Below are positions 1 to 64,000 of a stretch of 64,000 nt of DNA, in pieces. The DNA is from Bacillota bacterium (lineage in GTDB: Bacteria; Bacillota; Clostridia; Peptostreptococcales; Anaerovoracaceae), in contig JAGAHX010000025.1 in NCBI GenBank assembly GCA_017626845.1, positions 1-64,000 of the forward strand, read 5' to 3'. Each line of letters begins with the position of its first letter. Position 1 is the stretch's first letter. The notes under the pieces were generated by a model, which made no database searches, was not told the origin of the DNA, and was given only the letters and a program-made list of their open reading frames with translations. Made by a program: the position numbers and the translations under genes.

Positions 1-224
1 ATGACCCTTCCATACGCCGCCGCATCGAAGGCATAGGGCTGCAGCGCGGGCTGCTCCGCCATAACGGAGGCCTTGCCGCCCCAGAAAAATTTCTTAAATC
101 CCTTATCCGGATAAGCCTTGACCGGCTCGATCCGCAGCAGATCCGCATTTAGCCGGGCTGCGATCTCCTTGGCGGCGTATTCCGTGTTGCCGCCCATGGA
201 ATAATAAACGATCAGTGTTTTCAT
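1..224 (-). CDS. Flavodoxin, N-terminal part (gene runs off the window)
   Basis: The reverse strand from an ATG at 224 reads an uninterrupted frame of about 74 codons to the window edge. It opens MKTLIVYYSMGGNTEYAAK, which is a beta strand followed by the S-x-G-N-T phosphate-binding loop that holds FMN in flavodoxins. A GGAAAGAGAG ribosome site lies just upstream. The gene follows miaB on the same strand after an 18-base gap, so it may be the last member of that operon. Flavodoxins are small soluble electron carriers; the partner cannot be told here. The C-terminal half is outside the window. Confidence 0.8.
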   Translation of the reverse strand, partial: MKTLIVYYSMGGNTEYAAKEIAARLNADLLRIEPVKAYPDKGFKKFFWGGKASVMAEQPALQPYAFDAAAYGRV

Positions 225-242
225 CGAATACTCTCTTTCCTG

Positions 243-1604
243 CTATTCTGCAACTTCTCCGTAGCAGGAGAAGGTCTGAGCTTTCGTAATTCTTACCGGC
301 ACGATCTGTCCGATCAGGTCCGCAGATCCCGGCAGATCCACAGTCTTGCCGCTCTCCGTGCGGCCCGTCAGCATGGTCTTATCCGTCTTGGAGAAGCCTT
401 CGATGAGCACCGGCAGAACCTTGTCCTGGTACTCGACCGCCTTCTCTTCCTGGATCTCGTGGACCAGCTCCACCAGACGGTTGAAGCGCTCGTGCTTGAC
501 CGCTTCCGGCACCTGCTCTTCCATGCCAGCCGCCGGCGTGCCCCGGCGCACGGAATACAGGAACGTAAAGGCCGAATCGTAGCGCACGCGACGCACCAGA
601 TCCATGGTTTGCATAAAATCTTCTTCTGTTTCCCCCGGGAATCCCACGATGATATCTGTGGAAAGAGCGATGTCCGGGCAGGCTTCTCTCAGCTTTTCCA
701 CCCGTTCGAAGTAGCGCTCCCGGTCGTAATGGCGGTTCATCTTCTTTAAGATCGCGTCGCTGCCGCTCTGCACCGGCAGATGGAAGGCGTGGCACAGATG
801 TTTGCAGTCCCGGAACGCCTCGATCAGATCGTCCGACAGATCCTTGGGATGGCTCGTCATGAAGCGGATCCGCTCGATCCCCTCCACCTCGTCCACCATG
901 CGGAGAAGCTTCGCAAAATCCACCTGCTGCCCCTCCGGTTCCTCCAGATAGCAATAGCTGCCCTCGCCGTGCTTCACCTTGCCGTAGGAGTTTACGTTCT
1001 GGCCCAGCAGCGTGATCTCCTTGCAGCCGCTCGCCGCCAGCTGCTTCACCTCCGCCAGGATGTCCTCCGGACGGCGGCTCCGCTCCCGGCCCCTCGTATA
1101 GGGCACGATGCAGTAGGTGCAGAAGTTGTTACAGCCGTACATGATGTTCACGAAGGCCTTAAACGGGAATTCTCGCGCTGCCGGCAGCCCTTCCGCGATC
1201 GCCCTTCCGTCTTCCCAGACCTCGACCACCTTGGAATTCGTCTCCCGCACGCCGTGCAGAAGCTTCGGGAAATCCGAGATGTTGTGCGTGCCGAACACCA
1301 GATCCACCCAGGGGTATTTCTGCTTCAGCGTGTCGATCACGTGCTGCTGCTGCATCATGCAGCCGCAGACGCATACGGTCTTGGTGGGGTCATCCTCCTT
1401 GGGATGCTTCAGCTGTCCCAGCACGCCGAAGAACTTCTTATCCGCGTTCTCCCGCACGCTGCAGGTGTTCAGGATGACGACATCCGCCTTTTCCTTTTTT
1501 TCCGTTTTTACAAATCCGTCCGCCTCCAGCATGCCCGCCAGCGTCTCCGAGTCGCGCTCGTTCATCTGGCAGCCGAAGGTGATGATATGATACGTCTTTG
1601 CCAT
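243..1604 (-). CDS. miaB: tRNA-2-methylthio-N6-dimethylallyladenosine synthase MiaB
   Basis: This radical-SAM methylthiotransferase adds a methylthio group to N6-(dimethylallyl)adenosine at position 37 of tRNAs that read UNN codons. The 453-residue protein has the usual family length. The N-terminal UPF0004 domain carries three cysteines for the auxiliary 4Fe-4S cluster (C12, C48, C82). The radical-SAM motif CNNFCTYC lies at residues 158-165, and a C-terminal TRAM-like domain follows from about residue 390. The ATG directly abuts the gpsA stop codon, so the two are almost certainly co-transcribed. MiaB is preferred over its relatives MtaB and RimO because of the GRERSRRPEDI segment after the cluster and the tRNA-type N-terminus. 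Confidence 0.95.
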   Translation of the reverse strand: MAKTYHIITFGCQMNERDSETLAGMLEADGFVKTEKKEKADVVILNTCSVRENADKKFFGVLGQLKHPKEDDPTKTVCVCGCMMQQQHVIDTLKQKYPWVDLVFGTHNISDFPKLLHGVRETNSKVVEVWEDGRAIAEGLPAAREFPFKAFVNIMYGCNNFCTYCIVPYTRGRERSRRPEDILAEVKQLAASGCKEITLLGQNVNSYGKVKHGEGSYCYLEEPEGQQVDFAKLLRMVDEVEGIERIRFMTSHPKDLSDDLIEAFRDCKHLCHAFHLPVQSGSDAILKKMNRHYDRERYFERVEKLREACPDIALSTDIIVGFPGETEEDFMQTMDLVRRVRYDSAFTFLYSVRRGTPAAGMEEQVPEAVKHERFNRLVELVHEIQEEKAVEYQDKVLPVLIEGFSKTDKTMLTGRTESGKTVDLPGSADLIGQIVPVRITKAQTFSCYGEVAE

Positions 1605-2624
1605 TTATAACAGGTCCTTTACCAGGGTCTCGTTTTCGCCCTTCTTTGCCCGGGTCATCAGAGCGTGCACCGCATCCGCCGCGGCCACTTCGCCCTGCAC
1701 CACTTTATAGATCGCTTCGGTGATGGGCATCTCCACGCCCAGCTTTTTCGCCAGCCGGTACGCCGCATCCGCCGTGTACATGCCTTCGACCACCATGCCC
1801 ACTTCCTTGACGGCTTCCTTGGGGTCTTTGCCCTGGCCGATCAGGATGCCGCAGCGGCGGTTTCTCGAATGCATGGAGCAGCAGGTAACGATCAGGTCGC
1901 CGACGCCGGAGAGACCGGAGAAGGTCTCGGGGCGGGCGCCCAGCTTGACCCCCAGACGGGTCATCTCGACGATGCCCCGGGTCATCATGGCGGCCTTAGC
2001 GTTGTCGCCGTAGCCCAGGCCGTCCGCGATGCCGGCGCCCAGGGCAATGATGTTCTTCAGTGACCCGCCCAGCTCCAGGCCTGCCACATCGTCGTTCGTA
2101 TAGATGCGGAAAAAGTCGTTCATGAAGATGTCCTGCACCTGCCGGGCCAAATCCATGTCTTTGGAGGCTACCGCGACGGTCGTGGGCATCTCGCGGCCCA
2201 CTTCCTCCGCGTGGGAAGGTCCGGACAGCACGACGTACTTTATGCCGGGCTTGACGGAATAGGCGATCTCGGACATGCGCTGCAGCGATGCCTGTTCGAT
2301 CCCCTTGGCTACGTTGACGATGAGGGCGTCCTCGGGCATCAGCGCCAGCGCCTTCTGGAATGCAACGCGGAAATGCTGGGCGGGAACGCCGAACAGCACC
2401 AGATCCGCACCCTTCAGGCAGTCTCTTTCCTCCATGCAGATCTCGATCGAATCGGGAAGCTTGACGCCGGGCAGATAGCGGACGTTCTCCCGGTTCGCCT
2501 GCATCTCCTGCAGATGCTCCGTGTTCCGGCCCCACATACGGATGGAGTTTCCGTTGAGAGCCAGCAGCTTCGCCAGGGCGGTGCCCCAGCTGCCGGCGCC
2601 GATGACAGCGATTTGTTTGCTCAT
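1605..2624 (-). CDS. gpsA: Glycerol-3-phosphate dehydrogenase [NAD(P)+]
   Basis: GpsA reduces dihydroxyacetone phosphate to sn-glycerol 3-phosphate, the backbone for phospholipid synthesis, in the cytoplasm. The 339-residue protein begins with a Rossmann NAD(P)-binding loop GAGSWGTALAK at residues 9-19. The conserved GGSLKNIIALGAGI segment near residue 190 contains the catalytic lysine, and the C-terminal helical domain holds the RNRRCG substrate motif. It lies between plsY and miaB on the same strand. Its product is the substrate of the neighbouring acyltransferase PlsY, so the pairing makes metabolic sense. Nothing unusual was seen. Confidence 0.96.
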   Translation of the reverse strand: MSKQIAVIGAGSWGTALAKLLALNGNSIRMWGRNTEHLQEMQANRENVRYLPGVKLPDSIEICMEERDCLKGADLVLFGVPAQHFRVAFQKALALMPEDALIVNVAKGIEQASLQRMSEIAYSVKPGIKYVVLSGPSHAEEVGREMPTTVAVASKDMDLARQVQDIFMNDFFRIYTNDDVAGLELGGSLKNIIALGAGIADGLGYGDNAKAAMMTRGIVEMTRLGVKLGARPETFSGLSGVGDLIVTCCSMHSRNRRCGILIGQGKDPKEAVKEVGMVVEGMYTADAAYRLAKKLGVEMPITEAIYKVVQGEVAAADAVHALMTRAKKGENETLVKDLL

Positions 2625-2633
2625 GATCGACTC

Positions 2634-3230
2634 CTATTTCTTAAAGCTGATTTTGCTTTCTTCGTGATTGATCAGTTTCTTAATATTGCTTCTGTGCTTG
2701 TAAATGACGATAACAGCCAGCGCCAGCGCATACCAGAAGAATCCCGGGGCGAAAAAATGCGCCAGGACCGGAAGTCCGATGGCTGCGGCGATGGATCCCG
2801 GGGATACCATCTTCGTCGTCACGAAAGCGACCACAGCGATGGCCAGTTCCAGCAGACCGTACACCGGATTGATCGCCAGCAGGATGCCCAGGCCGGTGGC
2901 AATGCCTTTGCCGCCCTTGAATCCCCAGCAGACGGGCCACATGTGGCCGATCTCCACGAGAAAACCGCAGAGATATGCCAGCGGCTCGCCGCCGATGGCG
3001 CGGCCGATGAGGACGGCAACGACGCCCTTCAGCACGTCGATCAGCAGCGTTACGCCCGCGGCCTTCTTGCCGTAGACGCGCAGCATGTTCGTCGTGCCGG
3101 GGTTGCCGCTCCCCTGTTTGCGGATATCGCCTTCCTTGCCGCCCAGCACACGGCTCACGAGGATGGCGGGATTGATGTTGCCCAGGAAATAAGCCCCGAT
3201 GCAGGCCAGGATGGACCAGAGATCAAACAT
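2634..3230 (-). CDS. plsY: Glycerol-3-phosphate acyltransferase PlsY
   Basis: PlsY is a membrane enzyme that transfers an acyl group from acyl-phosphate to glycerol 3-phosphate, the first step of phosphatidic acid synthesis. The start chosen is the ATG at 3230, giving 198 residues; the frame is open further upstream, but that part overlaps der and does not look like PlsY. The protein has five or more hydrophobic helices and the family signatures GSGNPGTTNMLRVYG and KGGKGIATG in cytoplasmic loops. The start lies inside the last codons of der (ATG overlapping the der end by 8 bases), which suggests translational coupling. It is followed by gpsA, which supplies its substrate. Confidence 0.95.
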   Translation of the reverse strand: MFDLWSILACIGAYFLGNINPAILVSRVLGGKEGDIRKQGSGNPGTTNMLRVYGKKAAGVTLLIDVLKGVVAVLIGRAIGGEPLAYLCGFLVEIGHMWPVCWGFKGGKGIATGLGILLAINPVYGLLELAIAVVAFVTTKMVSPGSIAAAIGLPVLAHFFAPGFFWYALALAVIVIYKHRSNIKKLINHEESKISFKK

Positions 3231-4551
3231 CGTCCTTCTCCCCCCTCTCCCGGAACACGAACTTGATGGAAGTGCCCGCGAAGCTGTAGGCATCCCGGAT
3301 CTTGTTCTCCAGATATCTCGCGTAGGAGAAATGCATCAGTTCCCGGTCGTTCACCTGGAAGCTGAACAGAGGCGGCTTTACGCCCACCTGCGTCACGTAG
3401 TAGATCTTCAGCCGTCTGCCCTTGTCGCTGGGCGGATTGTTCATCATCATGGCATCCTGGATCAGATTGTTCAGCTGACCCGTGGATACCCGCATCGCGC
3501 GCATCTCCGCGACAGACCGGGCGGTCTGCAGCACCTGGGGCAGCCGCTGTCCTTTCAGCGCGGACGTAAACAGCACGGGCGCGTAGGACATGAAGACCAG
3601 TTCGCCCTTCACCTGCCGCTCGAAATCCCGCATGGTGTTCGTCTCTTTCTTGACGAGGTCCCACTTGTTGACGACGACGACGATGCCTTTTCCCGCTTCG
3701 TGGGCGATGCCGGCGATCTTCTTATCCTGTTCCGTAACGCCTTCCGCAGCGTCGATCACAAGAAGCGCCACATCGCAGCGCTCGATGGCAGCCACGGCCC
3801 GTACAACAGAGAATTTTTCCACGTTGTCCGTCACCTTGCTGTGGCGGCGGATGCCGGCGGTATCAATCAGCGTGTATTTGATGCCGTCCTGTTCGAAGGG
3901 CGTATCGATGGAATCCCGGGTGGTGCCCGCGATATTGCTGACGATCACCCGTTCCTCCCCGACAAAGGCGTTTACGATGGAGGACTTGCCCACGTTGGGC
4001 TTGCCGATGATGGCGATCTTAATGTCGTCCTCCTCTTCCTCCGCCATGGACGGTTCCGGGAAGCGCTCCACGATCTCCTGCAGCAGGTCTCCCAGACCCA
4101 GTTGGTTCGTGCTGGAGATGGCGAACGGTTCGCCCAGTCCCAGTTCATAGAAATCGTAATAGTGGTCGGGCATCTTCGCCGTGTCGATCTTGTTGGCCAC
4201 CAGGATGACTTCCTTGCCCTTGCGGCGCAGCATGGCGGCTACTTCCTCATCTGCGGTGGTCAGCCCGTCTCTGCCGTCCACCATAAACAGCACGACGTCG
4301 GCCATGTCCATGGCCAGCTCCGCCTGCATGCGCATCTGCGCCGGGATGATCTCCTTGGAGTCCGGTTCGATGCCGCCGGTGTCGATCAGGAAAAAATGGT
4401 GACCCGTCCATTCCGCTTCGGCGATGATGCGGTCACGGGTGACGCCGGGCGTATCCTCCACGATGGAGATGCGCCGGCCCACGACCTTATTGAAAAACGT
4501 GGATTTCCCGACATTGGGGCGCCCCACGATGGCTACGATGGGTTTGCTCAT
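3223..4551 (-). CDS. der: Ribosome biogenesis GTPase Der (EngA)
   Basis: Der is an essential GTPase needed for 50S subunit maturation. The 442-residue protein has the hallmark tandem G domains: the first begins with GRPNVGKSTFF near residue 8, and the second with GKPNVGKSSIV near residue 183. Each has its own NKxD-type motif (NKID and NKWD). A KH-like domain occupies the C-terminal 90 residues. It is the first gene of the der-plsY-gpsA-miaB run. An extended -10 element (TGGTATAAT on the minus strand, 4582-4590) lies just upstream and is probably its promoter. Confidence 0.97.
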   Translation of the reverse strand: MSKPIVAIVGRPNVGKSTFFNKVVGRRISIVEDTPGVTRDRIIAEAEWTGHHFFLIDTGGIEPDSKEIIPAQMRMQAELAMDMADVVLFMVDGRDGLTTADEEVAAMLRRKGKEVILVANKIDTAKMPDHYYDFYELGLGEPFAISSTNQLGLGDLLQEIVERFPEPSMAEEEEDDIKIAIIGKPNVGKSSIVNAFVGEERVIVSNIAGTTRDSIDTPFEQDGIKYTLIDTAGIRRHSKVTDNVEKFSVVRAVAAIERCDVALLVIDAAEGVTEQDKKIAGIAHEAGKGIVVVVNKWDLVKKETNTMRDFERQVKGELVFMSYAPVLFTSALKGQRLPQVLQTARSVAEMRAMRVSTGQLNNLIQDAMMMNNPPSDKGRRLKIYYVTQVGVKPPLFSFQVNDRELMHFSYARYLENKIRDAYSFAGTSIKFVFRERGEKDDV

Positions 4552-4581
4552 GGTTTACCTCTTTCTCAAAGTTAACAAGTT

Positions 4582-4641
4582 ATTATACCATAGGAAACTA
4601 TCTGCATAAAGGCATACAAGATCTTTCTTTTATGGTATAAT
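4582..4641. promoter_or_regulatory. Divergent extended -10 promoters for der (minus) and 4671 (plus)
   Basis: The 119-base gap between the divergent starts contains TGGTATAAT on the minus strand (4582-4590) and the same TGGTATAAT on the plus strand (4633-4641). Both are extended -10 elements (TGn before TATAAT). Neither has a good -35 match at 17 bases. The arrangement suggests two back-to-back sigma-A promoters. This is read from sequence only. Confidence 0.55.
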
Positions 4642-4670
4642 ATCGTGAGATATTGTTCAGGAGGACAAAT

Positions 4671-5318
4671 ATGGCAAAGCAGAAAGAATCTCTGGAGATG
4701 TATCTCACAGAGGAGCAGATCGAATATATCAAATCCCTTCCCGAAGAGGAGCGCCAGCAGGCGGCGGAAGACCTGCTCGGCATCAAGCGGTTCGCCAACG
4801 GCGCCGTGGACCTCACGACGGTCCCCGGCAAGAAGGGCGACTTCTTCCGGAAAAAGCAGCGTCTGCTCAACCCGGAGCGCGTCCGGGACGAAGAAGGCCT
4901 GTTCGAAAAGGTCTACAGCGACGACAACTATTTCGAATCCACCTGCCCCTTCTGCGGCACCACGGCAGAACACCAGGGCAAGCGGTATCACTACTCTAAA
5001 AAGACCAAGATGCTCATGGCGAGAGACGCCGTGCTGATGGCACTTGTCGCGATCCTTGTCATGCTGAAGGCGCTCAACGTCATCATCGCGCTGGTGGCGA
5101 TCACGCTCATCACCATGGACCTGGCCTCCCACTCCCGCAGGAAGATGTTCTACACCGTCACCTGCAGAAAGTGCGGCGCCCACTTCCCCCTCGATCAGGA
5201 CGAGTACGATAAGTTGGTCGAAGATCTGAAGGCCCAGGCGGAAGCCGAAGCTGCCGGATCCGGGGAAACCGAAGAAGACGAAGAAGTCACAGAAGAAACA
5301 GAAGTTACCGAAGAGTAA
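4671..5318 (+). CDS. Zinc-ribbon membrane protein of unknown function
   Basis: The family was not recognised. The start is the ATG at 4671, preceded by CAGGAGGACAAAT; an upstream in-frame ATG has no ribosome site. The 215-residue protein has a charged N-terminus (MAKQKESLEMYLTEEQIEYI), then a CPFC pair near residue 95, one or two hydrophobic helices at about 120-155, and a CRKCG pair near residue 170. The two cysteine pairs probably form a split zinc ribbon around the membrane segment. The C-terminus is a Glu/Thr-rich acidic tail. It lies 54 bases ahead of trkA, so it may share the potassium-uptake operon, although a hairpin (5325-5343) sits between them. Confidence 0.7.
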   Translation: MAKQKESLEMYLTEEQIEYIKSLPEEERQQAAEDLLGIKRFANGAVDLTTVPGKKGDFFRKKQRLLNPERVRDEEGLFEKVYSDDNYFESTCPFCGTTAEHQGKRYHYSKKTKMLMARDAVLMALVAILVMLKALNVIIALVAITLITMDLASHSRRKMFYTVTCRKCGAHFPLDQDEYDKLVEDLKAQAEAEAAGSGETEEDEEVTEETEVTEE

Positions 5319-5324
5319 AGATAT

Positions 5325-5343
5325 GGGCGGCCTTGAGCCGCCC
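5325..5343 (+). terminator. GC-rich hairpin between 4671 gene and trkA
   Basis: GGGCGGC and GCCGCCC form a perfect 7-bp stem around a CTTGA loop, directly after the stop codon. It is not followed by a clean T run (TCGCAGTTTATT), so it may be a weak terminator or an mRNA-stabilising or processing hairpin. Confidence 0.4.
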
Positions 5344-5372
5344 TCGCAGTTTATTAAGCAGGAAGCAAAATT

Positions 5373-6716
5373 ATGAAAGTAGCCATCGTAGGAGCCGGAA
5401 AACTGGGTCTCGCCATCACGGAAGCCCTGCTGGGCGGCGGCAACGAGATCACGCTCATCGACAAAGACGAGAACCTCATCCAGAAGGTCAGCGGACGGTA
5501 CGACATCCTTACCGTAGCGGCCAACGCCAAGCGGGTGGACGTCATGAAGGAGCTGAAGATCTGGACGTACGACCTTCTGATCGCAGCGACGGACCAGGAT
5601 GACCGCAACATCGTCATCTGCAGCTTTGCGAAGGAGCTGGGATGCCCGCAGACCATCGCGCGGGTGCGTTCGCCGGAACACGTGGAACAGCTGGACTTCA
5701 TCATGAAGACCCAGCGGATCGATCACATCGTCAACCCGGACCTCGCCTGCGCCCAGGAGATCTACAAGTATCTTACGGAAAAATATACGCTCAAGGACGG
5801 CCAGTTCCTCGCGGACGGCGTAACGATCCTGGAGTTTAAGATCGATAAGATCCCCGCCCTCGTCGACATCCAGGTGAGAGATCTGCCCGGCGTGCTGCAG
5901 AACATCCTGATCGCCGCCGTTTCCCGGAACGGCAAGATCATCGTGCCCAACGGCAACACGAAACTGCTGGCCGGCGACACGCTGTACGTCATCGGCCAGG
6001 AGAAGCAGATCAAGGAGATCAGCGAGAAGGTGCACGAAAAGAAGGTCTACACGGACCTGTCGCGCGTCATGATCGCAGGGGGCGGTAAGACCGGTTATTT
6101 CCTGGCGAAGAAGCTCTCGGAGTTCGGCGCTGCTGTCAAGATCATCGAAGTAGACAGAGAACGCTGCGAGTGGCTGTCCGCCAAGCTCAACGGCGTGCTC
6201 GTGCTCCACGGCGACGCTACGGACACGAACCTGCTGCGCGACGAAAACATGGACGACATGGACGCCTTCGTGGCGGCGACGGGCTTCGACGAAGAGAACC
6301 TGCTGCTGTCCCTCACGGCGAAGCAGCACAACATCGAGGAAGTCGTGGCAAAGGTGAGCCGCAAGAACTACGCCTCCCTCACGGAGACCCTGGGCGTCTC
6401 CATGATCATCAATCCCGTAGACATGTGCGCAGCCAACATCCTGCGCTTTATCCAGAGAGACGGCACCGTCATCTTCTCCCAGCTCATCCAGGGTCAGGCG
6501 GAATTCATCGAAGTCTGGGCGGAACGCGGTATGCCCCTTACGGAAAAGACGCTGCTGGATCTGGACATTCCCGAGGGCGTCATCATCGCGGCGATCCACC
6601 GGGGCGACGACGTCATCATCCCCAGCGGCCGCACGAAGGTGCAGGTCGGCGACCGGGTCATCATCCTGTCGCTGTTATCCTCCGTTCCCAGACTGGAAGG
6701 ACTTCTGAAGCATTAA
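5373..6716 (+). CDS. trkA: Trk potassium uptake regulatory subunit TrkA
   Basis: TrkA is the cytoplasmic NAD(H)/ATP-binding ring that gates TrkH channels. The 447-residue protein contains two complete RCK units, as in long-form TrkA. The first Rossmann motif is GAGKLGLAITEAL at about residues 7-19, and the second is AGGGKTGYFLAKKL at about 232-245. Each is followed by a TrkA-C domain (around 140-215 and 370-447). A GGAAGCAAAATT ribosome site precedes the ATG. It is followed at 6 bases by trkH, and that gene by a second trkH. One regulatory subunit therefore appears to serve two channel subunits. Confidence 0.95.
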   Translation: MKVAIVGAGKLGLAITEALLGGGNEITLIDKDENLIQKVSGRYDILTVAANAKRVDVMKELKIWTYDLLIAATDQDDRNIVICSFAKELGCPQTIARVRSPEHVEQLDFIMKTQRIDHIVNPDLACAQEIYKYLTEKYTLKDGQFLADGVTILEFKIDKIPALVDIQVRDLPGVLQNILIAAVSRNGKIIVPNGNTKLLAGDTLYVIGQEKQIKEISEKVHEKKVYTDLSRVMIAGGGKTGYFLAKKLSEFGAAVKIIEVDRERCEWLSAKLNGVLVLHGDATDTNLLRDENMDDMDAFVAATGFDEENLLLSLTAKQHNIEEVVAKVSRKNYASLTETLGVSMIINPVDMCAANILRFIQRDGTVIFSQLIQGQAEFIEVWAERGMPLTEKTLLDLDIPEGVIIAAIHRGDDVIIPSGRTKVQVGDRVIILSLLSSVPRLEGLLKH

Positions 6717-6722
6717 GACATT

Positions 6723-8189
6723 ATGATCTTAAACCGGAAACTTATTGCAAAAGTACTCAGCGCCGTGGCGTCTGTCGTGGGAGCAGCGATGCTTCTGCCC
6801 GCTGCGGTGTCTGCCGTTTATAGGGAATGGGACGTCTTCCGGGCGTTCCTGCTCTGCGCTCTGCCGGTGCTTGCGGCAGGGCTTATCGTGATGCGCATCA
6901 TCCCCAGCCAGCGGTCCGAAGACCTGCGGATGCGGGACGGCTTCTTTATCGTGGGCGTCAGCTGGCTGGTCATGTCGCTGGTGGGCGCCATCCCCTTCCT
7001 CATCACGGGGGCTATTCCCAATTTTGCGGACGCCTATTTCGAGACTGCTTCCGGTTTTACCACCACGGGATCCACCATCCTCTCCGAGATCGAACATCTG
7101 CCCAAAGGCATCCTGTTCTGGCGCTCCTTCACCCACTGGCTGGGCGGCATGGGCGTGCTGGTCCTGACGATCGCCATCCTGCCCAAGCTGGGCATCGGCG
7201 GACAGAAGATCATGCGGGCGGAGACCACGGGCCCGACCATGGACAAGATCAGCTTTACCGTCAACGATACGGCCCGCACGCTGTATCTCATCTACCTGGT
7301 CTTTACGGTCCTGGAGACCAGCCTGCTCTGCCTGGGCGGCATGAACCTGTTCGACTCCCTGGTGCATACCTTCGGAACCGTCGGCACCGGCGGCTACTCC
7401 AGCTACAACGCCAGCATAGGCGCCTTCCACAGCGGATATTTCGAATGGGTCATCGGCATCTTCATGATGCTGTGCGGGGTCAACTTCAGCTTATACAGCA
7501 ACGTTTACCGCAAAACGCCCGGAAAGATCTTCCGCGATCCGGAGTTCCGGGTCTATGTCGCCATCGTGGGCGGCGCGACCCTGTTCATCACCTGCATGCT
7601 GATGGCGCACCATTACTATAACGGACTGGCGGACACCCTGCGCACCGCCTTTTTCCAGGTCAGTTCCATCATCACCACCACCGGCTACGGCACGGTGGAC
7701 TTCGACCTCTGGCCTCTGCCCTGCCGTTTCGTGCTGTTCATTCTGATGCTCGTGGGCGGCTGTGCCGGCTCTACAGGAGGCGGTATGAAGGTCGTGCGCG
7801 TCATCCTGACGGTCAAACTCGTAAAGCGCGGCATCTTCCGCAAGCTGCACCCCAATGCGGTATCCCCCATCAAGGTCGGCGACACCATCATGTCCGCGGA
7901 GACCATGTCCGGCGTTGCGGGATTCGTCATGCTGTACCTGTTCACCACTATAGTGTCCACGTTGGTGCTCTGCCTGGAAAAGGTGAGCCTCGTTACCGCG
8001 CTCACCAGCGTCGTCGCATGCCTGTCCAACATCGGCCCCGGCTTCGAAGCCGTCGGCCCGGCGATGAATTTCGGATTTTACTCCGCTCCGGCGAAGATGC
8101 TGCTGTCCCTGCTCATGATCGCCGGCAGACTGGAGCTGTTCACCGTCATCCTGCTGTTTACACCGACATTTTGGAATAAGAAGAAATGA
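6723..8189 (+). CDS. trkH: Trk potassium uptake channel subunit TrkH (copy 1)
   Basis: TrkH is the membrane K+-translocating subunit of the Trk system. The 488-residue protein has the fourfold M1-P-M2 architecture. The four selectivity-filter loops can be read: SGFTTTGSTI near residue 115, GTVGTGGYSS near 220, ITTTGYGTVD near 320 and SNIGPGFEAV near 436. All have the filter glycine. It starts 6 bases after trkA and its end overlaps the next trkH by 4 bases (ATGA), so the three are co-translated. Confidence 0.94.
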   Translation: MILNRKLIAKVLSAVASVVGAAMLLPAAVSAVYREWDVFRAFLLCALPVLAAGLIVMRIIPSQRSEDLRMRDGFFIVGVSWLVMSLVGAIPFLITGAIPNFADAYFETASGFTTTGSTILSEIEHLPKGILFWRSFTHWLGGMGVLVLTIAILPKLGIGGQKIMRAETTGPTMDKISFTVNDTARTLYLIYLVFTVLETSLLCLGGMNLFDSLVHTFGTVGTGGYSSYNASIGAFHSGYFEWVIGIFMMLCGVNFSLYSNVYRKTPGKIFRDPEFRVYVAIVGGATLFITCMLMAHHYYNGLADTLRTAFFQVSSIITTTGYGTVDFDLWPLPCRFVLFILMLVGGCAGSTGGGMKVVRVILTVKLVKRGIFRKLHPNAVSPIKVGDTIMSAETMSGVAGFVMLYLFTTIVSTLVLCLEKVSLVTALTSVVACLSNIGPGFEAVGPAMNFGFYSAPAKMLLSLLMIAGRLELFTVILLFTPTFWNKKK

Positions 8190-9649
8190 TCATCCATCTG
8201 AGAAGCATCGCGAAGACATTGGGTCACCTGCTGACCTTTACCGGGGCCGCCCTCATCGTGCCCCTGCTTTACGCTGCCTATACGAATCAGACCGACGCGA
8301 CCCTGGCGTTCCTCGTGCCCGCGGCCTTCGCCCTCGCCATCGGCGCCAGCCTTTCTCTCACTTATAAGGACGCCTGCAGCTGGATCACCCTCAAGGACAG
8401 CCTGCTGCTCACGTCGCTGTCGTGGATCTGCGTATCCATCATCGGAGCCCTGCCCTACCTTATCGCGGGGCTGCTGCATTCCCCCTTCTCGGCGTTCTTC
8501 GAATCCGTGTCGGCCTTTACGACGACAGGTGCCACGGTCTTCTTAAAGATCGGCGATCTGCCCCGGGCCTTCCTGCTGTGGCGCTCTTTTGCCCAGTGGA
8601 TCGGCGGCATCGGCATCCTGGTGCTCATGCAGACGCTGCTGCCGGTCACCTTTGAGAACCAGGGCTCCCTCATCAAGAGCGAGAGCACGGGTGTCAACAC
8701 CGACAACATCTTTTTCAACCGGAAGAATACGTCCCGGGCGATCTACGCGATCTATATCGGTATGACCCTTCTCCAGGCCCTTCTGCTGAAACTGGGCGGA
8801 CTTTCCACATTCGATTCCATCCTGTTCAGCTTCGGCACCTCCGCTTCCGGCGGCATGAACCACCGCACCGAAGGACTGCTGCACATGGCAACGCCCTTCA
8901 CGGAGGCCGTCATGGCGGTCTTCATGCTCATCTCCTGCGTCAGTTTCGCCGTCTATTTTGCAGTCATCAAGAAGGATAAGGACAGCATCCGGCGCAACAC
9001 GGAGCTGAAAGCCTATCTGGGGATCGCTGCGGGCGCCATCCTGCTGATCTCCGCCGACCTGTACTTTACCCGCACCTTCGCCACGGTGGGAGACTCCCTG
9101 CGCCACGGCGGGTTCCAGGCCATCTCCTTCCTGACGACCACCGGCTACGCCAGCGCGGATTTCAACACCTGGCCGGCCTTTTCCAAGATGATGCTCACGG
9201 TGCTTGGCTTCTTCGGCGGCTGTTCTTCCTCCACGGGAGGCGCGCTGAAAGTCATCCGCATCGTCATCCTCTCCAAGATGATCTGGCGCAGCTTTACGAC
9301 CCGCATCCACCCCAACGCCGTCGTAACGATCAAGACAAATCAAAAGCCCCTGCCTTCTTCCATCGCGAACGGCGTCGTTTCCTATACGCTCACGTTCTTC
9401 TTGCTGTTCCTGGCAGGAGCTTTCGTATTGACGTTCGACACGAACGATTTCCAGACCGCATTTACCGCATCCGCCGCGATGCTGTGCAACACCGGCGCGG
9501 GCTGCGGTCAGATGGGCATGCTGGGGCAGTACTACATGTTCCACCCCCTCACCCACCTGTTCCTGAGCTTCTTGATGCTGGCGGGCAGGCTGGAGATCTA
9601 TGCGGTCATTCTTCCTCTGTCCCGCAATTTCTGGCGGGAAAAGATCTAA
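8186..9649 (+). CDS. trkH: Trk potassium uptake channel subunit TrkH (copy 2)
   Basis: This is a second TrkH, 487 residues, overlapping the first by 4 bases. The four filter loops are SAFTTTGATV, GTSASGGMNH, LTTTGYASAD and CNTGAGCGQM. The second and fourth loops differ from copy 1 (TVGTGG and NIGPGF), so the two channels may differ in ion preference or form a distinct assembly. Overall sequence divergence is large, so this is not a recent duplication. Its stop codon overlaps that of the convergent PLP enzyme gene (9646-9649), leaving no room for a conventional terminator. Confidence 0.92.
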   Translation: MIIHLRSIAKTLGHLLTFTGAALIVPLLYAAYTNQTDATLAFLVPAAFALAIGASLSLTYKDACSWITLKDSLLLTSLSWICVSIIGALPYLIAGLLHSPFSAFFESVSAFTTTGATVFLKIGDLPRAFLLWRSFAQWIGGIGILVLMQTLLPVTFENQGSLIKSESTGVNTDNIFFNRKNTSRAIYAIYIGMTLLQALLLKLGGLSTFDSILFSFGTSASGGMNHRTEGLLHMATPFTEAVMAVFMLISCVSFAVYFAVIKKDKDSIRRNTELKAYLGIAAGAILLISADLYFTRTFATVGDSLRHGGFQAISFLTTTGYASADFNTWPAFSKMMLTVLGFFGGCSSSTGGALKVIRIVILSKMIWRSFTTRIHPNAVVTIKTNQKPLPSSIANGVVSYTLTFFLLFLAGAFVLTFDTNDFQTAFTASAAMLCNTGAGCGQMGMLGQYYMFHPLTHLFLSFLMLAGRLEIYAVILPLSRNFWREKI

Positions 9650-10827
9650 AACACCTTTAACGCATTCTTGAAATCGGCGATCAGATCGTCCGGGTCTTCC
9701 AGACCGACGGACAGTCTTATCATGCCCGGCGTAATGCCGATTTTGCGCCGTTCCTCATCCGGCATGGAGAAGTGGGACGACGTAACGGGATGGCTCATGG
9801 TAGTGCGCAGGCCTCCCAGGGTCGGAGCATAGCGCGTGAACCGCAGAGCCTTCATGAAGGCGTCGATCTTCTCGACATCCTCCGGCAGCACGAAGCTCAT
9901 CATGGGCGTGGAACCGTTCTCGCCGAACAGCTTGTCCGCCAGTTCCTTCTGCTTGCCTGTGGCCAGACTGGGATGGTTGACCGCCGTGATGTGAGGGTCA
10001 TCCGCGAAGAAGTGCGCTAGTTTCTCCGCCGTCTTGATCTGCCGGGGAATGCGCAGTTCCGCGGTCCGGAGGCCCCGCAGGATGAGCCAGGCGCTGAAGG
10101 CATCGCCGGGGGTTCCCACCAGCATGGAGACGGGACGGATCTTTTCCACCAGCTCCGCCGTTGTGGTCATGGAGCCGCCCATGGCGTCCGCGTGGCCGTT
10201 CAGGAATTTCGTTAAGCTGTTGATGACGATATCCGCGCCGAAATCCATGGGCCGGATGGCAAACGGCGACGTAAAGGTGTTGTCCACCATCAGCAGCGCA
10301 CCGTTGTTGTGGGCCAGTTCCGCCAGCGCGGGAATGTCCGCGATCTTCACCGTCGGGTTGCTCACGACCTCGGAATAGATGAGTTTCGTCTCGGGGCGGA
10401 CAGCGGCCTTGACCGCATCCATATCCAGATAATCCACGAAATCCGTCGCAACGCCCATCTTGCTGAGGATGTCCCGCAGCGTGGAGAAGGTCTCCCCGTA
10501 GATGTTGGCATTGCAGAGCACCCGGTCTCCGGGCTGCAGCAGCGTAAGGAGAGGCACGGTGATGGCGCCCATGCCGGAAGCAAAGATGAGACTCGCCTCG
10601 CCCCCTTCCAGATAGCTGATGGCTTCCGCCAGCGCGGCCCGGTTCGGGTTGCGGGTGCGGGAATAGGTCCATCCCCTGTCCGCGGTCACCTCCGCCAGTT
10701 CCGACAGGCTGTTCATCGTGAACGCCGTGGTCTCGAAGATGGGCAGAGTTTCCGGTTTCTTCAGGTCCATGCCTTTTACGGATTCCCCTGCGTAAAGGAT
10801 CTCGCTTGCTCTTTTGAATTCGCTCAT
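9646..10827 (-). CDS. Cys/Met metabolism PLP-dependent enzyme (methionine gamma-lyase or cystathionine synthase/lyase type)
   Basis: This is a PLP fold-type I enzyme of the trans-sulfuration family, 393 residues. The signatures are YSRTRNPNRAALAEAI (substrate/PLP loop), SGMGAITVPLL, and the lysine motif SLTKFLNGHADAMGG near residue 203 that holds the cofactor as a Schiff base. C-terminal SVGLEDPDDLIADF is typical. Family members act on homocysteine, cystathionine, methionine or O-acetyl-homoserine, and sequence reading alone cannot separate them. It stands alone, convergent with trkH and divergent from the CBS-ACT gene. An AAGGAGG ribosome site precedes the start. Confidence 0.88.
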   Translation of the reverse strand: MSEFKRASEILYAGESVKGMDLKKPETLPIFETTAFTMNSLSELAEVTADRGWTYSRTRNPNRAALAEAISYLEGGEASLIFASGMGAITVPLLTLLQPGDRVLCNANIYGETFSTLRDILSKMGVATDFVDYLDMDAVKAAVRPETKLIYSEVVSNPTVKIADIPALAELAHNNGALLMVDNTFTSPFAIRPMDFGADIVINSLTKFLNGHADAMGGSMTTTAELVEKIRPVSMLVGTPGDAFSAWLILRGLRTAELRIPRQIKTAEKLAHFFADDPHITAVNHPSLATGKQKELADKLFGENGSTPMMSFVLPEDVEKIDAFMKALRFTRYAPTLGGLRTTMSHPVTSSHFSMPDEERRKIGITPGMIRLSVGLEDPDDLIADFKNALKVF

Positions 10828-10887
10828 ATTGCCTCCTTGCCCGATGGGCTTTTTCTGTTGACCCCCTTATTGTATCATCATTTTCTG

Positions 10888-10915
10888 TTGAAAATGAGTA
10901 CAGGGATGCTAAAAT
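10888..10915 (+). promoter_or_regulatory. Probable sigma-A promoter of the CBS-ACT gene
   Basis: TTGAAA (10888-10893) and TAAAAT (10910-10915) are spaced by 16 bases, 27 bases ahead of the ATG at 10943, leaving space for the GAAAGGAG ribosome site. Confidence 0.5.
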
Positions 10916-10942
10916 AAATTAAAGAACAGAAAGGAGTGCACC

Positions 10943-11584
10943 ATGTTTGTTAAAGATAGAATGACCAAAGACCCCTACACCATCCAGGTGAGCGCGTCCA
11001 TCAACACCCTCATCGGCCTGATGAGAGATAAAAAACTCCGTAAAGTCCCCGTCCTCGATGGCGAGAAGCTGGTCGGTATCGTCACAGACCGGGATATCGA
11101 GCGGGTCTCCCCCAGTAAGGCAACTTCCTTAAGCGTATACGAGATCAACTACCTGCTGTCCAAGATCACCGTTGCGGATGCCATGGTGGCGGAAGTAGTC
11201 ACCTGCTCTCCGAACGATTATATCGAAGATGCCGCTCTCGTCATGAGAGAACACCGCATCAACTCGCTGCTTGTCACGGAAAACGATAAGCTGATCGGCA
11301 TCGTTACGGACAGCGACCTGTTCGACGCCCTCATCGACATGATGGGCGGCCGCACCAAGGGCAATAAGTTCGTCATGCGGGTGCCCAACCAACCCGGCGT
11401 CATGACGAAGATCGGCGCCATTACCGCTTCCGAAGGCACGAACATTACCCACTTCACCATGACCCAGTCCGGCGAAGATGCTATGCTCTATGTCATCACC
11501 GACCCGAATGACGACGTGGAGAAGACCAGAGAAGCCCTGGAGTCCGAAGGCTTTAAGATCGAAAATCTGCTGATCAGAAAATAA
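10943..11584 (+). CDS. CBS-pair and ACT domain protein (AcuB-like)
   Basis: The 213-residue cytoplasmic protein has two CBS motifs (about residues 1-55 and 75-135), each ending in GIVTDRDI or GIVTDSDL, followed by an ACT-like domain (about 142-210, beginning VPNQPGVMTKIGAI). CBS pairs sense adenosyl ligands and ACT domains sense small molecules, often amino acids, so this is probably a ligand-responsive regulator. No enzymatic domain is present. AcuB of Bacillus has the same layout, but its function is uncertain. It is monocistronic, with its own promoter and a strong downstream terminator. Confidence 0.85.
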   Translation: MFVKDRMTKDPYTIQVSASINTLIGLMRDKKLRKVPVLDGEKLVGIVTDRDIERVSPSKATSLSVYEINYLLSKITVADAMVAEVVTCSPNDYIEDAALVMREHRINSLLVTENDKLIGIVTDSDLFDALIDMMGGRTKGNKFVMRVPNQPGVMTKIGAITASEGTNITHFTMTQSGEDAMLYVITDPNDDVEKTREALESEGFKIENLLIRK

Positions 11585-11600
11585 ACAAAGATGATCCAAA

Positions 11601-11636
11601 CCCCTGCACCGGTGAATTCACCAGTGCAGGGGTTTT
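11601..11636 (+). terminator. Intrinsic terminator after the CBS-ACT gene
   Basis: CCCCTGCAC (11601-11609) pairs with GTGCAGGGG (11624-11632), and the inner part is the palindrome GGTGAATTCACC. TTTT follows. The stem lies 16 bases after the stop codon. Confidence 0.85.
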
Positions 11637-11695
11637 ATATTCCACCTATAACCACTTATTATCCTGCTGCAGATGTGCAAAAAAGTCGGATTTAG

Positions 11696-11741
11696 AAAAT
11701 GTATCGAAATTTGTTGTTTTTCATCGTTTTAGATACATTTT
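11696..11741. repeat. Inverted-repeat unit 1: AAAATGTATC-N26-GATACATTTT
   Basis: AAAATGTATC at 11696-11705 and its exact complement GATACATTTT at 11732-11741 frame a 26-base AT-rich spacer. A second unit with the same arms and spacer length lies at 11863-11908. The spacer sequences differ. No function is assigned. Confidence 0.8.
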
Positions 11742-11862
11742 TGATCTTACTGCCGACAGTTCGTCTAAAAGAGTATACATAAGCATAAATATTATGTTAA
11801 CACTATTGGCGATCATATCTCAAAGGTATTTAAATAAGACCCCCGGGATCGTGTCAACGACA

Positions 11863-11908
11863 AAAATGTATCTAAAAAGCATAAAATTTATAGATATAGA
11901 TACATTTT
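11863..11908. repeat. Inverted-repeat unit 2: AAAATGTATC-N26-GATACATTTT
   Basis: AAAATGTATC at 11863-11872 and GATACATTTT at 11899-11908 repeat the geometry of unit 1 exactly (10 + 26 + 10). The inner arms of the two units extend to a perfect 16-base inverted repeat (TTTTAGATACATTTTT at 11727-11742; complement at 11862-11877). Confidence 0.8.
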
Positions 11909-11922
11909 CTTCTGCCGCGTTT

Positions 11923-13539
11923 TTAGCTCTCATAAACGACCTGCCCGTTCAGCACGGTCATTTCCACTTTCACGTCTTTGATCTCTTCCGCCGGGATCGT
12001 GAAGATATCCTGGTCCAAAACGACCAGGTCTGCGTACTTGCCGTTGCGGATCGTGCCCCGCACTCTTTCGTCATAGGACGCATACGCGCCGCCTATGGTG
12101 TAAGCGCGCACCGCCTCTTCCACCGTCAGTTTCTGACCGGGCAGCCAGCCGCCTTCCGGCTCACCGTTCAGCCGCTTACGGGTCACCGCGCAGTAGATGC
12201 CGTTCATGACGGAAAAGTCGATCACGGGGCTGTCGGAACCGCCGGCGATGCACACGCCGCTGTCCTGCAGCGTCTTCCAGTTGTAGCTGGTCTGCGTCAA
12301 TTCTTTCCCGACACGAGCTTCCACGATGGGAATGTCGTCATCCACAAAGGCGGGCTGGATGTGCGCTACTACATTGAGTTTCGCGAATTTCTCCAGCAGC
12401 GGCTTATCCGTGATCTGGCAATGCACGATGGCATGCCGCAGATCCGGCTTCGGGCAGGTCAGCTGCGCCGCCTCGATGGCGTGCATGGTCATCTCCGCTG
12501 CGCCGCAGCCGATGCAGTGCACTGCAGCCATCATGCCGCCCTGCTGCGCCGTCAGGATGAGTTTGTCCAGCTGCTCCTGGGTAAAGACGGGAATGCCTTC
12601 GGTGGAGGGGTCATCCGCGTAGGCTCTGCCCAGATATGCCGTGCGGCCGCCCAGCGAACCGTCCGCCATCAGTTTTAAGGGGCCGACCCGGAACATCGGC
12701 GTTCCCTCGCCCGTATGGTGACCCTCGGATAAGAACTGTTCCAGCAGATCCTGGGATGCCAGCAGGCACTGTTCGAAGACGCGGACTTTCAGGCTGCCTT
12801 CTTCCTCCAGCTGATGATAGGCATCCAGCACCTTCTGATACTGCCCCGGCGGCAGCGCTTCGAAGTCGTCGGTCTGCACTTCGGTAATGCCGGCCTTCAC
12901 CAGTTCGTCCATGCCGTTCTTCAGCATGCGTTTTACGTCGTCCACCGTCAGTTCCGGAAGTGCATTATACACGATATCCCGGGCAGCTTCCCGGAAAATG
13001 CCCAGAGGTTCTCTATTTTCGTCCCGGTCGATCTGCCCGCCGAAGGGATCCGGCGTTTCCTTCGTAACGCCCATCACCTCCAGCGCCTTGGAATTGCAGA
13101 CGATGATGTGACCACAGGCACGGGTGAAGGACATGGGGATGTCCGTGGAGATACGGTCGAGATCGTGGCGTGTCGGAAAGCGCCCTTCCTTCCAGTACTC
13201 CTGGTTCCAGCCTCTGCCCTGCAGCCAGGTGAGATAAGGCCGCTTCGCCAGGAAGTCCTTGGCCAGGCTCACCAGATCGTCCACGCTGCGGGCGCTGTAG
13301 AAATTCACTTTTTCCAGGCTGTAGCCGTAGCTCAGCAGGTGCATGTGACTGTCGGTGAACCCGGGCAGCATCGTCTTTCCCTGCAGATCCACGCACTTTG
13401 TGCCCTCCGTCTTCATAGCCAGCACTTCTTCGTCGCTTCCCACCCGCTGGATAATGCCGTCCTGTACGGCGACGGCGGACTGCACCTCCCATCCTTTTTC
13501 CATGGTGTAGATCTTACCGTTGTAAAAAATGGTGTCCAT
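11923..13539 (-). CDS. YtcJ-like amidohydrolase (amidohydrolase 3 family)
   Basis: This is a metal-dependent amidohydrolase of the YtcJ branch, 538 residues. The start is the ATG at 13539, preceded by GAAGGAGTTAGT; the frame is open further upstream but without a ribosome site. The N-terminal beta sandwich (FYNGKIYTMEKG) leads to the metal motif GFTDSHMHL near residue 68. Later come HCIGCGA, HAIVHCQ and GGSDSPV, the usual metal and catalytic positions of this family. The C-terminal GKYADLVVLDQD is also typical. Members hydrolyse amide or imine bonds of poorly known substrates. It is the last gene downstream of acnX and the RyR-domain gene, after a 107-base gap. Confidence 0.88.
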   Translation of the reverse strand: MDTIFYNGKIYTMEKGWEVQSAVAVQDGIIQRVGSDEEVLAMKTEGTKCVDLQGKTMLPGFTDSHMHLLSYGYSLEKVNFYSARSVDDLVSLAKDFLAKRPYLTWLQGRGWNQEYWKEGRFPTRHDLDRISTDIPMSFTRACGHIIVCNSKALEVMGVTKETPDPFGGQIDRDENREPLGIFREAARDIVYNALPELTVDDVKRMLKNGMDELVKAGITEVQTDDFEALPPGQYQKVLDAYHQLEEEGSLKVRVFEQCLLASQDLLEQFLSEGHHTGEGTPMFRVGPLKLMADGSLGGRTAYLGRAYADDPSTEGIPVFTQEQLDKLILTAQQGGMMAAVHCIGCGAAEMTMHAIEAAQLTCPKPDLRHAIVHCQITDKPLLEKFAKLNVVAHIQPAFVDDDIPIVEARVGKELTQTSYNWKTLQDSGVCIAGGSDSPVIDFSVMNGIYCAVTRKRLNGEPEGGWLPGQKLTVEEAVRAYTIGGAYASYDERVRGTIRNGKYADLVVLDQDIFTIPAEEIKDVKVEMTVLNGQVVYES

Positions 13540-13646
13540 ACTAACTCCTTCTGCTGATGCATCAGCGGATCCGGTTTTCCGCAGCCTCTCTGTCCGAGAA
13601 GGAGAAGCTGACAAACACATCGTGCTTCATTACAAAGATCCCTTTT

Positions 13647-15092
13647 CTAAACGGCGGAGCCGCCGCTTTTGTCCAGTTCCAGAAGCAGACAGACGGCGTC
13701 TCTGTCCTTCTGTTTTTCCTGTTCCGACAGCTGGTCGTAAGACCGCAGATCCGCATGGATCTTCCGGGCGCTGTCCTTATTTCCGCCGCCCTCCGGCACG
13801 CCGCAGGTCCAGTTGTTGAGCCAGTGATAGCGGCACCAGCGCATGTGCTCCAATTCTGCGAGCAGTTCCATGCAGGAAGGGGAAATGCGGTCCGGATCGG
13901 AAGGTTCACCCATCCCCTGCAGCATCTTCAGACGGATCTCATGGCAATCCGCAGAGCTGATGTTCGAGTAGCGGGTAAAGGTGTCCAGCTTTCTCCATTC
14001 GGCTTCCCGGTTTTCTTCCGTTTCCGCCGCGCCGGCATATAGATGCGCATAGCGCAGATTCAGGGCCTTCGCCCGCCGGTACAGATCTTCGCTCAGGATA
14101 TTCTCCGGCCGGTAAGCGATCTCCTTCCAGGGAAAGCGAACGATGCGGTCTTTGCCGTCCAGAAGGCCGGAAGCAGCGGCATTGGCATCGAACAGATCGA
14201 TGCGGGGGCTGTTGACCGCGAGCAGCAGTTGTGTCAGCACCTCCGTCTGCCCTTCCTGCTGCACGATGAGGATGCGCTCCGCAGATTCCAGAAGAGCCAG
14301 GTTATCCTGCCAGGGTCCTTCATGGAACAGAACAAGATCCTGCAGTCCTCCCAGTTCATGATGGATCTTCAGATAGGCAGGATCGCCTCCGAAAACGTGG
14401 TATTCGATCCGCTGGTCAGGCGAGAAGATGTTGCTCTGCAGCGCAGAGGTCAGCAGTTCGCTGCCCAGCTTTCCGAAACCGATCAGGACGATCTGCATAT
14501 TATGGCTGCAGGCACAGGACGTTTCGTAAAGGCAGTGATCCTTCCAATACAGCCTCGCAGCCGTTTCCTCCGGGCAGAAGATGTGAAGGTCAGCGCCCAA
14601 AGCCGCCTGAGCCGGCAGCGACCCGCATTTCAGGAAAACGCCTTTTCCTGCCAGCGCATCCCGGTACCGGGTATAGAAACGGAAATTTTCCTCCTCGTTC
14701 CAGAGCAGGATGTGGCGGTCTGTCCCCGCGGGAGCGCTGCCGCCCGAAACGCCTTTCCGATCCAATGAGGCAAGCAGCGGCGCACATTCCTCCCCAGATC
14801 CATATACGGCGACCGCTCCGAAATGCCTGCTGCGCAGGAGATTCTGCAGTCTCGTCCGCAGCGCGGAAGCGATCAGCAGAACGCTGTAAGCGGAAGCCAG
14901 CGGCGCGATCCACCGCGCGGCCTCCACAAAGAGATTGGGAGGGGTGTCGCTGTAGTTCAGCACATACATCTGCACGCAGCGGAACAACGCATCCATAAAA
15001 GGTTCTTTTTCAAGAACAAAGAGTCCTATCGTGCCGAGAATGATCGGGATCAGGAGCAGCAATACTCTCAACGGTTTCTGGTTCTGTTTCAC
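13647..15092 (-). CDS. Two-helix membrane protein with nucleotide-binding-like folds and a C-terminal RyR domain
   Basis: The 481-residue protein has two hydrophobic helices at about 9-27 and 57-78. The linker between them lacks a TVGYG-type potassium filter. Two Rossmann-like segments follow: AVAVYGSGEECAPLL from about 93 and IVLIGFGKLGSELL at 201-214, the second resembling TrkA-N. From about 408 the sequence ELLAELEHMRWCRYHWLNNW...KIHADLRSYDQLSEQEKQKD matches the RyR repeat domain known from ryanodine receptors and found in some bacterial proteins. Its role in bacteria is unclear; ligand-gated membrane sensing is an inference. The start overlaps the acnX small-subunit stop by 4 bases, so it is translationally coupled to aconitase X. 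Confidence 0.75.
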   Translation of the reverse strand: MKQNQKPLRVLLLLIPIILGTIGLFVLEKEPFMDALFRCVQMYVLNYSDTPPNLFVEAARWIAPLASAYSVLLIASALRTRLQNLLRSRHFGAVAVYGSGEECAPLLASLDRKGVSGGSAPAGTDRHILLWNEEENFRFYTRYRDALAGKGVFLKCGSLPAQAALGADLHIFCPEETAARLYWKDHCLYETSCACSHNMQIVLIGFGKLGSELLTSALQSNIFSPDQRIEYHVFGGDPAYLKIHHELGGLQDLVLFHEGPWQDNLALLESAERILIVQQEGQTEVLTQLLLAVNSPRIDLFDANAAASGLLDGKDRIVRFPWKEIAYRPENILSEDLYRRAKALNLRYAHLYAGAAETEENREAEWRKLDTFTRYSNISSADCHEIRLKMLQGMGEPSDPDRISPSCMELLAELEHMRWCRYHWLNNWTCGVPEGGGNKDSARKIHADLRSYDQLSEQEKQKDRDAVCLLLELDKSGGSAV

Positions 15093-15523
15093 AATGCACC
15101 TCGCTCTTCCAGGATCTCCACCCTGCCGGTCTCTCCGTCCACGCGGATAAGATCGCCGTCGTGAATGATGCTGCAGGGGTCAACCCCTTCGGGAAAATCC
15201 GCCGCACAAGGCAGCTGCGTAACGAATACCGCCGTGCCGCACTTGGAATCCATCTTCGTAAAGACGAATCCGATGGGTCCGACGCCGTTGCGTTGACAGT
15301 CATCGAAATAATCCGACCAGGCGATGGAACCCCGGGAACAGGGCATCACCAGGATCTTGCCGGTGATGCGTTCGCCTTTGTGGATGTGACCCTCCTCGAT
15401 GATCTCCCCGGTGCGCACGTCCAGGCCGTTCCAGCCCAGGATGCTGTTGGGACAGACCAGAGCGATGCCCTCTACGGAAGGACCTTTCGCCCCTCTTCCC
15501 TGCAAGACCGTTCCTTTACGCAT
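15089..15523 (-). CDS. Aconitase X swivel (small) subunit
   Basis: This 144-residue protein matches the DUF126 swivel domain of aconitase X. It has GRGAKGPSVEGIALV at the N-terminus, the segment SRGSIAWSDYFDDC where swivel domains carry the catalytic serine region, and a DGDLIRVDGETG ending. In two-subunit AcnX enzymes it closes over the Fe-S large subunit encoded next door. Known AcnX enzymes dehydrate cis-3-hydroxy-L-proline (bacteria) or mevalonate 5-phosphate (archaea); the substrate here is not determined. It overlaps the large subunit by 8 bases and the downstream RyR gene by 4. Confidence 0.88.
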   Translation of the reverse strand: MRKGTVLQGRGAKGPSVEGIALVCPNSILGWNGLDVRTGEIIEEGHIHKGERITGKILVMPCSRGSIAWSDYFDDCQRNGVGPIGFVFTKMDSKCGTAVFVTQLPCAADFPEGVDPCSIIHDGDLIRVDGETGRVEILEERGAL

Positions 15524-16835
15524 GGCGCTTCACCTCCCACCAACCGCTGACCGCGGCATCGCACACTTCTTCGTCCGTGCCGTAGTACACCGGCACCACC
15601 TGGTCCGATTTGCTGCAGATCGTGAGCTTTCCGGCGGAAAGGCCGATGCCCTTCGCGCCTCTTGCCACGTTGATCGTCCGCAAAATGCAGCCACTTGTCA
15701 GAACCTTGGCGCCGGTCTGCTCCAACTTTTCGATCGTGCCGGAAGCCTTCGCCATGGCATACTGGGCGATATTTGTGAACAGGCAGAACCGCACGCCGTC
15801 CTTCACCTGTTTACCGTCCATGTATAAAGCGACCTTGCGCAGTTCGTCCGCCGTCATGTTCGGGCAGCCGATCTGCAGAAAGTCCACCGGACCGCTTTCG
15901 GGATGGCACAGCGCGTCGATCTCCGCATTCAGATCCGCGTCGGTGATGGTGAATTCCGCGGCCGGTTTGTGGCCGCCCATCGCCATCTCATAGGTTTGCG
16001 CCTCGGGAGACACGCCGACGATGAGGCACATCTCGCAGCCGCTGGCCGTCGCCAGCGCCGTAAAGAAGCTCTTAAGCTTTACCGTATCCGGCCGCTCGAA
16101 ATCGCCGCAGATGACGGGGATCGCATTGGGCGCAAGACGTTTTCCCACCGCGAAGCCGAGCACGTCCCACCGCTGGCGGGTCGACAGATCGCAGTCCATA
16201 TGAAATACGTGGGTTCCATGACGGTTTTCCTCCAGGTGCAGGCCCCACTTCGGCGTCCTGCCGCAGATCGCTGCGCAGAACGTCGTGATGCCGCCGCCTC
16301 CGTTGCAGCGAGCGCCCAACACGGAGTTGCAGTAGAGCACGTTGGAGCTCTCGGTGGTCACGACCACTTCTCCCATGACAGGCACCCACCCAGCCAGATA
16401 GGGCGCGCAGGTGCTGCCCACGACCACGCCGTGCTCCGCAGCTTTCTGCAGGATCGCCATGTTGTTCTCGTAGAACGACTTCGTCTGCTGGGTCCACTCC
16501 CAGCCGAAGCTGTCCGTGCAGTGCACGTCGTCCAGCACGAAAGTGTCTTCGTTAAAATGCTGAAATTCTTTGGGTTCCAGGCCCTTGCACTTGCGCAGAG
16601 TCTGCCAGTCGTCATAGCCCATGGCCAGGACCTCCGGCTTATCCAGAACGCCGTCTGGGAAATCCGCGGGCGATGCCGTAGAGCCGCAGCAGAGATGGGC
16701 CTTCGTGACCGGCACCAGCTCCTCTGCGCCGAGGATCTCGGCCAGCTCCACGATCTTTTCCAGCGCCACGCGCTTGGCCTCTCCCCGCTCGCCCCGCAGC
16801 ATGGCCTGCTCTTCGGGTGTGAGCCGAACATTCAT
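15516..16835 (-). CDS. Aconitase X catalytic (large) subunit
   Basis: This is a hydro-lyase of the DUF521/aconitase X family, 439 residues. The start is the ATG at 16835 with a strong AAGGAGG ribosome site; longer in-frame starts to 16919 are unsupported and would run into the promoter region. The N-terminus NVRLTPEEQAMLRGERGEA is the typical opening helix. Candidate Fe-S or catalytic cysteines are seen in HLCCGSTAS, GSTCAPYLAGWVP and CPNMTADELRKVA, and GARCNGGGGITTF is a family signature. The enzyme probably dehydrates cis-3-hydroxyproline or a related hydroxy acid. It heads the operon acnX large-acnX small-RyR-amidohydrolase. Confidence 0.9.
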   Translation of the reverse strand: MNVRLTPEEQAMLRGERGEAKRVALEKIVELAEILGAEELVPVTKAHLCCGSTASPADFPDGVLDKPEVLAMGYDDWQTLRKCKGLEPKEFQHFNEDTFVLDDVHCTDSFGWEWTQQTKSFYENNMAILQKAAEHGVVVGSTCAPYLAGWVPVMGEVVVTTESSNVLYCNSVLGARCNGGGGITTFCAAICGRTPKWGLHLEENRHGTHVFHMDCDLSTRQRWDVLGFAVGKRLAPNAIPVICGDFERPDTVKLKSFFTALATASGCEMCLIVGVSPEAQTYEMAMGGHKPAAEFTITDADLNAEIDALCHPESGPVDFLQIGCPNMTADELRKVALYMDGKQVKDGVRFCLFTNIAQYAMAKASGTIEKLEQTGAKVLTSGCILRTINVARGAKGIGLSAGKLTICSKSDQVVPVYYGTDEEVCDAAVSGWWEVKRHA

Positions 16836-16868
16836 TTTGAACGACCTCCTTAAAACATGCATCTGATT

Positions 16869-16906
16869 TACCAATTTTTGGTTGACATATTTATACATTA
16901 TTGGTA
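16869..16906. promoter_or_regulatory. Possible operator between acnX and the toxin promoter
   Basis: TACCAAT (16869-16875) and ATTGGTA (16900-16906) form an inverted repeat that overlaps the toxin promoter and lies 34 bases ahead of the acnX start. A second smaller palindrome, ACCAATTTTTGGT, shares the left arm. The spacing suits a dimeric repressor, but no regulator gene is adjacent. Confidence 0.35.
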
Positions 16907-16910
16907 ATAT
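16882..16910 (+). promoter_or_regulatory. Strong sigma-A promoter of the type I toxin
   Basis: TTGACA (16882-16887), a 17-base spacer and TAATAT (16905-16910) make a near-consensus promoter. Transcription is expected to begin about 16917, giving a 5' untranslated region of roughly 74 bases before the ATG at 16991. Confidence 0.8.
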
Positions 16911-16990
16911 AGCATTCAAGAGATCCCGCTGGGGCGGTGTTACCTCCCAAATCGCGCTGAAAGGCGTGCAGGAAAGGAGGTACAGGCTTT

Positions 16991-17080
16991 ATGGTTACGT
17001 ATGAAAGCACGTTTCAGTTTGCCTTAGTGCTGCTGACTGCCTTCCTCGTGGCCGCTGCAGTCTTCGGACGCAAAAAATAA
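16991..17080 (+). CDS. Small hydrophobic toxin of a type I toxin-antitoxin locus (holin-like toxin family)
   Basis: A 29-residue peptide, too short for most gene callers. It begins MVTYE, has one hydrophobic helix (about residues 9-25, FALVLLTAFLVAAAVF) and ends GRKK, which is the layout of the Firmicutes putative holin-like toxins. A consensus AAAGGAGG sits 10 bases before the ATG. The seven bases GGAGGTA of this ribosome site (16976-16982) are exactly complementary to TACCTCC at 16941-16947, so the site can be hidden in a 5' hairpin. Such peptides damage the membrane when overproduced. Flanking signals for an antisense RNA support the type I assignment. Confidence 0.82.
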   Translation: MVTYESTFQFALVLLTAFLVAAAVFGRKK

Positions 17081-17082
17081 AG

Positions 17083-17108
17083 CCGGCCGCCAAGTGATTG
17101 GCGGTCGG
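17083..17108 (-). terminator. Terminator hairpin of the antisense RNA
   Basis: CCGGCCGCCAA and TTGGCGGTCGG pair over 11 bp with one G-U. On the minus strand the stem is followed by CTTTATTTTTT, a good T run. On the plus strand it is only a structural hairpin in the toxin mRNA. Confidence 0.65.
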
Positions 17109-17118
17109 TAACCCTTTT

Positions 17119-17157
17119 AGAGGTGACACCGCCATCGCACCAGCGGTGATCTCTTTT
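17119..17157 (+). terminator. Terminator of the toxin mRNA
   Basis: CACCGC (17127-17132) pairs with GCGGTG (17143-17148) and AGAG (17119-17122) with CTCT (17151-17154), followed by six T. The same stretch is also complementary to the mRNA 5' end (16919-16946), so it can switch between a local hairpin and a long-range 5'-3' fold. Confidence 0.75.
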
Positions 17158-17194
17158 TTGTTTGAATCCAATGTATCACAGAAACTGGGAATTT

Positions 17195-18343
17195 TCAATA
17201 TCCTTTGAGAGAAAGAATGAACATTCCGGACAGTACAGCAAGAAGCAGAACATTCACCGCCGTAAACTCCAGCAGATATCTGCCGGCTTTTGCCTCTTCC
17301 GAATGCAGATAGAGCTTTAAGCTGATGAGGCTTGCCAGGCTGGCGATGGGCGTGCCGAGCCCGCCGATATCGACCCCTAGGATGAGATCGCGGGCCCGGT
17401 CCGTGAACCCGGACAGGAGCAAAGCCGCGGGTACGTTGCTGATCACCTGGCTGGCCAGAAGCGCCGTAAAGTATTCCCGCCCTTCCATCAGGTCTTCCAG
17501 CAGCGCAGCCACACTGTCCATGCGGGCCAGATTGCCGGAAAATACGAAAAAAGCGATAAACGTCAGAAGCAGCATAAAGTCTGCTTCTTTTAAAATGCCG
17601 CGGTCGAAGACGAACAATACGGCGATCAGGACCGCGAGCATGCCCTGCCAGGGCAGGATGCGCAGTACCGTGAGCAGACAGACCGCGAACAGCAGGCTGT
17701 GGACCAGCAGTTCTCTGCGGTCGATCTCCCGGTATTTGCCCAGATGGATCTCCAGCTTTTCCTTCGGAAAGAGGAAGCAGGCTGCCAGGATCAACAGAAG
17801 CGACAACCCCCAGACGGGAAACGTGATCCCCAGAAACTCGCCCATCCCCAGGCCATAATAGGAATACAGGTACAGATTTTGCGGATTGCCGACCGGCGTC
17901 AGCATGCTGCCCAGGTTGGCGGCGACAGTCTGCAGCACGACGACGCGGATCAGGTGCTGCAGTCTTCCCGACATGCCCAGCACGATGACCGCAAACGGCA
18001 CGAACGTAAGCAGCGCCACGTCGTTCGTGATGAGCATGGACGTAAAGAAGCAGAGCAGGACCAGCAATATGCTCAGCATCCGGAGACTGCCGGAGCGTTC
18101 GCAGACTTCCTGGGCCAGGTGTTCAAACAATCCAGCCTGACGCAGCCCCGCCACCACGGTCATGAGGCAGTACAGGAGCGCCAGCGTGCGGAGATCGAGA
18201 TACGAAAAGTAAGTCCCGTCCGGCGGGACGAAAAAGCAGCTGACCGCAGCAGCCAGCGCCGCGATGACGAGCACGGGTTCTTTTTTAATGAAGGTGCGAA
18301 TCAACGTTTGGAGACCGTCCCGTTTCCGATAAAGTGAGTCCAT
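17195..18343 (-). CDS. ArsB/NhaD/CitM-superfamily anion transporter
   Basis: This integral membrane protein has about 10-11 hydrophobic helices and belongs to the ion-transporter superfamily that includes ArsB and citrate/Na+ transporters. Family signs are the two re-entrant-like motifs: TNDVALLTFVPFAVI with LTPVGNPQNLYLY in the first half, and SNVPAALLLSGF with GIDxGGxGTP-like GVDIGGLGTPIASLAS in the second. The start at ATG 18343 (382 residues) overlaps the upstream flavoprotein gene by 43 bases; a TTG at 18304 that overlaps its stop as TTGA is an alternative. The transported ion is unknown. It is co-transcribed with the Fe-S flavoprotein. Confidence 0.82.
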   Translation of the reverse strand: MDSLYRKRDGLQTLIRTFIKKEPVLVIAALAAAVSCFFVPPDGTYFSYLDLRTLALLYCLMTVVAGLRQAGLFEHLAQEVCERSGSLRMLSILLVLLCFFTSMLITNDVALLTFVPFAVIVLGMSGRLQHLIRVVVLQTVAANLGSMLTPVGNPQNLYLYSYYGLGMGEFLGITFPVWGLSLLLILAACFLFPKEKLEIHLGKYREIDRRELLVHSLLFAVCLLTVLRILPWQGMLAVLIAVLFVFDRGILKEADFMLLLTFIAFFVFSGNLARMDSVAALLEDLMEGREYFTALLASQVISNVPAALLLSGFTDRARDLILGVDIGGLGTPIASLASLISLKLYLHSEEAKAGRYLLEFTAVNVLLLAVLSGMFILSLKGY

Positions 18344-18942
18344 ACGCCGGGCTCTTCCGCAGGCTTTTCGATGCCGGCTTTCTTTGCAGTTTCCATGCAC
18401 TTCAGCAGATATGCCATGTTATGCCCGATATTGCGCATGGTGCGCATACCTTCCGCGTCCTGGCGGGCTTCCTCGGCAGTAAATCCGTAGACCATGTTCC
18501 AGTAGGTGGAAGAGACCACAGGCATTTCGCTGATCGTCAGATATTTGTTGAGGTCATCCATCGTAGTGACCACGCCGGCCCTGCGGGCCGCCGCAATGCA
18601 CGCACCCGGCTTTAAACGGAAGCTGTGCGCGTTTGCGTAGAACACGCGGTCCATGAAAGATTTCATATTGCCGTTGGGCCCTGCATAGTGCACCGGCGCA
18701 CCGAATACGAATCCATCGGCCTCCTCCGCCTTATCCAGAAATTCATTCACAACGCCTCCGAAAACACAGCGTCCGGTCTTTTCGCAGCCGCCGCAGCCGA
18801 TGCAGCCGCCGACCGCCTTATTTCCGATCCAGAAGATCTCCGCCTCCACGCCTTCCTTTTCCAGCGTTTTTGCGATCTCGTCCAGGCCTGCCCAGGTCGT
18901 GCCCTTCTCGTGGGGACTTCCGTTGACTAATATGACTTTCAT
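18301..18942 (-). CDS. Iron-sulfur flavoprotein of the NADPH-dependent FMN reductase family
   Basis: The 213-residue protein starts with the FMN-binding loop VNGSPHEKGTTWAGL and contains the compact cluster motif GCIGCGGCEKTGRC near residues 46-59, the spacing seen in archaeal-type iron-sulfur flavoproteins (Isf). APVHYAGPNGNMKSFMDR is the second flavin segment. Such proteins pass single electrons, for example from ferredoxin to oxygen or other acceptors, in anaerobes. It is the first gene of a two-gene unit with the anion transporter. An extended -10 (TGCTATAAT) lies upstream at 18987-18995 on the minus strand. Confidence 0.88.
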   Translation of the reverse strand: MKVILVNGSPHEKGTTWAGLDEIAKTLEKEGVEAEIFWIGNKAVGGCIGCGGCEKTGRCVFGGVVNEFLDKAEEADGFVFGAPVHYAGPNGNMKSFMDRVFYANAHSFRLKPGACIAAARRAGVVTTMDDLNKYLTISEMPVVSSTYWNMVYGFTAEEARQDAEGMRTMRNIGHNMAYLLKCMETAKKAGIEKPAEEPGVWTHFIGNGTVSKR

Positions 18943-18986
18943 AATGCCTCCTTCTCTGGCTTCTTAAGCGAATCGAACCATGTAGT

Positions 18987-19021
18987 ATTATAGCATAGCA
19001 GGCGGCGCTTTCTGCTATAAT
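18987..19021. promoter_or_regulatory. Divergent extended -10 promoters (Isf gene and M20 peptidase)
   Basis: TGCTATAAT occurs on the minus strand at 18987-18995 and on the plus strand at 19013-19021. The two sites are 17 bases apart and serve opposite genes. The -35 regions are poor, as expected for extended -10 promoters. Confidence 0.55.
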
Positions 19022-19062
19022 GGTTGCAGAGAAAAACAGCAGAACAGGAGGCAAAGATACCC

Positions 19063-20337
19063 ATGAACGAAGCGATCCAAACACTATACAGTTCTGAAAA
19101 GATACAAAAGGCTATGGCCTTTATCAAAGAAGATGCGGAGAACACGCTGCAGCAGCAGATCGAGCTGGCAGGCATTCCGGCCTATTCCAACCACGAAGAG
19201 AAAAAGGCAGCCCGTTTCCGGGAGATCATCGAAGAGATGGGCTACCAAACAATACAGGACGAAGTGGGCAACGTCTTCGCTGTGATCGAGGGACCAAAAG
19301 ATGCGCCTGTTGTGATGGTCACCGCCCATCTGGATACGGTCTTTCCCATGGACACGGATCTGACGATGCGACGGGAAGGCAGCCGCATCTGCATGCCCGG
19401 CATCTGCGACGACACCAGGGGCTGCGCGGAGGTGCTGGCCATCCTGCGGGCCATGAAGGCTGCAGATATCCGGCCGGCCTGCACGCTGTGGATCGGCGGC
19501 GACGTGGGCGAGGAAGGCGTCGGCAATTTCCGGGGCGTACGGCACATCTTCAACACAAAGAAAACGAAGGTAGATGCCTTCGTCTCCATCGACGGGCACG
19601 GAGACCACCTGACGTACGGGGCGCTGTCCGACGTGCAGTTCCGGGTCACATTCCGGGGACCGGGCGGCCACTCCGTGGGCGCCTACGGCCTGGTGAACCC
19701 CGTAGAATGTATGGGACGGACCATCGCCCGGATCTCCCAGGAACGCGTTCCCCTCGAGCCCTTTACGATCTTCAACGTTTCCACGGTGCAGGGCGGTACC
19801 GGGGTCACGTCCATCGCCAGCGAATGCTCTTTTACCATGGACGTGCGCAGCAAGGACACGAAGATCATGGAGGATTTCCATGCAAAATGCCTGCAGATCG
19901 CACAGGAATGCGCGGAGGAAGAGTACGAACGCTGGGCCGTGGAAAGAGAATTTGCCGTAAAGAACAGCAAGGAGCTCCGCTTCGATCCCGAAGCCCGCAT
20001 TCAAATGAGCACAGAGGAACTGGGCGGCTCCACCGGCGGCGTGCAGGACGAGAACTGCGAGATCATTTCGCTTCTGAAAGATGCCTTTCGTATCTGCGGC
20101 ATCGAGCCGAAGATGCGGGAACTGGCCAGCACCGACGCCAACATTCCCCTTTCCCTGGGGATCCCGGCAGCGACCATCACCTCAGGGGGCGACAGCGGCG
20201 GCACGCACGATATCAGCGAATGGTACGACCCGGCGGATGCCTACAAGGGCGTGCAGAAGAATCTGGTGTGCATCCTTTCCTTAACGGGTGTGGAAGGCGT
20301 CATCCCGCCCCAGATCTCCAAGAAACAGATGGTGTAG
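19063..20337 (+). CDS. M20-family zinc peptidase (PepT/ArgE-like)
   Basis: A 424-residue cytoplasmic metallopeptidase. The start is the ATG at 19063, after CAGGAGGCAAAGATACCC. Metal-binding motifs are in order: AHLDTVF near residue 88, the bridging aspartate in GICDDTRGCA near 118, the catalytic glutamates in GDVGEEGVGN near 150, and the last histidine in SGGTHDISEWYD near 385. A lid dimerisation domain (HSVGAYG) sits between. Members hydrolyse dipeptides, tripeptides or N-acyl amino acids; specificity is not clear. A 79-residue gene follows after 3 bases. Confidence 0.9.
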   Translation: MNEAIQTLYSSEKIQKAMAFIKEDAENTLQQQIELAGIPAYSNHEEKKAARFREIIEEMGYQTIQDEVGNVFAVIEGPKDAPVVMVTAHLDTVFPMDTDLTMRREGSRICMPGICDDTRGCAEVLAILRAMKAADIRPACTLWIGGDVGEEGVGNFRGVRHIFNTKKTKVDAFVSIDGHGDHLTYGALSDVQFRVTFRGPGGHSVGAYGLVNPVECMGRTIARISQERVPLEPFTIFNVSTVQGGTGVTSIASECSFTMDVRSKDTKIMEDFHAKCLQIAQECAEEEYERWAVEREFAVKNSKELRFDPEARIQMSTEELGGSTGGVQDENCEIISLLKDAFRICGIEPKMRELASTDANIPLSLGIPAATITSGGDSGGTHDISEWYDPADAYKGVQKNLVCILSLTGVEGVIPPQISKKQMV

Positions 20338-20340
20338 GAC

Positions 20341-20580
20341 ATGAGATTACCGGAACTGGAAAATGAATTAAAGACGATCTACGGCAGCGATGCTTCCCGG
20401 GTATTCCGGACCATCCTGCCAGGCATCCTGATGGATTTTACGAAGATGATCAACCGGGCCGGGCCGGATGCGGACGTGCGGGAAGTCTACCACCTGGAGG
20501 ACGGCAAGGGCGCCGTCGTTTTGTCCTGCCGCAAGATATCCGGCGTGCCGGGACCGATCGAGGCGCAGCTGCGGAAATAG
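20341..20580 (+). CDS. Small conserved-looking protein of unknown function
   Basis: The family was not recognised. It has 79 residues and is soluble, with no signal or membrane segment (MRLPELENELKTIYG start, GPIEAQLRK end). The start lies 3 bases after the stop of the M20 peptidase gene, so it is translated from the same message. Codon use resembles its neighbours, which supports a real gene. A partner role with the peptidase is only a guess. Confidence 0.65.
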   Translation: MRLPELENELKTIYGSDASRVFRTILPGILMDFTKMINRAGPDADVREVYHLEDGKGAVVLSCRKISGVPGPIEAQLRK

Positions 20581-20684
20581 AGAAAGAGGGACGGTTTATC
20601 TGACGCAAAAGCCCTGCTGTGAGATATAATAAAAGGCGAAGACCTGCCCTCTTGGGACAGGAAAAGATAGGAGGAAAACAACAA

Positions 20685-21200
20685 ATGAAGAAAAACCGTA
20701 TCCTAATCCTGATGCTCATTCTGGCCGTCGGAGCAGCCATGCTCCTGTCCGGCTGCGGCAAGAGCAGCGAAGAAAGCTCCGCACCCGCAGTGGAAGAGAC
20801 GGAAACGGGAGAGCCCGAGGAGACGGCAGATGAAAGCAGCGAAGCGGAAACCACCGCGCAGACGCTGGAAAGTTATCTCGAAGAGCACGAAGATATCAAA
20901 GAGCAGCTCGTAAATGCCAGCGCCGGGCAGGAAAACCTGGAGATCTGGGCAGAGGAAAACACGCTGATCTATTCCTATGATCTGGGATCCCAGCTTCAGG
21001 CGGATTACGACGAAGCAATGGCAGCAACGCTTGCCCAAAGCCTGGAAGAGTCATTAAAAAGTACTGTAGATGCTTTCTCAAATATCTGCTCTGTACTGCA
21101 GGATGAGACCGGGATCGAAGACATTCATACGCTCGTGAGATACATCTGGGGAGACCACATCATCTACGAAGAGGATTTTACGGCAGACAGCGCCGAATAA
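20685..21200 (+). CDS. Acidic lipoprotein of unknown function
   Basis: The start is the ATG at 20685 with a GGAGGAAAACAACAA ribosome site; the open frame upstream is not supported. The 171-residue product has a lysine-rich N-terminus, a hydrophobic stretch and a lipobox LLSGC near residue 21, so it should be lipid-anchored on the outer face of the membrane. After the cysteine comes a Ser/Glu/Thr-rich linker (to about residue 60) and a small alpha-helical domain. No catalytic motif was seen. It ends shortly before a strong terminator shared with the convergent MATE gene. Confidence 0.75.
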   Translation: MKKNRILILMLILAVGAAMLLSGCGKSSEESSAPAVEETETGEPEETADESSEAETTAQTLESYLEEHEDIKEQLVNASAGQENLEIWAEENTLIYSYDLGSQLQADYDEAMAATLAQSLEESLKSTVDAFSNICSVLQDETGIEDIHTLVRYIWGDHIIYEEDFTADSAE

Positions 21201-21228
21201 ACACCGACACCGATTCGTTAAAACAAGA

Positions 21229-21267
21229 CCCCGCTAAGGCCAAAAATCGGCCCATAGCGGGGTTTTT
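21229..21267. terminator. Terminator between the lipoprotein and MATE genes
   Basis: ACCCCGCTA pairs with TAGCGGGGT over nine bases, followed by TTTTTG on the plus strand. On the minus strand a looser T-rich run follows, so it may act in both directions. Confidence 0.75.
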
Positions 21268-21285
21268 GTCTGCATTTTGGATAAC

Positions 21286-22653
21286 TTATGCACTTCGTCC
21301 TGTTTCCGACGCAGATCCGCCCATTTTCCGCAGTTCGCTGTATGCCATGGGCACCGCCAGGATAAACGTGAGGACATCGGCGATGGCCTGGGTCATCTCC
21401 ACCCCCTTTAGCCCGAAGATGCGGGGCAGGATGAGGATGAGCGGAATAAAGAAGATGCCGTTGCGGGCGGAGGACGTGATCGAGGATTTTAAACTCTTGC
21501 CCGTGGCCTGCAGCATCATGTTCGTGAGGATGGACGCTGCCATGAGAGGCAGAGCCGCCGCCTGCCAGCGCAGCGCAGCCGCCCCCACCGCCACCACTTC
21601 GGGATCGTTCCGGAACCATCCCACGACGGGTTCCGCAAAGATGAGGCAGAGCGCGGCGAATGCCGCCAGCAGGATCGTCCCATACTTGACGCAGAAACGG
21701 TACCCTTCCTTGACGCGGGCATACAGCCCTGCCCCATAGTTGTAGGAGCAGACCGGCTGGTATCCCTGTCCGAAACCGACAAGCGCAGACATGAGGAGCA
21801 TCAGGATGCGGCTCACGATGGACATACCGGCGATGGCCGGGTCACCTCCGTAGAAGTTGGCGTAGCGGTTCAACAGCAGCGTGGAGACCGCAGCCATGCC
21901 CTGACGCATTAGGGACGGAAACCCGTTGGCCGCGATGGATGCGATATACGCGGGCTCCGGCTTCAGGTTGCGGATGCTCAGGCGGATGTTGTCGCCCATG
22001 CGGCTGCCGATGAACAGCGCCACAAAACTGACGAACTGGCCGCTGATGGTGGCGATGGCTGCGCCCTGGATGCCCAGGCCGAAGCCGAACATCAGGATGG
22101 GGTCCAGCGCGATGTTCATGACGGCTCCGCACATCAGGCCGATCATGGCGTACATGGCGCTGCCCTGGAACCGCAGCTGGTTGTTGATGACGAACTGGCA
22201 GGTCATGAAAGGCGCGCCCAGCAGGATGATCCGCATATAGGCGACGGTATCCGGCCGCGAAGAGGACGTGGCGCCGATCCAGTCCGCCAGCCTTTCCGCT
22301 TCCAGGTTGCCGAACACGGCCAAAAGCACGCCGATGACCAACGCCATGGCAAAGCCCATCACGGCGACCTCATTTGCCTTCTGTCTCTCCCCTGCGCCCA
22401 AAAGCCTCGCCAGATAGTTGCCGGAGCCCTGGCCGCAGAAGAAGCCGAACGCCTGGATGATCGCCATCACGGAAAAGACCAGGCCGACGGCAGCCGTTGC
22501 CTGGGTGGAGATGCGGCCGACGAAATATGTGTCGGCGGAATTATAAATACCCGTCACCAGCATGCTGATGATGGTCGGCACGGCCAGTGCGGGGATAAGT
22601 TTCGGTATGGGGGTTTCGGTCAGGTATGTATGCCTGTCCGGGTGTTTCTGCAT
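21286..22653 (-). CDS. MATE-family efflux transporter
   Basis: The 455-residue protein has 12 predicted membrane helices in two similar halves. The start is the ATG at 22653 after GAGAGGAGACTC. Family segments include PALAVPTIISMLVTGIYN at the N-terminus, GLVFSVMAIIQAFGFFCGQ, and the second-half counterpart NRYANFYGGDPAIAGMSIV. MATE transporters export cationic drugs or metabolites with Na+ or H+. It ends beside a bidirectional terminator and lies downstream of two genes for membrane proteins of unknown role. Confidence 0.93.
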   Translation of the reverse strand: MQKHPDRHTYLTETPIPKLIPALAVPTIISMLVTGIYNSADTYFVGRISTQATAAVGLVFSVMAIIQAFGFFCGQGSGNYLARLLGAGERQKANEVAVMGFAMALVIGVLLAVFGNLEAERLADWIGATSSSRPDTVAYMRIILLGAPFMTCQFVINNQLRFQGSAMYAMIGLMCGAVMNIALDPILMFGFGLGIQGAAIATISGQFVSFVALFIGSRMGDNIRLSIRNLKPEPAYIASIAANGFPSLMRQGMAAVSTLLLNRYANFYGGDPAIAGMSIVSRILMLLMSALVGFGQGYQPVCSYNYGAGLYARVKEGYRFCVKYGTILLAAFAALCLIFAEPVVGWFRNDPEVVAVGAAALRWQAAALPLMAASILTNMMLQATGKSLKSSITSSARNGIFFIPLILILPRIFGLKGVEMTQAIADVLTFILAVPMAYSELRKMGGSASETGRSA

Positions 22654-22670
22654 GAGTCTCCTCTCCCGGG

Positions 22671-23372
22671 TCACTCCTCCGCATCCCATTGCGTCGACGG
22701 CAGGATGACCTCCTCTTCCATCTCCTCCATGATCTGCTGCACCACTTCCGGCTCTGCGGGGCCGTCCTCGAACTTGTCGAAGAATGTGACGGCCATGCTG
22801 GCCAACTGTGCGGCTTCCAGTTTATCTTCCTGCAGATCGCGTCCGTCCACGAAGAAGAACTCCGAGGCATCCCACAGCGCCATCCAGAACAGCACGAACA
22901 CCGCTTCGGACAGGACCTTTGGAATGCCGGGGAACATCGTTACCAGATACAGGATGACGGCAAAAACCGCCACCAGCAGGAACATAAACAGGATACGCCG
23001 GTTGTTGGCCTGGATGGACATCTGCACATCGCCCATCTTCAGGGCGTAATAGTCAAGGATCGTCTCTTCGATCGTGGTCTTCTGCGCCTCGGTAAAGCGG
23101 TGACCGCAGATCTCCAGCACGATGGGATATTCCGGCGGGATGTAGATCGCGTTCTCCTCCACGAAGCGCGCGAAGGACTCTTCGACCCACTCGTAGCCCT
23201 TTACGGAATAGCGGTCGATGATGTCGTTGTACCCGGATACGTTGCAGGAGATATAGGCGAGGCCTTTCTCTACGTAGAAATCCTTGACGAACTTCCCGAG
23301 GTCAACGTTCTTCCGGCTGAGTTTCCTCAGGTTCTGTATCTGTCTTCTGCTCTTGCGTTTCGTAAAAAACAT
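22671..23372 (-). CDS. Two-helix membrane protein of unknown function
   Basis: The family was not recognised. The start is the ATG at 23372 with a GTCAGGAGACGACC ribosome site, giving 233 residues. The N-terminus is basic (MFFTKRKSRRQIQ). After a soluble region of about 125 residues there are two close hydrophobic helices (about 128-148 and 155-175), then an acidic C-terminal domain. The gene overlaps the 3' end of the upstream membrane protein gene by 71 bases, so the two are tightly linked and may work together. Confidence 0.7.
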   Translation of the reverse strand: MFFTKRKSRRQIQNLRKLSRKNVDLGKFVKDFYVEKGLAYISCNVSGYNDIIDRYSVKGYEWVEESFARFVEENAIYIPPEYPIVLEICGHRFTEAQKTTIEETILDYYALKMGDVQMSIQANNRRILFMFLLVAVFAVILYLVTMFPGIPKVLSEAVFVLFWMALWDASEFFFVDGRDLQEDKLEAAQLASMAVTFFDKFEDGPAEPEVVQQIMEEMEEEVILPSTQWDAEE

Positions 23373-23802
23373 GGTCGTCTCCTGACGGGGCGAAATATAT
23401 TCTGCCGAGTCTCGTGGCCTGCCCTTCGAACCAGATGGCATCGTAGGGCGGCAGCGGTCTGTGGCGTCTTCTTTTATACCGGTGGACGCGGTACCGTATG
23501 GACGAGGGGATCGATACGAGGAACGGCATAAAAAAGCCGAACCAGCAGTTCTGGATGGCGTGTCCGCTCTCGTGGATGCAGATATGCCTGCTGGGCTCCT
23601 TCTGCTTAAAAAAGAACGGACCCATGCTGCAGCCGCCCCAGTGCGACCCTACCTCGAAATACCAGCACCATCCGAAACGCTGAGGATGATTTCCCGTCAG
23701 GCGCAGCACGGCGGCCGTCAGGCAGCCCGCCAGCGTCGTGGGCAGTCCCCAGGTAAAGGAAAGCAGGTAAAATGCAGTTTTATTCAGCCGTACGTGTTCC
23801 AC
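23302..23802 (-). CDS. Membrane protein with HESGHAIQ metal-site-like motif
   Basis: A 166-residue protein with two or three hydrophobic stretches. HESGHAIQNCWFGFF near residue 77 resembles the HExxH helix of zinc metallopeptidases and is followed by PFLVSIPSSIRYR. A similar HEYGHxxQ...GIPS pattern occurs in small membrane proteins of many Firmicutes and Bacteroidetes, but I know of no proven activity. If it binds metal, the third ligand is not obvious. The start is 3 bases from the stop of the FAD dehydrogenase gene, and the end overlaps the next gene by 71 bases. Confidence 0.7.
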   Translation of the reverse strand: MEHVRLNKTAFYLLSFTWGLPTTLAGCLTAAVLRLTGNHPQRFGWCWYFEVGSHWGGCSMGPFFFKQKEPSRHICIHESGHAIQNCWFGFFMPFLVSIPSSIRYRVHRYKRRRHRPLPPYDAIWFEGQATRLGRIYFAPSGDDHVFYETQEQKTDTEPEETQPEER

Positions 23803-23805
23803 AGT

Positions 23806-25179
23806 TTACGCGATGCGGTCGAGCAGCACTCTCGCCACGTGCACGCCGCTGGCGGACGCGTGGGACAGCGAATGGGTGACCCCCGAGCCATCGCCGATGA
23901 CGAACAGGCCGGGAAGCGAAGTCTCCAGATCGCTGTTGAGCTCCACTTCCATGTTGTAGAACTTGACTTCCACGCCGTACAGCAGCGTGTCGTCGTTGGC
24001 CGTACCCGGCGCGATCTTGTCCAGCGCGTAGATCATCTCCACGATGTCGTCTAAGATGCGCTTGGGGATGACCAGCGCCAGATCGCCCGGCGTCGCTTCC
24101 AGCGTCGGCGTAAGGAAACTCTCCCGGATGCGTTTTTCCACGGAGCGGCGGCCTCTTACCAGATCGCCGAAGCGCTGTACGATAACGCCGCCGCCCAGCA
24201 TGTTGGACAGTTTGGCGATGCTTTCGCCGTAGCCGTTGGAATCTTTGAACGGCTCCGTGAAATGCTTCGCCACCAGCAGCGCGAAGTTCGTGTTGTTCGT
24301 CTGCAGCGCGGGATCTTCGTAGCTGTGGCCGTTTACCGTAACGATGCCGTTCGTGTTCTCGTTTACCACGGCGCCCTTCGGATTCATGCAGAACGTGCGC
24401 ACGAGATCCTGATACTGCTTCGTACGGTAGACGATCTTGCTCTCGTACAGTTCGTCCGTGATGTGCTTAAAGATATCCGCCTGCAGCTCCACGCGGACGC
24501 CGATGTCCACGCGGTTGGACTTGGTGGCAAGCCCCAGATCTCCGCAGACATCCTCCATCCACTTGCTGCCGCTGCGGCCGGCAGATACGACGCAGTAAGG
24601 CGCCGAAAATTTCTGACCGTCCACATCGATCTCGTAGCCGTCTTCTGTCTTGGCGACGGTGGAGACGCGGCTGCGGAAGTGAAAATCCACGCCGTCCTTC
24701 AGCTTGTCGTACAGATTCTGCAGCACGACGTAATTGATGTCCGTGCCCAGATGGCGCACCTGGGCGTCCATCAGATGCAGGTCGTTGCGCAGGCACTGCG
24801 TCTTGAAATCGGAGTTGGCGGTGGAGTACAGCGTCGTGCCGCCCCCGCCGTTCTCGCAGTTGATCTTGTCCACGTAATGCATCAGGTCCAATGCCCGCTG
24901 CTTTCCGATGTATTCGTACAGCGTGCCGCCGAAATCGTTCGTAATGTTGTACTTGCCGTCGGAGAACGCGCCGGCGCCTCCGAAACCGCTCATGATGGAG
25001 CAGGTCTTGCAGCGCACGCAGGACTTTACCTTGACCCCGTCGATGGGGCATTTTCTCTCGTTTAAAGGTCCGCCCAGTTCGAAAACGCCGATCTTAAGAC
25101 CTTTTTGCGCCTGAAGCAGTTCATAAGCTGTAAAGATACCGCCGGGGCCCGCCCCGATGATGATCACGTCATAATCCAT
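23806..25179 (-). CDS. FAD-dependent dehydrogenase (COG2509 type)
   Basis: The 457-residue protein begins with the dinucleotide-binding motif IIIGAGPGGIFTAYEL. A cysteine-rich stretch follows near residues 43-62 (ERKCPIDGVKVKSCVRCKTC), then SGFGGAGAFSDGK. The C-terminus has the second FAD motif LPGLFVIGDGSG. This pattern fits the large group of uncharacterised FAD-dependent dehydrogenases. The cysteine cluster may bind an Fe-S centre or take part in redox chemistry, which is inference. It heads the downstream run of membrane genes and has its own likely leader of about 100 bases. Confidence 0.87.
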   Translation of the reverse strand: MDYDVIIIGAGPGGIFTAYELLQAQKGLKIGVFELGGPLNERKCPIDGVKVKSCVRCKTCSIMSGFGGAGAFSDGKYNITNDFGGTLYEYIGKQRALDLMHYVDKINCENGGGGTTLYSTANSDFKTQCLRNDLHLMDAQVRHLGTDINYVVLQNLYDKLKDGVDFHFRSRVSTVAKTEDGYEIDVDGQKFSAPYCVVSAGRSGSKWMEDVCGDLGLATKSNRVDIGVRVELQADIFKHITDELYESKIVYRTKQYQDLVRTFCMNPKGAVVNENTNGIVTVNGHSYEDPALQTNNTNFALLVAKHFTEPFKDSNGYGESIAKLSNMLGGGVIVQRFGDLVRGRRSVEKRIRESFLTPTLEATPGDLALVIPKRILDDIVEMIYALDKIAPGTANDDTLLYGVEVKFYNMEVELNSDLETSLPGLFVIGDGSGVTHSLSHASASGVHVARVLLDRIA

Positions 25180-25288
25180 TTATCTGATATTCCTCTCCTG
25201 TGAAATACTTCTTAAATCAACAAAACATCAGGCAAGCCGCTTCCTGGCGGTCTTGTCCGTCTGCTGTTTCCTGTTTCATTTTATCATA

Positions 25289-26515
25289 TTACAGGGAATT
25301 TTGCGACAATGCGGCGAGAGAAAGCCGCAGCTGCAGGATGCGCCGCACGCTTTCGTCCAGTCTTTCCTTCGGGATCGTTCCGTCATTGACAGCCGCGACC
25401 ATCGCGTCGAACGCTTCGAAATAGTCCGAAGGCATCAGCAGGATATCGGCGCCGGCGAGGAAGGCCTGCACGGCCGCTTCGCCCGGGCTGTAGTAATAGG
25501 AGACCGCGCCCATATCCAGGGCGTCGGTGATGACGACACCTTCGTACCCCAGCTCCCGTCTGAGTTTTTCCGTGATCAGAACGTGAGAGAGACTGGCAGG
25601 CTCATCACTGCCGGTAACGGCAGGCGCCGCGATGTGAGACACCATGACCATATCCGTCCCGGCATCGATACCGGCCCGGAACGGGATCGCTTCGCAGTCC
25701 AGGATCTCCTCCCAGGTCTTTGCGGTGGAAGCCCGGCCTTTGTGGGTATCCGTCTTCGTGTCGCCATGACCCGGCCAATGCTTTAAACAGCTGCCGGAAC
25801 CGCCTTCGTGCAGGCCTGCGCAGGCCGCGCCCACGAGATCCGCTGCCGTCAGGGGATCGCTGCTGTACGCCCGCGTGCCGATGACGGGATTATGGGGATT
25901 GGTGTTGACGTCCGCGACAGGCGCGAAGTCCAGATCGAATCCGTATTCCTTCAGATAGGTCCCGATGGCCTTGCTGCATTCGAAGGATGCGAGACGGCGC
26001 ACTTCAGGAGGATCTCCCGCTGCGGTCAGTTTTCCCATGGCGGGAAAACGCGGCACGTCGAACCGGCTGTTTGCTGCGATGCGAACGACAGGACCGCCCT
26101 CCTCATCGATCGTCAGGATGGGCTGGAAACGGTCTCCGAGACCGTGCAGCTGAGACGTAAAGGACTTCAGCTGCTGGGGATCCGCGATGTTGCGTGCAAA
26201 CAGACAGAAGCCGCCGGCCGGGTACGACGTATAGAGCGCCATACCCTCTTTTGTAAGGTTCTGCACCGATCCGCCCAGCGTGTCCGGCCGGATGATGAAC
26301 AGCTGTCCGATCTTTTCCCGAAGCGTCATAGAAGACATAACTCTGCTTATGTTATCTCCTTCGATCTTCACCGCAATATGAGGTGCAGCACCGCTGCCTG
26401 CCGCCTCTTCCGTTACATCCGCCTGCGCGCGCACCTCCGTGCAGCCACAGAGCAGCACAAAACTGACGAAAAGGAGCAAGGCTATGATGCATTTGTGTTT
26501 CGGACGAAGACCCAT
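25289..26515 (-). CDS. Glycoside hydrolase family 3 lipoprotein (NagZ-like beta-N-acetylhexosaminidase)
   Basis: The start is the ATG at 26515 with a TCAGGAAGAG ribosome site; the longer frame overlaps the Nudix gene. The 408-residue product has a signal peptide with lipobox LLCGC, so it is anchored outside. The GH3 catalytic domain shows FSRNIADPQQ-like FARNIADPQQLKS, the NagZ signature KHWPGHGDTKTDTHKG with the catalytic Asp-His pair, and the nucleophile region VITDALDMGAV. NagZ enzymes remove N-acetylglucosamine from peptidoglycan fragments; in Gram-positives the enzyme is often extracellular, as here. Confidence 0.9.
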   Translation of the reverse strand: MGLRPKHKCIIALLLFVSFVLLCGCTEVRAQADVTEEAAGSGAAPHIAVKIEGDNISRVMSSMTLREKIGQLFIIRPDTLGGSVQNLTKEGMALYTSYPAGGFCLFARNIADPQQLKSFTSQLHGLGDRFQPILTIDEEGGPVVRIAANSRFDVPRFPAMGKLTAAGDPPEVRRLASFECSKAIGTYLKEYGFDLDFAPVADVNTNPHNPVIGTRAYSSDPLTAADLVGAACAGLHEGGSGSCLKHWPGHGDTKTDTHKGRASTAKTWEEILDCEAIPFRAGIDAGTDMVMVSHIAAPAVTGSDEPASLSHVLITEKLRRELGYEGVVITDALDMGAVSYYYSPGEAAVQAFLAGADILLMPSDYFEAFDAMVAAVNDGTIPKERLDESVRRILQLRLSLAALSQNSL

Positions 26516-26541
26516 AAACTCTTCCTGACCCTTCGAAGCAG

Positions 26542-27201
26542 CTATCTTTCCCAGAATCCGCCGGCAAACCAGGCCAGCACGATCCAGGTGAACACGGAAT
26601 AGAAAAATCCCTGCGGATCTCTTCCGGTGCGGAGGATCTTCTCCGCTTCCTCTTTGGTGACCAGCAGAAATCCATCGAACTGCTCGGTGCCCACTGCACC
26701 GCTCTGGTCCAGGGAGGCCAGATCCGGGGCATCCACCACGGCGCAGACCATGGCGTTGCACTCGTCCGTCATGCCGGGGGAACTGAACAGACAGGGATCG
26801 ATCACCTCGACCCGGTCGGAAGGCCGGATCTGCAGACCCGTCTCCTCCGCGATCTCCCGCACCGCCGTGCGGACGAGGGCGTCCGGTCTCTCCCGGTCTT
26901 CGGGTTCGATCAGTCCTGCAGGCGGGCTCAGAAGGAACCGGCCGCAGGGGTACCGGTATTCGTAGGAAAGCAGCAGCTTGGGCTCTTCCCCCGGGCTCCG
27001 CAGAATGACGCAGCAGCTGACGGCATCCGGCAGCATTTCCCGGAATTCTTCCTCCGTCTTGATCGCCGCCAGGTCTTCCGCCATCCTCCGGCTGGCATCG
27101 TAGTAGTGCTTCCCTTCCGCATACTGCAGATCATATACCCGGATAAACTTCGCGTCCAGCAGGGTCTCGATGCAGTCTTTTGTGATCACAGGGCCTTTCA
27201 T
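26542..27201 (-). CDS. Nudix hydrolase with C-terminal hydrophobic tail
   Basis: A 219-residue protein with a Nudix-type helix AVREIAEETGLQI near residues 110-122, preceded by PPAGLIEPED. The loop between the conserved glycine and the helix is a few residues longer than the canonical box, and the first acidic position is Asp rather than Glu. The arrangement resembles ADP-ribose pyrophosphatases. Unusually, the last 20 residues (FFYSVFTWIVLAWFAGGF) are hydrophobic and could be a tail anchor. The substrate is unknown. It lies between the nuclease-like gene (9 bases) and the GH3 gene (26 bases). Confidence 0.83.
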   Translation of the reverse strand: MKGPVITKDCIETLLDAKFIRVYDLQYAEGKHYYDASRRMAEDLAAIKTEEEFREMLPDAVSCCVILRSPGEEPKLLLSYEYRYPCGRFLLSPPAGLIEPEDRERPDALVRTAVREIAEETGLQIRPSDRVEVIDPCLFSSPGMTDECNAMVCAVVDAPDLASLDQSGAVGTEQFDGFLLVTKEEAEKILRTGRDPQGFFYSVFTWIVLAWFAGGFWER

Positions 27202-27210
27202 TTCGCCTCT

Positions 27211-27666
27211 CTATTGCTTATCGTAATACTTTTTCCCGGAATCCGGCCAGAAGTAGGTCCGGATATAGCCGTCTTTGGACAGAACGACAAACTCGTTCGT
27301 CTCCTCCAGATAGAAGCAGGTATCCCCGTCTTCCTTTTCGATCTTGTGCAGCACGTCGGGATGATGGATCACCAGGTTCGCGGATTCTTCGTACAGCTGC
27401 GCGTTCTCGAACCCCATGTCGATGCCGTGTTTCTCGTAGTGCTGGTCCAGGTATTTCTGGCTCCGGAAGGTGTAATCTTCCGGGAATTCGTCGTAGTTCC
27501 AGGCGATCTCATCGGTTTCGGCGGGGGCTTCGTCCCCTTCGACGGGCTCCTCCACCGGCACCGGGTCTGCAGCCGGATGCGCAGCCGGATGCGTAATGCT
27601 CCACATCAGGAAGAACGAGGCCAGCAGAATGATAACAAACAGGATGGGCAGGAGTTTCTTATTCAT
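27211..27666 (-). CDS. Membrane-anchored or secreted BECR-like nuclease-domain candidate
   Basis: A 151-residue protein with an N-terminal hydrophobic helix (residues 5-22) and a Pro/Glu-rich linker to about residue 55. The C-terminal domain has QHYEKHGIDMGF near residue 73 and ends in NEFVVLSKDGYIRTYFWPDSGKKYY. This combination, an HxxKHG helix followed by a DGxIxTxFxPxxG strand pair, resembles barnase/EndoU/colicin/RelE-fold RNase domains found at the ends of polymorphic toxins and in stand-alone Clostridia proteins. Enzyme activity is an inference. It overlaps the CPCC gene by 8 bases. Confidence 0.6.
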   Translation of the reverse strand: MNKKLLPILFVIILLASFFLMWSITHPAAHPAADPVPVEEPVEGDEAPAETDEIAWNYDEFPEDYTFRSQKYLDQHYEKHGIDMGFENAQLYEESANLVIHHPDVLHKIEKEDGDTCFYLEETNEFVVLSKDGYIRTYFWPDSGKKYYDKQ

Positions 27667-27874
27667 GGGAGGCCTCCTTCCAGGCTTTTCTCGCCTCGTT
27701 CAGGCTCAGCTTGTTGGCGCCGCCGGCCAGATCCGGTTCCCGGCGCTGCACCGGGTCATCCTCCCAGCCGCACACCGGGCAGATCTCGTATTGTCCTTTT
27801 TCCTCGAAGATGTAGCGCCCGCAGCAGGGGCAGATCGTGGGAATATATAATCTTGCTGCCGTCGAAAGTTCCAT
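27659..27874 (-). CDS. CPCC-type cysteine-rich small protein
   Basis: A 71-residue protein that starts at the ATG at 27874 (AAAGGAGAAACGCCGCT ribosome site). It shows the CPCC-domain pattern: CPCCGRYIFEEKGQYEICPV, CGWEDDPVQ and GGANKLSLNEAR. Two cysteine pairs suggest a small zinc ribbon. The function of the family is unknown; members often lie beside toxin-like genes. It overlaps the BECR-like gene and starts 29 bases after metH, so it may be read through from the met operon. Confidence 0.85.
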   Translation of the reverse strand: MELSTAARLYIPTICPCCGRYIFEEKGQYEICPVCGWEDDPVQRREPDLAGGANKLSLNEARKAWKEASHE

Positions 27875-27903
27875 AGCGGCGTTTCTCCTTTTCGTTTTTT
27901 TCA

Positions 27904-30318
27904 TTATAACACAGCGGACAGGTCTTGGGCATAGCGCACCGTGTCCATGGCGTCCTTTGCATAGCAGTCGCTGCCGATCTTTTCCGCAAAATCCGCCGTC
28001 AGCACCGCTCCGCCCGTCAGGACTTTGCACCAGGGCGCCTTCTCTTTCAGGAGATCGATGGTCTCCTGCATGGCGGGGACGGTGGTGGTCATCAGGGCGG
28101 AAAGGCCCGCGATGGGGGCGTGCAGCCTCGTGACCTCTTCCAGGATCTTCGCCGGCTCCACATCCTTGCCCAGATCCACGACATCGAATCCGTAGCTTTC
28201 CAGCAGCAGTCTTGCGATGTTCTTTCCGATATCGTGGATGTCGCCCTTTACCGTGGCGACGACCACGGTGCATTTCTTTCCCGCATCGTCCTTCGGGCGG
28301 AGAGCCATGACGGCCTTTACCTCTTCGAAGGCGGCAGAAGCTGCTTCTGCGCTCATCAGCAGCTGGGGCAGATAGACGGTGCCGGCCGCAAAGCCGTCCC
28401 CTACCGTGTTAAGCGCCGGAATGATCTCTCCGTTGATGAGATCCACCGGTTCCGTCTCCTTCAGGATCTGCTTCGCGAGCAATCCCGCCTGCTCCTTAAA
28501 ACCCTTCACGATGGCGTTCTGCAGTTCGCTTCCTGCCTTTGGGGCGTCCGCAGCCGGTGCGGATACCGGGGCTGCAGCGGCAGTTGCCGCCGGATGAGCC
28601 TCACAGTAGCGGATATAGTCTCCGCAGCTTTCATCCAGGCCTGCCAGCGCCCGGAAGGCGTAGAAACTGCGCATCATATCCTCCGCATAGGGATTGATGA
28701 TGGCGGCGGAAAGTCCCCGGTCCAGGGCCCGCAGGAAAAAGGCGCTGTTCACGGCGCCCCGGGCGGGCAGTCCGAACGAGATGTTGGATACGCCCAAAGA
28801 AGTGCAGCATCCCAGTTCCTTGCGGATGCGTTCCAGGGCATCCAGGGCGATATTTGCAGCATCTGCGGACGCGCTCACGGGCATGGCCAGCGTATCGAAG
28901 ATGAGGTCTTCCTTTCCGATGCCGTACCGGGCGGCTTCGGCGATGATCTTCTCCGCGATCTGCACCCGCTTTCCTGCATCCATGGGAATGCCTTCTTCAT
29001 CCAGCGTCAGGGCGATCACCGCCCCGCCGTACTTTTTGACCAGGGGGAACACCGCATCCATGGATTCCTGTTTTCCGTTGACGGAGTTCACCAGGGGTTT
29101 ACCGTTATAGATCCGCATAGCGGCTTCCAGCGCCGCGGGATCGGAGCTGTCCAGCTGCAGCGGCAGATTGGTGACCGCCTGGATCTCCTCCACCGCTCTT
29201 TTCAGCACGGCAGGCTCATCGATGCCGGGCACGCCCACATTGACGTCGATGGCATGCACGCCCTTCTCCTCCTGGCCGGCTGCCTCGTTCAGCAGATAGC
29301 TCATGTCTCCGTCCAGGATCGCCTGCTTCAAGCGTTTCTTCCCGGTGGGATTGATCCGCTCGCCGATCAGCACGGGTTCGCGGCCGAAGACAGCGGCATG
29401 CGCATAGGACGAAATGACGGTGCGGCGCTTTGGTCCGACCGCAGCAGGCTTCAGATCCCGCACCTGCTTGGCGATCGCCCGTATCGTCTCCGGGGTCGTG
29501 CCGCAGCAGCCGCCGACGATGCGCACGCCCTTTTTCACCGCCTCCGCGGCGTAGACGCCGAATTCTGCCGGGGTCACATCGTAGACCGTCTGCCCATTCT
29601 CCAGTTTCGGCAGCCCCGCATTGGGCTTGAAAATGATGGGACGGGACGAGGCTTTCAAGTACTGCTCCGCGATAGGAAGCAGCATATCCGGGCCCAGGGA
29701 GCAGTTCATGCCGAGGGCGGAGACGCCGAGGCCTTCCAGCATCGCCGTCATGACGGCGGGGTCCGCTCCCGTCAGAAGCCGGCCGTTGTCGCTGTAGGCG
29801 TTGGAGACAAAGATGGGCAGATCGCAATTCTCCTTTGCGGCCAGCACAGCAGCCTTCGTCTCGTAGCAGTCGCTCATGGTCTCGATGAAAACAAAGTCCG
29901 GATGCTGCGCAGCGCCGGCCCGGAGGAAGACCGCAAAGGCCTCCACCGCCTCTTCGAAATCCAGATCGCCGAAGGGCTTCAGGAGTTTGCCGCAGGGTCC
30001 CACGTCCAGTCCCACCCATTTCGGCTGGGGCGCAGAGCTTTCTTCCGCAGCCCGCCGGGCATTTGCCACGGCCGCCGCTGCGATCTGCTCCAGTTCCTCC
30101 TTGGAAAACCGGAGGCCGCAGGCCCCGAAGGTGTTGGTGATGACGGCGTTGCTGCCGGCGTCGAAATACGCCCTATGAATGCCCGTGACCACCTCAGGAT
30201 GGCGAATGTTCCAGGGCTCCGGCCGCTCGCCGGGCTGCAGACCCTTCTCCTGCAGAAAACTGCCCATGCCGCCGTCCAGGATCAGGACGTTATCTTGTAT
30301 GTAGTCTAAAATCTTCAT
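27904..30318 (-). CDS. metH: Cobalamin-dependent methionine synthase lacking the activation domain
   Basis: The enzyme moves a methyl group from methyltetrahydrofolate to homocysteine through cobalamin. The 804-residue protein has the homocysteine domain (zinc cysteines in GMNCSLG and VGGCCGTTPE), the pterin domain from about residue 310 (GERINPTGKK, DVNVGVPG), and the B12 cap and binding domains from about 590 with the cobalt-ligand motif GDIHDIGKN near 695. E. coli MetH is over 1200 residues because it carries an AdoMet activation domain; here that domain is the separate gene just upstream (30322-30918). It is the third gene after metF. Confidence 0.95.
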   Translation of the reverse strand: MKILDYIQDNVLILDGGMGSFLQEKGLQPGERPEPWNIRHPEVVTGIHRAYFDAGSNAVITNTFGACGLRFSKEELEQIAAAAVANARRAAEESSAPQPKWVGLDVGPCGKLLKPFGDLDFEEAVEAFAVFLRAGAAQHPDFVFIETMSDCYETKAAVLAAKENCDLPIFVSNAYSDNGRLLTGADPAVMTAMLEGLGVSALGMNCSLGPDMLLPIAEQYLKASSRPIIFKPNAGLPKLENGQTVYDVTPAEFGVYAAEAVKKGVRIVGGCCGTTPETIRAIAKQVRDLKPAAVGPKRRTVISSYAHAAVFGREPVLIGERINPTGKKRLKQAILDGDMSYLLNEAAGQEEKGVHAIDVNVGVPGIDEPAVLKRAVEEIQAVTNLPLQLDSSDPAALEAAMRIYNGKPLVNSVNGKQESMDAVFPLVKKYGGAVIALTLDEEGIPMDAGKRVQIAEKIIAEAARYGIGKEDLIFDTLAMPVSASADAANIALDALERIRKELGCCTSLGVSNISFGLPARGAVNSAFFLRALDRGLSAAIINPYAEDMMRSFYAFRALAGLDESCGDYIRYCEAHPAATAAAAPVSAPAADAPKAGSELQNAIVKGFKEQAGLLAKQILKETEPVDLINGEIIPALNTVGDGFAAGTVYLPQLLMSAEAASAAFEEVKAVMALRPKDDAGKKCTVVVATVKGDIHDIGKNIARLLLESYGFDVVDLGKDVEPAKILEEVTRLHAPIAGLSALMTTTVPAMQETIDLLKEKAPWCKVLTGGAVLTADFAEKIGSDCYAKDAMDTVRYAQDLSAVL

Positions 30319-30321
30319 GGT

Positions 30322-30918
30322 TTATTCCTCATCGCGTATGCCGACCAAAGCCGTTACAGATTTTGTGGGGCTCATCAGCAGGCTGTCCGTCAACGTGAGC
30401 CCGATCTGTTTCTGGCAGTCCAGCGCCGAAAAGATAAACGGCTGATATTCCAGGCCGAAGTCGCCGAAGCCGGGGCTGTAGCGGGGCTTCAGGGACGGAT
30501 GACCACAAAGCAGATCCGGCAGTTCTTCGCAGAAGGCGTCGCACAGGGCCTCGATCCCAGCAGCGCCGATCGCCTGAAACCACAGGGCTTTCGCAGGGGA
30601 AAGCCTGCCGTATTTCGCCAGCAGCCGGTCGATCTCGATGCCCAGCGTCCCCGCGAACAGCACCAGGGAGGAACATCCCTTCAGGTTTGCCGCCAGCTTT
30701 TCGGAAGACGTCCGGCAAAAGCCCAGATCCATCCGCTCGCCGCAGCGCAGGATGGGAAACTGCCGCCAGCACAGCCTGCCCCGGATCTCCCCCAGTTCTT
30801 CCAGGCAGGAAAGCATGAGGGCATCCGGCTCCGCCGTCTTCGGCGCGCCGGCATACCGCATCACTTCGGACAGATCCGGCTGCAGATCCCGGTAGGTTTT
30901 TACTGCGGTCGTACTCAT
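30322..30918 (-). CDS. Stand-alone methionine synthase activation-domain protein
   Basis: A 198-residue protein matching the C-terminal activation domain of MetH. The diagnostic segment is RYSPGFGDFGLEYQ followed by LTLTDSLLMSPTKSVTALVG, which in full-length MetH binds AdoMet and the reactivating flavodoxin-type partner. It probably docks on the shorter MetH encoded 3 bases downstream, to re-methylate oxidised cobalamin. The stop of metF overlaps its start by 4 bases. Split MetH is known in Clostridia and some other bacteria. Confidence 0.9.
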   Translation of the reverse strand: MSTTAVKTYRDLQPDLSEVMRYAGAPKTAEPDALMLSCLEELGEIRGRLCWRQFPILRCGERMDLGFCRTSSEKLAANLKGCSSLVLFAGTLGIEIDRLLAKYGRLSPAKALWFQAIGAAGIEALCDAFCEELPDLLCGHPSLKPRYSPGFGDFGLEYQPFIFSALDCQKQIGLTLTDSLLMSPTKSVTALVGIRDEE

Positions 30919-31793
30919 TTCACGTTCAGGATGGCCGAGACGTTATTCAAGATACCGGCGGCCACTTCCGGCTTGTTCATGGTGTACACGTGCACGTTGC
31001 GGACACCGTTGGCGAACAGATCGATGATCTGCTCCGTTGCATAGATGATGCCCGCCTGCTGCATGGCGGCTGCATTGCTGCCGAAGCGGTCCACCAGAGA
31101 GGTAAACCGGATGGGCATATGGCAGCCGGAAAGATTTAAGGCTTTCTCCACCTGGTTCGCGTTGGTGATGGGCATGATGCCCGGGATCACCGGCACGTCG
31201 ATGCCGATGTCTCTCACCCGATATAGAAAACTATAAAACAGATCGTTGTCGAAGAACATCTGTGTGGTCAAAAAATCGCACCCGGCCTTCACTTTTTCTT
31301 TCAGATGGAGAAGGTCCTCGTTCCGGCAGCTGCTTTCGGGGTGCACTTCCGGATAGCAGGCGCCGCCGATGCAGAAATCTCCGGCCGCCTTCAGCTCTTC
31401 CACCAGCTGGTAGGCATTCCGGTAGTCCCAGCCGCTTCGGTCCTGCCCTTCCATCTCCGGGGTCAGGTCGCCCCGCAGCGCCATTACGTTCTCGATGCCG
31501 CTTTCCTTAAGGGCTTCGATGTACCCGGCCACCTTCTCCTTGGAGGAGCTGACGCAGGTGACGTGGGCCAGTACGGGCACGCCGGTCTGTTCCTTGATGT
31601 TCTTTGCAATGTCCAGCGTAAAATCGCTGGTGCCGCCGCCTGCGCCGTATGTGACGCTCACGAAGGAAGGCCCCAGCTTGGCGATCTCTTCGGTGGCTCT
31701 GCGCACGTTCTCCAATCCCGTGCTCTTTTTCGGCGGAAAGACCTCGAACGAGAGTCTGTATCCGTCCTGCTGCAAAATCTGACTGATCTTCAT
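30915..31793 (-). CDS. metF: 5,10-methylenetetrahydrofolate reductase
   Basis: MetF makes methyltetrahydrofolate for methionine synthesis with FAD as cofactor. The start is the ATG at 31793 (GGGGAGATAGATAAC upstream), giving 292 residues; the longer frame runs through the leader hairpin and is not used. FEVFPPK near residue 17 holds the catalytic glutamate, and VTYGAGG and HVTCVSSSKE form the FAD and folate pocket. MetF, the activation protein and MetH are encoded in consecutive, overlapping genes and catalyse consecutive steps. The operon is preceded by a leader peptide and terminator. Confidence 0.95.
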   Translation of the reverse strand: MKISQILQQDGYRLSFEVFPPKKSTGLENVRRATEEIAKLGPSFVSVTYGAGGGTSDFTLDIAKNIKEQTGVPVLAHVTCVSSSKEKVAGYIEALKESGIENVMALRGDLTPEMEGQDRSGWDYRNAYQLVEELKAAGDFCIGGACYPEVHPESSCRNEDLLHLKEKVKAGCDFLTTQMFFDNDLFYSFLYRVRDIGIDVPVIPGIMPITNANQVEKALNLSGCHMPIRFTSLVDRFGSNAAAMQQAGIIYATEQIIDLFANGVRNVHVYTMNKPEVAAGILNNVSAILNVK

Positions 31794-31810
31794 GTTATCT
31801 ATCTCCCCTG

Positions 31811-31855
31811 CAAAATAAAAACCGGATAACGCACGGTTTCGTGAGTTATCCGGGT
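31811..31855 (-). terminator. Attenuator terminator ahead of metF
   Basis: On the minus strand, bases 31855-31840 pair with 31835-31820 (core CCGGATAAC/GTTATCCGG, CACG/CGTG, loop AAAC), followed by TTTATTTTG. It lies after the leader-peptide stop and 18 bases before the metF ATG. CCGGGTA within the leader (complement of 31910-31916) is exactly complementary to TACCCGG at the base of this stem (complement of 31850-31856) and could form an antiterminator. Confidence 0.75.
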
Positions 31856-31879
31856 AATGGGCTCCAAACCTCGTTTGCG

Positions 31880-31957
31880 TCACAAAACAAGGTCCGGTAA
31901 ATATTCCCGTACCCGGCTGCGCCGCATCATCATGTTGTTTCCGCAGATGTGGATCAT
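31880..31957 (-). CDS. Methionine-rich leader peptide of the metF operon
   Basis: A 25-codon frame with its own CCGAGGAGAAAGC ribosome site, starting 26 bases after the predicted transcript start. Codons 7-13 read NNMMMRR, so three consecutive Met codons lie in the middle, plus the initiator. The stop codon is followed after about 25 bases by the attenuator terminator. Placement directly ahead of methionine biosynthesis genes suggests ribosome stalling at Met codons when charged tRNA-Met is scarce. The peptide itself probably has no other role. It is a prediction from sequence. Confidence 0.65.
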   Translation of the reverse strand: MIHICGNNMMMRRSRVREYLPDLVL

Positions 31958-31989
31958 GCTTTCTCCTCGGTTTGTTTCTTTACCAGAAT

Positions 31990-32018
31990 ATTCTATCCCA
32001 GCCTGCCGGATAAGTCAA
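31990..32018 (-). promoter_or_regulatory. Promoter of the met operon
   Basis: On the minus strand TTGACT (32013-32018), 17 bases and TAGAAT (31990-31995) form a strong sigma-A promoter. It lies inside the last codons of mnmA. Transcription should start near 31983, leaving a leader of about 190 bases before metF. Confidence 0.75.
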
Positions 32019-33108
32019 CAGGGTTCTTGCCGGTCTCGATCACGCCGCCGCCAAGGACTGTATCGCCGTCGTAGAGCACGGCATACTGGCCCGGTGTCGG
32101 GGCCCGCTGGGGTTCGTCGAACGTCAGGATGACCCTTCCATCCCCCGCCGCTTCCGCCGTCACCGGCGTTTCCGTCTGCCGGTAGCGCAGCTTCGCCGTA
32201 CCGCGGACCCGCCCTTCCGGCGCTTCGCCCGCGATCCAGTTGAAATCCCTTACTTCCACCCGCGTCTCAAAAAGATCCGCGCTGTCTCCCAGCGTTACCG
32301 TGTTGGCCGCCGCATCGATGGCGCAGACGAACACCGGCTTGCCCCAGGTGTTGCCCAGGCCCTTGCGCTGTCCGATGGTATAGTGGATCAGCCCCTTATG
32401 GGTGCCGATGGGATTTCCCTGCAGGTCCACAAAAGCCCCCGGCTCCGTCCCGGCCCCGCTTCCGTACCGCTGCACGACGTCCGCATAATCGCCGTCCGGC
32501 ACGAAGCAGATGTCCTGGCTGTCCGGTTTGCCCGCGTTCACAAAGCCATGTTCCGCGGCAACACAGCGTACCTGGTCCTTTGTGTACGATCCCAGGGGGA
32601 ACAGCGTGTGAGCCAGATGCTCCTGGGTCAGGCAGTGCAGCACATAGCTCTGGTCCTTGGAAGGGTCAAGCCCCTTCTTCAGCAGGAACCGGCCGTCCGG
32701 GCCCTGTTCGATCCGGGCATAATGACCCGTAACGATCTTTTCGCAGCCCAGTTCCTTCGCCCGTTCATACAGCCTGCCGAACTTCAGATAGCGGTTGCAC
32801 TCGATGCAGGGATTGGGAGTCTGCCCCTGCTCGTAGCTGGCGGCAAAGGGACAGATGACCTTTTCCATGAATTCGTCCTTGTAGTTGAACGCATAGAAAG
32901 GCATGCCCAGCCGGTAGGCGACGCTCCGGGCGTCTTCCGTATCGTCCAGACTGCAGCAGGTCTTGCCGGCCTTCACGGCACCGGCATCTTCCTCCGGGAG
33001 GTCCCAGAGCTTCATGGTGCAGCCGATGCAGTCGTAGCCTGCTTCTTTTGTAAGGAGAGCTGCGACGGAGGAATCCACGCCGCCGCTCATGGCGATGAGT
33101 GCTTTCAT
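31993..33108 (-). CDS. mnmA: tRNA-uridine 2-sulfurtransferase MnmA
   Basis: MnmA makes 2-thiouridine at the wobble position of tRNA-Lys, -Glu and -Gln using ATP and a sulfur carrier. The start at 33108 gives 371 residues; the longer open frame overlaps the EamA gene. The PP-loop MSGGVDSSVAALL is at residues 7-19, the first active cysteine is in NPCIECNRYLKFG near 99, and the second in SQDICFVPDG near 195. The C-terminal beta domain is complete. The start overlaps the EamA stop as ATGA. The met operon promoter lies in its last codons. Confidence 0.95.
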   Translation of the reverse strand: MKALIAMSGGVDSSVAALLTKEAGYDCIGCTMKLWDLPEEDAGAVKAGKTCCSLDDTEDARSVAYRLGMPFYAFNYKDEFMEKVICPFAASYEQGQTPNPCIECNRYLKFGRLYERAKELGCEKIVTGHYARIEQGPDGRFLLKKGLDPSKDQSYVLHCLTQEHLAHTLFPLGSYTKDQVRCVAAEHGFVNAGKPDSQDICFVPDGDYADVVQRYGSGAGTEPGAFVDLQGNPIGTHKGLIHYTIGQRKGLGNTWGKPVFVCAIDAAANTVTLGDSADLFETRVEVRDFNWIAGEAPEGRVRGTAKLRYRQTETPVTAEAAGDGRVILTFDEPQRAPTPGQYAVLYDGDTVLGGGVIETGKNPVDLSGRLG

Positions 33109-33977
33109 AGTTCGCTTACGATCGCGGCGCCCAGCACGAGGATGACGCCGGCTACGCCTAAAGCAGAGAGCGGTTCTCCCAGCACGAAGGCGGAGAGCAG
33201 CACCGCAACGATGGGGTCGATATAGCTGAAGATGGCCACGGTCTGCGCCTTCAGATCGTCCATGCAGCCGAAATACAGCGCATAGGCGATTCCCGTGTGC
33301 ACGGCGGCAACGAGGAAGAGCATCACCGCACCCTTTCCGTCCAGGCTGAGGGCGGTTACATCCTCCGTCAGGAGGATATACGGCACCATGATCACAGCCG
33401 CGCCGCAAAGCTGCACGATGGTCTTCTCGTAAGCGTCCATGCCGGGCATCTTCTTGTTCATCAGAACGACCGTCGAGTACAGGACCGCGGCAGCAAGGCC
33501 CATCAGGATGCCCCGGGCTTCTGCACCGGAGGGCATTCCGCCCTGCGCAACGCCCGTCACCAGCAGCATGCCGGCCACGCATACGGCGACGCAGATCAAC
33601 TTTCTCGCCGTCAGTTTCTCGCCGAACAGTACGGCCGATGCCAGGATCACGAAGACCGGCATCATGTAATAGCACAGCGTTGCCACCGCCACCGACGTGT
33701 AGTTATAGGCGTCGAACAGCAGGATCCAGTTGAACGCCATAATGGCGCCGGCCGTACCGAACCAGGCGATCTGCTTTCGGGTCATGCCGGCATTTACCTT
33801 GCCTCCCCTGGCCTTGACGAACAGGATGAGGAACAGGGACCCGGCCACGCCCCGCACGAAGGCCAGCACCGCCGAAGGCAGCGGAATGGCCCGGCGGAAC
33901 AGGCCCAGGCTGCCCCAGATCGCCATGGAGGCGACGAGCATGGCCAGGGATCGTTTTTCGTTTTGTCTGTCTTCCAT
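33105..33977 (-). CDS. EamA/DMT-family transporter
   Basis: A 290-residue membrane protein with ten predicted helices in two EamA repeats, the classic drug/metabolite exporter layout. The second repeat begins near residue 150 (ARGILMGLAAAVLYSTVVL) and ends in SALGVAGVILVLGAAI. Substrates of this family are amino acids, nucleosides or drugs and cannot be predicted. It is translationally coupled to mnmA (ATGA overlap) but has no obvious functional link to it. Confidence 0.88.
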   Translation of the reverse strand: MEDRQNEKRSLAMLVASMAIWGSLGLFRRAIPLPSAVLAFVRGVAGSLFLILFVKARGGKVNAGMTRKQIAWFGTAGAIMAFNWILLFDAYNYTSVAVATLCYYMMPVFVILASAVLFGEKLTARKLICVAVCVAGMLLVTGVAQGGMPSGAEARGILMGLAAAVLYSTVVLMNKKMPGMDAYEKTIVQLCGAAVIMVPYILLTEDVTALSLDGKGAVMLFLVAAVHTGIAYALYFGCMDDLKAQTVAIFSYIDPIVAVLLSAFVLGEPLSALGVAGVILVLGAAIVSEL

Positions 33978-34007
33978 AGATGTTCTGTAGAGATCGGGAC
34001 CGGCGGA

Positions 34008-35030
34008 TCAGACGGATACCTTCCCCGCCAGGATGGCTCTGTAGTCCGCCAGGTTCTTTTTCAGCAGTTTCGGCGTGTCCAGCACGTACGGGCAGCGGGT
34101 CTTGCAGAGACCGCATTCCACGCATTCGTCGATCTTCGCCATCTCTTTCTGCCAATAATCGTTAAGCCAGGAGGCAGACGGCGCTCTCCGTACCATCTGT
34201 GAGATCCGCGCGCACTGGTTGATCTGGATGCCGACGGTGCAGGGCATGCAGTAGCCGCAGCCGCGGCAGAAGTCGCCCATCAGTTCCTTGCGGTCCGCTT
34301 CGATGACCGCTCTCAGCTCGTCCGTTATTTCGACATCCTCGTCGAAGAAACGCAGCCATTCCTTCAGCTCGCTTTCCCGCTGTACGCCCCAGATGGGCAG
34401 CGCTTCGAACTGGCTCATGAATGCCATGCAGGCTTTGGAATTCGTAAGGAGTCCGCCGGACAGTCCCTTCATGGCGATAAAGCCCATGCCGGCATCCCGG
34501 CAGGACTTAACGAGCGCGATGTCCCGGTCCGACGCGAGATAAGAGAACGGGAACTGCAGCGTCTCATACAGTCCGCTGGCCACGATCTCCTCCGCCACGC
34601 CGATCTTGTGCGCGGTAATGCCGATGTGGAGGACCTTTCCCTGCTTTTTCGCTTCAACCAGCGCTTCGTAGAGGCCGGTTCCGTCTCCCGGCTTATAGCA
34701 CTGGGGAACGAAGTGCAGCTGGTACAGATCCAGATGATCGGTCTTCAGCGTCTTCAGGGAGGTCTCCAGGTCTTCCCAGAATTCCGCGGCGTTCCTCGCC
34801 TTGGTCTTGGAAGCGATATAGACTTTATCCCGCATGCCTTCGAAGGCGGTGCCGATCTTTTCCTCGCTGTCCGTATATGCTCTCGCAGTGTCGAAAAAGC
34901 GCATACCGCCGTCGTAGGCAGAACGCAGCAGATGCACGGCTGTTCCCAGGGTCACGCGCTGGATGGGCAGCGCGCCGAACGCATTCTGCGGTACGGTAAT
35001 ACCGGTTTTTCCTAATGTAATATTTCTCAT
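34008..35030 (-). CDS. Aldo/keto reductase with C-terminal 4Fe-4S ferredoxin domain
   Basis: The 340-residue protein has an aldo/keto reductase barrel (LGKTGITVPQNAFG, DTARAYTDSEEKIG, LDLYQLHF) followed from about residue 255 by two cysteine clusters, CRGCGYCMPC and CVECGLCKTRCPY, that should bind Fe-S centres. This type is common in anaerobes; its substrate and electron carrier are unknown. Start: the ATG at 35030 is chosen; a TTG at 35051 that overlaps the upstream stop as TTGA is possible. It follows the small zinc-ribbon gene. Confidence 0.88.
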   Translation of the reverse strand: MRNITLGKTGITVPQNAFGALPIQRVTLGTAVHLLRSAYDGGMRFFDTARAYTDSEEKIGTAFEGMRDKVYIASKTKARNAAEFWEDLETSLKTLKTDHLDLYQLHFVPQCYKPGDGTGLYEALVEAKKQGKVLHIGITAHKIGVAEEIVASGLYETLQFPFSYLASDRDIALVKSCRDAGMGFIAMKGLSGGLLTNSKACMAFMSQFEALPIWGVQRESELKEWLRFFDEDVEITDELRAVIEADRKELMGDFCRGCGYCMPCTVGIQINQCARISQMVRRAPSASWLNDYWQKEMAKIDECVECGLCKTRCPYVLDTPKLLKKNLADYRAILAGKVSV

Positions 35031-35047
35031 GGTTGGAGCTTTTCCTG

Positions 35048-35290
35048 TCAATAGAGCTGTTTACCGCAGTGAGGGCATTCCGTCCCTTTGAATCCGGGAG
35101 GCAGACCCTTGCCGCAGTGGGGGCATTTGCTGAACAGGATCACAAATACCAGGAACGCGATGGATACGGCGATCACAAGGATCCTTGCCGTGGGCCAGAA
35201 CTGGGGAAACACGAACAGTCCCCAGATCAGCAGCATCGCGATCACGAAATAATAGCAAACGTTGACCCGGAGGATCGTTTTTCTGCTCAT
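35048..35290 (-). CDS. Small zinc-ribbon membrane protein
   Basis: An 80-residue protein with two hydrophobic helices (about 8-28 and 35-53) and a C-terminal zinc ribbon made of CPHCGKGLPPGF and CPHCGKQLY. The function is unknown. The start lies 9 bases after the pyruvate carboxylase stop, on the same strand, and its stop overlaps a possible TTG start of the aldo/keto reductase. It may be a small membrane adaptor; no partner is identified. Confidence 0.75.
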   Translation of the reverse strand: MSRKTILRVNVCYYFVIAMLLIWGLFVFPQFWPTARILVIAVSIAFLVFVILFSKCPHCGKGLPPGFKGTECPHCGKQLY

Positions 35291-35299
35291 GGGTCCTCC

Positions 35300-38200
35300 T
35301 TACTGCACCGGGCTTCCCAGTACGATCAGAAGCTGGCCGCCCTTGACGGTGTCGCCTTCCTTGACGAGGATCTCCTCCACCGTGCCGCTCATGCGGGCGG
35401 TTACGGCAGATTCCATCTTCATGGCTCCTACCGTGATGAGGGTCTGGTCCTTTTCGATCTTATCGCCGACCTTAACGGCGATCTTGCTCACGGCGCCGGG
35501 GATGGACGCGCCGACGTGGCTCTTGTCCTCCGGATCGGCCATGGGCACTTTGATGATATCTTTCTGGGCCGCTTCGTCGGGCACCTTGACACTGCGGGCG
35601 ATGCCGTTGAGTTCGAAGTGAACGGTGCGCATGCCTTCGCTGTCCAGGTCGCCCAGGCCTACGTATTTGATGACCAGGGTCTTGCCGTCGGCGATGTTCA
35701 CCTTGTTGGTCTCGCCCACCGCCAGGCCGTGGAAGAACACGTGGCTGCCCAGACGGGTAATATAGCCGTAGTCCTTGCGCTGTTTGGCGTAGTCCTCCAG
35801 CACCTTCGGATACAGACAGTAGCTGATGACGTCCTGATCGTCCGCCTCATCGTATTCCGGCCAGAACTCCTTGAGTTCCCGCTTCTTCTCCGCGAAATCC
35901 ACGGGAGGCAGCAGCTCGCCAGGCCGGCAGGTGATGGGTTTGCGGCCCTTCAGCACCACTTTCTGCAGGTCTTCGGGGAAGCCGCCCTGGGGCTGGCCCA
36001 TCATGCCGGAGAAATAGCTGATGGCGCTGTCCGGGAAGGCCAGGGCTTCGCCCTTTTCCACGATGTTCTCCGGGGTGAGGTCGTTCTGGGTCATGAAGAT
36101 CGCCAGGTCGCCCACCATCTTGCTGGAGGGGGTCACCTTGATGACATCGCCCAGCATCTGATTCACCTTGCGGTAGTTTTCCTTTACCTCGGTGAACCGG
36201 TGAGCAAGGCCTAAAGAGGCCACCTGGGGCTTCAGGTTCGTGTACTGGCCGCCGGGGATCTCGTAGCGGTAGATGTCCGTGGCATTGGTCTTGATGCCCG
36301 CCTCGAAGGATTCGTAGCGCTTGCGCACGTCTTCCCAGTAATCCGTCAGGTACTGCAGGCGGTCCAGATCCAGGCCTGTATCCCGCTCCGTGCCCTGCAG
36401 CGCGGCGACGACCGCGTTCAGGGAGGGCTGGCTCGTGAGGCCTGCCATGGAGCTGATGGCGCAGTCTACCACGTCCACGCCGGCTTCCGCCGCCAGCAGA
36501 TAAGCTGCCACCTGGTTGCCGGAGGTGTCATGGGTGTGCAGATGCACGGGGATGCCGATCTCCTGCTTCAGTTCGGACACCAGTTTTTTAGCCGCATAGG
36601 GCTTTAAGATGCCGCTCATATCCTTGATGCAGAGCATGTGAGCGCCTCTGTGCTCCAGTTCCTTCGCCAGATCGATATAGTATTTCAGGGTATATTTGTC
36701 GCGGGTCTCGTCCAGGATATCGCCGGTGTAGCAGATCGTCGCCTCGCAGATCTTGTCCTGCTTTAAGACTTCGTCCATGGCGATGCTCATGCCCGGCACC
36801 CAGTTGAGGGAGTCGAACACGCGGAACACGTCCACGCCTGTCTTTGCGGCTTCCTTGACGAACGCCCGGATGACGTTGTCGGGATAATTGGTATAGCCCA
36901 CGGCGTTGGCACCCCGCAGCAGCATCTGCAGCAGCAGGTTGGGCGACTTTTCCCGGATCATCGTAAGGCGTTCCCAGGGGGATTCGTGCAGGAAGCGGTA
37001 AGCCACGTCGAAGGTGGCACCGCCCCAGCATTCCAGGGAGAAGGCGTCTGCCAGGATCTCGCTGGTGCCTTCCATGCCCTTGACGATGTCGCGGGTACGG
37101 ACGCGGGTGGCCAGCAGGGACTGGTGCGCGTCGCGGCAAGTCGTATCGGTGATGAGCAGCTTCTTCTGGTTCAGCACCCAGTCCGCCACAGCCTTCGGGC
37201 CTTCTTTGTCCAGCATCTGCTTAAGGCCGTCGGGGCGGTTGCCGGTGACCGGCGGAAAGCGCGGCGTCTCGTAGAACTTGTGGCCGTCCTTCTCCTTGAC
37301 CACGATGTTGCCGATATAGCGCAGCATCTTCGTGGCCCGGTCTTCGCTTTCGCCGATGTCGAACAGCTCCGGCGTCTCATCGATGAACTTCGTGTGGCAC
37401 TTGCCCGCCAGAAATACCGGGTTGCGCAGGATGTTCGTAATGAAGTTGATATTCGTCTTCACCCCGCGGACGTGCACTTCGCGGACGGCTCTGGTAGCCT
37501 TGCGGCAGCAGGACTCGAACGTGCGGTCCCAGGTGGTGATCTTTACGAGCAGAGAGTCGTAATACGGAGAGATCTCCGCGCCGGCGTAGGCGTTGCCGCC
37601 GTCGAGGCGGATGCCGAAACCGCCGGAGGAGCGGTAGGATGTGATCTTACCGGTGTCCGGTGCGAAATTGTTGGCAGGATCTTCCGTGGTGACCCGGCAT
37701 TGGATCGCGTAGCCGTTCAGATGGATGTCCTCCTGGGAGGAGATGCCGATGAGCGGATCGGACAGAGGCCGCCCTTCCGCCACGAGGATCTGGGAGCGCA
37801 CCAGGTCGATGCCCGTCACCATCTCGGTAACGGTGTGCTCCACCTGGATGCGGGGATTCATCTCGATAAAGTAGTGGTGTCCGTCTTTGTCCACAAGGAA
37901 TTCCAGGGTACCGGCGTTCGTATAGCCCACGTGCTTTGCGATCTTGACCGCATCCGCGTGGATGGCCTTGCGCACGTCTTCGGGCACGGAGAAGGCCGGC
38001 GTGAATTCCACGACCTTCTGGTAACGGCGCTGCAGCGAGCAGTCTCTTTCGTAGAGGTGCACCACGTTGCCCTGTTCGTCGCCCAGGACCTGCACTTCGA
38101 TGTGCTTGGGCTCCACAAGGAACTTCTCCATAAAGATGTCCTCGTTGCCGAAGGCCTTGAGGGCTTCCGCTTTAACGAGGTCGAAGTTCGTTCCCACTTC

Positions 38201-38737
38201 CTCTACGGTGTCGCAGCGGCGCATGCCTCTGCCGCCGCCTCCGGCCGCTGCCTTCAGGATGACAGGGAAGCCGAACTCCATGGCGAGCTTCTGGGCTTCT
38301 TCCCTGCTCTTAAGCGGTTCAGCAGTGCCCGGCGTCGTAGGAACATTGCACTCCAGCGCCATCTGCTTGGCGGACAGTTTGTCGCCCATCATGTGCAGAA
38401 TGCTGCTGGATGGGCCGATGAATTTGATGCCGGCATCCTCGCAGGCCTTGGCGAAATCGCCGTTTTCCGACAGGAAACCGTAACCCGGGTGGATCGCATC
38501 CGCGCCGTGCTGCTTAGCCAGGTGGATGATAGCGGAAATATTCAGATAAGCACCCAGAGGACTGTCGTTCTCTCCTACCAGGTAGGATTCGTCCGCTGCC
38601 GTGCGGAACAGGCTGTAAGTATCTTCTTTGGAATAGATGGCGATGGTCTGGATGCCCAGGTCGTGGCAGGCCCGGAAGACGCGCATGGCGATCTCGCCGC
38701 GGTTTGCAACCAGCACTTTTTTGAACTCGCGATACAT
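35300..38737 (-). CDS. pyc: Pyruvate carboxylase
   Basis: This biotin enzyme carboxylates pyruvate to oxaloacetate with ATP and bicarbonate, refilling the citrate cycle. The 1145-residue chain is full length: biotin carboxylase domain (residues about 5-450, AAAGGGGRGMR glycine-rich loop), carboxyltransferase domain from about 530 (DTTCRDAHQSLLATR), the PYC/OADA domain, and the biotinyl domain with VGAMKMESAV, where K1107 should be biotinylated. A TATAAT on the minus strand (38776-38781) may be its -10. Two small genes follow on the same strand. Confidence 0.97.
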   Translation of the reverse strand: MYREFKKVLVANRGEIAMRVFRACHDLGIQTIAIYSKEDTYSLFRTAADESYLVGENDSPLGAYLNISAIIHLAKQHGADAIHPGYGFLSENGDFAKACEDAGIKFIGPSSSILHMMGDKLSAKQMALECNVPTTPGTAEPLKSREEAQKLAMEFGFPVILKAAAGGGGRGMRRCDTVEEVGTNFDLVKAEALKAFGNEDIFMEKFLVEPKHIEVQVLGDEQGNVVHLYERDCSLQRRYQKVVEFTPAFSVPEDVRKAIHADAVKIAKHVGYTNAGTLEFLVDKDGHHYFIEMNPRIQVEHTVTEMVTGIDLVRSQILVAEGRPLSDPLIGISSQEDIHLNGYAIQCRVTTEDPANNFAPDTGKITSYRSSGGFGIRLDGGNAYAGAEISPYYDSLLVKITTWDRTFESCCRKATRAVREVHVRGVKTNINFITNILRNPVFLAGKCHTKFIDETPELFDIGESEDRATKMLRYIGNIVVKEKDGHKFYETPRFPPVTGNRPDGLKQMLDKEGPKAVADWVLNQKKLLITDTTCRDAHQSLLATRVRTRDIVKGMEGTSEILADAFSLECWGGATFDVAYRFLHESPWERLTMIREKSPNLLLQMLLRGANAVGYTNYPDNVIRAFVKEAAKTGVDVFRVFDSLNWVPGMSIAMDEVLKQDKICEATICYTGDILDETRDKYTLKYYIDLAKELEHRGAHMLCIKDMSGILKPYAAKKLVSELKQEIGIPVHLHTHDTSGNQVAAYLLAAEAGVDVVDCAISSMAGLTSQPSLNAVVAALQGTERDTGLDLDRLQYLTDYWEDVRKRYESFEAGIKTNATDIYRYEIPGGQYTNLKPQVASLGLAHRFTEVKENYRKVNQMLGDVIKVTPSSKMVGDLAIFMTQNDLTPENIVEKGEALAFPDSAISYFSGMMGQPQGGFPEDLQKVVLKGRKPITCRPGELLPPVDFAEKKRELKEFWPEYDEADDQDVISYCLYPKVLEDYAKQRKDYGYITRLGSHVFFHGLAVGETNKVNIADGKTLVIKYVGLGDLDSEGMRTVHFELNGIARSVKVPDEAAQKDIIKVPMADPEDKSHVGASIPGAVSKIAVKVGDKIEKDQTLITVGAMKMESAVTARMSGTVEEILVKEGDTVKGGQLLIVLGSPVQ

Positions 38738-38836
38738 AAGATGTCTCCTTATTCTGAGAAAAGACTAACAGAAGTATTATATCATGGTGTATTATGATAC
38801 GGAATAGAACAAAACCAAATCTTAGAAGGAGTTACC

Positions 38837-40222
38837 ATGCTGAACGATATCATAAAGCCCCAGACCGCGCTGTTTGAAGACGGTTTTCAGACGGTGCTGC
38901 GGGGTCACGAGAACAGAAACCGGCGGGTCGTCCTGCTGAAGGGCAATCTGACGGCCAATTCCCGCAGCGAAGCGAGAGGCGTCTCCGCTCGGGTCGGAAA
39001 AGACGGCCTGTACGGGTTTGCCTCCGCCGCGGAATATTCCCCGGAAGCGGCAGCCCGGGTACTGAAAGCGGCCCGCAGCAATGTGCTGCTTCTGGACCGT
39101 CACGCGAAGACCCGCACGCCCATGCCTCCTGCCCTGGCGCAGGAGACGGTCCCCCTCAACCGGGAGATCGCCGATGCGGAGCAGAAGCGCATCATCGAAG
39201 CCAGCCGGGCGCTGGACGATTATGTTGCGAAGACCTATCCGGATCTGCTCAGCCGCAGCATCGTCTATACCGAGGATTCCCAGGACCGCATCGTCTACGC
39301 ATCCGATGCCTGCAGCGGTCACCTGACCTCGCCCCGTTGCTACATCTACGTGATGATGACGATGCAGGCGGAGGACGGAACGCCGGTGGAGCTGTTTAAA
39401 GCTCTGGGCGGCGCAGGCTGCTTCGACGACCACTTTACGGACCTTGCGCAGTACTATCCCGCCATCGAGAACCTGTATCAGAAGGTGAAGGATAAGACCC
39501 ACGGCATCCACGCCGAAGCCGGGTATAAACAGGTGGTGCTGGGCGGTATGATGGGCGGCATGCTGGCCCACGAAGCCGTCGGACACACCGTGGAAGCCGA
39601 CCTGGTGATGGGCGGCAGCGTGGCGGGGCCGAATCTGGGCAAGCGGGTGGCATCGGACCTGGTGACCCTCATAGACTTCGCTCACACCTATAACGGATCT
39701 CCCGCGCCCCTTCCCGTCTTTCTGGACGACGAGGGCGTTAAGGCCGAAGATGCAGTTCTTATTAAAGACGGCATCCTGACCGGCTACATGAACAACCGGG
39801 AAACGGCGCAGCGCTTCGGACAAAAACCTGCGGGCAATGCCCGCGCCTGGGCGTTCTCCGACGAGCCCCTCATCCGCATGCGAAACACCTGCATCCTGCC
39901 GGGGTCAAACACATTGGAAGAACTGATCGCCTCCGTGGACGACGGCTACTATCTCGTGGATTCCCGCAACGGTCAGGCGGACCTGACGGGCGAATTCATG
40001 TTCGGCGTCGCCTGCGGCTACGAGATCAAGCACGGCAAGCTGGGCCGCGCCCTGCTGGATACCACCGTATCCGGCGTCGCCTTCGACATGCTGAAGACCG
40101 TGGACATGGTGTCCGACACCGTGGAATGGTCCTCCAGCGGCTTCTGCGGAAAAAAGCAGATGATCCCCGTAGGCATGGGCGGTCCGTGCATGCGCTGCCA
40201 TATCATGATCGGCGGCAGATAA
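38837..40222 (+). CDS. tldD: TldD-type metalloprotease
   Basis: TldD forms a heterodimer with TldE and cleaves unfolded or leader peptides inside the complex. The 461-residue protein contains the active-site helix MLAHEAVGHTVEADL near residues 238-252 (HExxxH zinc site) and a downstream metal ligand region CGYEIKHGKLG. An AGAAGGAGTTACC ribosome site precedes the ATG. It is followed after 11 bases by its partner gene. In other bacteria the pair matures microcin B17 or related peptides, but no RiPP genes are nearby. Confidence 0.93.
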   Translation: MLNDIIKPQTALFEDGFQTVLRGHENRNRRVVLLKGNLTANSRSEARGVSARVGKDGLYGFASAAEYSPEAAARVLKAARSNVLLLDRHAKTRTPMPPALAQETVPLNREIADAEQKRIIEASRALDDYVAKTYPDLLSRSIVYTEDSQDRIVYASDACSGHLTSPRCYIYVMMTMQAEDGTPVELFKALGGAGCFDDHFTDLAQYYPAIENLYQKVKDKTHGIHAEAGYKQVVLGGMMGGMLAHEAVGHTVEADLVMGGSVAGPNLGKRVASDLVTLIDFAHTYNGSPAPLPVFLDDEGVKAEDAVLIKDGILTGYMNNRETAQRFGQKPAGNARAWAFSDEPLIRMRNTCILPGSNTLEELIASVDDGYYLVDSRNGQADLTGEFMFGVACGYEIKHGKLGRALLDTTVSGVAFDMLKTVDMVSDTVEWSSSGFCGKKQMIPVGMGGPCMRCHIMIGGR

Positions 40223-40233
40223 GGAGGACGGAA

Positions 40234-41532
40234 ATGAGTGAACTGAAACAGAAAGCGGACTTTCTGGAGAATCTTCTGAAGGAAAGGGCCGTTGAAAAAT
40301 ATGCGTTCTCCCTGCGGGAATCCGAAAAGCAGGAACTCAACACGGAGGGCGACACCTTTAAACTGATGCGCACCGTCTTCGGCGGCGGCGCAGGCGTAAC
40401 GGTCTACCAGGCCGGCCGCAAGGGCTCTGCCAGCGGCAACGATCTGAGCGAAGAAGGACTTGCTGCACTGACGGAAAGCGCTCTCGCAGCGGCCGAAAGC
40501 GCTCCGGAAGATCCGGCCCACGACATCGCGCCGGACCAAGGCAAGCACGCATTTACCCAAGGCGCAGTCGAAGCCGATTTCGACCGGTTCTTCGACCGGC
40601 TGGAGGAAATGCAGACGGATATCGCGGCGGAATACCCCAGCGTGCACGTCATGGAAATGGTGGCGGACCACACGGCGGGACGCACCATCTACCGCAACAG
40701 CAACGGCACCTGCGCCGAATCCGTCAGCGGCTGGTACGACGTTACGGTCGAATTTTCCGCCGGCGACGGCGAAAAGAACACCGGCCTGGAATATGCGTTC
40801 CAGCGGCTGGACTCTCTGGACGGTAAGCTGATCGATCTCGGCGATTTCCGCAGAAAGTTCGAAGCGATCCAGCGCCAGATCGACCCTGCTCCCCTGTCCG
40901 GCAAATTCGAAGGCACCGCGGTGTTTACGCCGGGCTGCCTGCTGGATTTTATCGGGATGACCCTGGACAACTACGCCGGCGGCGGCGTGATCCTCGACGG
41001 CACCAGCCAGTGGCTGGATAAGGTCGGCGAAAAGGTGGCGGATGAGCGGATCACCATCGGCTTCGATCCCTTCGACCCCCGCATCGTCTGCGGCGAGCGC
41101 CTCACCGGCGACGGCTATCTGTCCGAACCCGTCAACGTCATCGAGAACGGCGTGCTGAAGGCTCATATGCTGGGACTGTACGCAGCGAACAAGACCGGCC
41201 GGCCCGTCCTGAAGAACGACGGTTCCGATCTCATCATGAAGCCCGGTGCGGAGAGCCTGGAAACGATCCTGGCCGGCATCGAAAAAGGCCTGCTCATCGG
41301 CGGGTTTTCCGGGGGTCACCCCGGCGCAAACGGCGAATTCTCCGGCGTTGCCAAGAACAGCTTCCTGATCGAGCACGGCCGCGTGACCCGCGCAGTGACC
41401 GAGACCATGATCAACGGCAACCTGGGCGAAATGCTGCAGCACGTGCGGGGCATCTCGAAGGAGACCGACGATTCCGGCCTTTTCTCCCTGCCCTATCTGG
41501 CGGTGGACGGCATCGTGATCTCGGGAAAATAA
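40234..41532 (+). CDS. tldE: TldE/PmbA-type partner of TldD
   Basis: This 432-residue protein is of the same fold as TldD but lacks the HExxxH site, as TldE (PmbA) does. The start is the ATG at 40234 with AAGGAGGACGGAA upstream; the longer frame is inside tldD. The C-terminal segment GFSGGHPGANGEFSGVAKN is a family hallmark. It should form the inactive half of the TldD/E protease shell. A strong terminator follows directly. Confidence 0.9.
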   Translation: MSELKQKADFLENLLKERAVEKYAFSLRESEKQELNTEGDTFKLMRTVFGGGAGVTVYQAGRKGSASGNDLSEEGLAALTESALAAAESAPEDPAHDIAPDQGKHAFTQGAVEADFDRFFDRLEEMQTDIAAEYPSVHVMEMVADHTAGRTIYRNSNGTCAESVSGWYDVTVEFSAGDGEKNTGLEYAFQRLDSLDGKLIDLGDFRRKFEAIQRQIDPAPLSGKFEGTAVFTPGCLLDFIGMTLDNYAGGGVILDGTSQWLDKVGEKVADERITIGFDPFDPRIVCGERLTGDGYLSEPVNVIENGVLKAHMLGLYAANKTGRPVLKNDGSDLIMKPGAESLETILAGIEKGLLIGGFSGGHPGANGEFSGVAKNSFLIEHGRVTRAVTETMINGNLGEMLQHVRGISKETDDSGLFSLPYLAVDGIVISGK

Positions 41533-41545
41533 AAATGGCATAACA

Positions 41546-41577
41546 AAGCCGCTGAGGACTACCCCAGCGGCTTTTTC
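41546..41577 (+). terminator. Terminator after tldE
   Basis: AAGCCGCTG (41546-41554) pairs with CAGCGGCTT (41565-41573), followed by TTTTT. It starts 13 bases after the stop codon. Confidence 0.85.
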
Positions 41578-41586
41578 TTACGCTTT

Positions 41587-42816
41587 TTATCCTTTTCTCT
41601 TCCGATTGAGATACTCGTCCAGTTCCGTCTTCACCTTCTCCGGAATCTCCCGGGAGACCGGGCAGGCAGTGGAACAAGCCATGCGGCGGGTGAACTCCGC
41701 GATAAAGGCGATGTCCTTTTCCATCTGCGCCATGGACAGCACCGCCGGCGTGTCGTAACGGCAGTGGATCGGCGCCGCATTGCCTCCTGCGATGCGGGCC
41801 AGCGAGACCGCCGGCACGCCCTTGTCCGCGAAAGGCGTGGAATCGCTGGAATAGACGCCGGTGCGGGCCTCCACCGGGAAATTCAGCTCCGCACCCATGT
41901 AGCGCAGGTAGCTCGCCAGGGCTTCCTCCGCCGAGGCGCAGGCGATGAATTTGCCCATGATGGTGCCAATCATGTCCAGGTTGATGTTGAGTGCTGTCTT
42001 TTCCAGGTCCTGTTCGCGGTCACGGACATAGGCCTTTGACCCCAGCAGCCCCCTCTCCTCGCTGCCGCAGAAGACGAAGCGCAGTCCGTAGTTGAGATCT
42101 TTGTCCTTGAGAGCATCCATCACACCGAGAAGTCCGACGCAGCCGGACATGTTGTCGTAGGACCCGTGGGACATCCGGGTCGTATCCAGGTGGGCGGACA
42201 GCGTGATGAATTCGCCGTTTCTGCCGGGGATCTCCGCGATAACGTTATGGGACTCGCCGTCAAACTCCTTTTGCTGTACCGAGATCTGCACGCGTTTGAT
42301 GCCGTCCCGGACCAGCTCCACGGCGCTGCTGATGTGGATCATCGCGCAAAGCACCTTGCGGGCATCGCCGACGACATGTTCTCTTAAGTCGCGTTCGTCA
42401 ATATCGGTCTGGGGATAATACAGGTTGCCGTAGGTGCACAGGATGCCCTTGGCGCCGGCCTTCATCAGGTCCTGATAGGTAAAATAGGAGAAGCCCTGGG
42501 TATCCAGCAGCACGATCTTATCCTTCACGCCAGCCAAAGAGACGGGGTCTGTATTGGTCATGTAATATAGTTCGCCCTCGACGGTACCGCTGCCGCAGCC
42601 GAAGAAACCCTTGCAGGGGATCTCCTTCCCGTCCGCCAGCACCTGGGCGCTTTCGATGTCCGCAGACGCCACCCGGAAGCCTTCCAGGTGCGCCGGAACG
42701 CCCAGTTCTTCGCACTTCGCCTTTAAATATTCTGCGACTATCCGCTCTTCCGGCGTACCGCTCCAATGTACAAAACCCGTATCGAGAAAGATCTGCTGTA
42801 GTTGTTTCTGGTCCAT
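41587..42816 (-). CDS. M28-family zinc aminopeptidase
   Basis: The 409-residue protein has a PA-type insert domain in its first half and an M28 catalytic domain in the second. Metal ligands are seen in order: SAHLDTT near 207, SYDNMSG near 217, SEERGLLGS near 252, NLDMIG near 280 and IHCRYDT near 356. No signal peptide is present, so the enzyme is cytoplasmic. A cysteine pair ACSTAC near the C-terminus is unusual for the family. It lies downstream of the PAP2-like gene after 15 bases. Confidence 0.88.
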   Translation of the reverse strand: MDQKQLQQIFLDTGFVHWSGTPEERIVAEYLKAKCEELGVPAHLEGFRVASADIESAQVLADGKEIPCKGFFGCGSGTVEGELYYMTNTDPVSLAGVKDKIVLLDTQGFSYFTYQDLMKAGAKGILCTYGNLYYPQTDIDERDLREHVVGDARKVLCAMIHISSAVELVRDGIKRVQISVQQKEFDGESHNVIAEIPGRNGEFITLSAHLDTTRMSHGSYDNMSGCVGLLGVMDALKDKDLNYGLRFVFCGSEERGLLGSKAYVRDREQDLEKTALNINLDMIGTIMGKFIACASAEEALASYLRYMGAELNFPVEARTGVYSSDSTPFADKGVPAVSLARIAGGNAAPIHCRYDTPAVLSMAQMEKDIAFIAEFTRRMACSTACPVSREIPEKVKTELDEYLNRKRKG

Positions 42817-42831
42817 GTTCGTTCTCCTTGG

Positions 42832-43515
42832 TTATTCCCAACGTTTGCCGGGGTCAAGCCGCCCCATTAGATTATAGCAGAAGAATGCAATGCCGAGACC
42901 TCCGACCATGTCGATCACGTAATGTTGTTTCGTGTAGACCGTGGACAGGCAGATGAGCACGACCATCACAAGGGAATAGATCTTGAAGCCGCGGGAGATC
43001 TCCTCCTGGCCCCGCACGCCCAGATAGCAGTAGAGACTGATGAGGCAATGATATGACGGGAACAGGTTAAAAGCATACTCGCTGCCGTCCGCCGCGTAGA
43101 TCGTAGCCAGCATGGCGTTGAAGATGCCCGGCTGCTTCGCCGCCTCCATTAGCCCTTCCGCCGTGCGGTCCATGTAGGTCGGCAGGAAGACGAAGAACAG
43201 AAAGCCGATGATATAAGCCAGCGACAGGCCGCAGATGTAGTTGACGAAGTTGCGCTTTTTCGTAAGGGACACCGCGATGGGTCCGCAGATCCAGAAGAAA
43301 TACGAATAGAGATAGATGACCGCAAAAGCAGGCACCAGAGGAAATAGATCGTCCAGAACGGGGATCTTGCAGGGAAGCGCGTAGGAGACCGTGCCCAGCA
43401 CCCGGCTCAGCAGCTCGCCGAGCCGGTACATGCCGTACTGCAGCGCAAAATAGACGATGCCGAAGGCCCATCCCCACCGAGGCACCTGCTTCACCCTGTT
43501 CCACAAATATTTCAT
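42832..43515 (-). CDS. PAP2-like membrane phosphatase/transferase
   Basis: The start at 43515 (AAAGGGGGACGCAT ribosome site) gives a 227-residue protein with six hydrophobic helices. The active-site motifs of the PAP2/inositolphosphotransferase group are partly visible: FPSYHCLISL near 146 and TKQHYVIDMVGG near 196 supply the two histidines. The first PAP2 motif (KxxxxxxRP) is not seen, as in the PAP2_3 subfamily. The substrate is probably a lipid phosphate. It has its own promoter and a terminator hairpin within its leader. Confidence 0.8.
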   Translation of the reverse strand: MKYLWNRVKQVPRWGWAFGIVYFALQYGMYRLGELLSRVLGTVSYALPCKIPVLDDLFPLVPAFAVIYLYSYFFWICGPIAVSLTKKRNFVNYICGLSLAYIIGFLFFVFLPTYMDRTAEGLMEAAKQPGIFNAMLATIYAADGSEYAFNLFPSYHCLISLYCYLGVRGQEEISRGFKIYSLVMVVLICLSTVYTKQHYVIDMVGGLGIAFFCYNLMGRLDPGKRWE

Positions 43516-43537
43516 ATGCGTCCCCCTTTCCGCTATG

Positions 43538-43577
43538 AAAAAAGACGCCTTCAGGCTTTTGCTGACTGAAAGCGTCT
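43538..43577 (-). terminator. Terminator hairpin in the leader of the PAP2-like gene
   Basis: On the minus strand AGACGCTTTCAG pairs with CTGAAGGCGTCT with one mismatch, followed by six T. It lies just after a promoter (43593-43621) and just before the PAP2 ribosome site, so it may be an attenuator rather than only the end of the upstream XRE gene transcript. Confidence 0.7.
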
Positions 43578-43592
43578 GTCTTACCTGGCTGT

Positions 43593-43621
43593 ATTGTACT
43601 AGATTTATCGACATTTGTCTA
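43593..43621 (-). promoter_or_regulatory. Promoter ahead of the PAP2-like gene
   Basis: On the minus strand TAGACA (43616-43621), 17 bases and TACAAT (43593-43598). Expected start is about 43586, only about 10 bases ahead of the terminator stem. Confidence 0.55.
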
Positions 43622-43643
43622 CAACCCCGACGGGGACGGTTCT

Positions 43644-44612
43644 TTACAGATCTTTCTTCACAAATTCCAGCACCACGCCGTACAGGATGCCGGCGATGGG
43701 CCAGACGACCCAGGTGAGTTCCCAGCGCATCGTCAGAAGGCTGATGCCCAGATAGAGCGCGATCGTGATCCCCCAGAAGATCCCAACGACCTCCCGGTTC
43801 GCAGCCTTGTTTTCCCGGGTGTAGTCCCCTTCCTCCAGCAGCGCCAGATAAGTGTCGCGCTCGGTGTTCGTGCGGATCAGCAGGTAGACGCCGGCTGCTA
43901 CGAACATCAGGATAAAGCAGACCCCGTAGATCATATAGACTTCGTTCTTCAGCACCATCGTAATGAAGAGCGGAATGGACGAAGCGACGCACAGGCCTAC
44001 GCCCAGCACCGTAGAGCGGGTGTGGCTGGATTCCTGACGGTCCATCAGCTCCCTGGCAAGTCCTGAGACGCCGTATTCGGTGTCCAGATCTTCCTGCTCC
44101 ATGTATTCGAAGCGCTTCAATTTGCTGTCGTTAAAGATGAAGATGGAGACGGCAGCCACCACGAACAGCAGCAGCACGATCAGGCCGATCGCCATGGCCG
44201 CGTTTTCCGACAGCGGGCATACGCCCGCCTCCACCATGCCGCTGATCGCGATCAGCAGGATCGGCGACAGGATGCAGAGCGCCACCCCCAGCGCAGACCG
44301 GGGGCCCGCCTCCAGCCGCGCGGCGATATATGCCTGCGCTTCTTCCAGACTCACTTTATGGGACGGTGACCCTGCAGCAGGTTCTTCCACCGGACCGTCG
44401 CCGTCCGGCTCCTCCAGTTCGTCGCGCAGCAGGTAGTCCGTGCTGACCCCGAACAGATCCGCTATAGCCAGGATCTTCTTCATATCGGGGATGGACTGGG
44501 CTCCTTCCCACTTGGAGATGGACTGCCGGCTTACGCCGAGTCTGTCTGCCAGTTCTTCCTGGCTCCAGCCTTCCCGTTTTCTTAAATTGATGATCTTATC
44601 TGCCAGTATCAT
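43644..44612 (-). CDS. XRE-family transcription regulator with membrane helices
   Basis: The 322-residue protein has an N-terminal helix-turn-helix domain (LRKREGWSQEELADRLGVSRQSISKWE, residues about 10-36, described here in parts: LRKREGWSQEE and VSRQSISKWE). After a linker it carries six or so hydrophobic helices from about residue 105. This architecture, a DNA-binding head joined to a membrane domain, is common in Firmicutes and may sense membrane or cell-envelope state. The target genes are unknown; the PAP2-like gene directly downstream is one candidate. A GGGAGGAAATCAA ribosome site precedes the ATG. Confidence 0.87.
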   Translation of the reverse strand: MILADKIINLRKREGWSQEELADRLGVSRQSISKWEGAQSIPDMKKILAIADLFGVSTDYLLRDELEEPDGDGPVEEPAAGSPSHKVSLEEAQAYIAARLEAGPRSALGVALCILSPILLIAISGMVEAGVCPLSENAAMAIGLIVLLLFVVAAVSIFIFNDSKLKRFEYMEQEDLDTEYGVSGLARELMDRQESSHTRSTVLGVGLCVASSIPLFITMVLKNEVYMIYGVCFILMFVAAGVYLLIRTNTERDTYLALLEEGDYTRENKAANREVVGIFWGITIALYLGISLLTMRWELTWVVWPIAGILYGVVLEFVKKDL

Positions 44613-44754
44613 TTGATTTCCTCCCGCATCTCGAAAGGCCCTGCGGCCTCCTGTTTACGGGTCAATCTTACGTTTTTCCGCGGTTGCAGACCACCAAGTC
44701 CGCTTGGCAATTCCGCAACCGGCGGTTGCATGCGCCGTTTTTTCGTGTTTTCTG

Positions 44755-44829
44755 TCAATCTTTCTTCCAGACGACGACTTCCCCGGTGCTGCCGTCCAGC
44801 ATATTCTGTTCGTATTCTGTGAGTTTAAC
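44755..44829 (-). pseudogene. Possible remnant of an aconitase X large-subunit N-terminus
   Basis: A 24-codon stretch (KLTEYEQNMLDGSTGE near its start, then VVVWKKD and a stop) resembles the opening helix of aconitase X large subunits, compare NVRLTPEEQAMLRGERGE at 16835. It lacks a start codon and is in frame with rlmD just beyond its stop. It may be a decayed gene fragment or chance similarity. The match is too short to be certain. Confidence 0.3.
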
Positions 44830-44835
44830 CTTAGA

Positions 44836-46116
44836 TCATCTCGTCAAAAGGCTTACACTTTCTATTCCCAGGGTAAAGGGGAACATATCCACCGGGGTAC
44901 ATTCCTTCAGCCGATACCCCTTTTCCGCAAGGATCTTCAGATCCCGGGCCAGCGTCGCCGGATTGCAGGATACGTAGACGATGCGCTTTGGCGCGATCTG
45001 TGCCACGGTATCCAGAAGCTCCGGTTTGCAGCCGGCTCTGGGCGGGTCCAGCACGACGACATCGGCCTTGACCCCCTGCAGTTTCTGGGGAACCACTTCC
45101 TCCGCCTTGCCGCACAGGAATTCCGCGTTGACGATGCCGTTGATGACGGCGTTGCGGTTGGCGGCGATGACGGCGGGCTTTACGGCTTCCACGCCGATGA
45201 CCCGGCGGCAGCTGCCTGCCATCGAAAGACCGATGCTGCCTGCGCCGCAGTACAGGTCCAGCACGCTTTCGCTGCCGGTAAGCCCTGCGTATTGCTGGGC
45301 CAGGCTGTAGAGTACGCTCGTCTGCGCGGGATTTACCTGGTAAAAACTCTGGGCACCGACCTCGACTTTAATGGTCGACAGAATTGTTGTTATCGTATCC
45401 TCAATGATGGGCATACCCGCCAAAACCGTTGATTTTGCGCCGTCTACCCATACTACGGACCGCAGATCTTCCGCGGCATCGTCCAGCGCATAGATGAGTT
45501 CTTCCACGTGCGTCAGTTTCTGCTTGTCCGATGCGAGAACGGCCATCGTCTGGCCGCTGCTGCCCCGCCGGAAGATCATCTGCTTTACGCCCTTCACCGG
45601 ATGCGCGGCAAAAGCATCCGCCATGGCGATCGCCTCCGGGAACGCGATGCGGCAGCCGTGATAATCGCAGAGCGTATGGCTGCCGGCGGCGTAATAGCCG
45701 ATGCGGCCGCCCTTTTCGACGGCAAACTCCACCTTGTTGCGGTAATCATAGGGGTGCTCCATGCCCCGGATGGGCTGCACCTTCGGATCGTCGAACCCGC
45801 CGATGCGCTGCAGCGCGCCCCTTACGAAGTTTTCCTTCCACTGCAGCTGCGCCTCATAGCGCAGGCACCGCAGCGCGCACCCACCGCACTGCACAGAGGG
45901 GCAATCTGCCGCTACCCGGTCCGGGGAGCGTTCCAGCAGTTCCAGCACCCGGGCCTTGGCAAACCGGCCCTTATCTTCCGTAATTTCCGCCAGCACACGG
46001 TCGCCGGGCAGCGCATCCGCAGCAAAAACGGCGAGGCCGTCGGCTTTGCCGATGCCCTCGCCTTGTGTGCTGATGTCCGTAATACCGATCGTTACCTGTT
46101 CTCCGGTGCGATCCAT
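44836..46116 (-). CDS. 23S rRNA uracil-5-methyltransferase RlmD-like
   Basis: A 426-residue SAM-dependent RNA methyltransferase of the TrmA/RlmD family. The N-terminal TRAM domain (QVTIGITDISTQGEGIGK) is followed by the Fe-S cysteines CPSVQCGGCALRC near residues 70-82. The catalytic domain has LDLYCGAGSIGLSMA and the nucleophile motif SCNPATLARDL near 388. The start at 46116 overlaps the typA stop by 25 bases; upstream in-frame sequence belongs to typA. RlmCD-type enzymes in Gram-positives modify U747 and U1939, and which site applies here is not known. Confidence 0.92.
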   Translation of the reverse strand: MDRTGEQVTIGITDISTQGEGIGKADGLAVFAADALPGDRVLAEITEDKGRFAKARVLELLERSPDRVAADCPSVQCGGCALRCLRYEAQLQWKENFVRGALQRIGGFDDPKVQPIRGMEHPYDYRNKVEFAVEKGGRIGYYAAGSHTLCDYHGCRIAFPEAIAMADAFAAHPVKGVKQMIFRRGSSGQTMAVLASDKQKLTHVEELIYALDDAAEDLRSVVWVDGAKSTVLAGMPIIEDTITTILSTIKVEVGAQSFYQVNPAQTSVLYSLAQQYAGLTGSESVLDLYCGAGSIGLSMAGSCRRVIGVEAVKPAVIAANRNAVINGIVNAEFLCGKAEEVVPQKLQGVKADVVVLDPPRAGCKPELLDTVAQIAPKRIVYVSCNPATLARDLKILAEKGYRLKECTPVDMFPFTLGIESVSLLTR

Positions 46117-47984
46117 CTTCCGGCTCTCCTTCTTTCCAGTTCGTTTAAGATCTTCTTGCGCAGACGGATGTCGGTCGGGGTGACCTCCACCAGTTCGTCG
46201 TCGCCGATCCACTCCAGCGCCTCCTCCAGGGAGAACTTGCGGTACGGAGACAGCTTAACGGCGTCGTCAGAGCCCGCAGCCCGCATGTTGGAAGCCTTCT
46301 TCGCTTTGCAGGGATTGACGATCATATCGTCGGAGCGGCTGTTCTGGCCCACGATCATGCCTTCGTAGACGTGCGTCTGGGGACCGATGAACATCTGCGC
46401 CCGCTCCTGGATATTGTTGAGCGCGTACGGCGTGGAAACGCCTTCCTCCTGAGCGATGATGGCGCCTGCCGTTCTGCCCGGGATCTCGCCTTTATAATCT
46501 TCGTAACCGATAAAGCGCTGCACCATGGTGCCTTCGCCGTGGGTCTGGTTGATGAACTGGCTGCGGTAGCCCAGGATGCCTCTCGTGGGCACGGTGTACA
46601 CCAGCCGGGATCTGCCGTTGCGGCCGTCCATGGAGACCATCATGCCTTTGCGCAGGTTGAGGTCGGAGATGACCCCGCCGGAATACTGGTCGGGCACTTC
46701 GATGACGACTTCTTCCACAGGCTCCTGCTTCTGGCCGTGGTCACCCCGCTTTAAGATGACCTCCGGCTTGGAGACCGCCAGCTCGTAGCCTTCGCGGCGC
46801 ATGTTTTCGATGAGGATGGACAGATGCAGCTCGCCTCGGCCGGACACCTTGAAGGAATCCGTGCTGTCGGTGGGCTCCACCAGCAGGCCGACGTTGACCT
46901 CCAGCTCCTTCTCCAGTCTCTCCTTGATGTGGCGGGTCGTAACGTACTTGCCTTCCTTGCCCGCGAACGGAGACGAATTGACCATGAAATTCATGGATAG
47001 GGTCGGCTCCTCGATCTCGATATGGGGCAGCGGATCGATGTGCTCTTCCTCGCAGACCGTATCGCCGATCGTGATGTCGGAAATGCCGGAAATGACGCAG
47101 ATGTCGCCGCTTCCGACTTCGTCCACAGCCGTTCTCTTCAGGCCTCTGTATACGAAGGTCTGGTTCACTTTCCCCATCTTATACGTGCCGTCGGGCTTGC
47201 AGACCGCGACCTGCTGGCCCGGGCGGATCTTGCCGCGGGTCACGCGGCCGATGCCCAGACGCCCGATGTAGTCGTCGTACGCCAGCGTGGAGATCTGGAA
47301 CTGCAGCGGTTCCTCGTCCGCATCTTCGTAGCCGCCCACCTGCTCGATAATGGTCTCGAACAGCGGTGTAATGTTCAGACCGTCCTGGCCTGCCGCTCTC
47401 TTTCTCACCTTGGAGCCGCTTTCGCCCTCTACGGTGACCCCCGCAGCATCCGCCGGATCTCTCACGACGATGCCCTGGCGGGCGATGCCGTACAGGATGG
47501 GGAAATCCAGCTGCCGGTCGTTGGCTTCCAGGTCCATGAACAGCTCGTAGACCTCGTCCACCACCTCGTCGATGCGGGCATCCCGCTTGTCGATCTTGTT
47601 GATCAGCAGGATCGGGTTGAGGTTCTGTTCCAGGCTCTTCTGGAGCACGAAACGGGTCTGGGGCATGGGGCCTTCGGAGGAGTCCACCAGCAGGATGACC
47701 GTATCCACGGTCTTGATGATGCGCTCCACTTCCGAGGAGAAGTCCGCGTGTCCCGGCGTATCCACGATATTGATCTTGTAACCGTCGTGCATGACGGAAC
47801 AGTTCTTGGAGTAGATGGTGATGCCTCTCTCCCGCTCCAGGTCGTTGGAGTCCATGGTCTGGGCCACCATTTCTTCGTTTTCGCGGAACACGCCGCTCTG
47901 GGCCAGGAACGCATCCACCAGGGTGGACTTGCCTGCGTCTACGTGGGCGATGACCGCGATATTGATGATTTTCTTCTTGCTCAT
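46092..47984 (-). CDS. typA: Translational GTPase TypA/BipA
   Basis: BipA is a ribosome-associated GTPase involved in 50S assembly and stress adaptation. The 630-residue protein has the G1 motif AHVDAGKSTL near residues 13-22, RGITIYSKN (switch I), DTPGHADF and NKIDKRDA. EF-G-like domains and the BipA-specific C-terminal domain (VYEGMIVGQNSRSDDM) follow. The length is normal, with a slightly longer than usual C-terminus. It is followed by the overlapping rlmD-like gene. Confidence 0.96.
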   Translation of the reverse strand: MSKKKIINIAVIAHVDAGKSTLVDAFLAQSGVFRENEEMVAQTMDSNDLERERGITIYSKNCSVMHDGYKINIVDTPGHADFSSEVERIIKTVDTVILLVDSSEGPMPQTRFVLQKSLEQNLNPILLINKIDKRDARIDEVVDEVYELFMDLEANDRQLDFPILYGIARQGIVVRDPADAAGVTVEGESGSKVRKRAAGQDGLNITPLFETIIEQVGGYEDADEEPLQFQISTLAYDDYIGRLGIGRVTRGKIRPGQQVAVCKPDGTYKMGKVNQTFVYRGLKRTAVDEVGSGDICVISGISDITIGDTVCEEEHIDPLPHIEIEEPTLSMNFMVNSSPFAGKEGKYVTTRHIKERLEKELEVNVGLLVEPTDSTDSFKVSGRGELHLSILIENMRREGYELAVSKPEVILKRGDHGQKQEPVEEVVIEVPDQYSGGVISDLNLRKGMMVSMDGRNGRSRLVYTVPTRGILGYRSQFINQTHGEGTMVQRFIGYEDYKGEIPGRTAGAIIAQEEGVSTPYALNNIQERAQMFIGPQTHVYEGMIVGQNSRSDDMIVNPCKAKKASNMRAAGSDDAVKLSPYRKFSLEEALEWIGDDELVEVTPTDIRLRKKILNELERRRAGRWIAPENR

Positions 47985-48079
47985 ATTGTGTGTTCCTCTG
48001 TCTGTAACTTTAACTTTAATATATTATCACAAAATCCCTCACATTTATGATAAAATCAACGGCGAGGTAAAATATTTTT

Positions 48080-48856
48080 ATGAGAAGCATTTTGTTTTTA
48101 CTGACGGCAGCCCTTGCCGCCATCGTCAATATCCCCAGCTGCATCTACTGGCACTTTAAGCACGAAAAGGACCAGCAGGGAGCCTACCGCAAAGCCACCG
48201 CCATCTGCCACACCTGGATCCGGCCTCTCATGCGGATCGCAGGGGTCAGACTGCACAAGGGCGGCGAAGAAAACCTGATCGACGACCGCCCGGTGCTCTA
48301 CGTGGGCAACCATCAGGGCGACATGGATATCTTGCTCATCATGCGAGAACTGGAGAACCTGTACTCCATCATCGCAAAGATCGAGACGAAAAAGATCCCT
48401 ATCGTATCTCAATGGATGGCCAACGCCAACTGCATCTTCATGGACCGCGGCAATCCCCGCCATACCCTGGAATCCATCAAACAGGCCCAGACGCTGCTGG
48501 AGAACGGCCGTACCGTCGTCGTATTCCCCGAAGGCACCCGCAGCCAGAAAGCGGAGATGAACGAGTTCAAGCCCGGCGCCTTCCGCTGCGCCGTTAAGGC
48601 CGGTGTACCCATCGTCCCCTTCGTCATCGACGGATCGTATAAGATCTTCGAGCAGCAGAGACGGCTGAGACCGGCGGACGTGTATTTTCACATCCTGCCC
48701 GCCATCGAGCCGGAAGAGATCGAAGGCATGAAGACCCCGGATGTGAGCGCTCTCGTCCAACAGAAGATCCAGGACGAGCTGTACCGCATCCGTCAGGAAG
48801 CGGGTGAACCCGTCCCCGAGGAGAAAAAAGTATGGAACGCGCCTCAGAACTCCTAG
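48080..48856 (+). CDS. 1-acyl-glycerol-3-phosphate acyltransferase (PlsC-like)
   Basis: The enzyme probably makes phosphatidic acid from lysophosphatidic acid at the membrane. The 258-residue protein begins with a hydrophobic anchor (RSILFLLTAALAAIVNI). Acyltransferase motifs are NHQGDMDILLI near 77 (a variant of NHxxxxD with an extra residue shift, GNHQGDMD) and FPEGTRSQ near 150. The stop is 22 bases inside the next gene, indicating translational coupling with the methyltransferase. Confidence 0.87.
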   Translation: MRSILFLLTAALAAIVNIPSCIYWHFKHEKDQQGAYRKATAICHTWIRPLMRIAGVRLHKGGEENLIDDRPVLYVGNHQGDMDILLIMRELENLYSIIAKIETKKIPIVSQWMANANCIFMDRGNPRHTLESIKQAQTLLENGRTVVVFPEGTRSQKAEMNEFKPGAFRCAVKAGVPIVPFVIDGSYKIFEQQRRLRPADVYFHILPAIEPEEIEGMKTPDVSALVQQKIQDELYRIRQEAGEPVPEEKKVWNAPQNS

Positions 48857-49971
48857 GAAAACTGGCGACGGAGGAATGCCTCATCCTGGCGGTCTTCGGC
48901 GGTCCCAGAAAGAAAAGCCAGCCCGTGCGCAAGGTATCCCTGCGGCCGGTGCTGCTCCGGGATGCCCTGCACTATCAGGCGGAATATACCTACGAAAAGA
49001 AGGTGACCCACGAAAACCTCCTGCCGGAGGAAGTGGAAGCATTTGCGGCGCGGCAGCTGCAGAGCGGCTTTAAGCAGGCGGATATTTTCTCCACCGAAGC
49101 GGATTACACCGTGCTGGCCAACAAGCCCGACCACGAAAAGATCTTGAAGAAGAAACCCACGAAGACCATGGGTCCCCTCGCCCACAACCGGGAGAAGAAC
49201 TATGCCATCCCCGACGGCACGCCGGTGGATTTCCTGGTGCGCCTGGGCGTACAGACGAAAGACGGTCAGATCGTGCCCAAACACCGCAATAAGTTCCGGC
49301 AGATCAACCGGTTTCTCGAGATCGCAGAGGACTGCCTGGAATACCTGCCCAAAGAGCCGGTCATCATCGATTTCGGCTGCGGCAAGTCCTATCTTACCTT
49401 CGCCCTGTATTGGTATTTAAACGTTAAGAACGATTACAAAGCGAAGCTGGTGGGCCTGGATCTGAAGGAAGACGTCATCGCCTTCTGCAGCGGCGTCGCA
49501 CAGGATCTGAGCTACGAAAACCTGCAGTTCCTCGTGGGCGACATCGCCGACTACGACGAAACAGCCAAGGCGGACATGGTCGTAACGCTGCACGCCTGCG
49601 ACACCGCGACGGACTTCGCCCTGCAGAAAGCCCATGCCTGGAACGCCAGGGTCATCCTGTCGGTGCCCTGCTGCCAGCACGAGCTCAACCGGCAGATCCG
49701 CCGTCCGGACATGGAAGCGATCCTGGGTCACGGGATCTTAAGGGAGCGCTTTTCCGCCATCCTCACCGATGCGCTGCGGGCCTTAAAGCTCACGGAATGG
49801 GGCTATAAGGTCGACATGATCGAGTTCACGAGCCTGGAGCACACCGCAAAGAACATCATGCTGCGGTGCATCGCAGGCAAAGCTAGCCCTGCAGACAGGC
49901 GCAAAGCGCAGGCAGATTTCCGCAGGCAATGCGAGTACTGGCACGTCTCCCCCACCATCGGAAAAGAGTAA
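48832..49971 (+). CDS. SAM-dependent methyltransferase (Methyltransf_32-like)
   Basis: The 379-residue protein has an N-terminal region rich in charged residues (about 1-150) and a Rossmann-like methyltransferase domain with IIDFGCGKSYLTFAL near residue 185. A second motif LHACDTATD is near 260, and PCCQHEL near 285 is typical of the group related to GSTCD and some RNA or small-molecule methyltransferases. The substrate is unknown. It overlaps the acyltransferase gene by 25 bases and ends at a bidirectional terminator. Confidence 0.83.
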   Translation: MERASELLGKLATEECLILAVFGGPRKKSQPVRKVSLRPVLLRDALHYQAEYTYEKKVTHENLLPEEVEAFAARQLQSGFKQADIFSTEADYTVLANKPDHEKILKKKPTKTMGPLAHNREKNYAIPDGTPVDFLVRLGVQTKDGQIVPKHRNKFRQINRFLEIAEDCLEYLPKEPVIIDFGCGKSYLTFALYWYLNVKNDYKAKLVGLDLKEDVIAFCSGVAQDLSYENLQFLVGDIADYDETAKADMVVTLHACDTATDFALQKAHAWNARVILSVPCCQHELNRQIRRPDMEAILGHGILRERFSAILTDALRALKLTEWGYKVDMIEFTSLEHTAKNIMLRCIAGKASPADRRKAQADFRRQCEYWHVSPTIGKE

Positions 49972-49975
49972 AGAA

Positions 49976-50001
49976 AAAACCGGCCCGTTCAGGCCGGTTT
50001 T
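49976..50001. terminator. Bidirectional terminator between methyltransferase and bactofilin genes
   Basis: AAAACCGGCC pairs with GGCCGGTTTT around CGTTCA. Runs of A before and T after the stem allow it to act in both directions; the six-T run on the minus strand is stronger. Confidence 0.88.
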
Positions 50002-50017
50002 CTGATATTCAGTTTTT

Positions 50018-50389
50018 CTATTTGCGCATGGAAGCCATGTCGATCTGGCCGTCCAGCTGGGATCCGGTAACCAGGATGATATCCTTCGTGGCGATGTTGC
50101 CCTTGAAGGAACCGGTCGCGGAAAGCTGCATCAGGGAGGTGCAGATAACGGTGCCTTCGCCCTTGCCCTGCAGCTGCAGTTCGCGGCACTTCATGTCGCC
50201 GTTAAAATAACCGGTCTCCGTGATGATGATCAGATTATCGGAATTGATCTCGCCCTCGTAATGTCCGTCGATGCGGATGGGCTTATTGGTAGTGATAGAT
50301 CCTTTGAAAACGGTATCGACGCCGATCGCGGTCTCTACGATGACGGAATCCACAGACGTGCTTCCCATTTCGAAATCGTTATTAGCCAT
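50018..50389 (-). CDS. Bactofilin-family protein
   Basis: A 123-residue protein built of repeated beta-helix strands (for example DTVFKGSITTNKPIRIDGHY and SATGSFKGNIATKDIIL). Bactofilins polymerise without nucleotides and act as scaffolds for cell shape and cell-wall enzymes. The start at ATG 50389 follows AAGGAGG by 12 bases; a TTG at 50398 is too close to the ribosome site. It is monocistronic, ending at the shared terminator. Confidence 0.88.
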   Translation of the reverse strand: MANNDFEMGSTSVDSVIVETAIGVDTVFKGSITTNKPIRIDGHYEGEINSDNLIIITETGYFNGDMKCRELQLQGKGEGTVICTSLMQLSATGSFKGNIATKDIILVTGSQLDGQIDMASMRK

Positions 50390-50493
50390 GTAAAACAACA
50401 GCCTCCTTTGTAGAATGCCCGATTATCTTAACACACCTGTGCGCAGATTTCAACCCCTGCAAGGGTTTTCGGGCGTTTATAGACAGCTGTCGG

Positions 50494-51306
50494 TTATTCT
50501 TTCATGCCGTACAGCGAGGGTCTTCTCGCAGAAAGCAGAGGCAGCTGCTGCCGCACCCGTTCGTTTTCGGAGAGGTCGATATCGACCAGGGTCACGCTCT
50601 CGTTTTCCCCGGCGTCCACCAGCACCTTCCCCCAGGGATCGCAGACGATGGAATGGCCGTAGGCGTGGTACACGCCGTATTTGTCCTGCGCCGGCGATGC
50701 GCCGATGGTAAACAGCTGGTTATCCACAGCCCGCATGCGGAAGGAAAGTTCCCAATGCATGGGTCCCGTGGTCATGTTAAAGGCTGCCGGCACGAAGACC
50801 GCCTCCGCCCCTTTGAGCGCCATAGCCCGGAACAGTTCCGGGAAACGGATGTCGAAGCAGACCGCCAGTCCGAAGGTATGCCCCGCCGTACGAAACGTCG
50901 TGATCGAATCTCCCGGGGTAAACACCTCGGATTCGTGGAAATGCTGGCCGCCTTCCACGTCGATGTCGAACAGGTGAGCCTTGCAGTGCCGGGCTCTCTG
51001 GCTGTCGTCCCGCGCAAACACGAAGGAGGCGTTGTAAAGCTTGCCGTCCTCCTCTTCCGGGAACGATCCGCCCACCAGGGTGACCCCGGCATCCCGCGCC
51101 ATCTCGGAAAGCGCCGTATAGATGTGTCCGCCGACAGGCTCCGCGAACTTCGGAAAATACTCGTTGGCGTAGGGGCAGCAGAACATCTCCGGCAGCACTG
51201 CGATCCGGGCGCCTTCCCGCCCTGCCTGCAGCACCATACGCCTGGCCTTTTCCAGGTTCTTATCCTTGTCCATGCCGACTTTCATCTGTATGAGTGCGAT
51301 CTTCAT
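50494..51306 (-). CDS. Carbon-nitrogen hydrolase (nitrilase superfamily, Nit2/omega-amidase-like)
   Basis: The 270-residue cytoplasmic enzyme shows the Glu-Lys-Cys triad of the superfamily: VLPEMF near residue 40, RHCKAHLFDI near 109, and VCFDIRFPE near 149. The close match to Nit2-type omega-amidases suggests hydrolysis of alpha-ketoglutaramate or ketosuccinamate, but other amides are possible. It lies 55 bases after the PAS-like gene on the same strand. Confidence 0.88.
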   Translation of the reverse strand: MKIALIQMKVGMDKDKNLEKARRMVLQAGREGARIAVLPEMFCCPYANEYFPKFAEPVGGHIYTALSEMARDAGVTLVGGSFPEEEDGKLYNASFVFARDDSQRARHCKAHLFDIDVEGGQHFHESEVFTPGDSITTFRTAGHTFGLAVCFDIRFPELFRAMALKGAEAVFVPAAFNMTTGPMHWELSFRMRAVDNQLFTIGASPAQDKYGVYHAYGHSIVCDPWGKVLVDAGENESVTLVDIDLSENERVRQQLPLLSARRPSLYGMKE

Positions 51307-51361
51307 TTAACTCACGTCCTTTCGGTATGAGTATATCACATACCGCCGTCTCTCTGGTACA

Positions 51362-51673
51362 TTACGGCAGCGCGATCGAAAAATGCACGACCACGTCTTC
51401 CCGGCCCTGCACCGGAAGCCAGCCGCGTATAAGCTTTTCATTGGGCATGTCGAACTGGCCTTTCTGCTCCTGCAGCGTCTTTGCCAGCAGACAGCCCTTA
51501 TGGGCATTGGCGGTCGCCACGCTCGCGCAGATCACGCCGGGCACGAAACCTTTCCCGATCGCGATGCCGTTCGCAGCGAGGATCTCGTGTCTGCTGTTGA
51601 TCAGCCGCGCCATGCCGGGGAAGGCATCCCACATCCGGTGGAATTCCTCGATCAGTTTTTCTTCGTTCGCCAT
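51362..51673 (-). CDS. Small PAS-like protein of unknown function
   Basis: A 103-residue protein starting at the ATG at 51673, 10 bases after the TerD fusion gene. MWDAFPGMARLINSRHEIL at residues 14-32 looks like the first strands of a PAS fold, and AHKGCLLAK holds a cysteine. The C-terminus GWLPVQGREDVVVHFSI is a beta hairpin. No catalytic residues were recognised. It may bind a ligand or flavin; this is inference. The upstream frame to 51784 is a shadow of the fusion gene. Confidence 0.65.
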   Translation of the reverse strand: MANEEKLIEEFHRMWDAFPGMARLINSRHEILAANGIAIGKGFVPGVICASVATANAHKGCLLAKTLQEQKGQFDMPNEKLIRGWLPVQGREDVVVHFSIALP

Positions 51674-51683
51674 AACGGTACCT

Positions 51684-52874
51684 CTATTCTCTCCAGGGAG
51701 ACAGGCCGTACTCGGCGAAGACCGTCGGCAGGCTCCAGGTATCGTAGCCCTTTTCTTCCGGGATAAACGTCCAGCCGTCCGCATCCTTCACGATGCGCGC
51801 GATCTGCATGGACTGCTTGCCGGCTCCGTCCGCCTTTACGCGGTAGCGCAGCAGTGCCTTGCCCGTGGCCTTGTCCTTTACGGTGACCCGCAGACCGGCG
51901 ATCGAGCTCAGATCCAGCCCCAGATTTTCCGCATTGTAGATGCCGGCGACGAGCGCCATCGCGCTGTAGTTTTCCCCGAATTTGGGCAGGTTCACCTCAT
52001 AGCGCTCCCGGTTCAGTTCCGCCGTAATATCGTCCTCCAGGAATTTGACGGCATCCGTACGGAACGTGGTAGGCTGGTTGTAGAAGACCAGGTCGTAGCG
52101 GCGGGGCATCTTCCCTTCTTCGTTCAGGAAGAACGGATAACTGTCCGCATCCACGTGTTCGCCCTTGTCGTCCCAGGCGGTCTCCACCAGGATGTCGTCC
52201 GCCTCGATCTTAACAGGGCCATCGATCTCCGGCGCCTCGCACTCCGCCTCTGCAGCCTTTGCAGCAGGCGGGAATTCGAAGTATTTCTGGCAGAAGATGC
52301 GCTCATACTCTGGCGGTCTGTTGTCGATGGGATCGTCCGGACCCGGGAACGGCACGTCCTCGATGCGGTCGATGGGGCTCTCCGCCTTTGCCGAGATGTC
52401 CTCCCACTTGCAGTCGATGCACCAGACCTTCATGAACATGTAATGCGGCACGTCGAAATGGGTGCTGGCTCTCTTATATTGCTTCAGCATGGCCTGCACG
52501 GCGGCGCCGTGGGGCATCCTGTTATGCAAGGGGTCACCCGGCTTGATCCGGGACACGGTCCCCTTCGCCATAAAGCTGCGGTAATCGTGATAGTCCTGGC
52601 GGTACAGTTTTACCAGGTCGTGATACAGGATAAACGCCGTAAGCCAGACCTTCGGGCTGTTCTCGAAGATCCGTACGATCTTGCCGTCCATGCCGGTGTG
52701 CACGATGATCTTAATGCCCTCGTCGTCCGCCTTGTAGCCGAAGCACAGAGGCACGGTATAGGGCGTTTCGCCGTCGTTTACGGATACCGTAATGATCTGG
52801 CACTGGTCCAGCACCTTGCAGATCATGGCGCGACTCTTGATTGCATGTTCGAATTTTCTCATTGGGTCCATCAT
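51684..52874 (-). CDS. Fusion of a pyridoxamine-oxidase-like flavin domain with a TerD domain
   Basis: The start is the ATG at 52874 (AAGGAGACAATTACT upstream), giving 396 residues. The N-terminal third (about 5-150, ITVSVNDGETPYTVPLCFGY) is a split-barrel FMN-binding domain of the NimA/pyridoxamine-oxidase kind. After a linker, residues about 220-395 match TerD: HVDADSYPFFLNEEGK, RRYDLVFYNQP, ALVAGIYNAENLGLDLSS and the closing DGWTFIPEEKGYD. TerD domains bind calcium and belong to stress or tellurite-resistance systems. I know of no described protein with this exact fusion. A PAS-like gene follows after 10 bases. Confidence 0.8.
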   Translation of the reverse strand: MMDPMRKFEHAIKSRAMICKVLDQCQIITVSVNDGETPYTVPLCFGYKADDEGIKIIVHTGMDGKIVRIFENSPKVWLTAFILYHDLVKLYRQDYHDYRSFMAKGTVSRIKPGDPLHNRMPHGAAVQAMLKQYKRASTHFDVPHYMFMKVWCIDCKWEDISAKAESPIDRIEDVPFPGPDDPIDNRPPEYERIFCQKYFEFPPAAKAAEAECEAPEIDGPVKIEADDILVETAWDDKGEHVDADSYPFFLNEEGKMPRRYDLVFYNQPTTFRTDAVKFLEDDITAELNRERYEVNLPKFGENYSAMALVAGIYNAENLGLDLSSIAGLRVTVKDKATGKALLRYRVKADGAGKQSMQIARIVKDADGWTFIPEEKGYDTWSLPTVFAEYGLSPWRE

Positions 52875-53002
52875 AGTAATTGTCTCCTTGAATATGTACT
52901 GAGTGAAAAATCCCAAAGAGTATTATCGCACAGACCGATCGCGCAAGTAAAAATGCAATATTTAATTCAAACGATAAAAGAAGCTGATAAATAACGATCC
53001 TA

Positions 53003-54433
53003 TTATCTATTTTTCTTCCCGATGAACAGCCGTCCAACCAGCATGACGGCCGCGAATACGATCAGATACCAGAAGTTTTCCATCCCGTGGCCAACGATCG
53101 AAGCGTAGACCATAAAGAGCGAACCTGCGATGGCGAGCACGGGGATGACGAAGCGCCGCACCGTTGACTCGTCCTTCGCCTTGCGCATCCAGTTGATGAA
53201 GATGGGAATGTACATGGCGTAAATGGTGATGATCGGCAGCTCCGAAGCATCGAAGCTGAAAGGCACGCTCTCGAACGGCGTACCGGCGAATGCCTTTACG
53301 CTGCCCCAGGTCTCCAGCAGGCTGGCCATCACGAAGTAGCAGCCCCAGAACGCGCAGAGCAGCAAGCCGAACGCCGCGGAGTTGTTCGGCAGATTGGATA
53401 CCCGGTCGATGTGGGAGAAGAGTCTGGGATGCGGACCGTCGCCCCGGGCGGCCAGCGAGTAGATGCCGCGGCAGCAGCCCAGCATCAGGCCGTTCATGGT
53501 GCCCGCACAGGAGATGGCGACGAAGAGGTTCAGGATGTTGCCCAGCACGCCGCCGAAGATGTTGACGAACGCCTTGGTGGCGCCTTCCTGCATCAGCACG
53601 TCGACGGATGCGCCGCCGGCGACGCCGATATAGTAGCAGATATACGTAACGATAATGATGACCCCGCCGATGATCAGCGCCCTGGGAAGGTTGCGCTTGG
53701 CGTCTTTCAGTTCCGCATTGATGGAGGTCGCGATGATCCAGCCTTCATAGGCGAAGGAAGTCGCACAGACGGAGGCCAGCAGCGGCGCTGCCGTTCCGCC
53801 GGTGTTGACGGATGCCGTGGCGAAATTGCTGATCAGCATATGATTGGGTCCGACGATCCCGACAATGACCCCGACGATCGCCATCAGGAACAGCGGGATG
53901 AGTTTGATGACCGTCGTGGTGGTCTGGAATTTGCCGGCGAGGGTCGGCGACAGCGCGTTTACGAGATACGCGCAGACCAGGAAGAACATCATCAGGCACA
54001 TGCATTCCGGTCCGATGATGCAGCCGCCCTGCTCTGCCGGGATCACCAGCGGAAAGTTCGGCCAGCACGACGTGATGAACACGAGCGAATAGCGGGCCGT
54101 AAGCCATGCCAGAATTACGGTAAGCGTGGGATAGTAGATGATGCTGAGGAACCAGCCGATGTAGTAGCCGTAGCGCGGTCCGACGGTGGCTTCGGCATAG
54201 TCGACGATGCCGTTCACCTTTTCGTACTTCTGCGCCATGGCAGCGAATGCGAGAATGCAGAAGATCATGATGAGGCCGCCGATGATCCAGGCAACGATAC
54301 CCAACGGCATATTGCCCTCCGTCTTCTGCAGGATCGTCTGCGCCTTAAAAAAGACGCCCGATCCGATGACGATGCCCACGACCATACAGATCGCAGTAAA
54401 AAGCCCGTACTTTCGTTCCAACCTGTTTTCCAT
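53003..54433 (-). CDS. APC-family amino acid permease
   Basis: A 476-residue membrane protein with 12 predicted helices. The start is the ATG at 54433 (CCAAGGAGTATTCTC upstream); the frame continues upstream into the tRNA gene and is not coding there. LERKYGLFTAICMVVGIVIG at residues 4-23 is the typical first helix of APC transporters, with the substrate-binding GSGVFF just after. It most resembles amino-acid/polyamine exchangers; substrate unknown. A TATAAT on the minus strand (54494-54499) may be its promoter, just after the tRNA terminator. Confidence 0.9.
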   Translation of the reverse strand: MENRLERKYGLFTAICMVVGIVIGSGVFFKAQTILQKTEGNMPLGIVAWIIGGLIMIFCILAFAAMAQKYEKVNGIVDYAEATVGPRYGYYIGWFLSIIYYPTLTVILAWLTARYSLVFITSCWPNFPLVIPAEQGGCIIGPECMCLMMFFLVCAYLVNALSPTLAGKFQTTTTVIKLIPLFLMAIVGVIVGIVGPNHMLISNFATASVNTGGTAAPLLASVCATSFAYEGWIIATSINAELKDAKRNLPRALIIGGVIIIVTYICYYIGVAGGASVDVLMQEGATKAFVNIFGGVLGNILNLFVAISCAGTMNGLMLGCCRGIYSLAARGDGPHPRLFSHIDRVSNLPNNSAAFGLLLCAFWGCYFVMASLLETWGSVKAFAGTPFESVPFSFDASELPIITIYAMYIPIFINWMRKAKDESTVRRFVIPVLAIAGSLFMVYASIVGHGMENFWYLIVFAAVMLVGRLFIGKKNR

Positions 54434-54518
54434 GAGAATACTCCTTGGGGTTTGCCCCGAAAAACCGTACAAATACAAACACTTTCTACTACGATTATAC
54501 ACCCTCTGCATAAAAATG

Positions 54519-54573
54519 CTGCACCACAAAACAAAACCGGACCTCAAGGGTCCGGTTTTGTTTTGTGGTGCAG
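54519..54573 (-). terminator. Perfect 25-bp palindromic terminator overlapping the tRNA-Leu 3' end
   Basis: Bases 54519-54543 and 54549-54573 are exact inverted repeats with a TCAAG loop. The core GGTCCGG/CCGGACC plus flanking TTTTG is an intrinsic terminator for the tRNA. The outer arm repeats the last bases of the tRNA acceptor and CCA end in inverted form. Confidence 0.85.
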
Positions 54574-54652
54574 GTAAGAGGAGTCGAACCTCCATGAAAT
54601 TGCTTTCACACGGACCTGAACCGTGCGCGTCTGCCAATTCCGCCATACCTGC
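54566..54652 (-). tRNA. tRNA-Leu (anticodon CAG)
   Basis: An 87-base class II tRNA including encoded CCA. The acceptor stem is GCAGGTA/TACCTGC, the anticodon arm CACGG-TTCAGGT-CCGTG (anticodon CAG), the long variable arm TGAAA-GCAA-TTTCA, and the T loop TTCGACT. It is transcribed on the minus strand and is followed directly by a terminator. Confidence 0.96.
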
Positions 54653-54740
54653 AAGGCACTCATTTATTATATGGGCACTATCTTAAAAAAGCAAGTACTT
54701 TTTTCGAGATTTTTTAGGAATTATTATTTTGCCTGTTTCG

Positions 54741-56039
54741 CTATGGGACAGCGCCATGCGCTGGGTCAACCTGCCCTTCCGGGACCGTTCGGAAGGCGCA
54801 AAACCGCCCCGTAGAGAAGACAAAAGCGCCGGAACGCATGAATGACCGTTCCGGCGCCCGAATCTCTGAGATCGTCGAATTGTATTCGATGACTCTCACC
54901 TTTACGATGCCGTCGATCGCATTCAACGCGGCGATCAGGGTGTCGGAGGGCTTCTTCGTCACGTCGAACACCGTGTAGGCCCAGTCGCCCCGGCTACGGT
55001 TGATCATGTGGTCGATGTTGTAATCCTCTGCGGTCATGGCAGCGGTCATCTGGCCTATCATGTTCGTAACGTTCCGGTTGATGATCGTAATGCGGTAGCC
55101 CTCGATCGCAGGCATCTCGCAGGCGGGCATGTTGACGCTGTTGCGGATGTTGCCGGTGGTCAGGAATTCCTTCAGCTCGGCAGCAGCCATCTTCGCGCAG
55201 TTCTCTTCCGCTTCGGGCGTGGAAGCGCCCAGGTGCGGCGTCGCGAGGATGCGGTCGTGATGGTTGATCTTGTCGTTGGGGAAATCCGTGATGTAGATGT
55301 CGATCTCGTTGTTCTCGATGGCTTCCAGGATATCGTCGTCCACCACGAGTCCGCCTCTGGCGAAGTTCAGGATGGCAACGTCGTTCTTCATCAGCGCGAT
55401 CTTATCCTTGTTGATCATACCGCGGGTCGCGTCGTTTTCGGGCACGTGCAGCGTAATGAAGTCCGCTGCCTTGAAGATCTCGTCGTTGGTCTTGACCACC
55501 CGCACCCGGGAATCCAGACGCAGCGCCATCTCCACGGAGAGATACGGGTCGCAGCCCAGGACGTTCATGCCCAGCGCAGCGGCCGCATTGGCCACCATGA
55601 CGCCTACGGCTCCCAGGCCTACGACGCCCAGGGTCTTGCCGGCGATCTCGGAGCCGACGAAATTCTTCTTCGCCTTCTCCATGGTCTTGTCCACGCCCTC
55701 TTCCTGCTTTTCCACCCATTCGATGCCGGGCACGATGCGGCGGCAGGAGAGCAGCAGCGCACAGATCACCAGCTCCTTCACGGCGTTGGCGTTGGCGCCG
55801 GGGGTGTTGAACACGACGATGCCCTGTTCGCTGCACTTGTCCAGAGGGATGTTGTTGACCCCCGCACCGGCTCTGGCGATGGCGCACAGCTCCGCAGGGA
55901 AATCCATTTCCTTCAGATCCGCGCTGCGCACGATGGCAGCATCGTAGTTTTCCCCTTCCGTGACGAACTTGTATTCGTTCTGCAGCAGGCTTTCGTAGAT
56001 CGCATCCGAGATGTTGTTGAATTTCTTAATGGTCAGCAT
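54741..56039 (-). CDS. serA: D-3-phosphoglycerate dehydrogenase with unusual C-terminal extension
   Basis: SerA starts serine synthesis by oxidising 3-phosphoglycerate. The 432-residue frame has the NAD-binding motif VGLGAVGVMVANAAA near 148, the catalytic Arg-Glu-His set (NFARGGLVV, TDFPND, ATPHLGAST) and an ACT-like domain to about residue 390. Family members of this short type normally end near the VRVIE at residue 388. Here no stop codon appears, and the frame runs on for about 40 residues of low-complexity sequence, straight through a terminator hairpin (54826-54857). It starts 3 bases after serC. Confidence 0.92.
   Translation of the reverse strand: MLTIKKFNNISDAIYESLLQNEYKFVTEGENYDAAIVRSADLKEMDFPAELCAIARAGAGVNNIPLDKCSEQGIVVFNTPGANANAVKELVICALLLSCRRIVPGIEWVEKQEEGVDKTMEKAKKNFVGSEIAGKTLGVVGLGAVGVMVANAAAALGMNVLGCDPYLSVEMALRLDSRVRVVKTNDEIFKAADFITLHVPENDATRGMINKDKIALMKNDVAILNFARGGLVVDDDILEAIENNEIDIYITDFPNDKINHHDRILATPHLGASTPEAEENCAKMAAAELKEFLTTGNIRNSVNMPACEMPAIEGYRITIINRNVTNMIGQMTAAMTAEDYNIDHMINRSRGDWAYTVFDVTKKPSDTLIAALNAIDGIVKVRVIEYNSTISEIRAPERSFMRSGAFVFSTGRFCAFRTVPEGQVDPAHGAVP
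54821..54857 (-). terminator. Intrinsic terminator inside the serA reading frame
   Basis: On the minus strand GCGCCGGAACG (54857-54847) pairs perfectly with CGTTCCGGCGC (54836-54826), followed by TTTTGTCTTC. It lies 80 bases before the first in-frame stop codon of serA. Confidence 0.8.
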
Positions 56040-56042
56040 GGT

Positions 56043-57131
56043 CTACTCCCTCTTTCCCGCCTCAAAATCTTTCATGCATTCGATCAACGTCTCGCAGGCT
56101 GCGTCGGGCAGGCCGTTGTACATGGATGCGCGGCAGCCACCTACGCTCCGGTGACCCTTCAGATTGATCATGCCTCTGCCCTTCGCCATCTTCAGGAAGG
56201 CATCCGTATCTTCCTGGGAAGGCAGCGTAAAGGTGACGTTGGTGATGGAGCGGTCACAGGCGCGCACGGGATTGTTGAAGGTCTTGGAGTTGTCGATATA
56301 GTCGTACAGCTTTGCGCTGCGGGCCCGGTTGCGGGCATCCATCGCGGCGACGCCGCCGTTCTGCTCGACCCATTCGAACATCAGGCCGGCCATGTAGATG
56401 GAGAAGCAAGGCGGCGTGTTGTACATGGAACCGTTGTCCATGGCGACCTTGTAGTTGAGCATGATGGGTACGACAGGGTCGATCTCCCGGTCGATGAGGG
56501 CTTTCTTTGCGATGACCACGGCCATTCCGGAGGGACCCATGTTCTTCTGGGCGCCGGCGTAGATCAGGTCGTGATCTTCGACCTTGATGTTCGCGCCTAA
56601 GATCGCGGAAGACCAGTCGGCGACGAAGGGAACGGCGCCGGTCTGGGGCTTTCTCCACCAGGTCGTGCCGTAGATCGTATTGTTGGCGCAGATGTGGAAA
56701 TAGGCCGCATCCTGGGGCACCATATCTGCGGTGATGTCGGGGATGTAGGAGAAATTCTCATCGGAAGAGTCCGCAACTTTTACGGCATCCGTCCAGCGCT
56801 TGCCTTCGGCGAACGCTTTCTTGGAAAACTGCCCGGTGACCGCATAAGCGGACGTTTGCCCCTGCTTTGCCAGGTTCATTGCCACAGCGGAGAACTGCAG
56901 CGTGGCGCCGCCCTGCATAAACAGGACCGCGTAGTCCTCGGGGATGTTCATGATGCGGCGCAGCGTGGCTTCCGCATTGTCGATGATCTCCTGGAAGCTG
57001 GCGCTTCTATGGCTCATCTCCAGCACGGAGCAGCCGGCTCCGGGGTAGTTGAACAGATCCTTCTGGGCCTTCAGCAGCACGTCCTCGGGGATCGCCGAAG
57101 GACCGGCCGAAAAGTTGAATACTCTTTCCAT
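56043..57131 (-). CDS. serC: Phosphoserine aminotransferase
   Basis: SerC converts 3-phosphohydroxypyruvate to phosphoserine with glutamate, the second step of serine synthesis, using PLP. The 362-residue protein has FSAGPSAIPEDVL at the N-terminus, MQGGATLQFSAVAMNL, and the PLP lysine region YAGAQKNMGPSG near residue 195. A GxHRSVGGxRAS-like C-terminus (GHRSVGGCRASMYNG) is typical. It is upstream of serA by 3 bases; no serB phosphatase gene is in the window. Confidence 0.95.
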   Translation of the reverse strand: MERVFNFSAGPSAIPEDVLLKAQKDLFNYPGAGCSVLEMSHRSASFQEIIDNAEATLRRIMNIPEDYAVLFMQGGATLQFSAVAMNLAKQGQTSAYAVTGQFSKKAFAEGKRWTDAVKVADSSDENFSYIPDITADMVPQDAAYFHICANNTIYGTTWWRKPQTGAVPFVADWSSAILGANIKVEDHDLIYAGAQKNMGPSGMAVVIAKKALIDREIDPVVPIMLNYKVAMDNGSMYNTPPCFSIYMAGLMFEWVEQNGGVAAMDARNRARSAKLYDYIDNSKTFNNPVRACDRSITNVTFTLPSQEDTDAFLKMAKGRGMINLKGHRSVGGCRASMYNGLPDAACETLIECMKDFEAGKRE

Positions 57132-57167
57132 GATGCCTCCTAAAAAGAACAGGTTAAAATGAGTAGG

Positions 57168-58268
57168 TTATTCTACGATCGCGCTGTCGTAGATGAAATC
57201 TGCGACTTTGTTGTTCAGCAGGATGCACTTGATGTAAGGCATGCCGTAGTAGTCTACGATATCCTGATATTCGGATTCTTCCATGTCGGCGAATTCCGCT
57301 TTGATGTCTTCATCCGTTACGGTGAGGCCTGCGTCCTCTGCGATGGCCTGGTAGATGAGCATGGAACGGGCAGAAGCCGTCAGCTGTTCGCGCGCGGTCT
57401 CCACGATGTCGTCCATGGTGCCGATGCCCATGCCGGAGACGAAGTCGTCCAGGGTCATGCCGTACATGGTGGCCATCTGTTCGTAGTAAGCCTTCATGTT
57501 GTTGGCCTGATACTGGAACAGTGCCTCGGGCACTTCAGAGACTTCGAAGTCTTCGATCTGGGTGAAGAGATAGTCGTACATCGCGTTTTCCTTCAGGGTC
57601 TCCTCCACGCCGCTGCGCATTTCGGCAACGGTGGTCCAGCCGTAATTCTCCTCGAAGTTTTCCTTGACGAACGCATCGTTCAGCTCGGGTTCCACTTCTT
57701 CGGAGATGCTATTGAGAGTGACGACAAAGGTGACCGGCTTGCCGGACAGTTCCTCGTTGTTGGGATACGGATCCGGGAAGGTCAGTTCCAGATCGAAGTT
57801 GTCGCCGGTCTTGTGGCCTACGATGCCGTCTTCGAAACCGGCGATAAAGCTGCCGCTTCCCAGCACGAGGCTCGGGTTGTTGCCGGTGCCGCCTTCGAAC
57901 TGTTCGCCGTCCATGTAACCTTCATAGTCGATGTTGACGGTATCGCCCAGCTGCGCGGCTCTGTCCGTTACTTCCTTGGTATCGGTATAATTGCTCACCA
58001 GGCCGTCGATCTCAGTCTCGATCTCTGCCTGAGTAATGGCGAGCTGGTCCGCGGGAACGGTCAGGCCTTCATACTGGCCCAGCGTTACATAATCCTTCGC
58101 GGTGACCCCTTCAAAAAATCCGTTCTCGTCAAGACCGGCGGAATAGGACTGGGCGGCGGTGCTTTCACTGCCGGATTCGTCTTCCGCTGCGTCGTCTTTG
58201 GAGCATGCTGCGAGGCTGAAGATCATGGCCAGCGCCAGCAGGATGGCAAGGATGCTTTTCTTATTCAT
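57168..58268 (-). CDS. Trigger-factor-like FKBP peptidyl-prolyl isomerase lipoprotein
   Basis: The start is the ATG at 58268, giving 366 residues. A signal peptide with lipobox LAAC near residue 21 anchors the protein outside the membrane. The middle has an FKBP domain (about 105-195: GDTVNIDYEGYMDGEQFEGG, SFIAGFEDGIVG), and the rest resembles the trigger factor C-terminal chaperone arm. The ribosome-binding N-domain of trigger factor is absent. It is therefore probably an extracytoplasmic folding factor. An extended -10 (TGGTATAAT, 58313-58321 minus) lies upstream. A terminator was not seen before serC. Confidence 0.87.
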   Translation of the reverse strand: MNKKSILAILLALAMIFSLAACSKDDAAEDESGSESTAAQSYSAGLDENGFFEGVTAKDYVTLGQYEGLTVPADQLAITQAEIETEIDGLVSNYTDTKEVTDRAAQLGDTVNIDYEGYMDGEQFEGGTGNNPSLVLGSGSFIAGFEDGIVGHKTGDNFDLELTFPDPYPNNEELSGKPVTFVVTLNSISEEVEPELNDAFVKENFEENYGWTTVAEMRSGVEETLKENAMYDYLFTQIEDFEVSEVPEALFQYQANNMKAYYEQMATMYGMTLDDFVSGMGIGTMDDIVETAREQLTASARSMLIYQAIAEDAGLTVTDEDIKAEFADMEESEYQDIVDYYGMPYIKCILLNNKVADFIYDSAIVE

Positions 58269-58312
58269 TGGTTTGTTTAAATCCTTTCTATGCAAAGTTG
58301 TAAAAACGATTT

Positions 58313-58321
58313 ATTATACCA
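58313..58321 (-). promoter_or_regulatory. Extended -10 promoter of the FKBP lipoprotein gene
   Basis: TGGTATAAT on the minus strand, 45 bases ahead of the ATG; the same nonamer occurs ahead of der, the 4671 gene and dacF. Confidence 0.5.
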
Positions 58322-58361
58322 TATTTTAGGGAACCGGCGTATAAAATTCATGAAGATTTGG

Positions 58362-58370
58362 TGATATAAT
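58362..58370 (+). promoter_or_regulatory. Extended -10 element directly ahead of the TIM-barrel gene
   Basis: TGATATAAT ends only 6 bases before the ATG at 58377, so the transcript would begin at or next to the start codon. Confidence 0.5.
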
Positions 58371-58376
58371 AACAAT

Positions 58377-59357
58377 ATGAAACGCACTTTTAATCTCAGC
58401 ATCTGCCGGGGGGAATCCGACTTCCTGGCGGACGAAAACGAAAGACTGCGCCAGATGCAGGGTTACGACGGACTGGAAGTCCAGATGATCGACGATCCGG
58501 CGGAAGGCCTCGTGGACCCTGCCTGGGTCACCGGCCTGCACATGACCTGCATCCCCTGCTGGTACGCACTGTGGACCGGCGACGAAAAGGCTCTGATCGA
58601 TGAATTCGACGATCTGGCCACGGCGGAAGCGTACTACGGCGGACTCAGCCGCGAGACCCTCCTGGACAAGTTCCGGCGGGATCTTTTCTATGCGAAGAAA
58701 TACGGCGCGGAGTACCTGGTGTTCCACATCGCGGAATGCAACGTCCTGGAGACTTACACGGAAAACTACATCCATACCGACGAGCAGATCTGCGAAGCCT
58801 GCGCCGAGATGCTGAACCTCCTCTTTGCGGGTCAGACGGACGGGCCCCTGCTCCTGCTGGAGAACCTCTGGCATCCGGGGATGAACCTGCGGCGGCCCGA
58901 GATCACCCGGGACATGCTGGCAGCCGTCCGCTACCCGAAGAAAGGCATCATGCTGGATACGGGTCACCTGATGAACGCCAACACGGCTCTGCGCAGCCAG
59001 GAAGAAGCCGTTCCCTATATCCATTCCGTGCTGGATGCCCACAAGGCCGCTGGGTTCGACCTGTGCGAAGCGGTCCGGGGCATCCACCTGAACGCATCCA
59101 TCTCCGGGGAGCTGGCCGAGCGCGTAAAAAAAGATCCGCCCGTTTTAGGCGGATCCTATGCGGAGCGTACCTCCAAAATGTTTTTCCACGTGTTTGACCG
59201 CGACCAACACCGGCCCTTCACCGCGCCTGGCGTCCGCGAACTTGTGCAGCGCATCGCGCCGGACTACCTTACCACCGAGTTCATCACCCTGAGCAACGAC
59301 GACCGCCGGGCGAAGAATGCCGAGCAGTTGGCAGCGCTGGAGCCTTTACCCCTCTAA
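58377..59357 (+). CDS. Xylose-isomerase-like TIM-barrel protein
   Basis: A 326-residue protein resembling the AP endonuclease 2/sugar isomerase barrel family. LVFHIAECNVLE near 115, LLLENLWHPG near 160 and GIMLDTGHLMNAN near 190 carry the usual metal-site Glu, Asp and His positions, and GIHLNASISGE near 237 another. The substrate is unknown; relatives isomerise sugars or cut DNA. No clear ribosome site precedes the ATG, and a -10 element lies immediately upstream, so the mRNA may be leaderless. The 3' end overlaps the convergent methyltransferase gene by 12 bases. Confidence 0.78.
   Translation: MKRTFNLSICRGESDFLADENERLRQMQGYDGLEVQMIDDPAEGLVDPAWVTGLHMTCIPCWYALWTGDEKALIDEFDDLATAEAYYGGLSRETLLDKFRRDLFYAKKYGAEYLVFHIAECNVLETYTENYIHTDEQICEACAEMLNLLFAGQTDGPLLLLENLWHPGMNLRRPEITRDMLAAVRYPKKGIMLDTGHLMNANTALRSQEEAVPYIHSVLDAHKAAGFDLCEAVRGIHLNASISGELAERVKKDPPVLGGSYAERTSKMFFHVFDRDQHRPFTAPGVRELVQRIAPDYLTTEFITLSNDDRRAKNAEQLAALEPLPL
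59126..59155 (-). terminator. Minus-strand terminator inside the TIM-barrel gene
   Basis: On the minus strand GATCCGCC (59155-59148) pairs with GGCGGATC (59140-59133) and is followed by seven T. It can stop transcripts of the convergent methyltransferase about 190 bases beyond its stop codon. Confidence 0.7.
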
Positions 59358-59963
59358 CGTAAACAGGCAGCAGCACTCCGAGATCTTCTCGCAGGTGAGC
59401 CCGGGGAAATAAGGCTTTAACTCGTCGTAGACGATATAGTTCTCATCTTCATCCCACTCTGCCGCGAACTTCGCACGGCAGGCATCCTGCGCTGCGGCCG
59501 TCTCGAAGGCGATGTCTGCCACGTAGATCTTGCCGCCGGGCTTTAAGCAAAGCTGGAGGCGGCGCAGCAGCACGCACTTTTCCTGCAGCGTAAAGTGATG
59601 CATGGCATAGGTGGCCACGACCGCATCGTAGCGCTGTCCCAGCATCGGAGACGCCAGGCTCAGAGACAGATCGCCCGCGCACAGCACGGCTTTCGGCATT
59701 TTCTCCTGGGCGATGTGGATCATGGTGGAGGAGAAATCCTGACCCCAGATCCGGCAGCCTGCATCGTACAGACGCTTCGTCAGCACGCCGGTGCCGAAGC
59801 CCACGTCCATCACGTCGCAGGGGCCGTTCACAAGCACTCTTTTTTCGATCTCTTCCAATGCCTTTGCATAACCTGCGAAGGGATATTCGCCCTTTTCGTC
59901 GCAGCTCTTTACGTGATCGTCATAATTGTATGCCCAGGAATCAAAGCCTTCTCTGTCCAGCAT
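59346..59963 (-). CDS. Class I SAM-dependent methyltransferase
   Basis: The 205-residue protein has the SAM-binding motif VMDVGFGTGVLTKRL near residues 51-65, a second motif with QDFSSTMIHIAQ, and AMHHFTLQEK typical of small-molecule methyltransferases. The substrate is not known. The start is the ATG at 59963 with AAAGGAGTTTCT upstream. It follows DUF1292 on the same strand after a terminator, and overlaps the convergent TIM-barrel gene at its 3' end. Confidence 0.85.
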   Translation of the reverse strand: MLDREGFDSWAYNYDDHVKSCDEKGEYPFAGYAKALEEIEKRVLVNGPCDVMDVGFGTGVLTKRLYDAGCRIWGQDFSSTMIHIAQEKMPKAVLCAGDLSLSLASPMLGQRYDAVVATYAMHHFTLQEKCVLLRRLQLCLKPGGKIYVADIAFETAAAQDACRAKFAAEWDEDENYIVYDELKPYFPGLTCEKISECCCLFTLEG

Positions 59964-59983
59964 AGAAACTCCTTTCTTTCAAG

Positions 59984-60010
59984 AAAAACCGGGCAGTCTC
60001 TGCTGCCCGG
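59984..60010 (-). terminator. Terminator after the DUF1292 gene
   Basis: CCGGGCAG and CTGCCCGG form an 8-bp stem around TCTCTG; on the minus strand TTTTT follows. It lies 20 bases after the DUF1292 stop. Confidence 0.8.
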
Positions 60011-60030
60011 TGCGCGTTTTCCGATCGGAA

Positions 60031-60315
60031 TTATTCTTCTTCCATGATCTTGTCGAACTCTTCCACGACTTTTTCGAACTCGGCATCGTCTTCGATGTCG
60101 ATCAGTTCGAATTCCTCTTCGGAGAGTTCCTTGTAGCCGTAGATGTAGACATCGTCGGTATCATCGTCGGGGATGAGCGCGATGTATTCCTTGCCTTCAA
60201 AGCCCGGCACTTCGAAAACGCCCATGATCTCCGCGTCTATTTCCGTACCGTCGTCGAATTCAAGGGTGATAACATCCATTTCTTCGTCTTCGATGCGCTT
60301 GGTTTCGTCTGACAT
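60031..60315 (-). CDS. DUF1292 domain protein
   Basis: A 94-residue, very acidic cytoplasmic protein. VITLEFDDGTEIDAEIMGVF, YIALIPDDDTDDVYIYGY and the closing glutamate-rich helix are the standard DUF1292 pattern of Firmicutes. Its function is unknown; it often lies near the ruvX/mreB or replication genes, but here it follows uvrC. An inverted repeat TTGAAA...TTTCAA (60354-60371) lies upstream and may be part of its promoter or operator. Confidence 0.9.
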   Translation of the reverse strand: MSDETKRIEDEEMDVITLEFDDGTEIDAEIMGVFEVPGFEGKEYIALIPDDDTDDVYIYGYKELSEEEFELIDIEDDAEFEKVVEEFDKIMEEE

Positions 60316-60380
60316 TGTATAATCCTCCGTGATCTAAATAGTTTCGCAAACGGTTGAAACCTTAATTTCAAATTATTCTA

Positions 60381-62219
60381 TCATGAATCCTGTTTCTCTG
60401 CAAAGTATTTATGCACGCTTTCGGCAGCTGCCAGGTTCATGCCCGGGACCTCCGCCAACTGGTACACGGTCGCGGCCTTGATCGCATCCACGGACCCCAG
60501 CTCCGACAGCAGCGCCAGCTTGCGCTTTTCGCCGATCCCCGGGATGCCGTCCAGCACGGAACGGGTAAGTTCCTTGCCCCGCAGCTTGCGGTGATACTCA
60601 ATGGCGAACCGGTGCACTTCCTCCTGCACGGCGCCCACGTAGGCGAACAGCTGGGGATGCGGCTTTAGCGGCGTCTCCACGTCGTTGTAGATGAGCGCTC
60701 TGGTGCGGTGTTTGTCATCCTTGACCATGCCCGCGACGGGGATCTCGATCTTGAGCGCGTTCAGCACCGCCTGCGCGGCGTGCACCTGGCCAAGACCGCC
60801 GTCCATCAGGATGAGATCCGGCAGGTCGACGAAACTCGGATTTCCGTTAAGCGCCTCCGAAAAGCGCCGGAACAGCACTTCCTGAAGGCTTCCCGTGTCG
60901 TCCGCCCCCTCGATCGTCTTGATCTTAAACCGCCGGTACGCTTTTTTATAGGGCCGGCCGTCCATAAAGACCACCATGCCGCCCACGGAATCCACGCCGT
61001 TGATGTTGGAGATATCGTAGGCTTCCACCCGGTGGATATGTTCCGCCAGTTCTTCGCCAAACACGTCCGCCAGTCCGGATTTTACCGCCTGCTCCTTTTC
61101 GATCTGCCGCTTTGCCCGCTCGTCCAGATCCTTCACCATCTCGTCCACGTCCTTGCGGACCAGATCCAGCAGCGCCTTCTTTTCGCCCCGCATCGGCGCC
61201 AGCAGCGTCACCTTCGAGCCCCGCTGGTCCGACAACCACTGCATCAGCAGTTCCGCATCGGAGGGCAGCTTCGTCACCAGGATCTCCTTGGGGACCATGA
61301 CGTTGGCAAAGTAGTACTGTTTGATGAACTCGCCCACCACTTCTTCCCGTTTTTCCTCGTGGATATCGCCCAGGAAGAAGCTCTCCCGGCCGGACAGCTT
61401 GCCTTCCCGCACGGTGAACAGCACCACGTGGGCGCCGGACAGGCCCGCGGACAGCAGCACGATATCCAGATCCTCCGGATGCTGCAGCACCACGCGCTGT
61501 TTTTCCGTAATAGCCTTGATGGCTTCGATGTTGTCGCGGTAGACCGCCGCCTGCTCGAATTCCAGAGCTTCCGAGGCTGCCTTCATTTTCTCCTTGAAGA
61601 TGCGCTGCAGATCGTGGTCCCTGCCCTGCAGGAAATCCACGGCCTTCTCCACCGCTTTGGCATATTCGTCCTTCGACACATCGCCCCGGCAGATGCCCCG
61701 GCACTGATGGATATGATAATTCAGACAGGGAGAGAAGTTCGGTCCGAAATCCGTGGCGGCGCACCGCTTCAGCGAATAGGCCGAGTTCAGCAGGTCGATG
61801 ATGGTGTTCACCGCCCCGGCGTCCGCATAAGGCCCGAAATACTTGGAGCCGTCGTTCACGATGCGGCGGGTCTTCAGGATGCGGGGATATTCCTCTGCGA
61901 GGGTCACCTTGATGTACGGATAGGTCTTGTCGTCCCGCAGCAGGATGTTGTACTTGGGCCGGTGCTTCTTGATGAGGTTGCACTCCAGGATGAGCGCCTC
62001 CATCTCCGACCCGCAGGTGATGTATTCGAACTCCGCGATGTCCTTCACCATGCGCCGCACCTTGGGCGGCTGGTTTTTGGGCGACTGAAAATACTGCCGC
62101 ACCCGGTTCTTCAGGTTCACGGCTTTTCCCACATAAATGATCTGCCCGAATGCGTCCTTATGCAGGTAGCATCCGGGGCAATCGGGCAGCTTTTTCAGTT
62201 CCGCTTGTATATCGAACAC
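60381..62219 (-). CDS. uvrC: Excinuclease ABC subunit C
   Basis: UvrC cuts damaged DNA on both sides of a lesion in nucleotide excision repair. The 612-residue protein has the GIY-YIG nuclease domain (PGCYLHKDAFGQIIYVGKAV, residues 14-33), a UVR motif near 205, an RNase H-like C-terminal nuclease domain (EAYDISNINGVDSVGGMVVF in parts) and a tandem helix-hairpin-helix ending (GIPGIGEKRKLALLSELGS). The start is a GTG that overlaps the dacF stop by one base (TAGTG), with GAGGAAGAATA as ribosome site. Confidence 0.96.
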   Translation of the reverse strand: MFDIQAELKKLPDCPGCYLHKDAFGQIIYVGKAVNLKNRVRQYFQSPKNQPPKVRRMVKDIAEFEYITCGSEMEALILECNLIKKHRPKYNILLRDDKTYPYIKVTLAEEYPRILKTRRIVNDGSKYFGPYADAGAVNTIIDLLNSAYSLKRCAATDFGPNFSPCLNYHIHQCRGICRGDVSKDEYAKAVEKAVDFLQGRDHDLQRIFKEKMKAASEALEFEQAAVYRDNIEAIKAITEKQRVVLQHPEDLDIVLLSAGLSGAHVVLFTVREGKLSGRESFFLGDIHEEKREEVVGEFIKQYYFANVMVPKEILVTKLPSDAELLMQWLSDQRGSKVTLLAPMRGEKKALLDLVRKDVDEMVKDLDERAKRQIEKEQAVKSGLADVFGEELAEHIHRVEAYDISNINGVDSVGGMVVFMDGRPYKKAYRRFKIKTIEGADDTGSLQEVLFRRFSEALNGNPSFVDLPDLILMDGGLGQVHAAQAVLNALKIEIPVAGMVKDDKHRTRALIYNDVETPLKPHPQLFAYVGAVQEEVHRFAIEYHRKLRGKELTRSVLDGIPGIGEKRKLALLSELGSVDAIKAATVYQLAEVPGMNLAAAESVHKYFAEKQDS

Positions 62220-63625
62220 TATTCTTCCTCATCCCGGCTGTGGTACTTGCTGCCTTCATAGTAGTGTTCCCACTGCGCCCGTTTGATCGCTTCTTCCTGT
62301 TCTTTCTGGGCCACCTTTCTGGCCTTTCTCGCCTTCTTGATCCGCATCTTGCGCCGCATCGCCATCACGTAGACGACCAATGCCAGGAGCAGCAGCACGA
62401 TGACCACGAGAACGATGCTGCGGATCACCTTTGCCGTGGAATCCTCGATCCCGAAATAGGACAGGAATCCGCCTTCCGCCACGGACTTTGCCGCGACGGC
62501 GCGGTAGGTGCCGACGGGCTCATCGCCCTCGTACAAGGTGATGACCCCTACGTCATCCCCCTTCTTCACCGGCGCTTTGATGCTCTCCTGCAGCACCGCC
62601 TGGGCGCTCATGATATCCACGGAAGCGTCCGCCGGCAGCGTGTAGGCCACGTCCGTCAGCAGCACCGCCTCGACTTTATTGAACTCACCGTGCTTCACCT
62701 TGACGTCGCCGAAGCTGTAGCCGCCGTGCAGCACCGTATAGGTCTTATAGTTCTCGAAGCCCCAGTTGAAGAGCTTGATGGTGTCGGCGAACCGGCCCAT
62801 GTCCGTGCACTCCATGACCACGCTCAGCAGCCGGGTGCCGTCCTTTTCGCAGGCCGCGACCAGGCAGCCGCCCGCCTGGGGCGTGTAGCCCGTCTTGATG
62901 CCGATGGTGCCTTCGTATTTCGGGTAGCGCAGGTCGTTGCCCACGTAGATCTTATGGCGGTCCGTCTCATCCCACAGCAGCAAGTTGGAGGAGACCAGAT
63001 CCCGCGCGTCGCTGAGGTTCGTGGCGGGGACCGTGTATTCGGCCATGGCTACGATCTCCCGGAAGTGCTCGTTTTTCATGCACTCCATGGCGATGATGGA
63101 CAGGTCCCGGGCCGTCGTATAGTGGTTATCCTCGTGCAGCCCGCAGGGATTGACGAAATTCGTGCCCTTGCAGCCCAGTTCCCTCGCCTTTGCGTTCATC
63201 ATGACGGCGAAGTTGTCCACGCTGCCCGCGATGGTCTTGGCGATGGCCACGGCGCAGTCGTTGGAGCTGGGGATGAGCATGGCATGCAGCATCACGTCCG
63301 CATTCATGATCTCCCCTTCCCGCAGTTTGATGCCGGAGCCACCGATGTTGGCAGCCTCCGCATCCACGGTGATATCGCTCTCCAGGTCCAGATTTTCCAG
63401 CGCCAGAAGCGCCGTCATCATCTTCGTGGTGCTGGCGGGGAACCGCTGTTCGTCCGCGTTGTTTTCGTACAGGACCTCTCCCGAGGTCATATCGATCAAA
63501 ATAGCCGCTGACCCTTCCAGCCGCGGCATCTGCGTCAAGGCAGAAGCCGTCTGCGGCTGGCCAAGGAAAACGGCTGCCATGGCGAGAAGCAGGCTTACAA
63601 TACGTTGGATCCTTTTGGCGTTCAA
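62219..63625 (-). CDS. D-alanyl-D-alanine carboxypeptidase (DacF/PBP5 type)
   Basis: This enzyme trims the terminal D-Ala of peptidoglycan stem peptides outside the membrane. The TTG at 63625 with AAGGGGAG eight bases upstream is the best start; the ATG at 63646 lacks a ribosome site. That gives 468 residues with a signal peptide ending near TASA. Active-site motifs are PASTTKMMTALL (SxxK), PSSNDCAVAIA (SxN) and GIKTGYTPQAGG (KTG). A C-terminal domain and membrane helix (SIVLVVIVLLLLALVVYVMA) anchor it, followed by a basic tail. It precedes uvrC with overlapping stop and start. Confidence 0.92.
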   Translation of the reverse strand: MNAKRIQRIVSLLLAMAAVFLGQPQTASALTQMPRLEGSAAILIDMTSGEVLYENNADEQRFPASTTKMMTALLALENLDLESDITVDAEAANIGGSGIKLREGEIMNADVMLHAMLIPSSNDCAVAIAKTIAGSVDNFAVMMNAKARELGCKGTNFVNPCGLHEDNHYTTARDLSIIAMECMKNEHFREIVAMAEYTVPATNLSDARDLVSSNLLLWDETDRHKIYVGNDLRYPKYEGTIGIKTGYTPQAGGCLVAACEKDGTRLLSVVMECTDMGRFADTIKLFNWGFENYKTYTVLHGGYSFGDVKVKHGEFNKVEAVLLTDVAYTLPADASVDIMSAQAVLQESIKAPVKKGDDVGVITLYEGDEPVGTYRAVAAKSVAEGGFLSYFGIEDSTAKVIRSIVLVVIVLLLLALVVYVMAMRRKMRIKKARKARKVAQKEQEEAIKRAQWEHYYEGSKYHSRDEEE

Positions 63626-63704
63626 GTGGTTCTCTCCCCTTCGCATGTGTTCTATCGCATCAACTTGAAGTTCGACTTCGATTCGTTTATAGTAATATCG
63701 TATC

Positions 63705-63713
63705 ATTATACCA
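63705..63713 (-). promoter_or_regulatory. Extended -10 promoter of dacF
   Basis: TGGTATAAT on the minus strand, about 80 bases ahead of the TTG start, in the gap shared with divergent rdgB. Confidence 0.5.
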
Positions 63714-63737
63714 TATCTTGAGAACAGTGAGGACAAC

Positions 63738-64000
63738 GTGAACAATATTATGATCGCAGCGACCCAGAACAAGGGGAAGCTGAAAGAACTCAGACAGATC
63801 ACCGAAAAATACGGCCAGCAGCTCATCTCCATGGCGGAGGCGGGCCTGGGAGATCTGGACATCGAAGAGACCGGCACGACATTTGCCGAAAATTCCTATA
63901 TCAAAGCCCATACTGTGGCGCAGCTGACGGGAAAGCCCTGCATCGCAGACGACACCGGCCTCTGCGTCGACGCGCTGGACGGCGCACCGGGCATCCATTC
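63738..64000 (+). CDS. rdgB: dITP/XTP pyrophosphatase RdgB, N-terminal part (gene runs off the window)
   Basis: The frame from the GTG at 63738 (or ATG at 63750) reads NNIMIAATQNKGKLKELRQI, the Ham1/RdgB N-terminal signature (ATxNxGKxxE), then GTTFAENSYIKAH and ADDTGLCVDALDGAPGIHS, also family hallmarks. The enzyme removes non-canonical purine nucleotides from the nucleotide pool. GAGG lies five bases before the GTG, which favours that start. The gene is divergent from dacF and is cut by the window end. Confidence 0.92.
   Translation, partial: MNNIMIAATQNKGKLKELRQITEKYGQQLISMAEAGLGDLDIEETGTTFAENSYIKAHTVAQLTGKPCIADDTGLCVDALDGAPGIH

Follow-up and report, generated by a model that had tools for sequence, protein, structure and literature searches.

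Control of bacterial methionine genes is known to us through SAM riboswitches, Met T-boxes or repressors such as MetJ, and in Firmicutes T-boxes or riboswitches are usual. The window analyzed here, a stretch of 64,000 nucleotides from a member of the family Anaerovoracaceae (Clostridia), carries between metF and the gene upstream of it a short reading frame with three consecutive Met codons, followed by a terminator. This arrangement raises the question of whether methionine supply is sensed at this locus by a translating ribosome. A classical methionine attenuator would add an amino acid to the list of those sensed through leader peptides, and it poses a puzzle in that the sensed amino acid is also required to start the leader peptide. 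The analyses presented below indicate that the leader very likely controls the metF-metH operon by ribosome-mediated transcription attenuation, responding to the supply of charged Met-tRNA. The peptide, its Met codons and the terminator are well supported; the putative antiterminator has comparative support, but in the window itself its formation would exclude the terminator only in part; methionine sensing by the metF leader is what we infer from these parts.

Organization of the metF leader and operon

The leader lies on the minus strand between the upstream gene and the metF ATG (31793). Its elements and the genes that follow are:

31990-32018, minus strand: promoter TTGACT-N17-TAGAAT (TTGACT 32018-32013, TAGAAT 31995-31990), from the sequence and a promoter scan
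31963-31968, minus strand: ribosome-binding site GAGGAG of the leader ORF, from the sequence; AAGGAG or similar at equal distance in relatives
31880-31957, minus strand: leader peptide ORF of 25 codons, MIHICGNNMMMRRSRVREYLPDLVL and stop, from the sequence; length kept in genomes G005, G002, G004 and G003
31925-31933, minus strand: putative regulatory Met codons 9-11, ATGATGATG, invariant in 5/5 close metF leaders
31910-31916, minus strand: putative antiterminator 5' arm CCGGGUA, complementary to 31850-31856
31864-31897, minus strand: predicted central hairpin over the ORF end and stop codon, enclosed by the antiterminator helix
31850-31856, minus strand: shared segment UACCCGG, the putative antiterminator 3' arm and the base of the terminator 5' arm
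31817-31853, minus strand: intrinsic terminator, stem 31853-31822 and U5 31821-31817; -19.5 kcal/mol by folding
30915-31793, minus strand: metF, methylenetetrahydrofolate reductase (PF02219, E 3e-83; TIGR00676 above cut-off)
30322-30918, minus strand: ORF with a weak match to the B12-dependent methionine synthase activation domain (PF02965, 24.2 bits, cut-off 25)
27904-30318, minus strand: metH, B12-dependent methionine synthase (PF02574, PF00809, PF02607 and PF02310; homocysteine-, pterin- and B12-binding domains)

The earlier note on this DNA had described the succession of promoter, GAGGAG site, 25-codon frame with Met at 9-11, terminator and metF, and every element was recovered at its place. 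The promoter is of the sigma-A type and represents the single sigma-70-like site found in the region by the promoter scan (0.3 expected in shuffles). An internal mismatch in the stem kept the terminator from being recognized by the simple pattern of the same scan; folding detects it. The leader thus combines an ORF with a ribosome site between promoter and structural gene (read from sequence, its translation being predicted), a codon run for the amino acid that the downstream genes make (MMM before metF), and an intrinsic terminator between ORF and structural gene (-19.5 kcal/mol plus U5). Both strands of the 64 kb were scanned for short ORFs that have a ribosome site, contain a run of three identical residues and are followed by a hairpin and T-run. 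Only the metF leader ORF and one unremarkable alanine-containing ORF were returned, an outcome that speaks against a chance arrangement, and none of the other ATGATGATG sites inspected in the window's own genome is a leader before met genes.

No Rfam family, including SAM, T-box and amino-acid leader families, matched positions 31600-32300 at E values up to 5, and a search of the whole window at gathering scores returned no SAM-I, other riboswitch or T-box either. The window's genome does hold three T-box (RF00230) matches, none of them at gathering score inside the window. The covariance search therefore bears out the earlier reading that no SAM or T-box motif is present, and a SAM, T-box or other Rfam element in the leader is ruled out.

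Conservation of the leader before metF

A 25-codon ORF occupies the matching place in five genomes of the genus, including the window's own (metF 83-100% identity; 83-95% for the four others, G005, G002, G004 and G003). The five encoded peptides are MIHICGNNMMMRRSRVREYLPDLVL, MIHICGNNMMMRRSRVREDLPDLVL, MALTFGYIMMMRCFRAGDVHPGSVL, MIFIYRNSMMMRGFQGRVGIPDLVS and MLHIAVNNMMMCMRRGRALRTDQVF, and all five have MMM at exactly codons 9-11. Among the four diverged metF leaders only 2-9 of the 21 other codons agree pairwise, and the invariant codons are 1, 9, 10, 11 and 24. All four close relatives have TTGAC(A/T)-N17-TANAAT where the window has its promoter, and their ribosome site and terminator are likewise kept; terminators of the other metF leaders range from -16 to -22 kcal/mol. 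The TTACCCGG of the shared segment is invariant in an alignment of five metF leaders, and a counterpart of the central hairpin is predicted at the corresponding position in the relatives. G007, of the same genus (metF 56% identity), has the promoter TTGACA-N17-TATAGT and a 35-codon ORF with spaced Met codons (M.M.M), downstream of which lie CUCCCGGGU and then a terminator with the 5' arm ACCCGGGAG, giving a predicted antiterminator of 10 bp. It should be noted that this sample is small, consisting of five close leaders and G007 within the genus, plus one from G361. The frame, Met run, terminator and complementarity are thus conserved upstream of metF within the genus, and neither of the outcomes that would have told against an attenuator, an unconserved Met run or a SAM or T-box match, was encountered; beyond the genus, a metF leader was found in one other genus only.

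These data also bear on the reading that an undescribed metabolite riboswitch for SAM, homocysteine, methylfolate or B12 drives the terminator, with the ORF being incidental. The leader folds well (z about -3) and precedes folate- and B12-dependent enzymes, as such an element would. On the other hand, nothing in Rfam matches it, the frame and Met positions are kept although other codons change, and RNA structures vary by leader group while metF, metN and metQ alike are preceded by Met codons, a ribosome site and a terminator. We therefore regard a riboswitch of this kind as very unlikely.

Predicted switching between terminator and antiterminator

The attenuator reading of the leader presents two potential states.

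1. Methionine is plentiful. The ribosome would pass the three Met codons and reach the stop codon, where it would unfold the CCGGGUA arm and the central hairpin; the terminator could then form and the operon would be off.

2. Charged Met-tRNA is scarce. The ribosome would presumably stall on codons 9-11, so that CCGGGUA (codons 14-16) stays available to UACCCGG as a pairing partner. The resulting helix would occupy the base of the terminator stem, allowing RNA polymerase to continue into metF-metH. With the usual ribosome footprint, the leading edge falls short of the arm when Met codon 9 or 10 is in the A site, and touches it at codon 11.

The direction of this response and the role of Met-tRNA as its signal are proposals drawn from the arrangement of the leader, and the alternative fold is a product of computation. 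As the earlier note had pointed out, CCGGGTA (31916-31910) is exactly complementary to TACCCGG (31856-31850). From the CCGGGUA arm to the terminator loop, the window leader is predicted to fold at -31.5 kcal/mol (z -4.4). All six metF leaders are predicted to fold as an antiterminator over the terminator 5' arm, around the central hairpin, with z-scores of -2.3 to -4.4 in five of the six and -1.4 in G004, and the position of the arm shifts by a few bases among them. Mutual exclusion of terminator and antiterminator is clear in G007 and G002. In the window the overlap is limited to the 4 bp at the base of the terminator, and the lowest-energy full fold accommodates five antiterminator pairs alongside the upper terminator stem. 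The suggestion that the 7-base element acts as antiterminator hence gains from the comparative folds and is weakened by this limited overlap. Another pairing, the 6-bp CAAACC/GGUUUG, would join sequence upstream of the ribosome site to sequence downstream of the stop codon; it occurs in the window and G005, is absent in G002, G004 and G003, and was dropped.

Since duplex tests of leader against terminator arm were mostly not significant one by one, switching was assessed by a state-based test on a set of 15 leaders in which each genus and operon is represented once. Moving the ribosome from the Met codons to the stop is predicted to alter sequestration of the terminator 5' arm more than it does in shuffles (Fisher p = 0.001), a conclusion that holds for the set and not for the window alone and that was obtained with a crude footprint model, the folding tests comparing states of unequal length with shuffles as control. 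For the window leader by itself, neither the switching score (p about 0.6-0.75) nor the duplex score lies above shuffles. In many leaders the predicted sequestration is equal whichever Met codon holds the stalled ribosome, because the arm lies beyond all Met codons.

Folding predictions made with no ribosome present differ between leaders: those before metF form the antiterminator, and those of other genera (L238, L256-L258, L264) leave the terminator free to form. The former prediction is what would be expected if initiation itself were the control point, such that scarce initiator Met-tRNA or a failed ORF start would leave the antiterminator standing as the default, with little role for the internal Met run. 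Given the opposite prediction in the other genera, and since no part of the leader is better conserved than the internal Met run, control at initiation appears improbable.

Met-rich leaders elsewhere in the genome and the family

The window's own genome contains a second leader, MTYRFANNSMMMPMHMVMAMCDVCVFQKSDAFHRAS (MTYRFANNSMMMPMHMVMAM...), before metQ-metN-metI, which encode the methionine importer. With seven internal Met codons and a terminator, it is a stronger case than the metF leader. The metQ genes of relatives are preceded by similar leaders, in other genera as well (for example, MTLVKRTDMLMMDGMMMCMMMCKTF... in G010 and MTLRNANKFMMMDMCMAMPM... in G034). A scan of 350 Anaerovoracaceae genomes with the pattern ATGATGATGNNNATGNNNATG matched 126 of them, and 32 of the 68 loci inspected are short Met-rich ORFs directly upstream of metN, metQ or metF, in 10 genera; with the metQ leaders found separately, the family's tally rises to at least 13 genera. 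Terminators are clear in most of them by automatic detection, and leaders before metQ or metN in other genera have 5-11 internal Met codons. In one large genus ATGATGATGGAAATGGGAATG occurs in dozens of genomes, and the inspected copies precede metN. Among 30 class-level pattern loci inspected outside the family, a Met leader was recognized once (L288, before metN, in one other family). The metF leader was found in two genera only, the window's and that of G361; 23 of the 25 metF loci scanned in the family have no Met leader, and none was seen in 20 further metF upstream regions. The broadly conserved target of the Met leaders is consequently metN/metQ, not metF. The second leader before metQNI and the many others in the family strongly favor the methionine attenuator put forward in the earlier note. 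The signature of a short Met-rich ORF plus terminator should aid the annotation of regulation and of small ORFs in many uncultured gut bacteria.

Sequences like MMMEMGMMGMCMC are reminiscent of metal-binding peptides, and a Met/Cys-rich peptide could in principle have a job of its own, e.g., copper binding, with the terminator being unrelated. We give this scarcely any credence, as the metF peptides have little in common except MMM, and the ORFs stand before methionine genes with a terminator mostly in between.

The composition of the leaders is more relevant to the possibility that they sense cysteine plus methionine, that is, the general supply of sulfur amino acids. Cys makes up 5.8% of leader residues, an enrichment, and typically sits beside Met codons (MCMC, MMMCMMMC); a Cys-rich leader-like ORF also stands before metQ in L183. 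However, the metF leaders of the genus hold 0-2 Cys against 3-5 internal Met, no Cys codon is fixed and G004 has none. Joint sensing is thus unlikely on present evidence, yet the Cys enrichment of the leader peptides means that the signal may not be methionine alone.

Three further observations were made at these loci. The ORF in L183 (G023; ...VRMCGCCCMCMESDCSS), about 330-245 bases before metQ, is possibly a cysteine-sensing counterpart. In L245 (G027 contig C144) a Met-rich leader and terminator precede a substrate-binding protein unlike MetQ, which possibly belongs to another importer of methionine or a sulfur compound. Finally, MetQ of the window's genome (L141:6427-7281, G000 contig C35) and its relatives L178-L187 appear to be circular permutants: all 22 matching solved MetQ/NlpA chains align in two stretches, and in the best one the order is swapped, query 188-282 corresponding to 4ib2_A 11-105 and query 32-166 to 4ib2_A 111-249.

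Distribution of SAM-I and T-box elements

The sensors on these genes differ between families of the order. By coordinates (same contig and strand, within about 3 kb), metQ has an upstream SAM-I in 11 of 12 genomes of other families and in 0 of 19 of Anaerovoracaceae. Similarly, SAM-I lies within about 2.5 kb of metF in 9 of the 12 other-family genomes and in none of Anaerovoracaceae according to the tables compared. Anaerovoracaceae usually have one SAM-I per genome, which precedes metK in 13 of the 14 loci inspected; the fourteenth shows no metK within the short stretch examined. The stretch with SAM-I and metK of the sister genome G005 finds no match in the window's assembly (G000), so that the missing SAM-I there is probably an assembly gap. 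T-boxes number mostly 1-8 per genome in Anaerovoracaceae versus 7-26 in the other families, and for amino acids other than methionine, too, leader peptides may have taken the place of T-boxes in Anaerovoracaceae.

This distribution suggests that uncultured gut Clostridia of Anaerovoracaceae probably sense methionine by ribosome stalling instead of the SAM riboswitch of their relatives. A broader scenario, which we offer tentatively and hold somewhat more doubtful than not, is that Met-tRNA-sensing leaders displaced ancestral SAM-I elements on genes for methionine uptake and synthesis, leaving SAM-I only on metK, with the metF type being on by default without translation. If so, uptake would follow the translation pool, SAM synthesis would follow SAM itself, and a default-on metF type would suit an amino acid that is also required to start translation. 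It would represent a natural exchange of sensors between sister families on the same operons, from SAM to, probably, charged Met-tRNA.

Comparison with known systems

The Proteobacterial his, trp, thr, leu and ilv attenuators share with the present leaders a short ORF with a ribosome site, a run of cognate codons, a terminator with an alternative antiterminator (a predicted one in the present leaders), and cognate genes downstream. Here, in contrast, the regulatory codon also starts translation and no Rfam leader family matches; moreover, without translation the metF leaders are predicted to read through, whereas the Proteobacterial type, as in trp and his, terminates.

Leader-peptide attenuation in Firmicutes has also been reported for the His leader of bacilli, described by Naville and Gautheret together with the exchange of sensing systems (PMC2965389), and for branched-chain amino acid leaders of Listeria (PMC5864092) and Staphylococcus (PMC5794164). 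The present leaders differ from these in the amino acid and genes concerned, in belonging to uncultured Clostridia and in the replacement of SAM-I. In Actinobacteria, Seliverstov et al. (PMC1262725) detected no regulatory RNA structure upstream of methionine operons, and the re-annotation of Streptomyces lividans (PMC8079986) lists a predicted leader, metL, likewise before a methionine importer (metNIQ). That peptide, MSTTSDRTPATEATTTPGARCMCRRMCAF, has only two Met after the start, no clear terminator according to PMC8079986 and no comparative support there. The open-access literature searched contained no methionine leader-peptide attenuator in Firmicutes.

SAM-I (RF00162) and Met T-boxes (RF00230) also control methionine genes through premature termination, and in related families SAM-I sits on these very genes. 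Their ligands, however, are SAM or uncharged tRNA, bound directly, and neither model matches the metF leader. The class of mechanism is old; as far as could be seen, its novelty lies in the amino acid concerned, in the taxonomic setting and in the apparent replacement of SAM-I.
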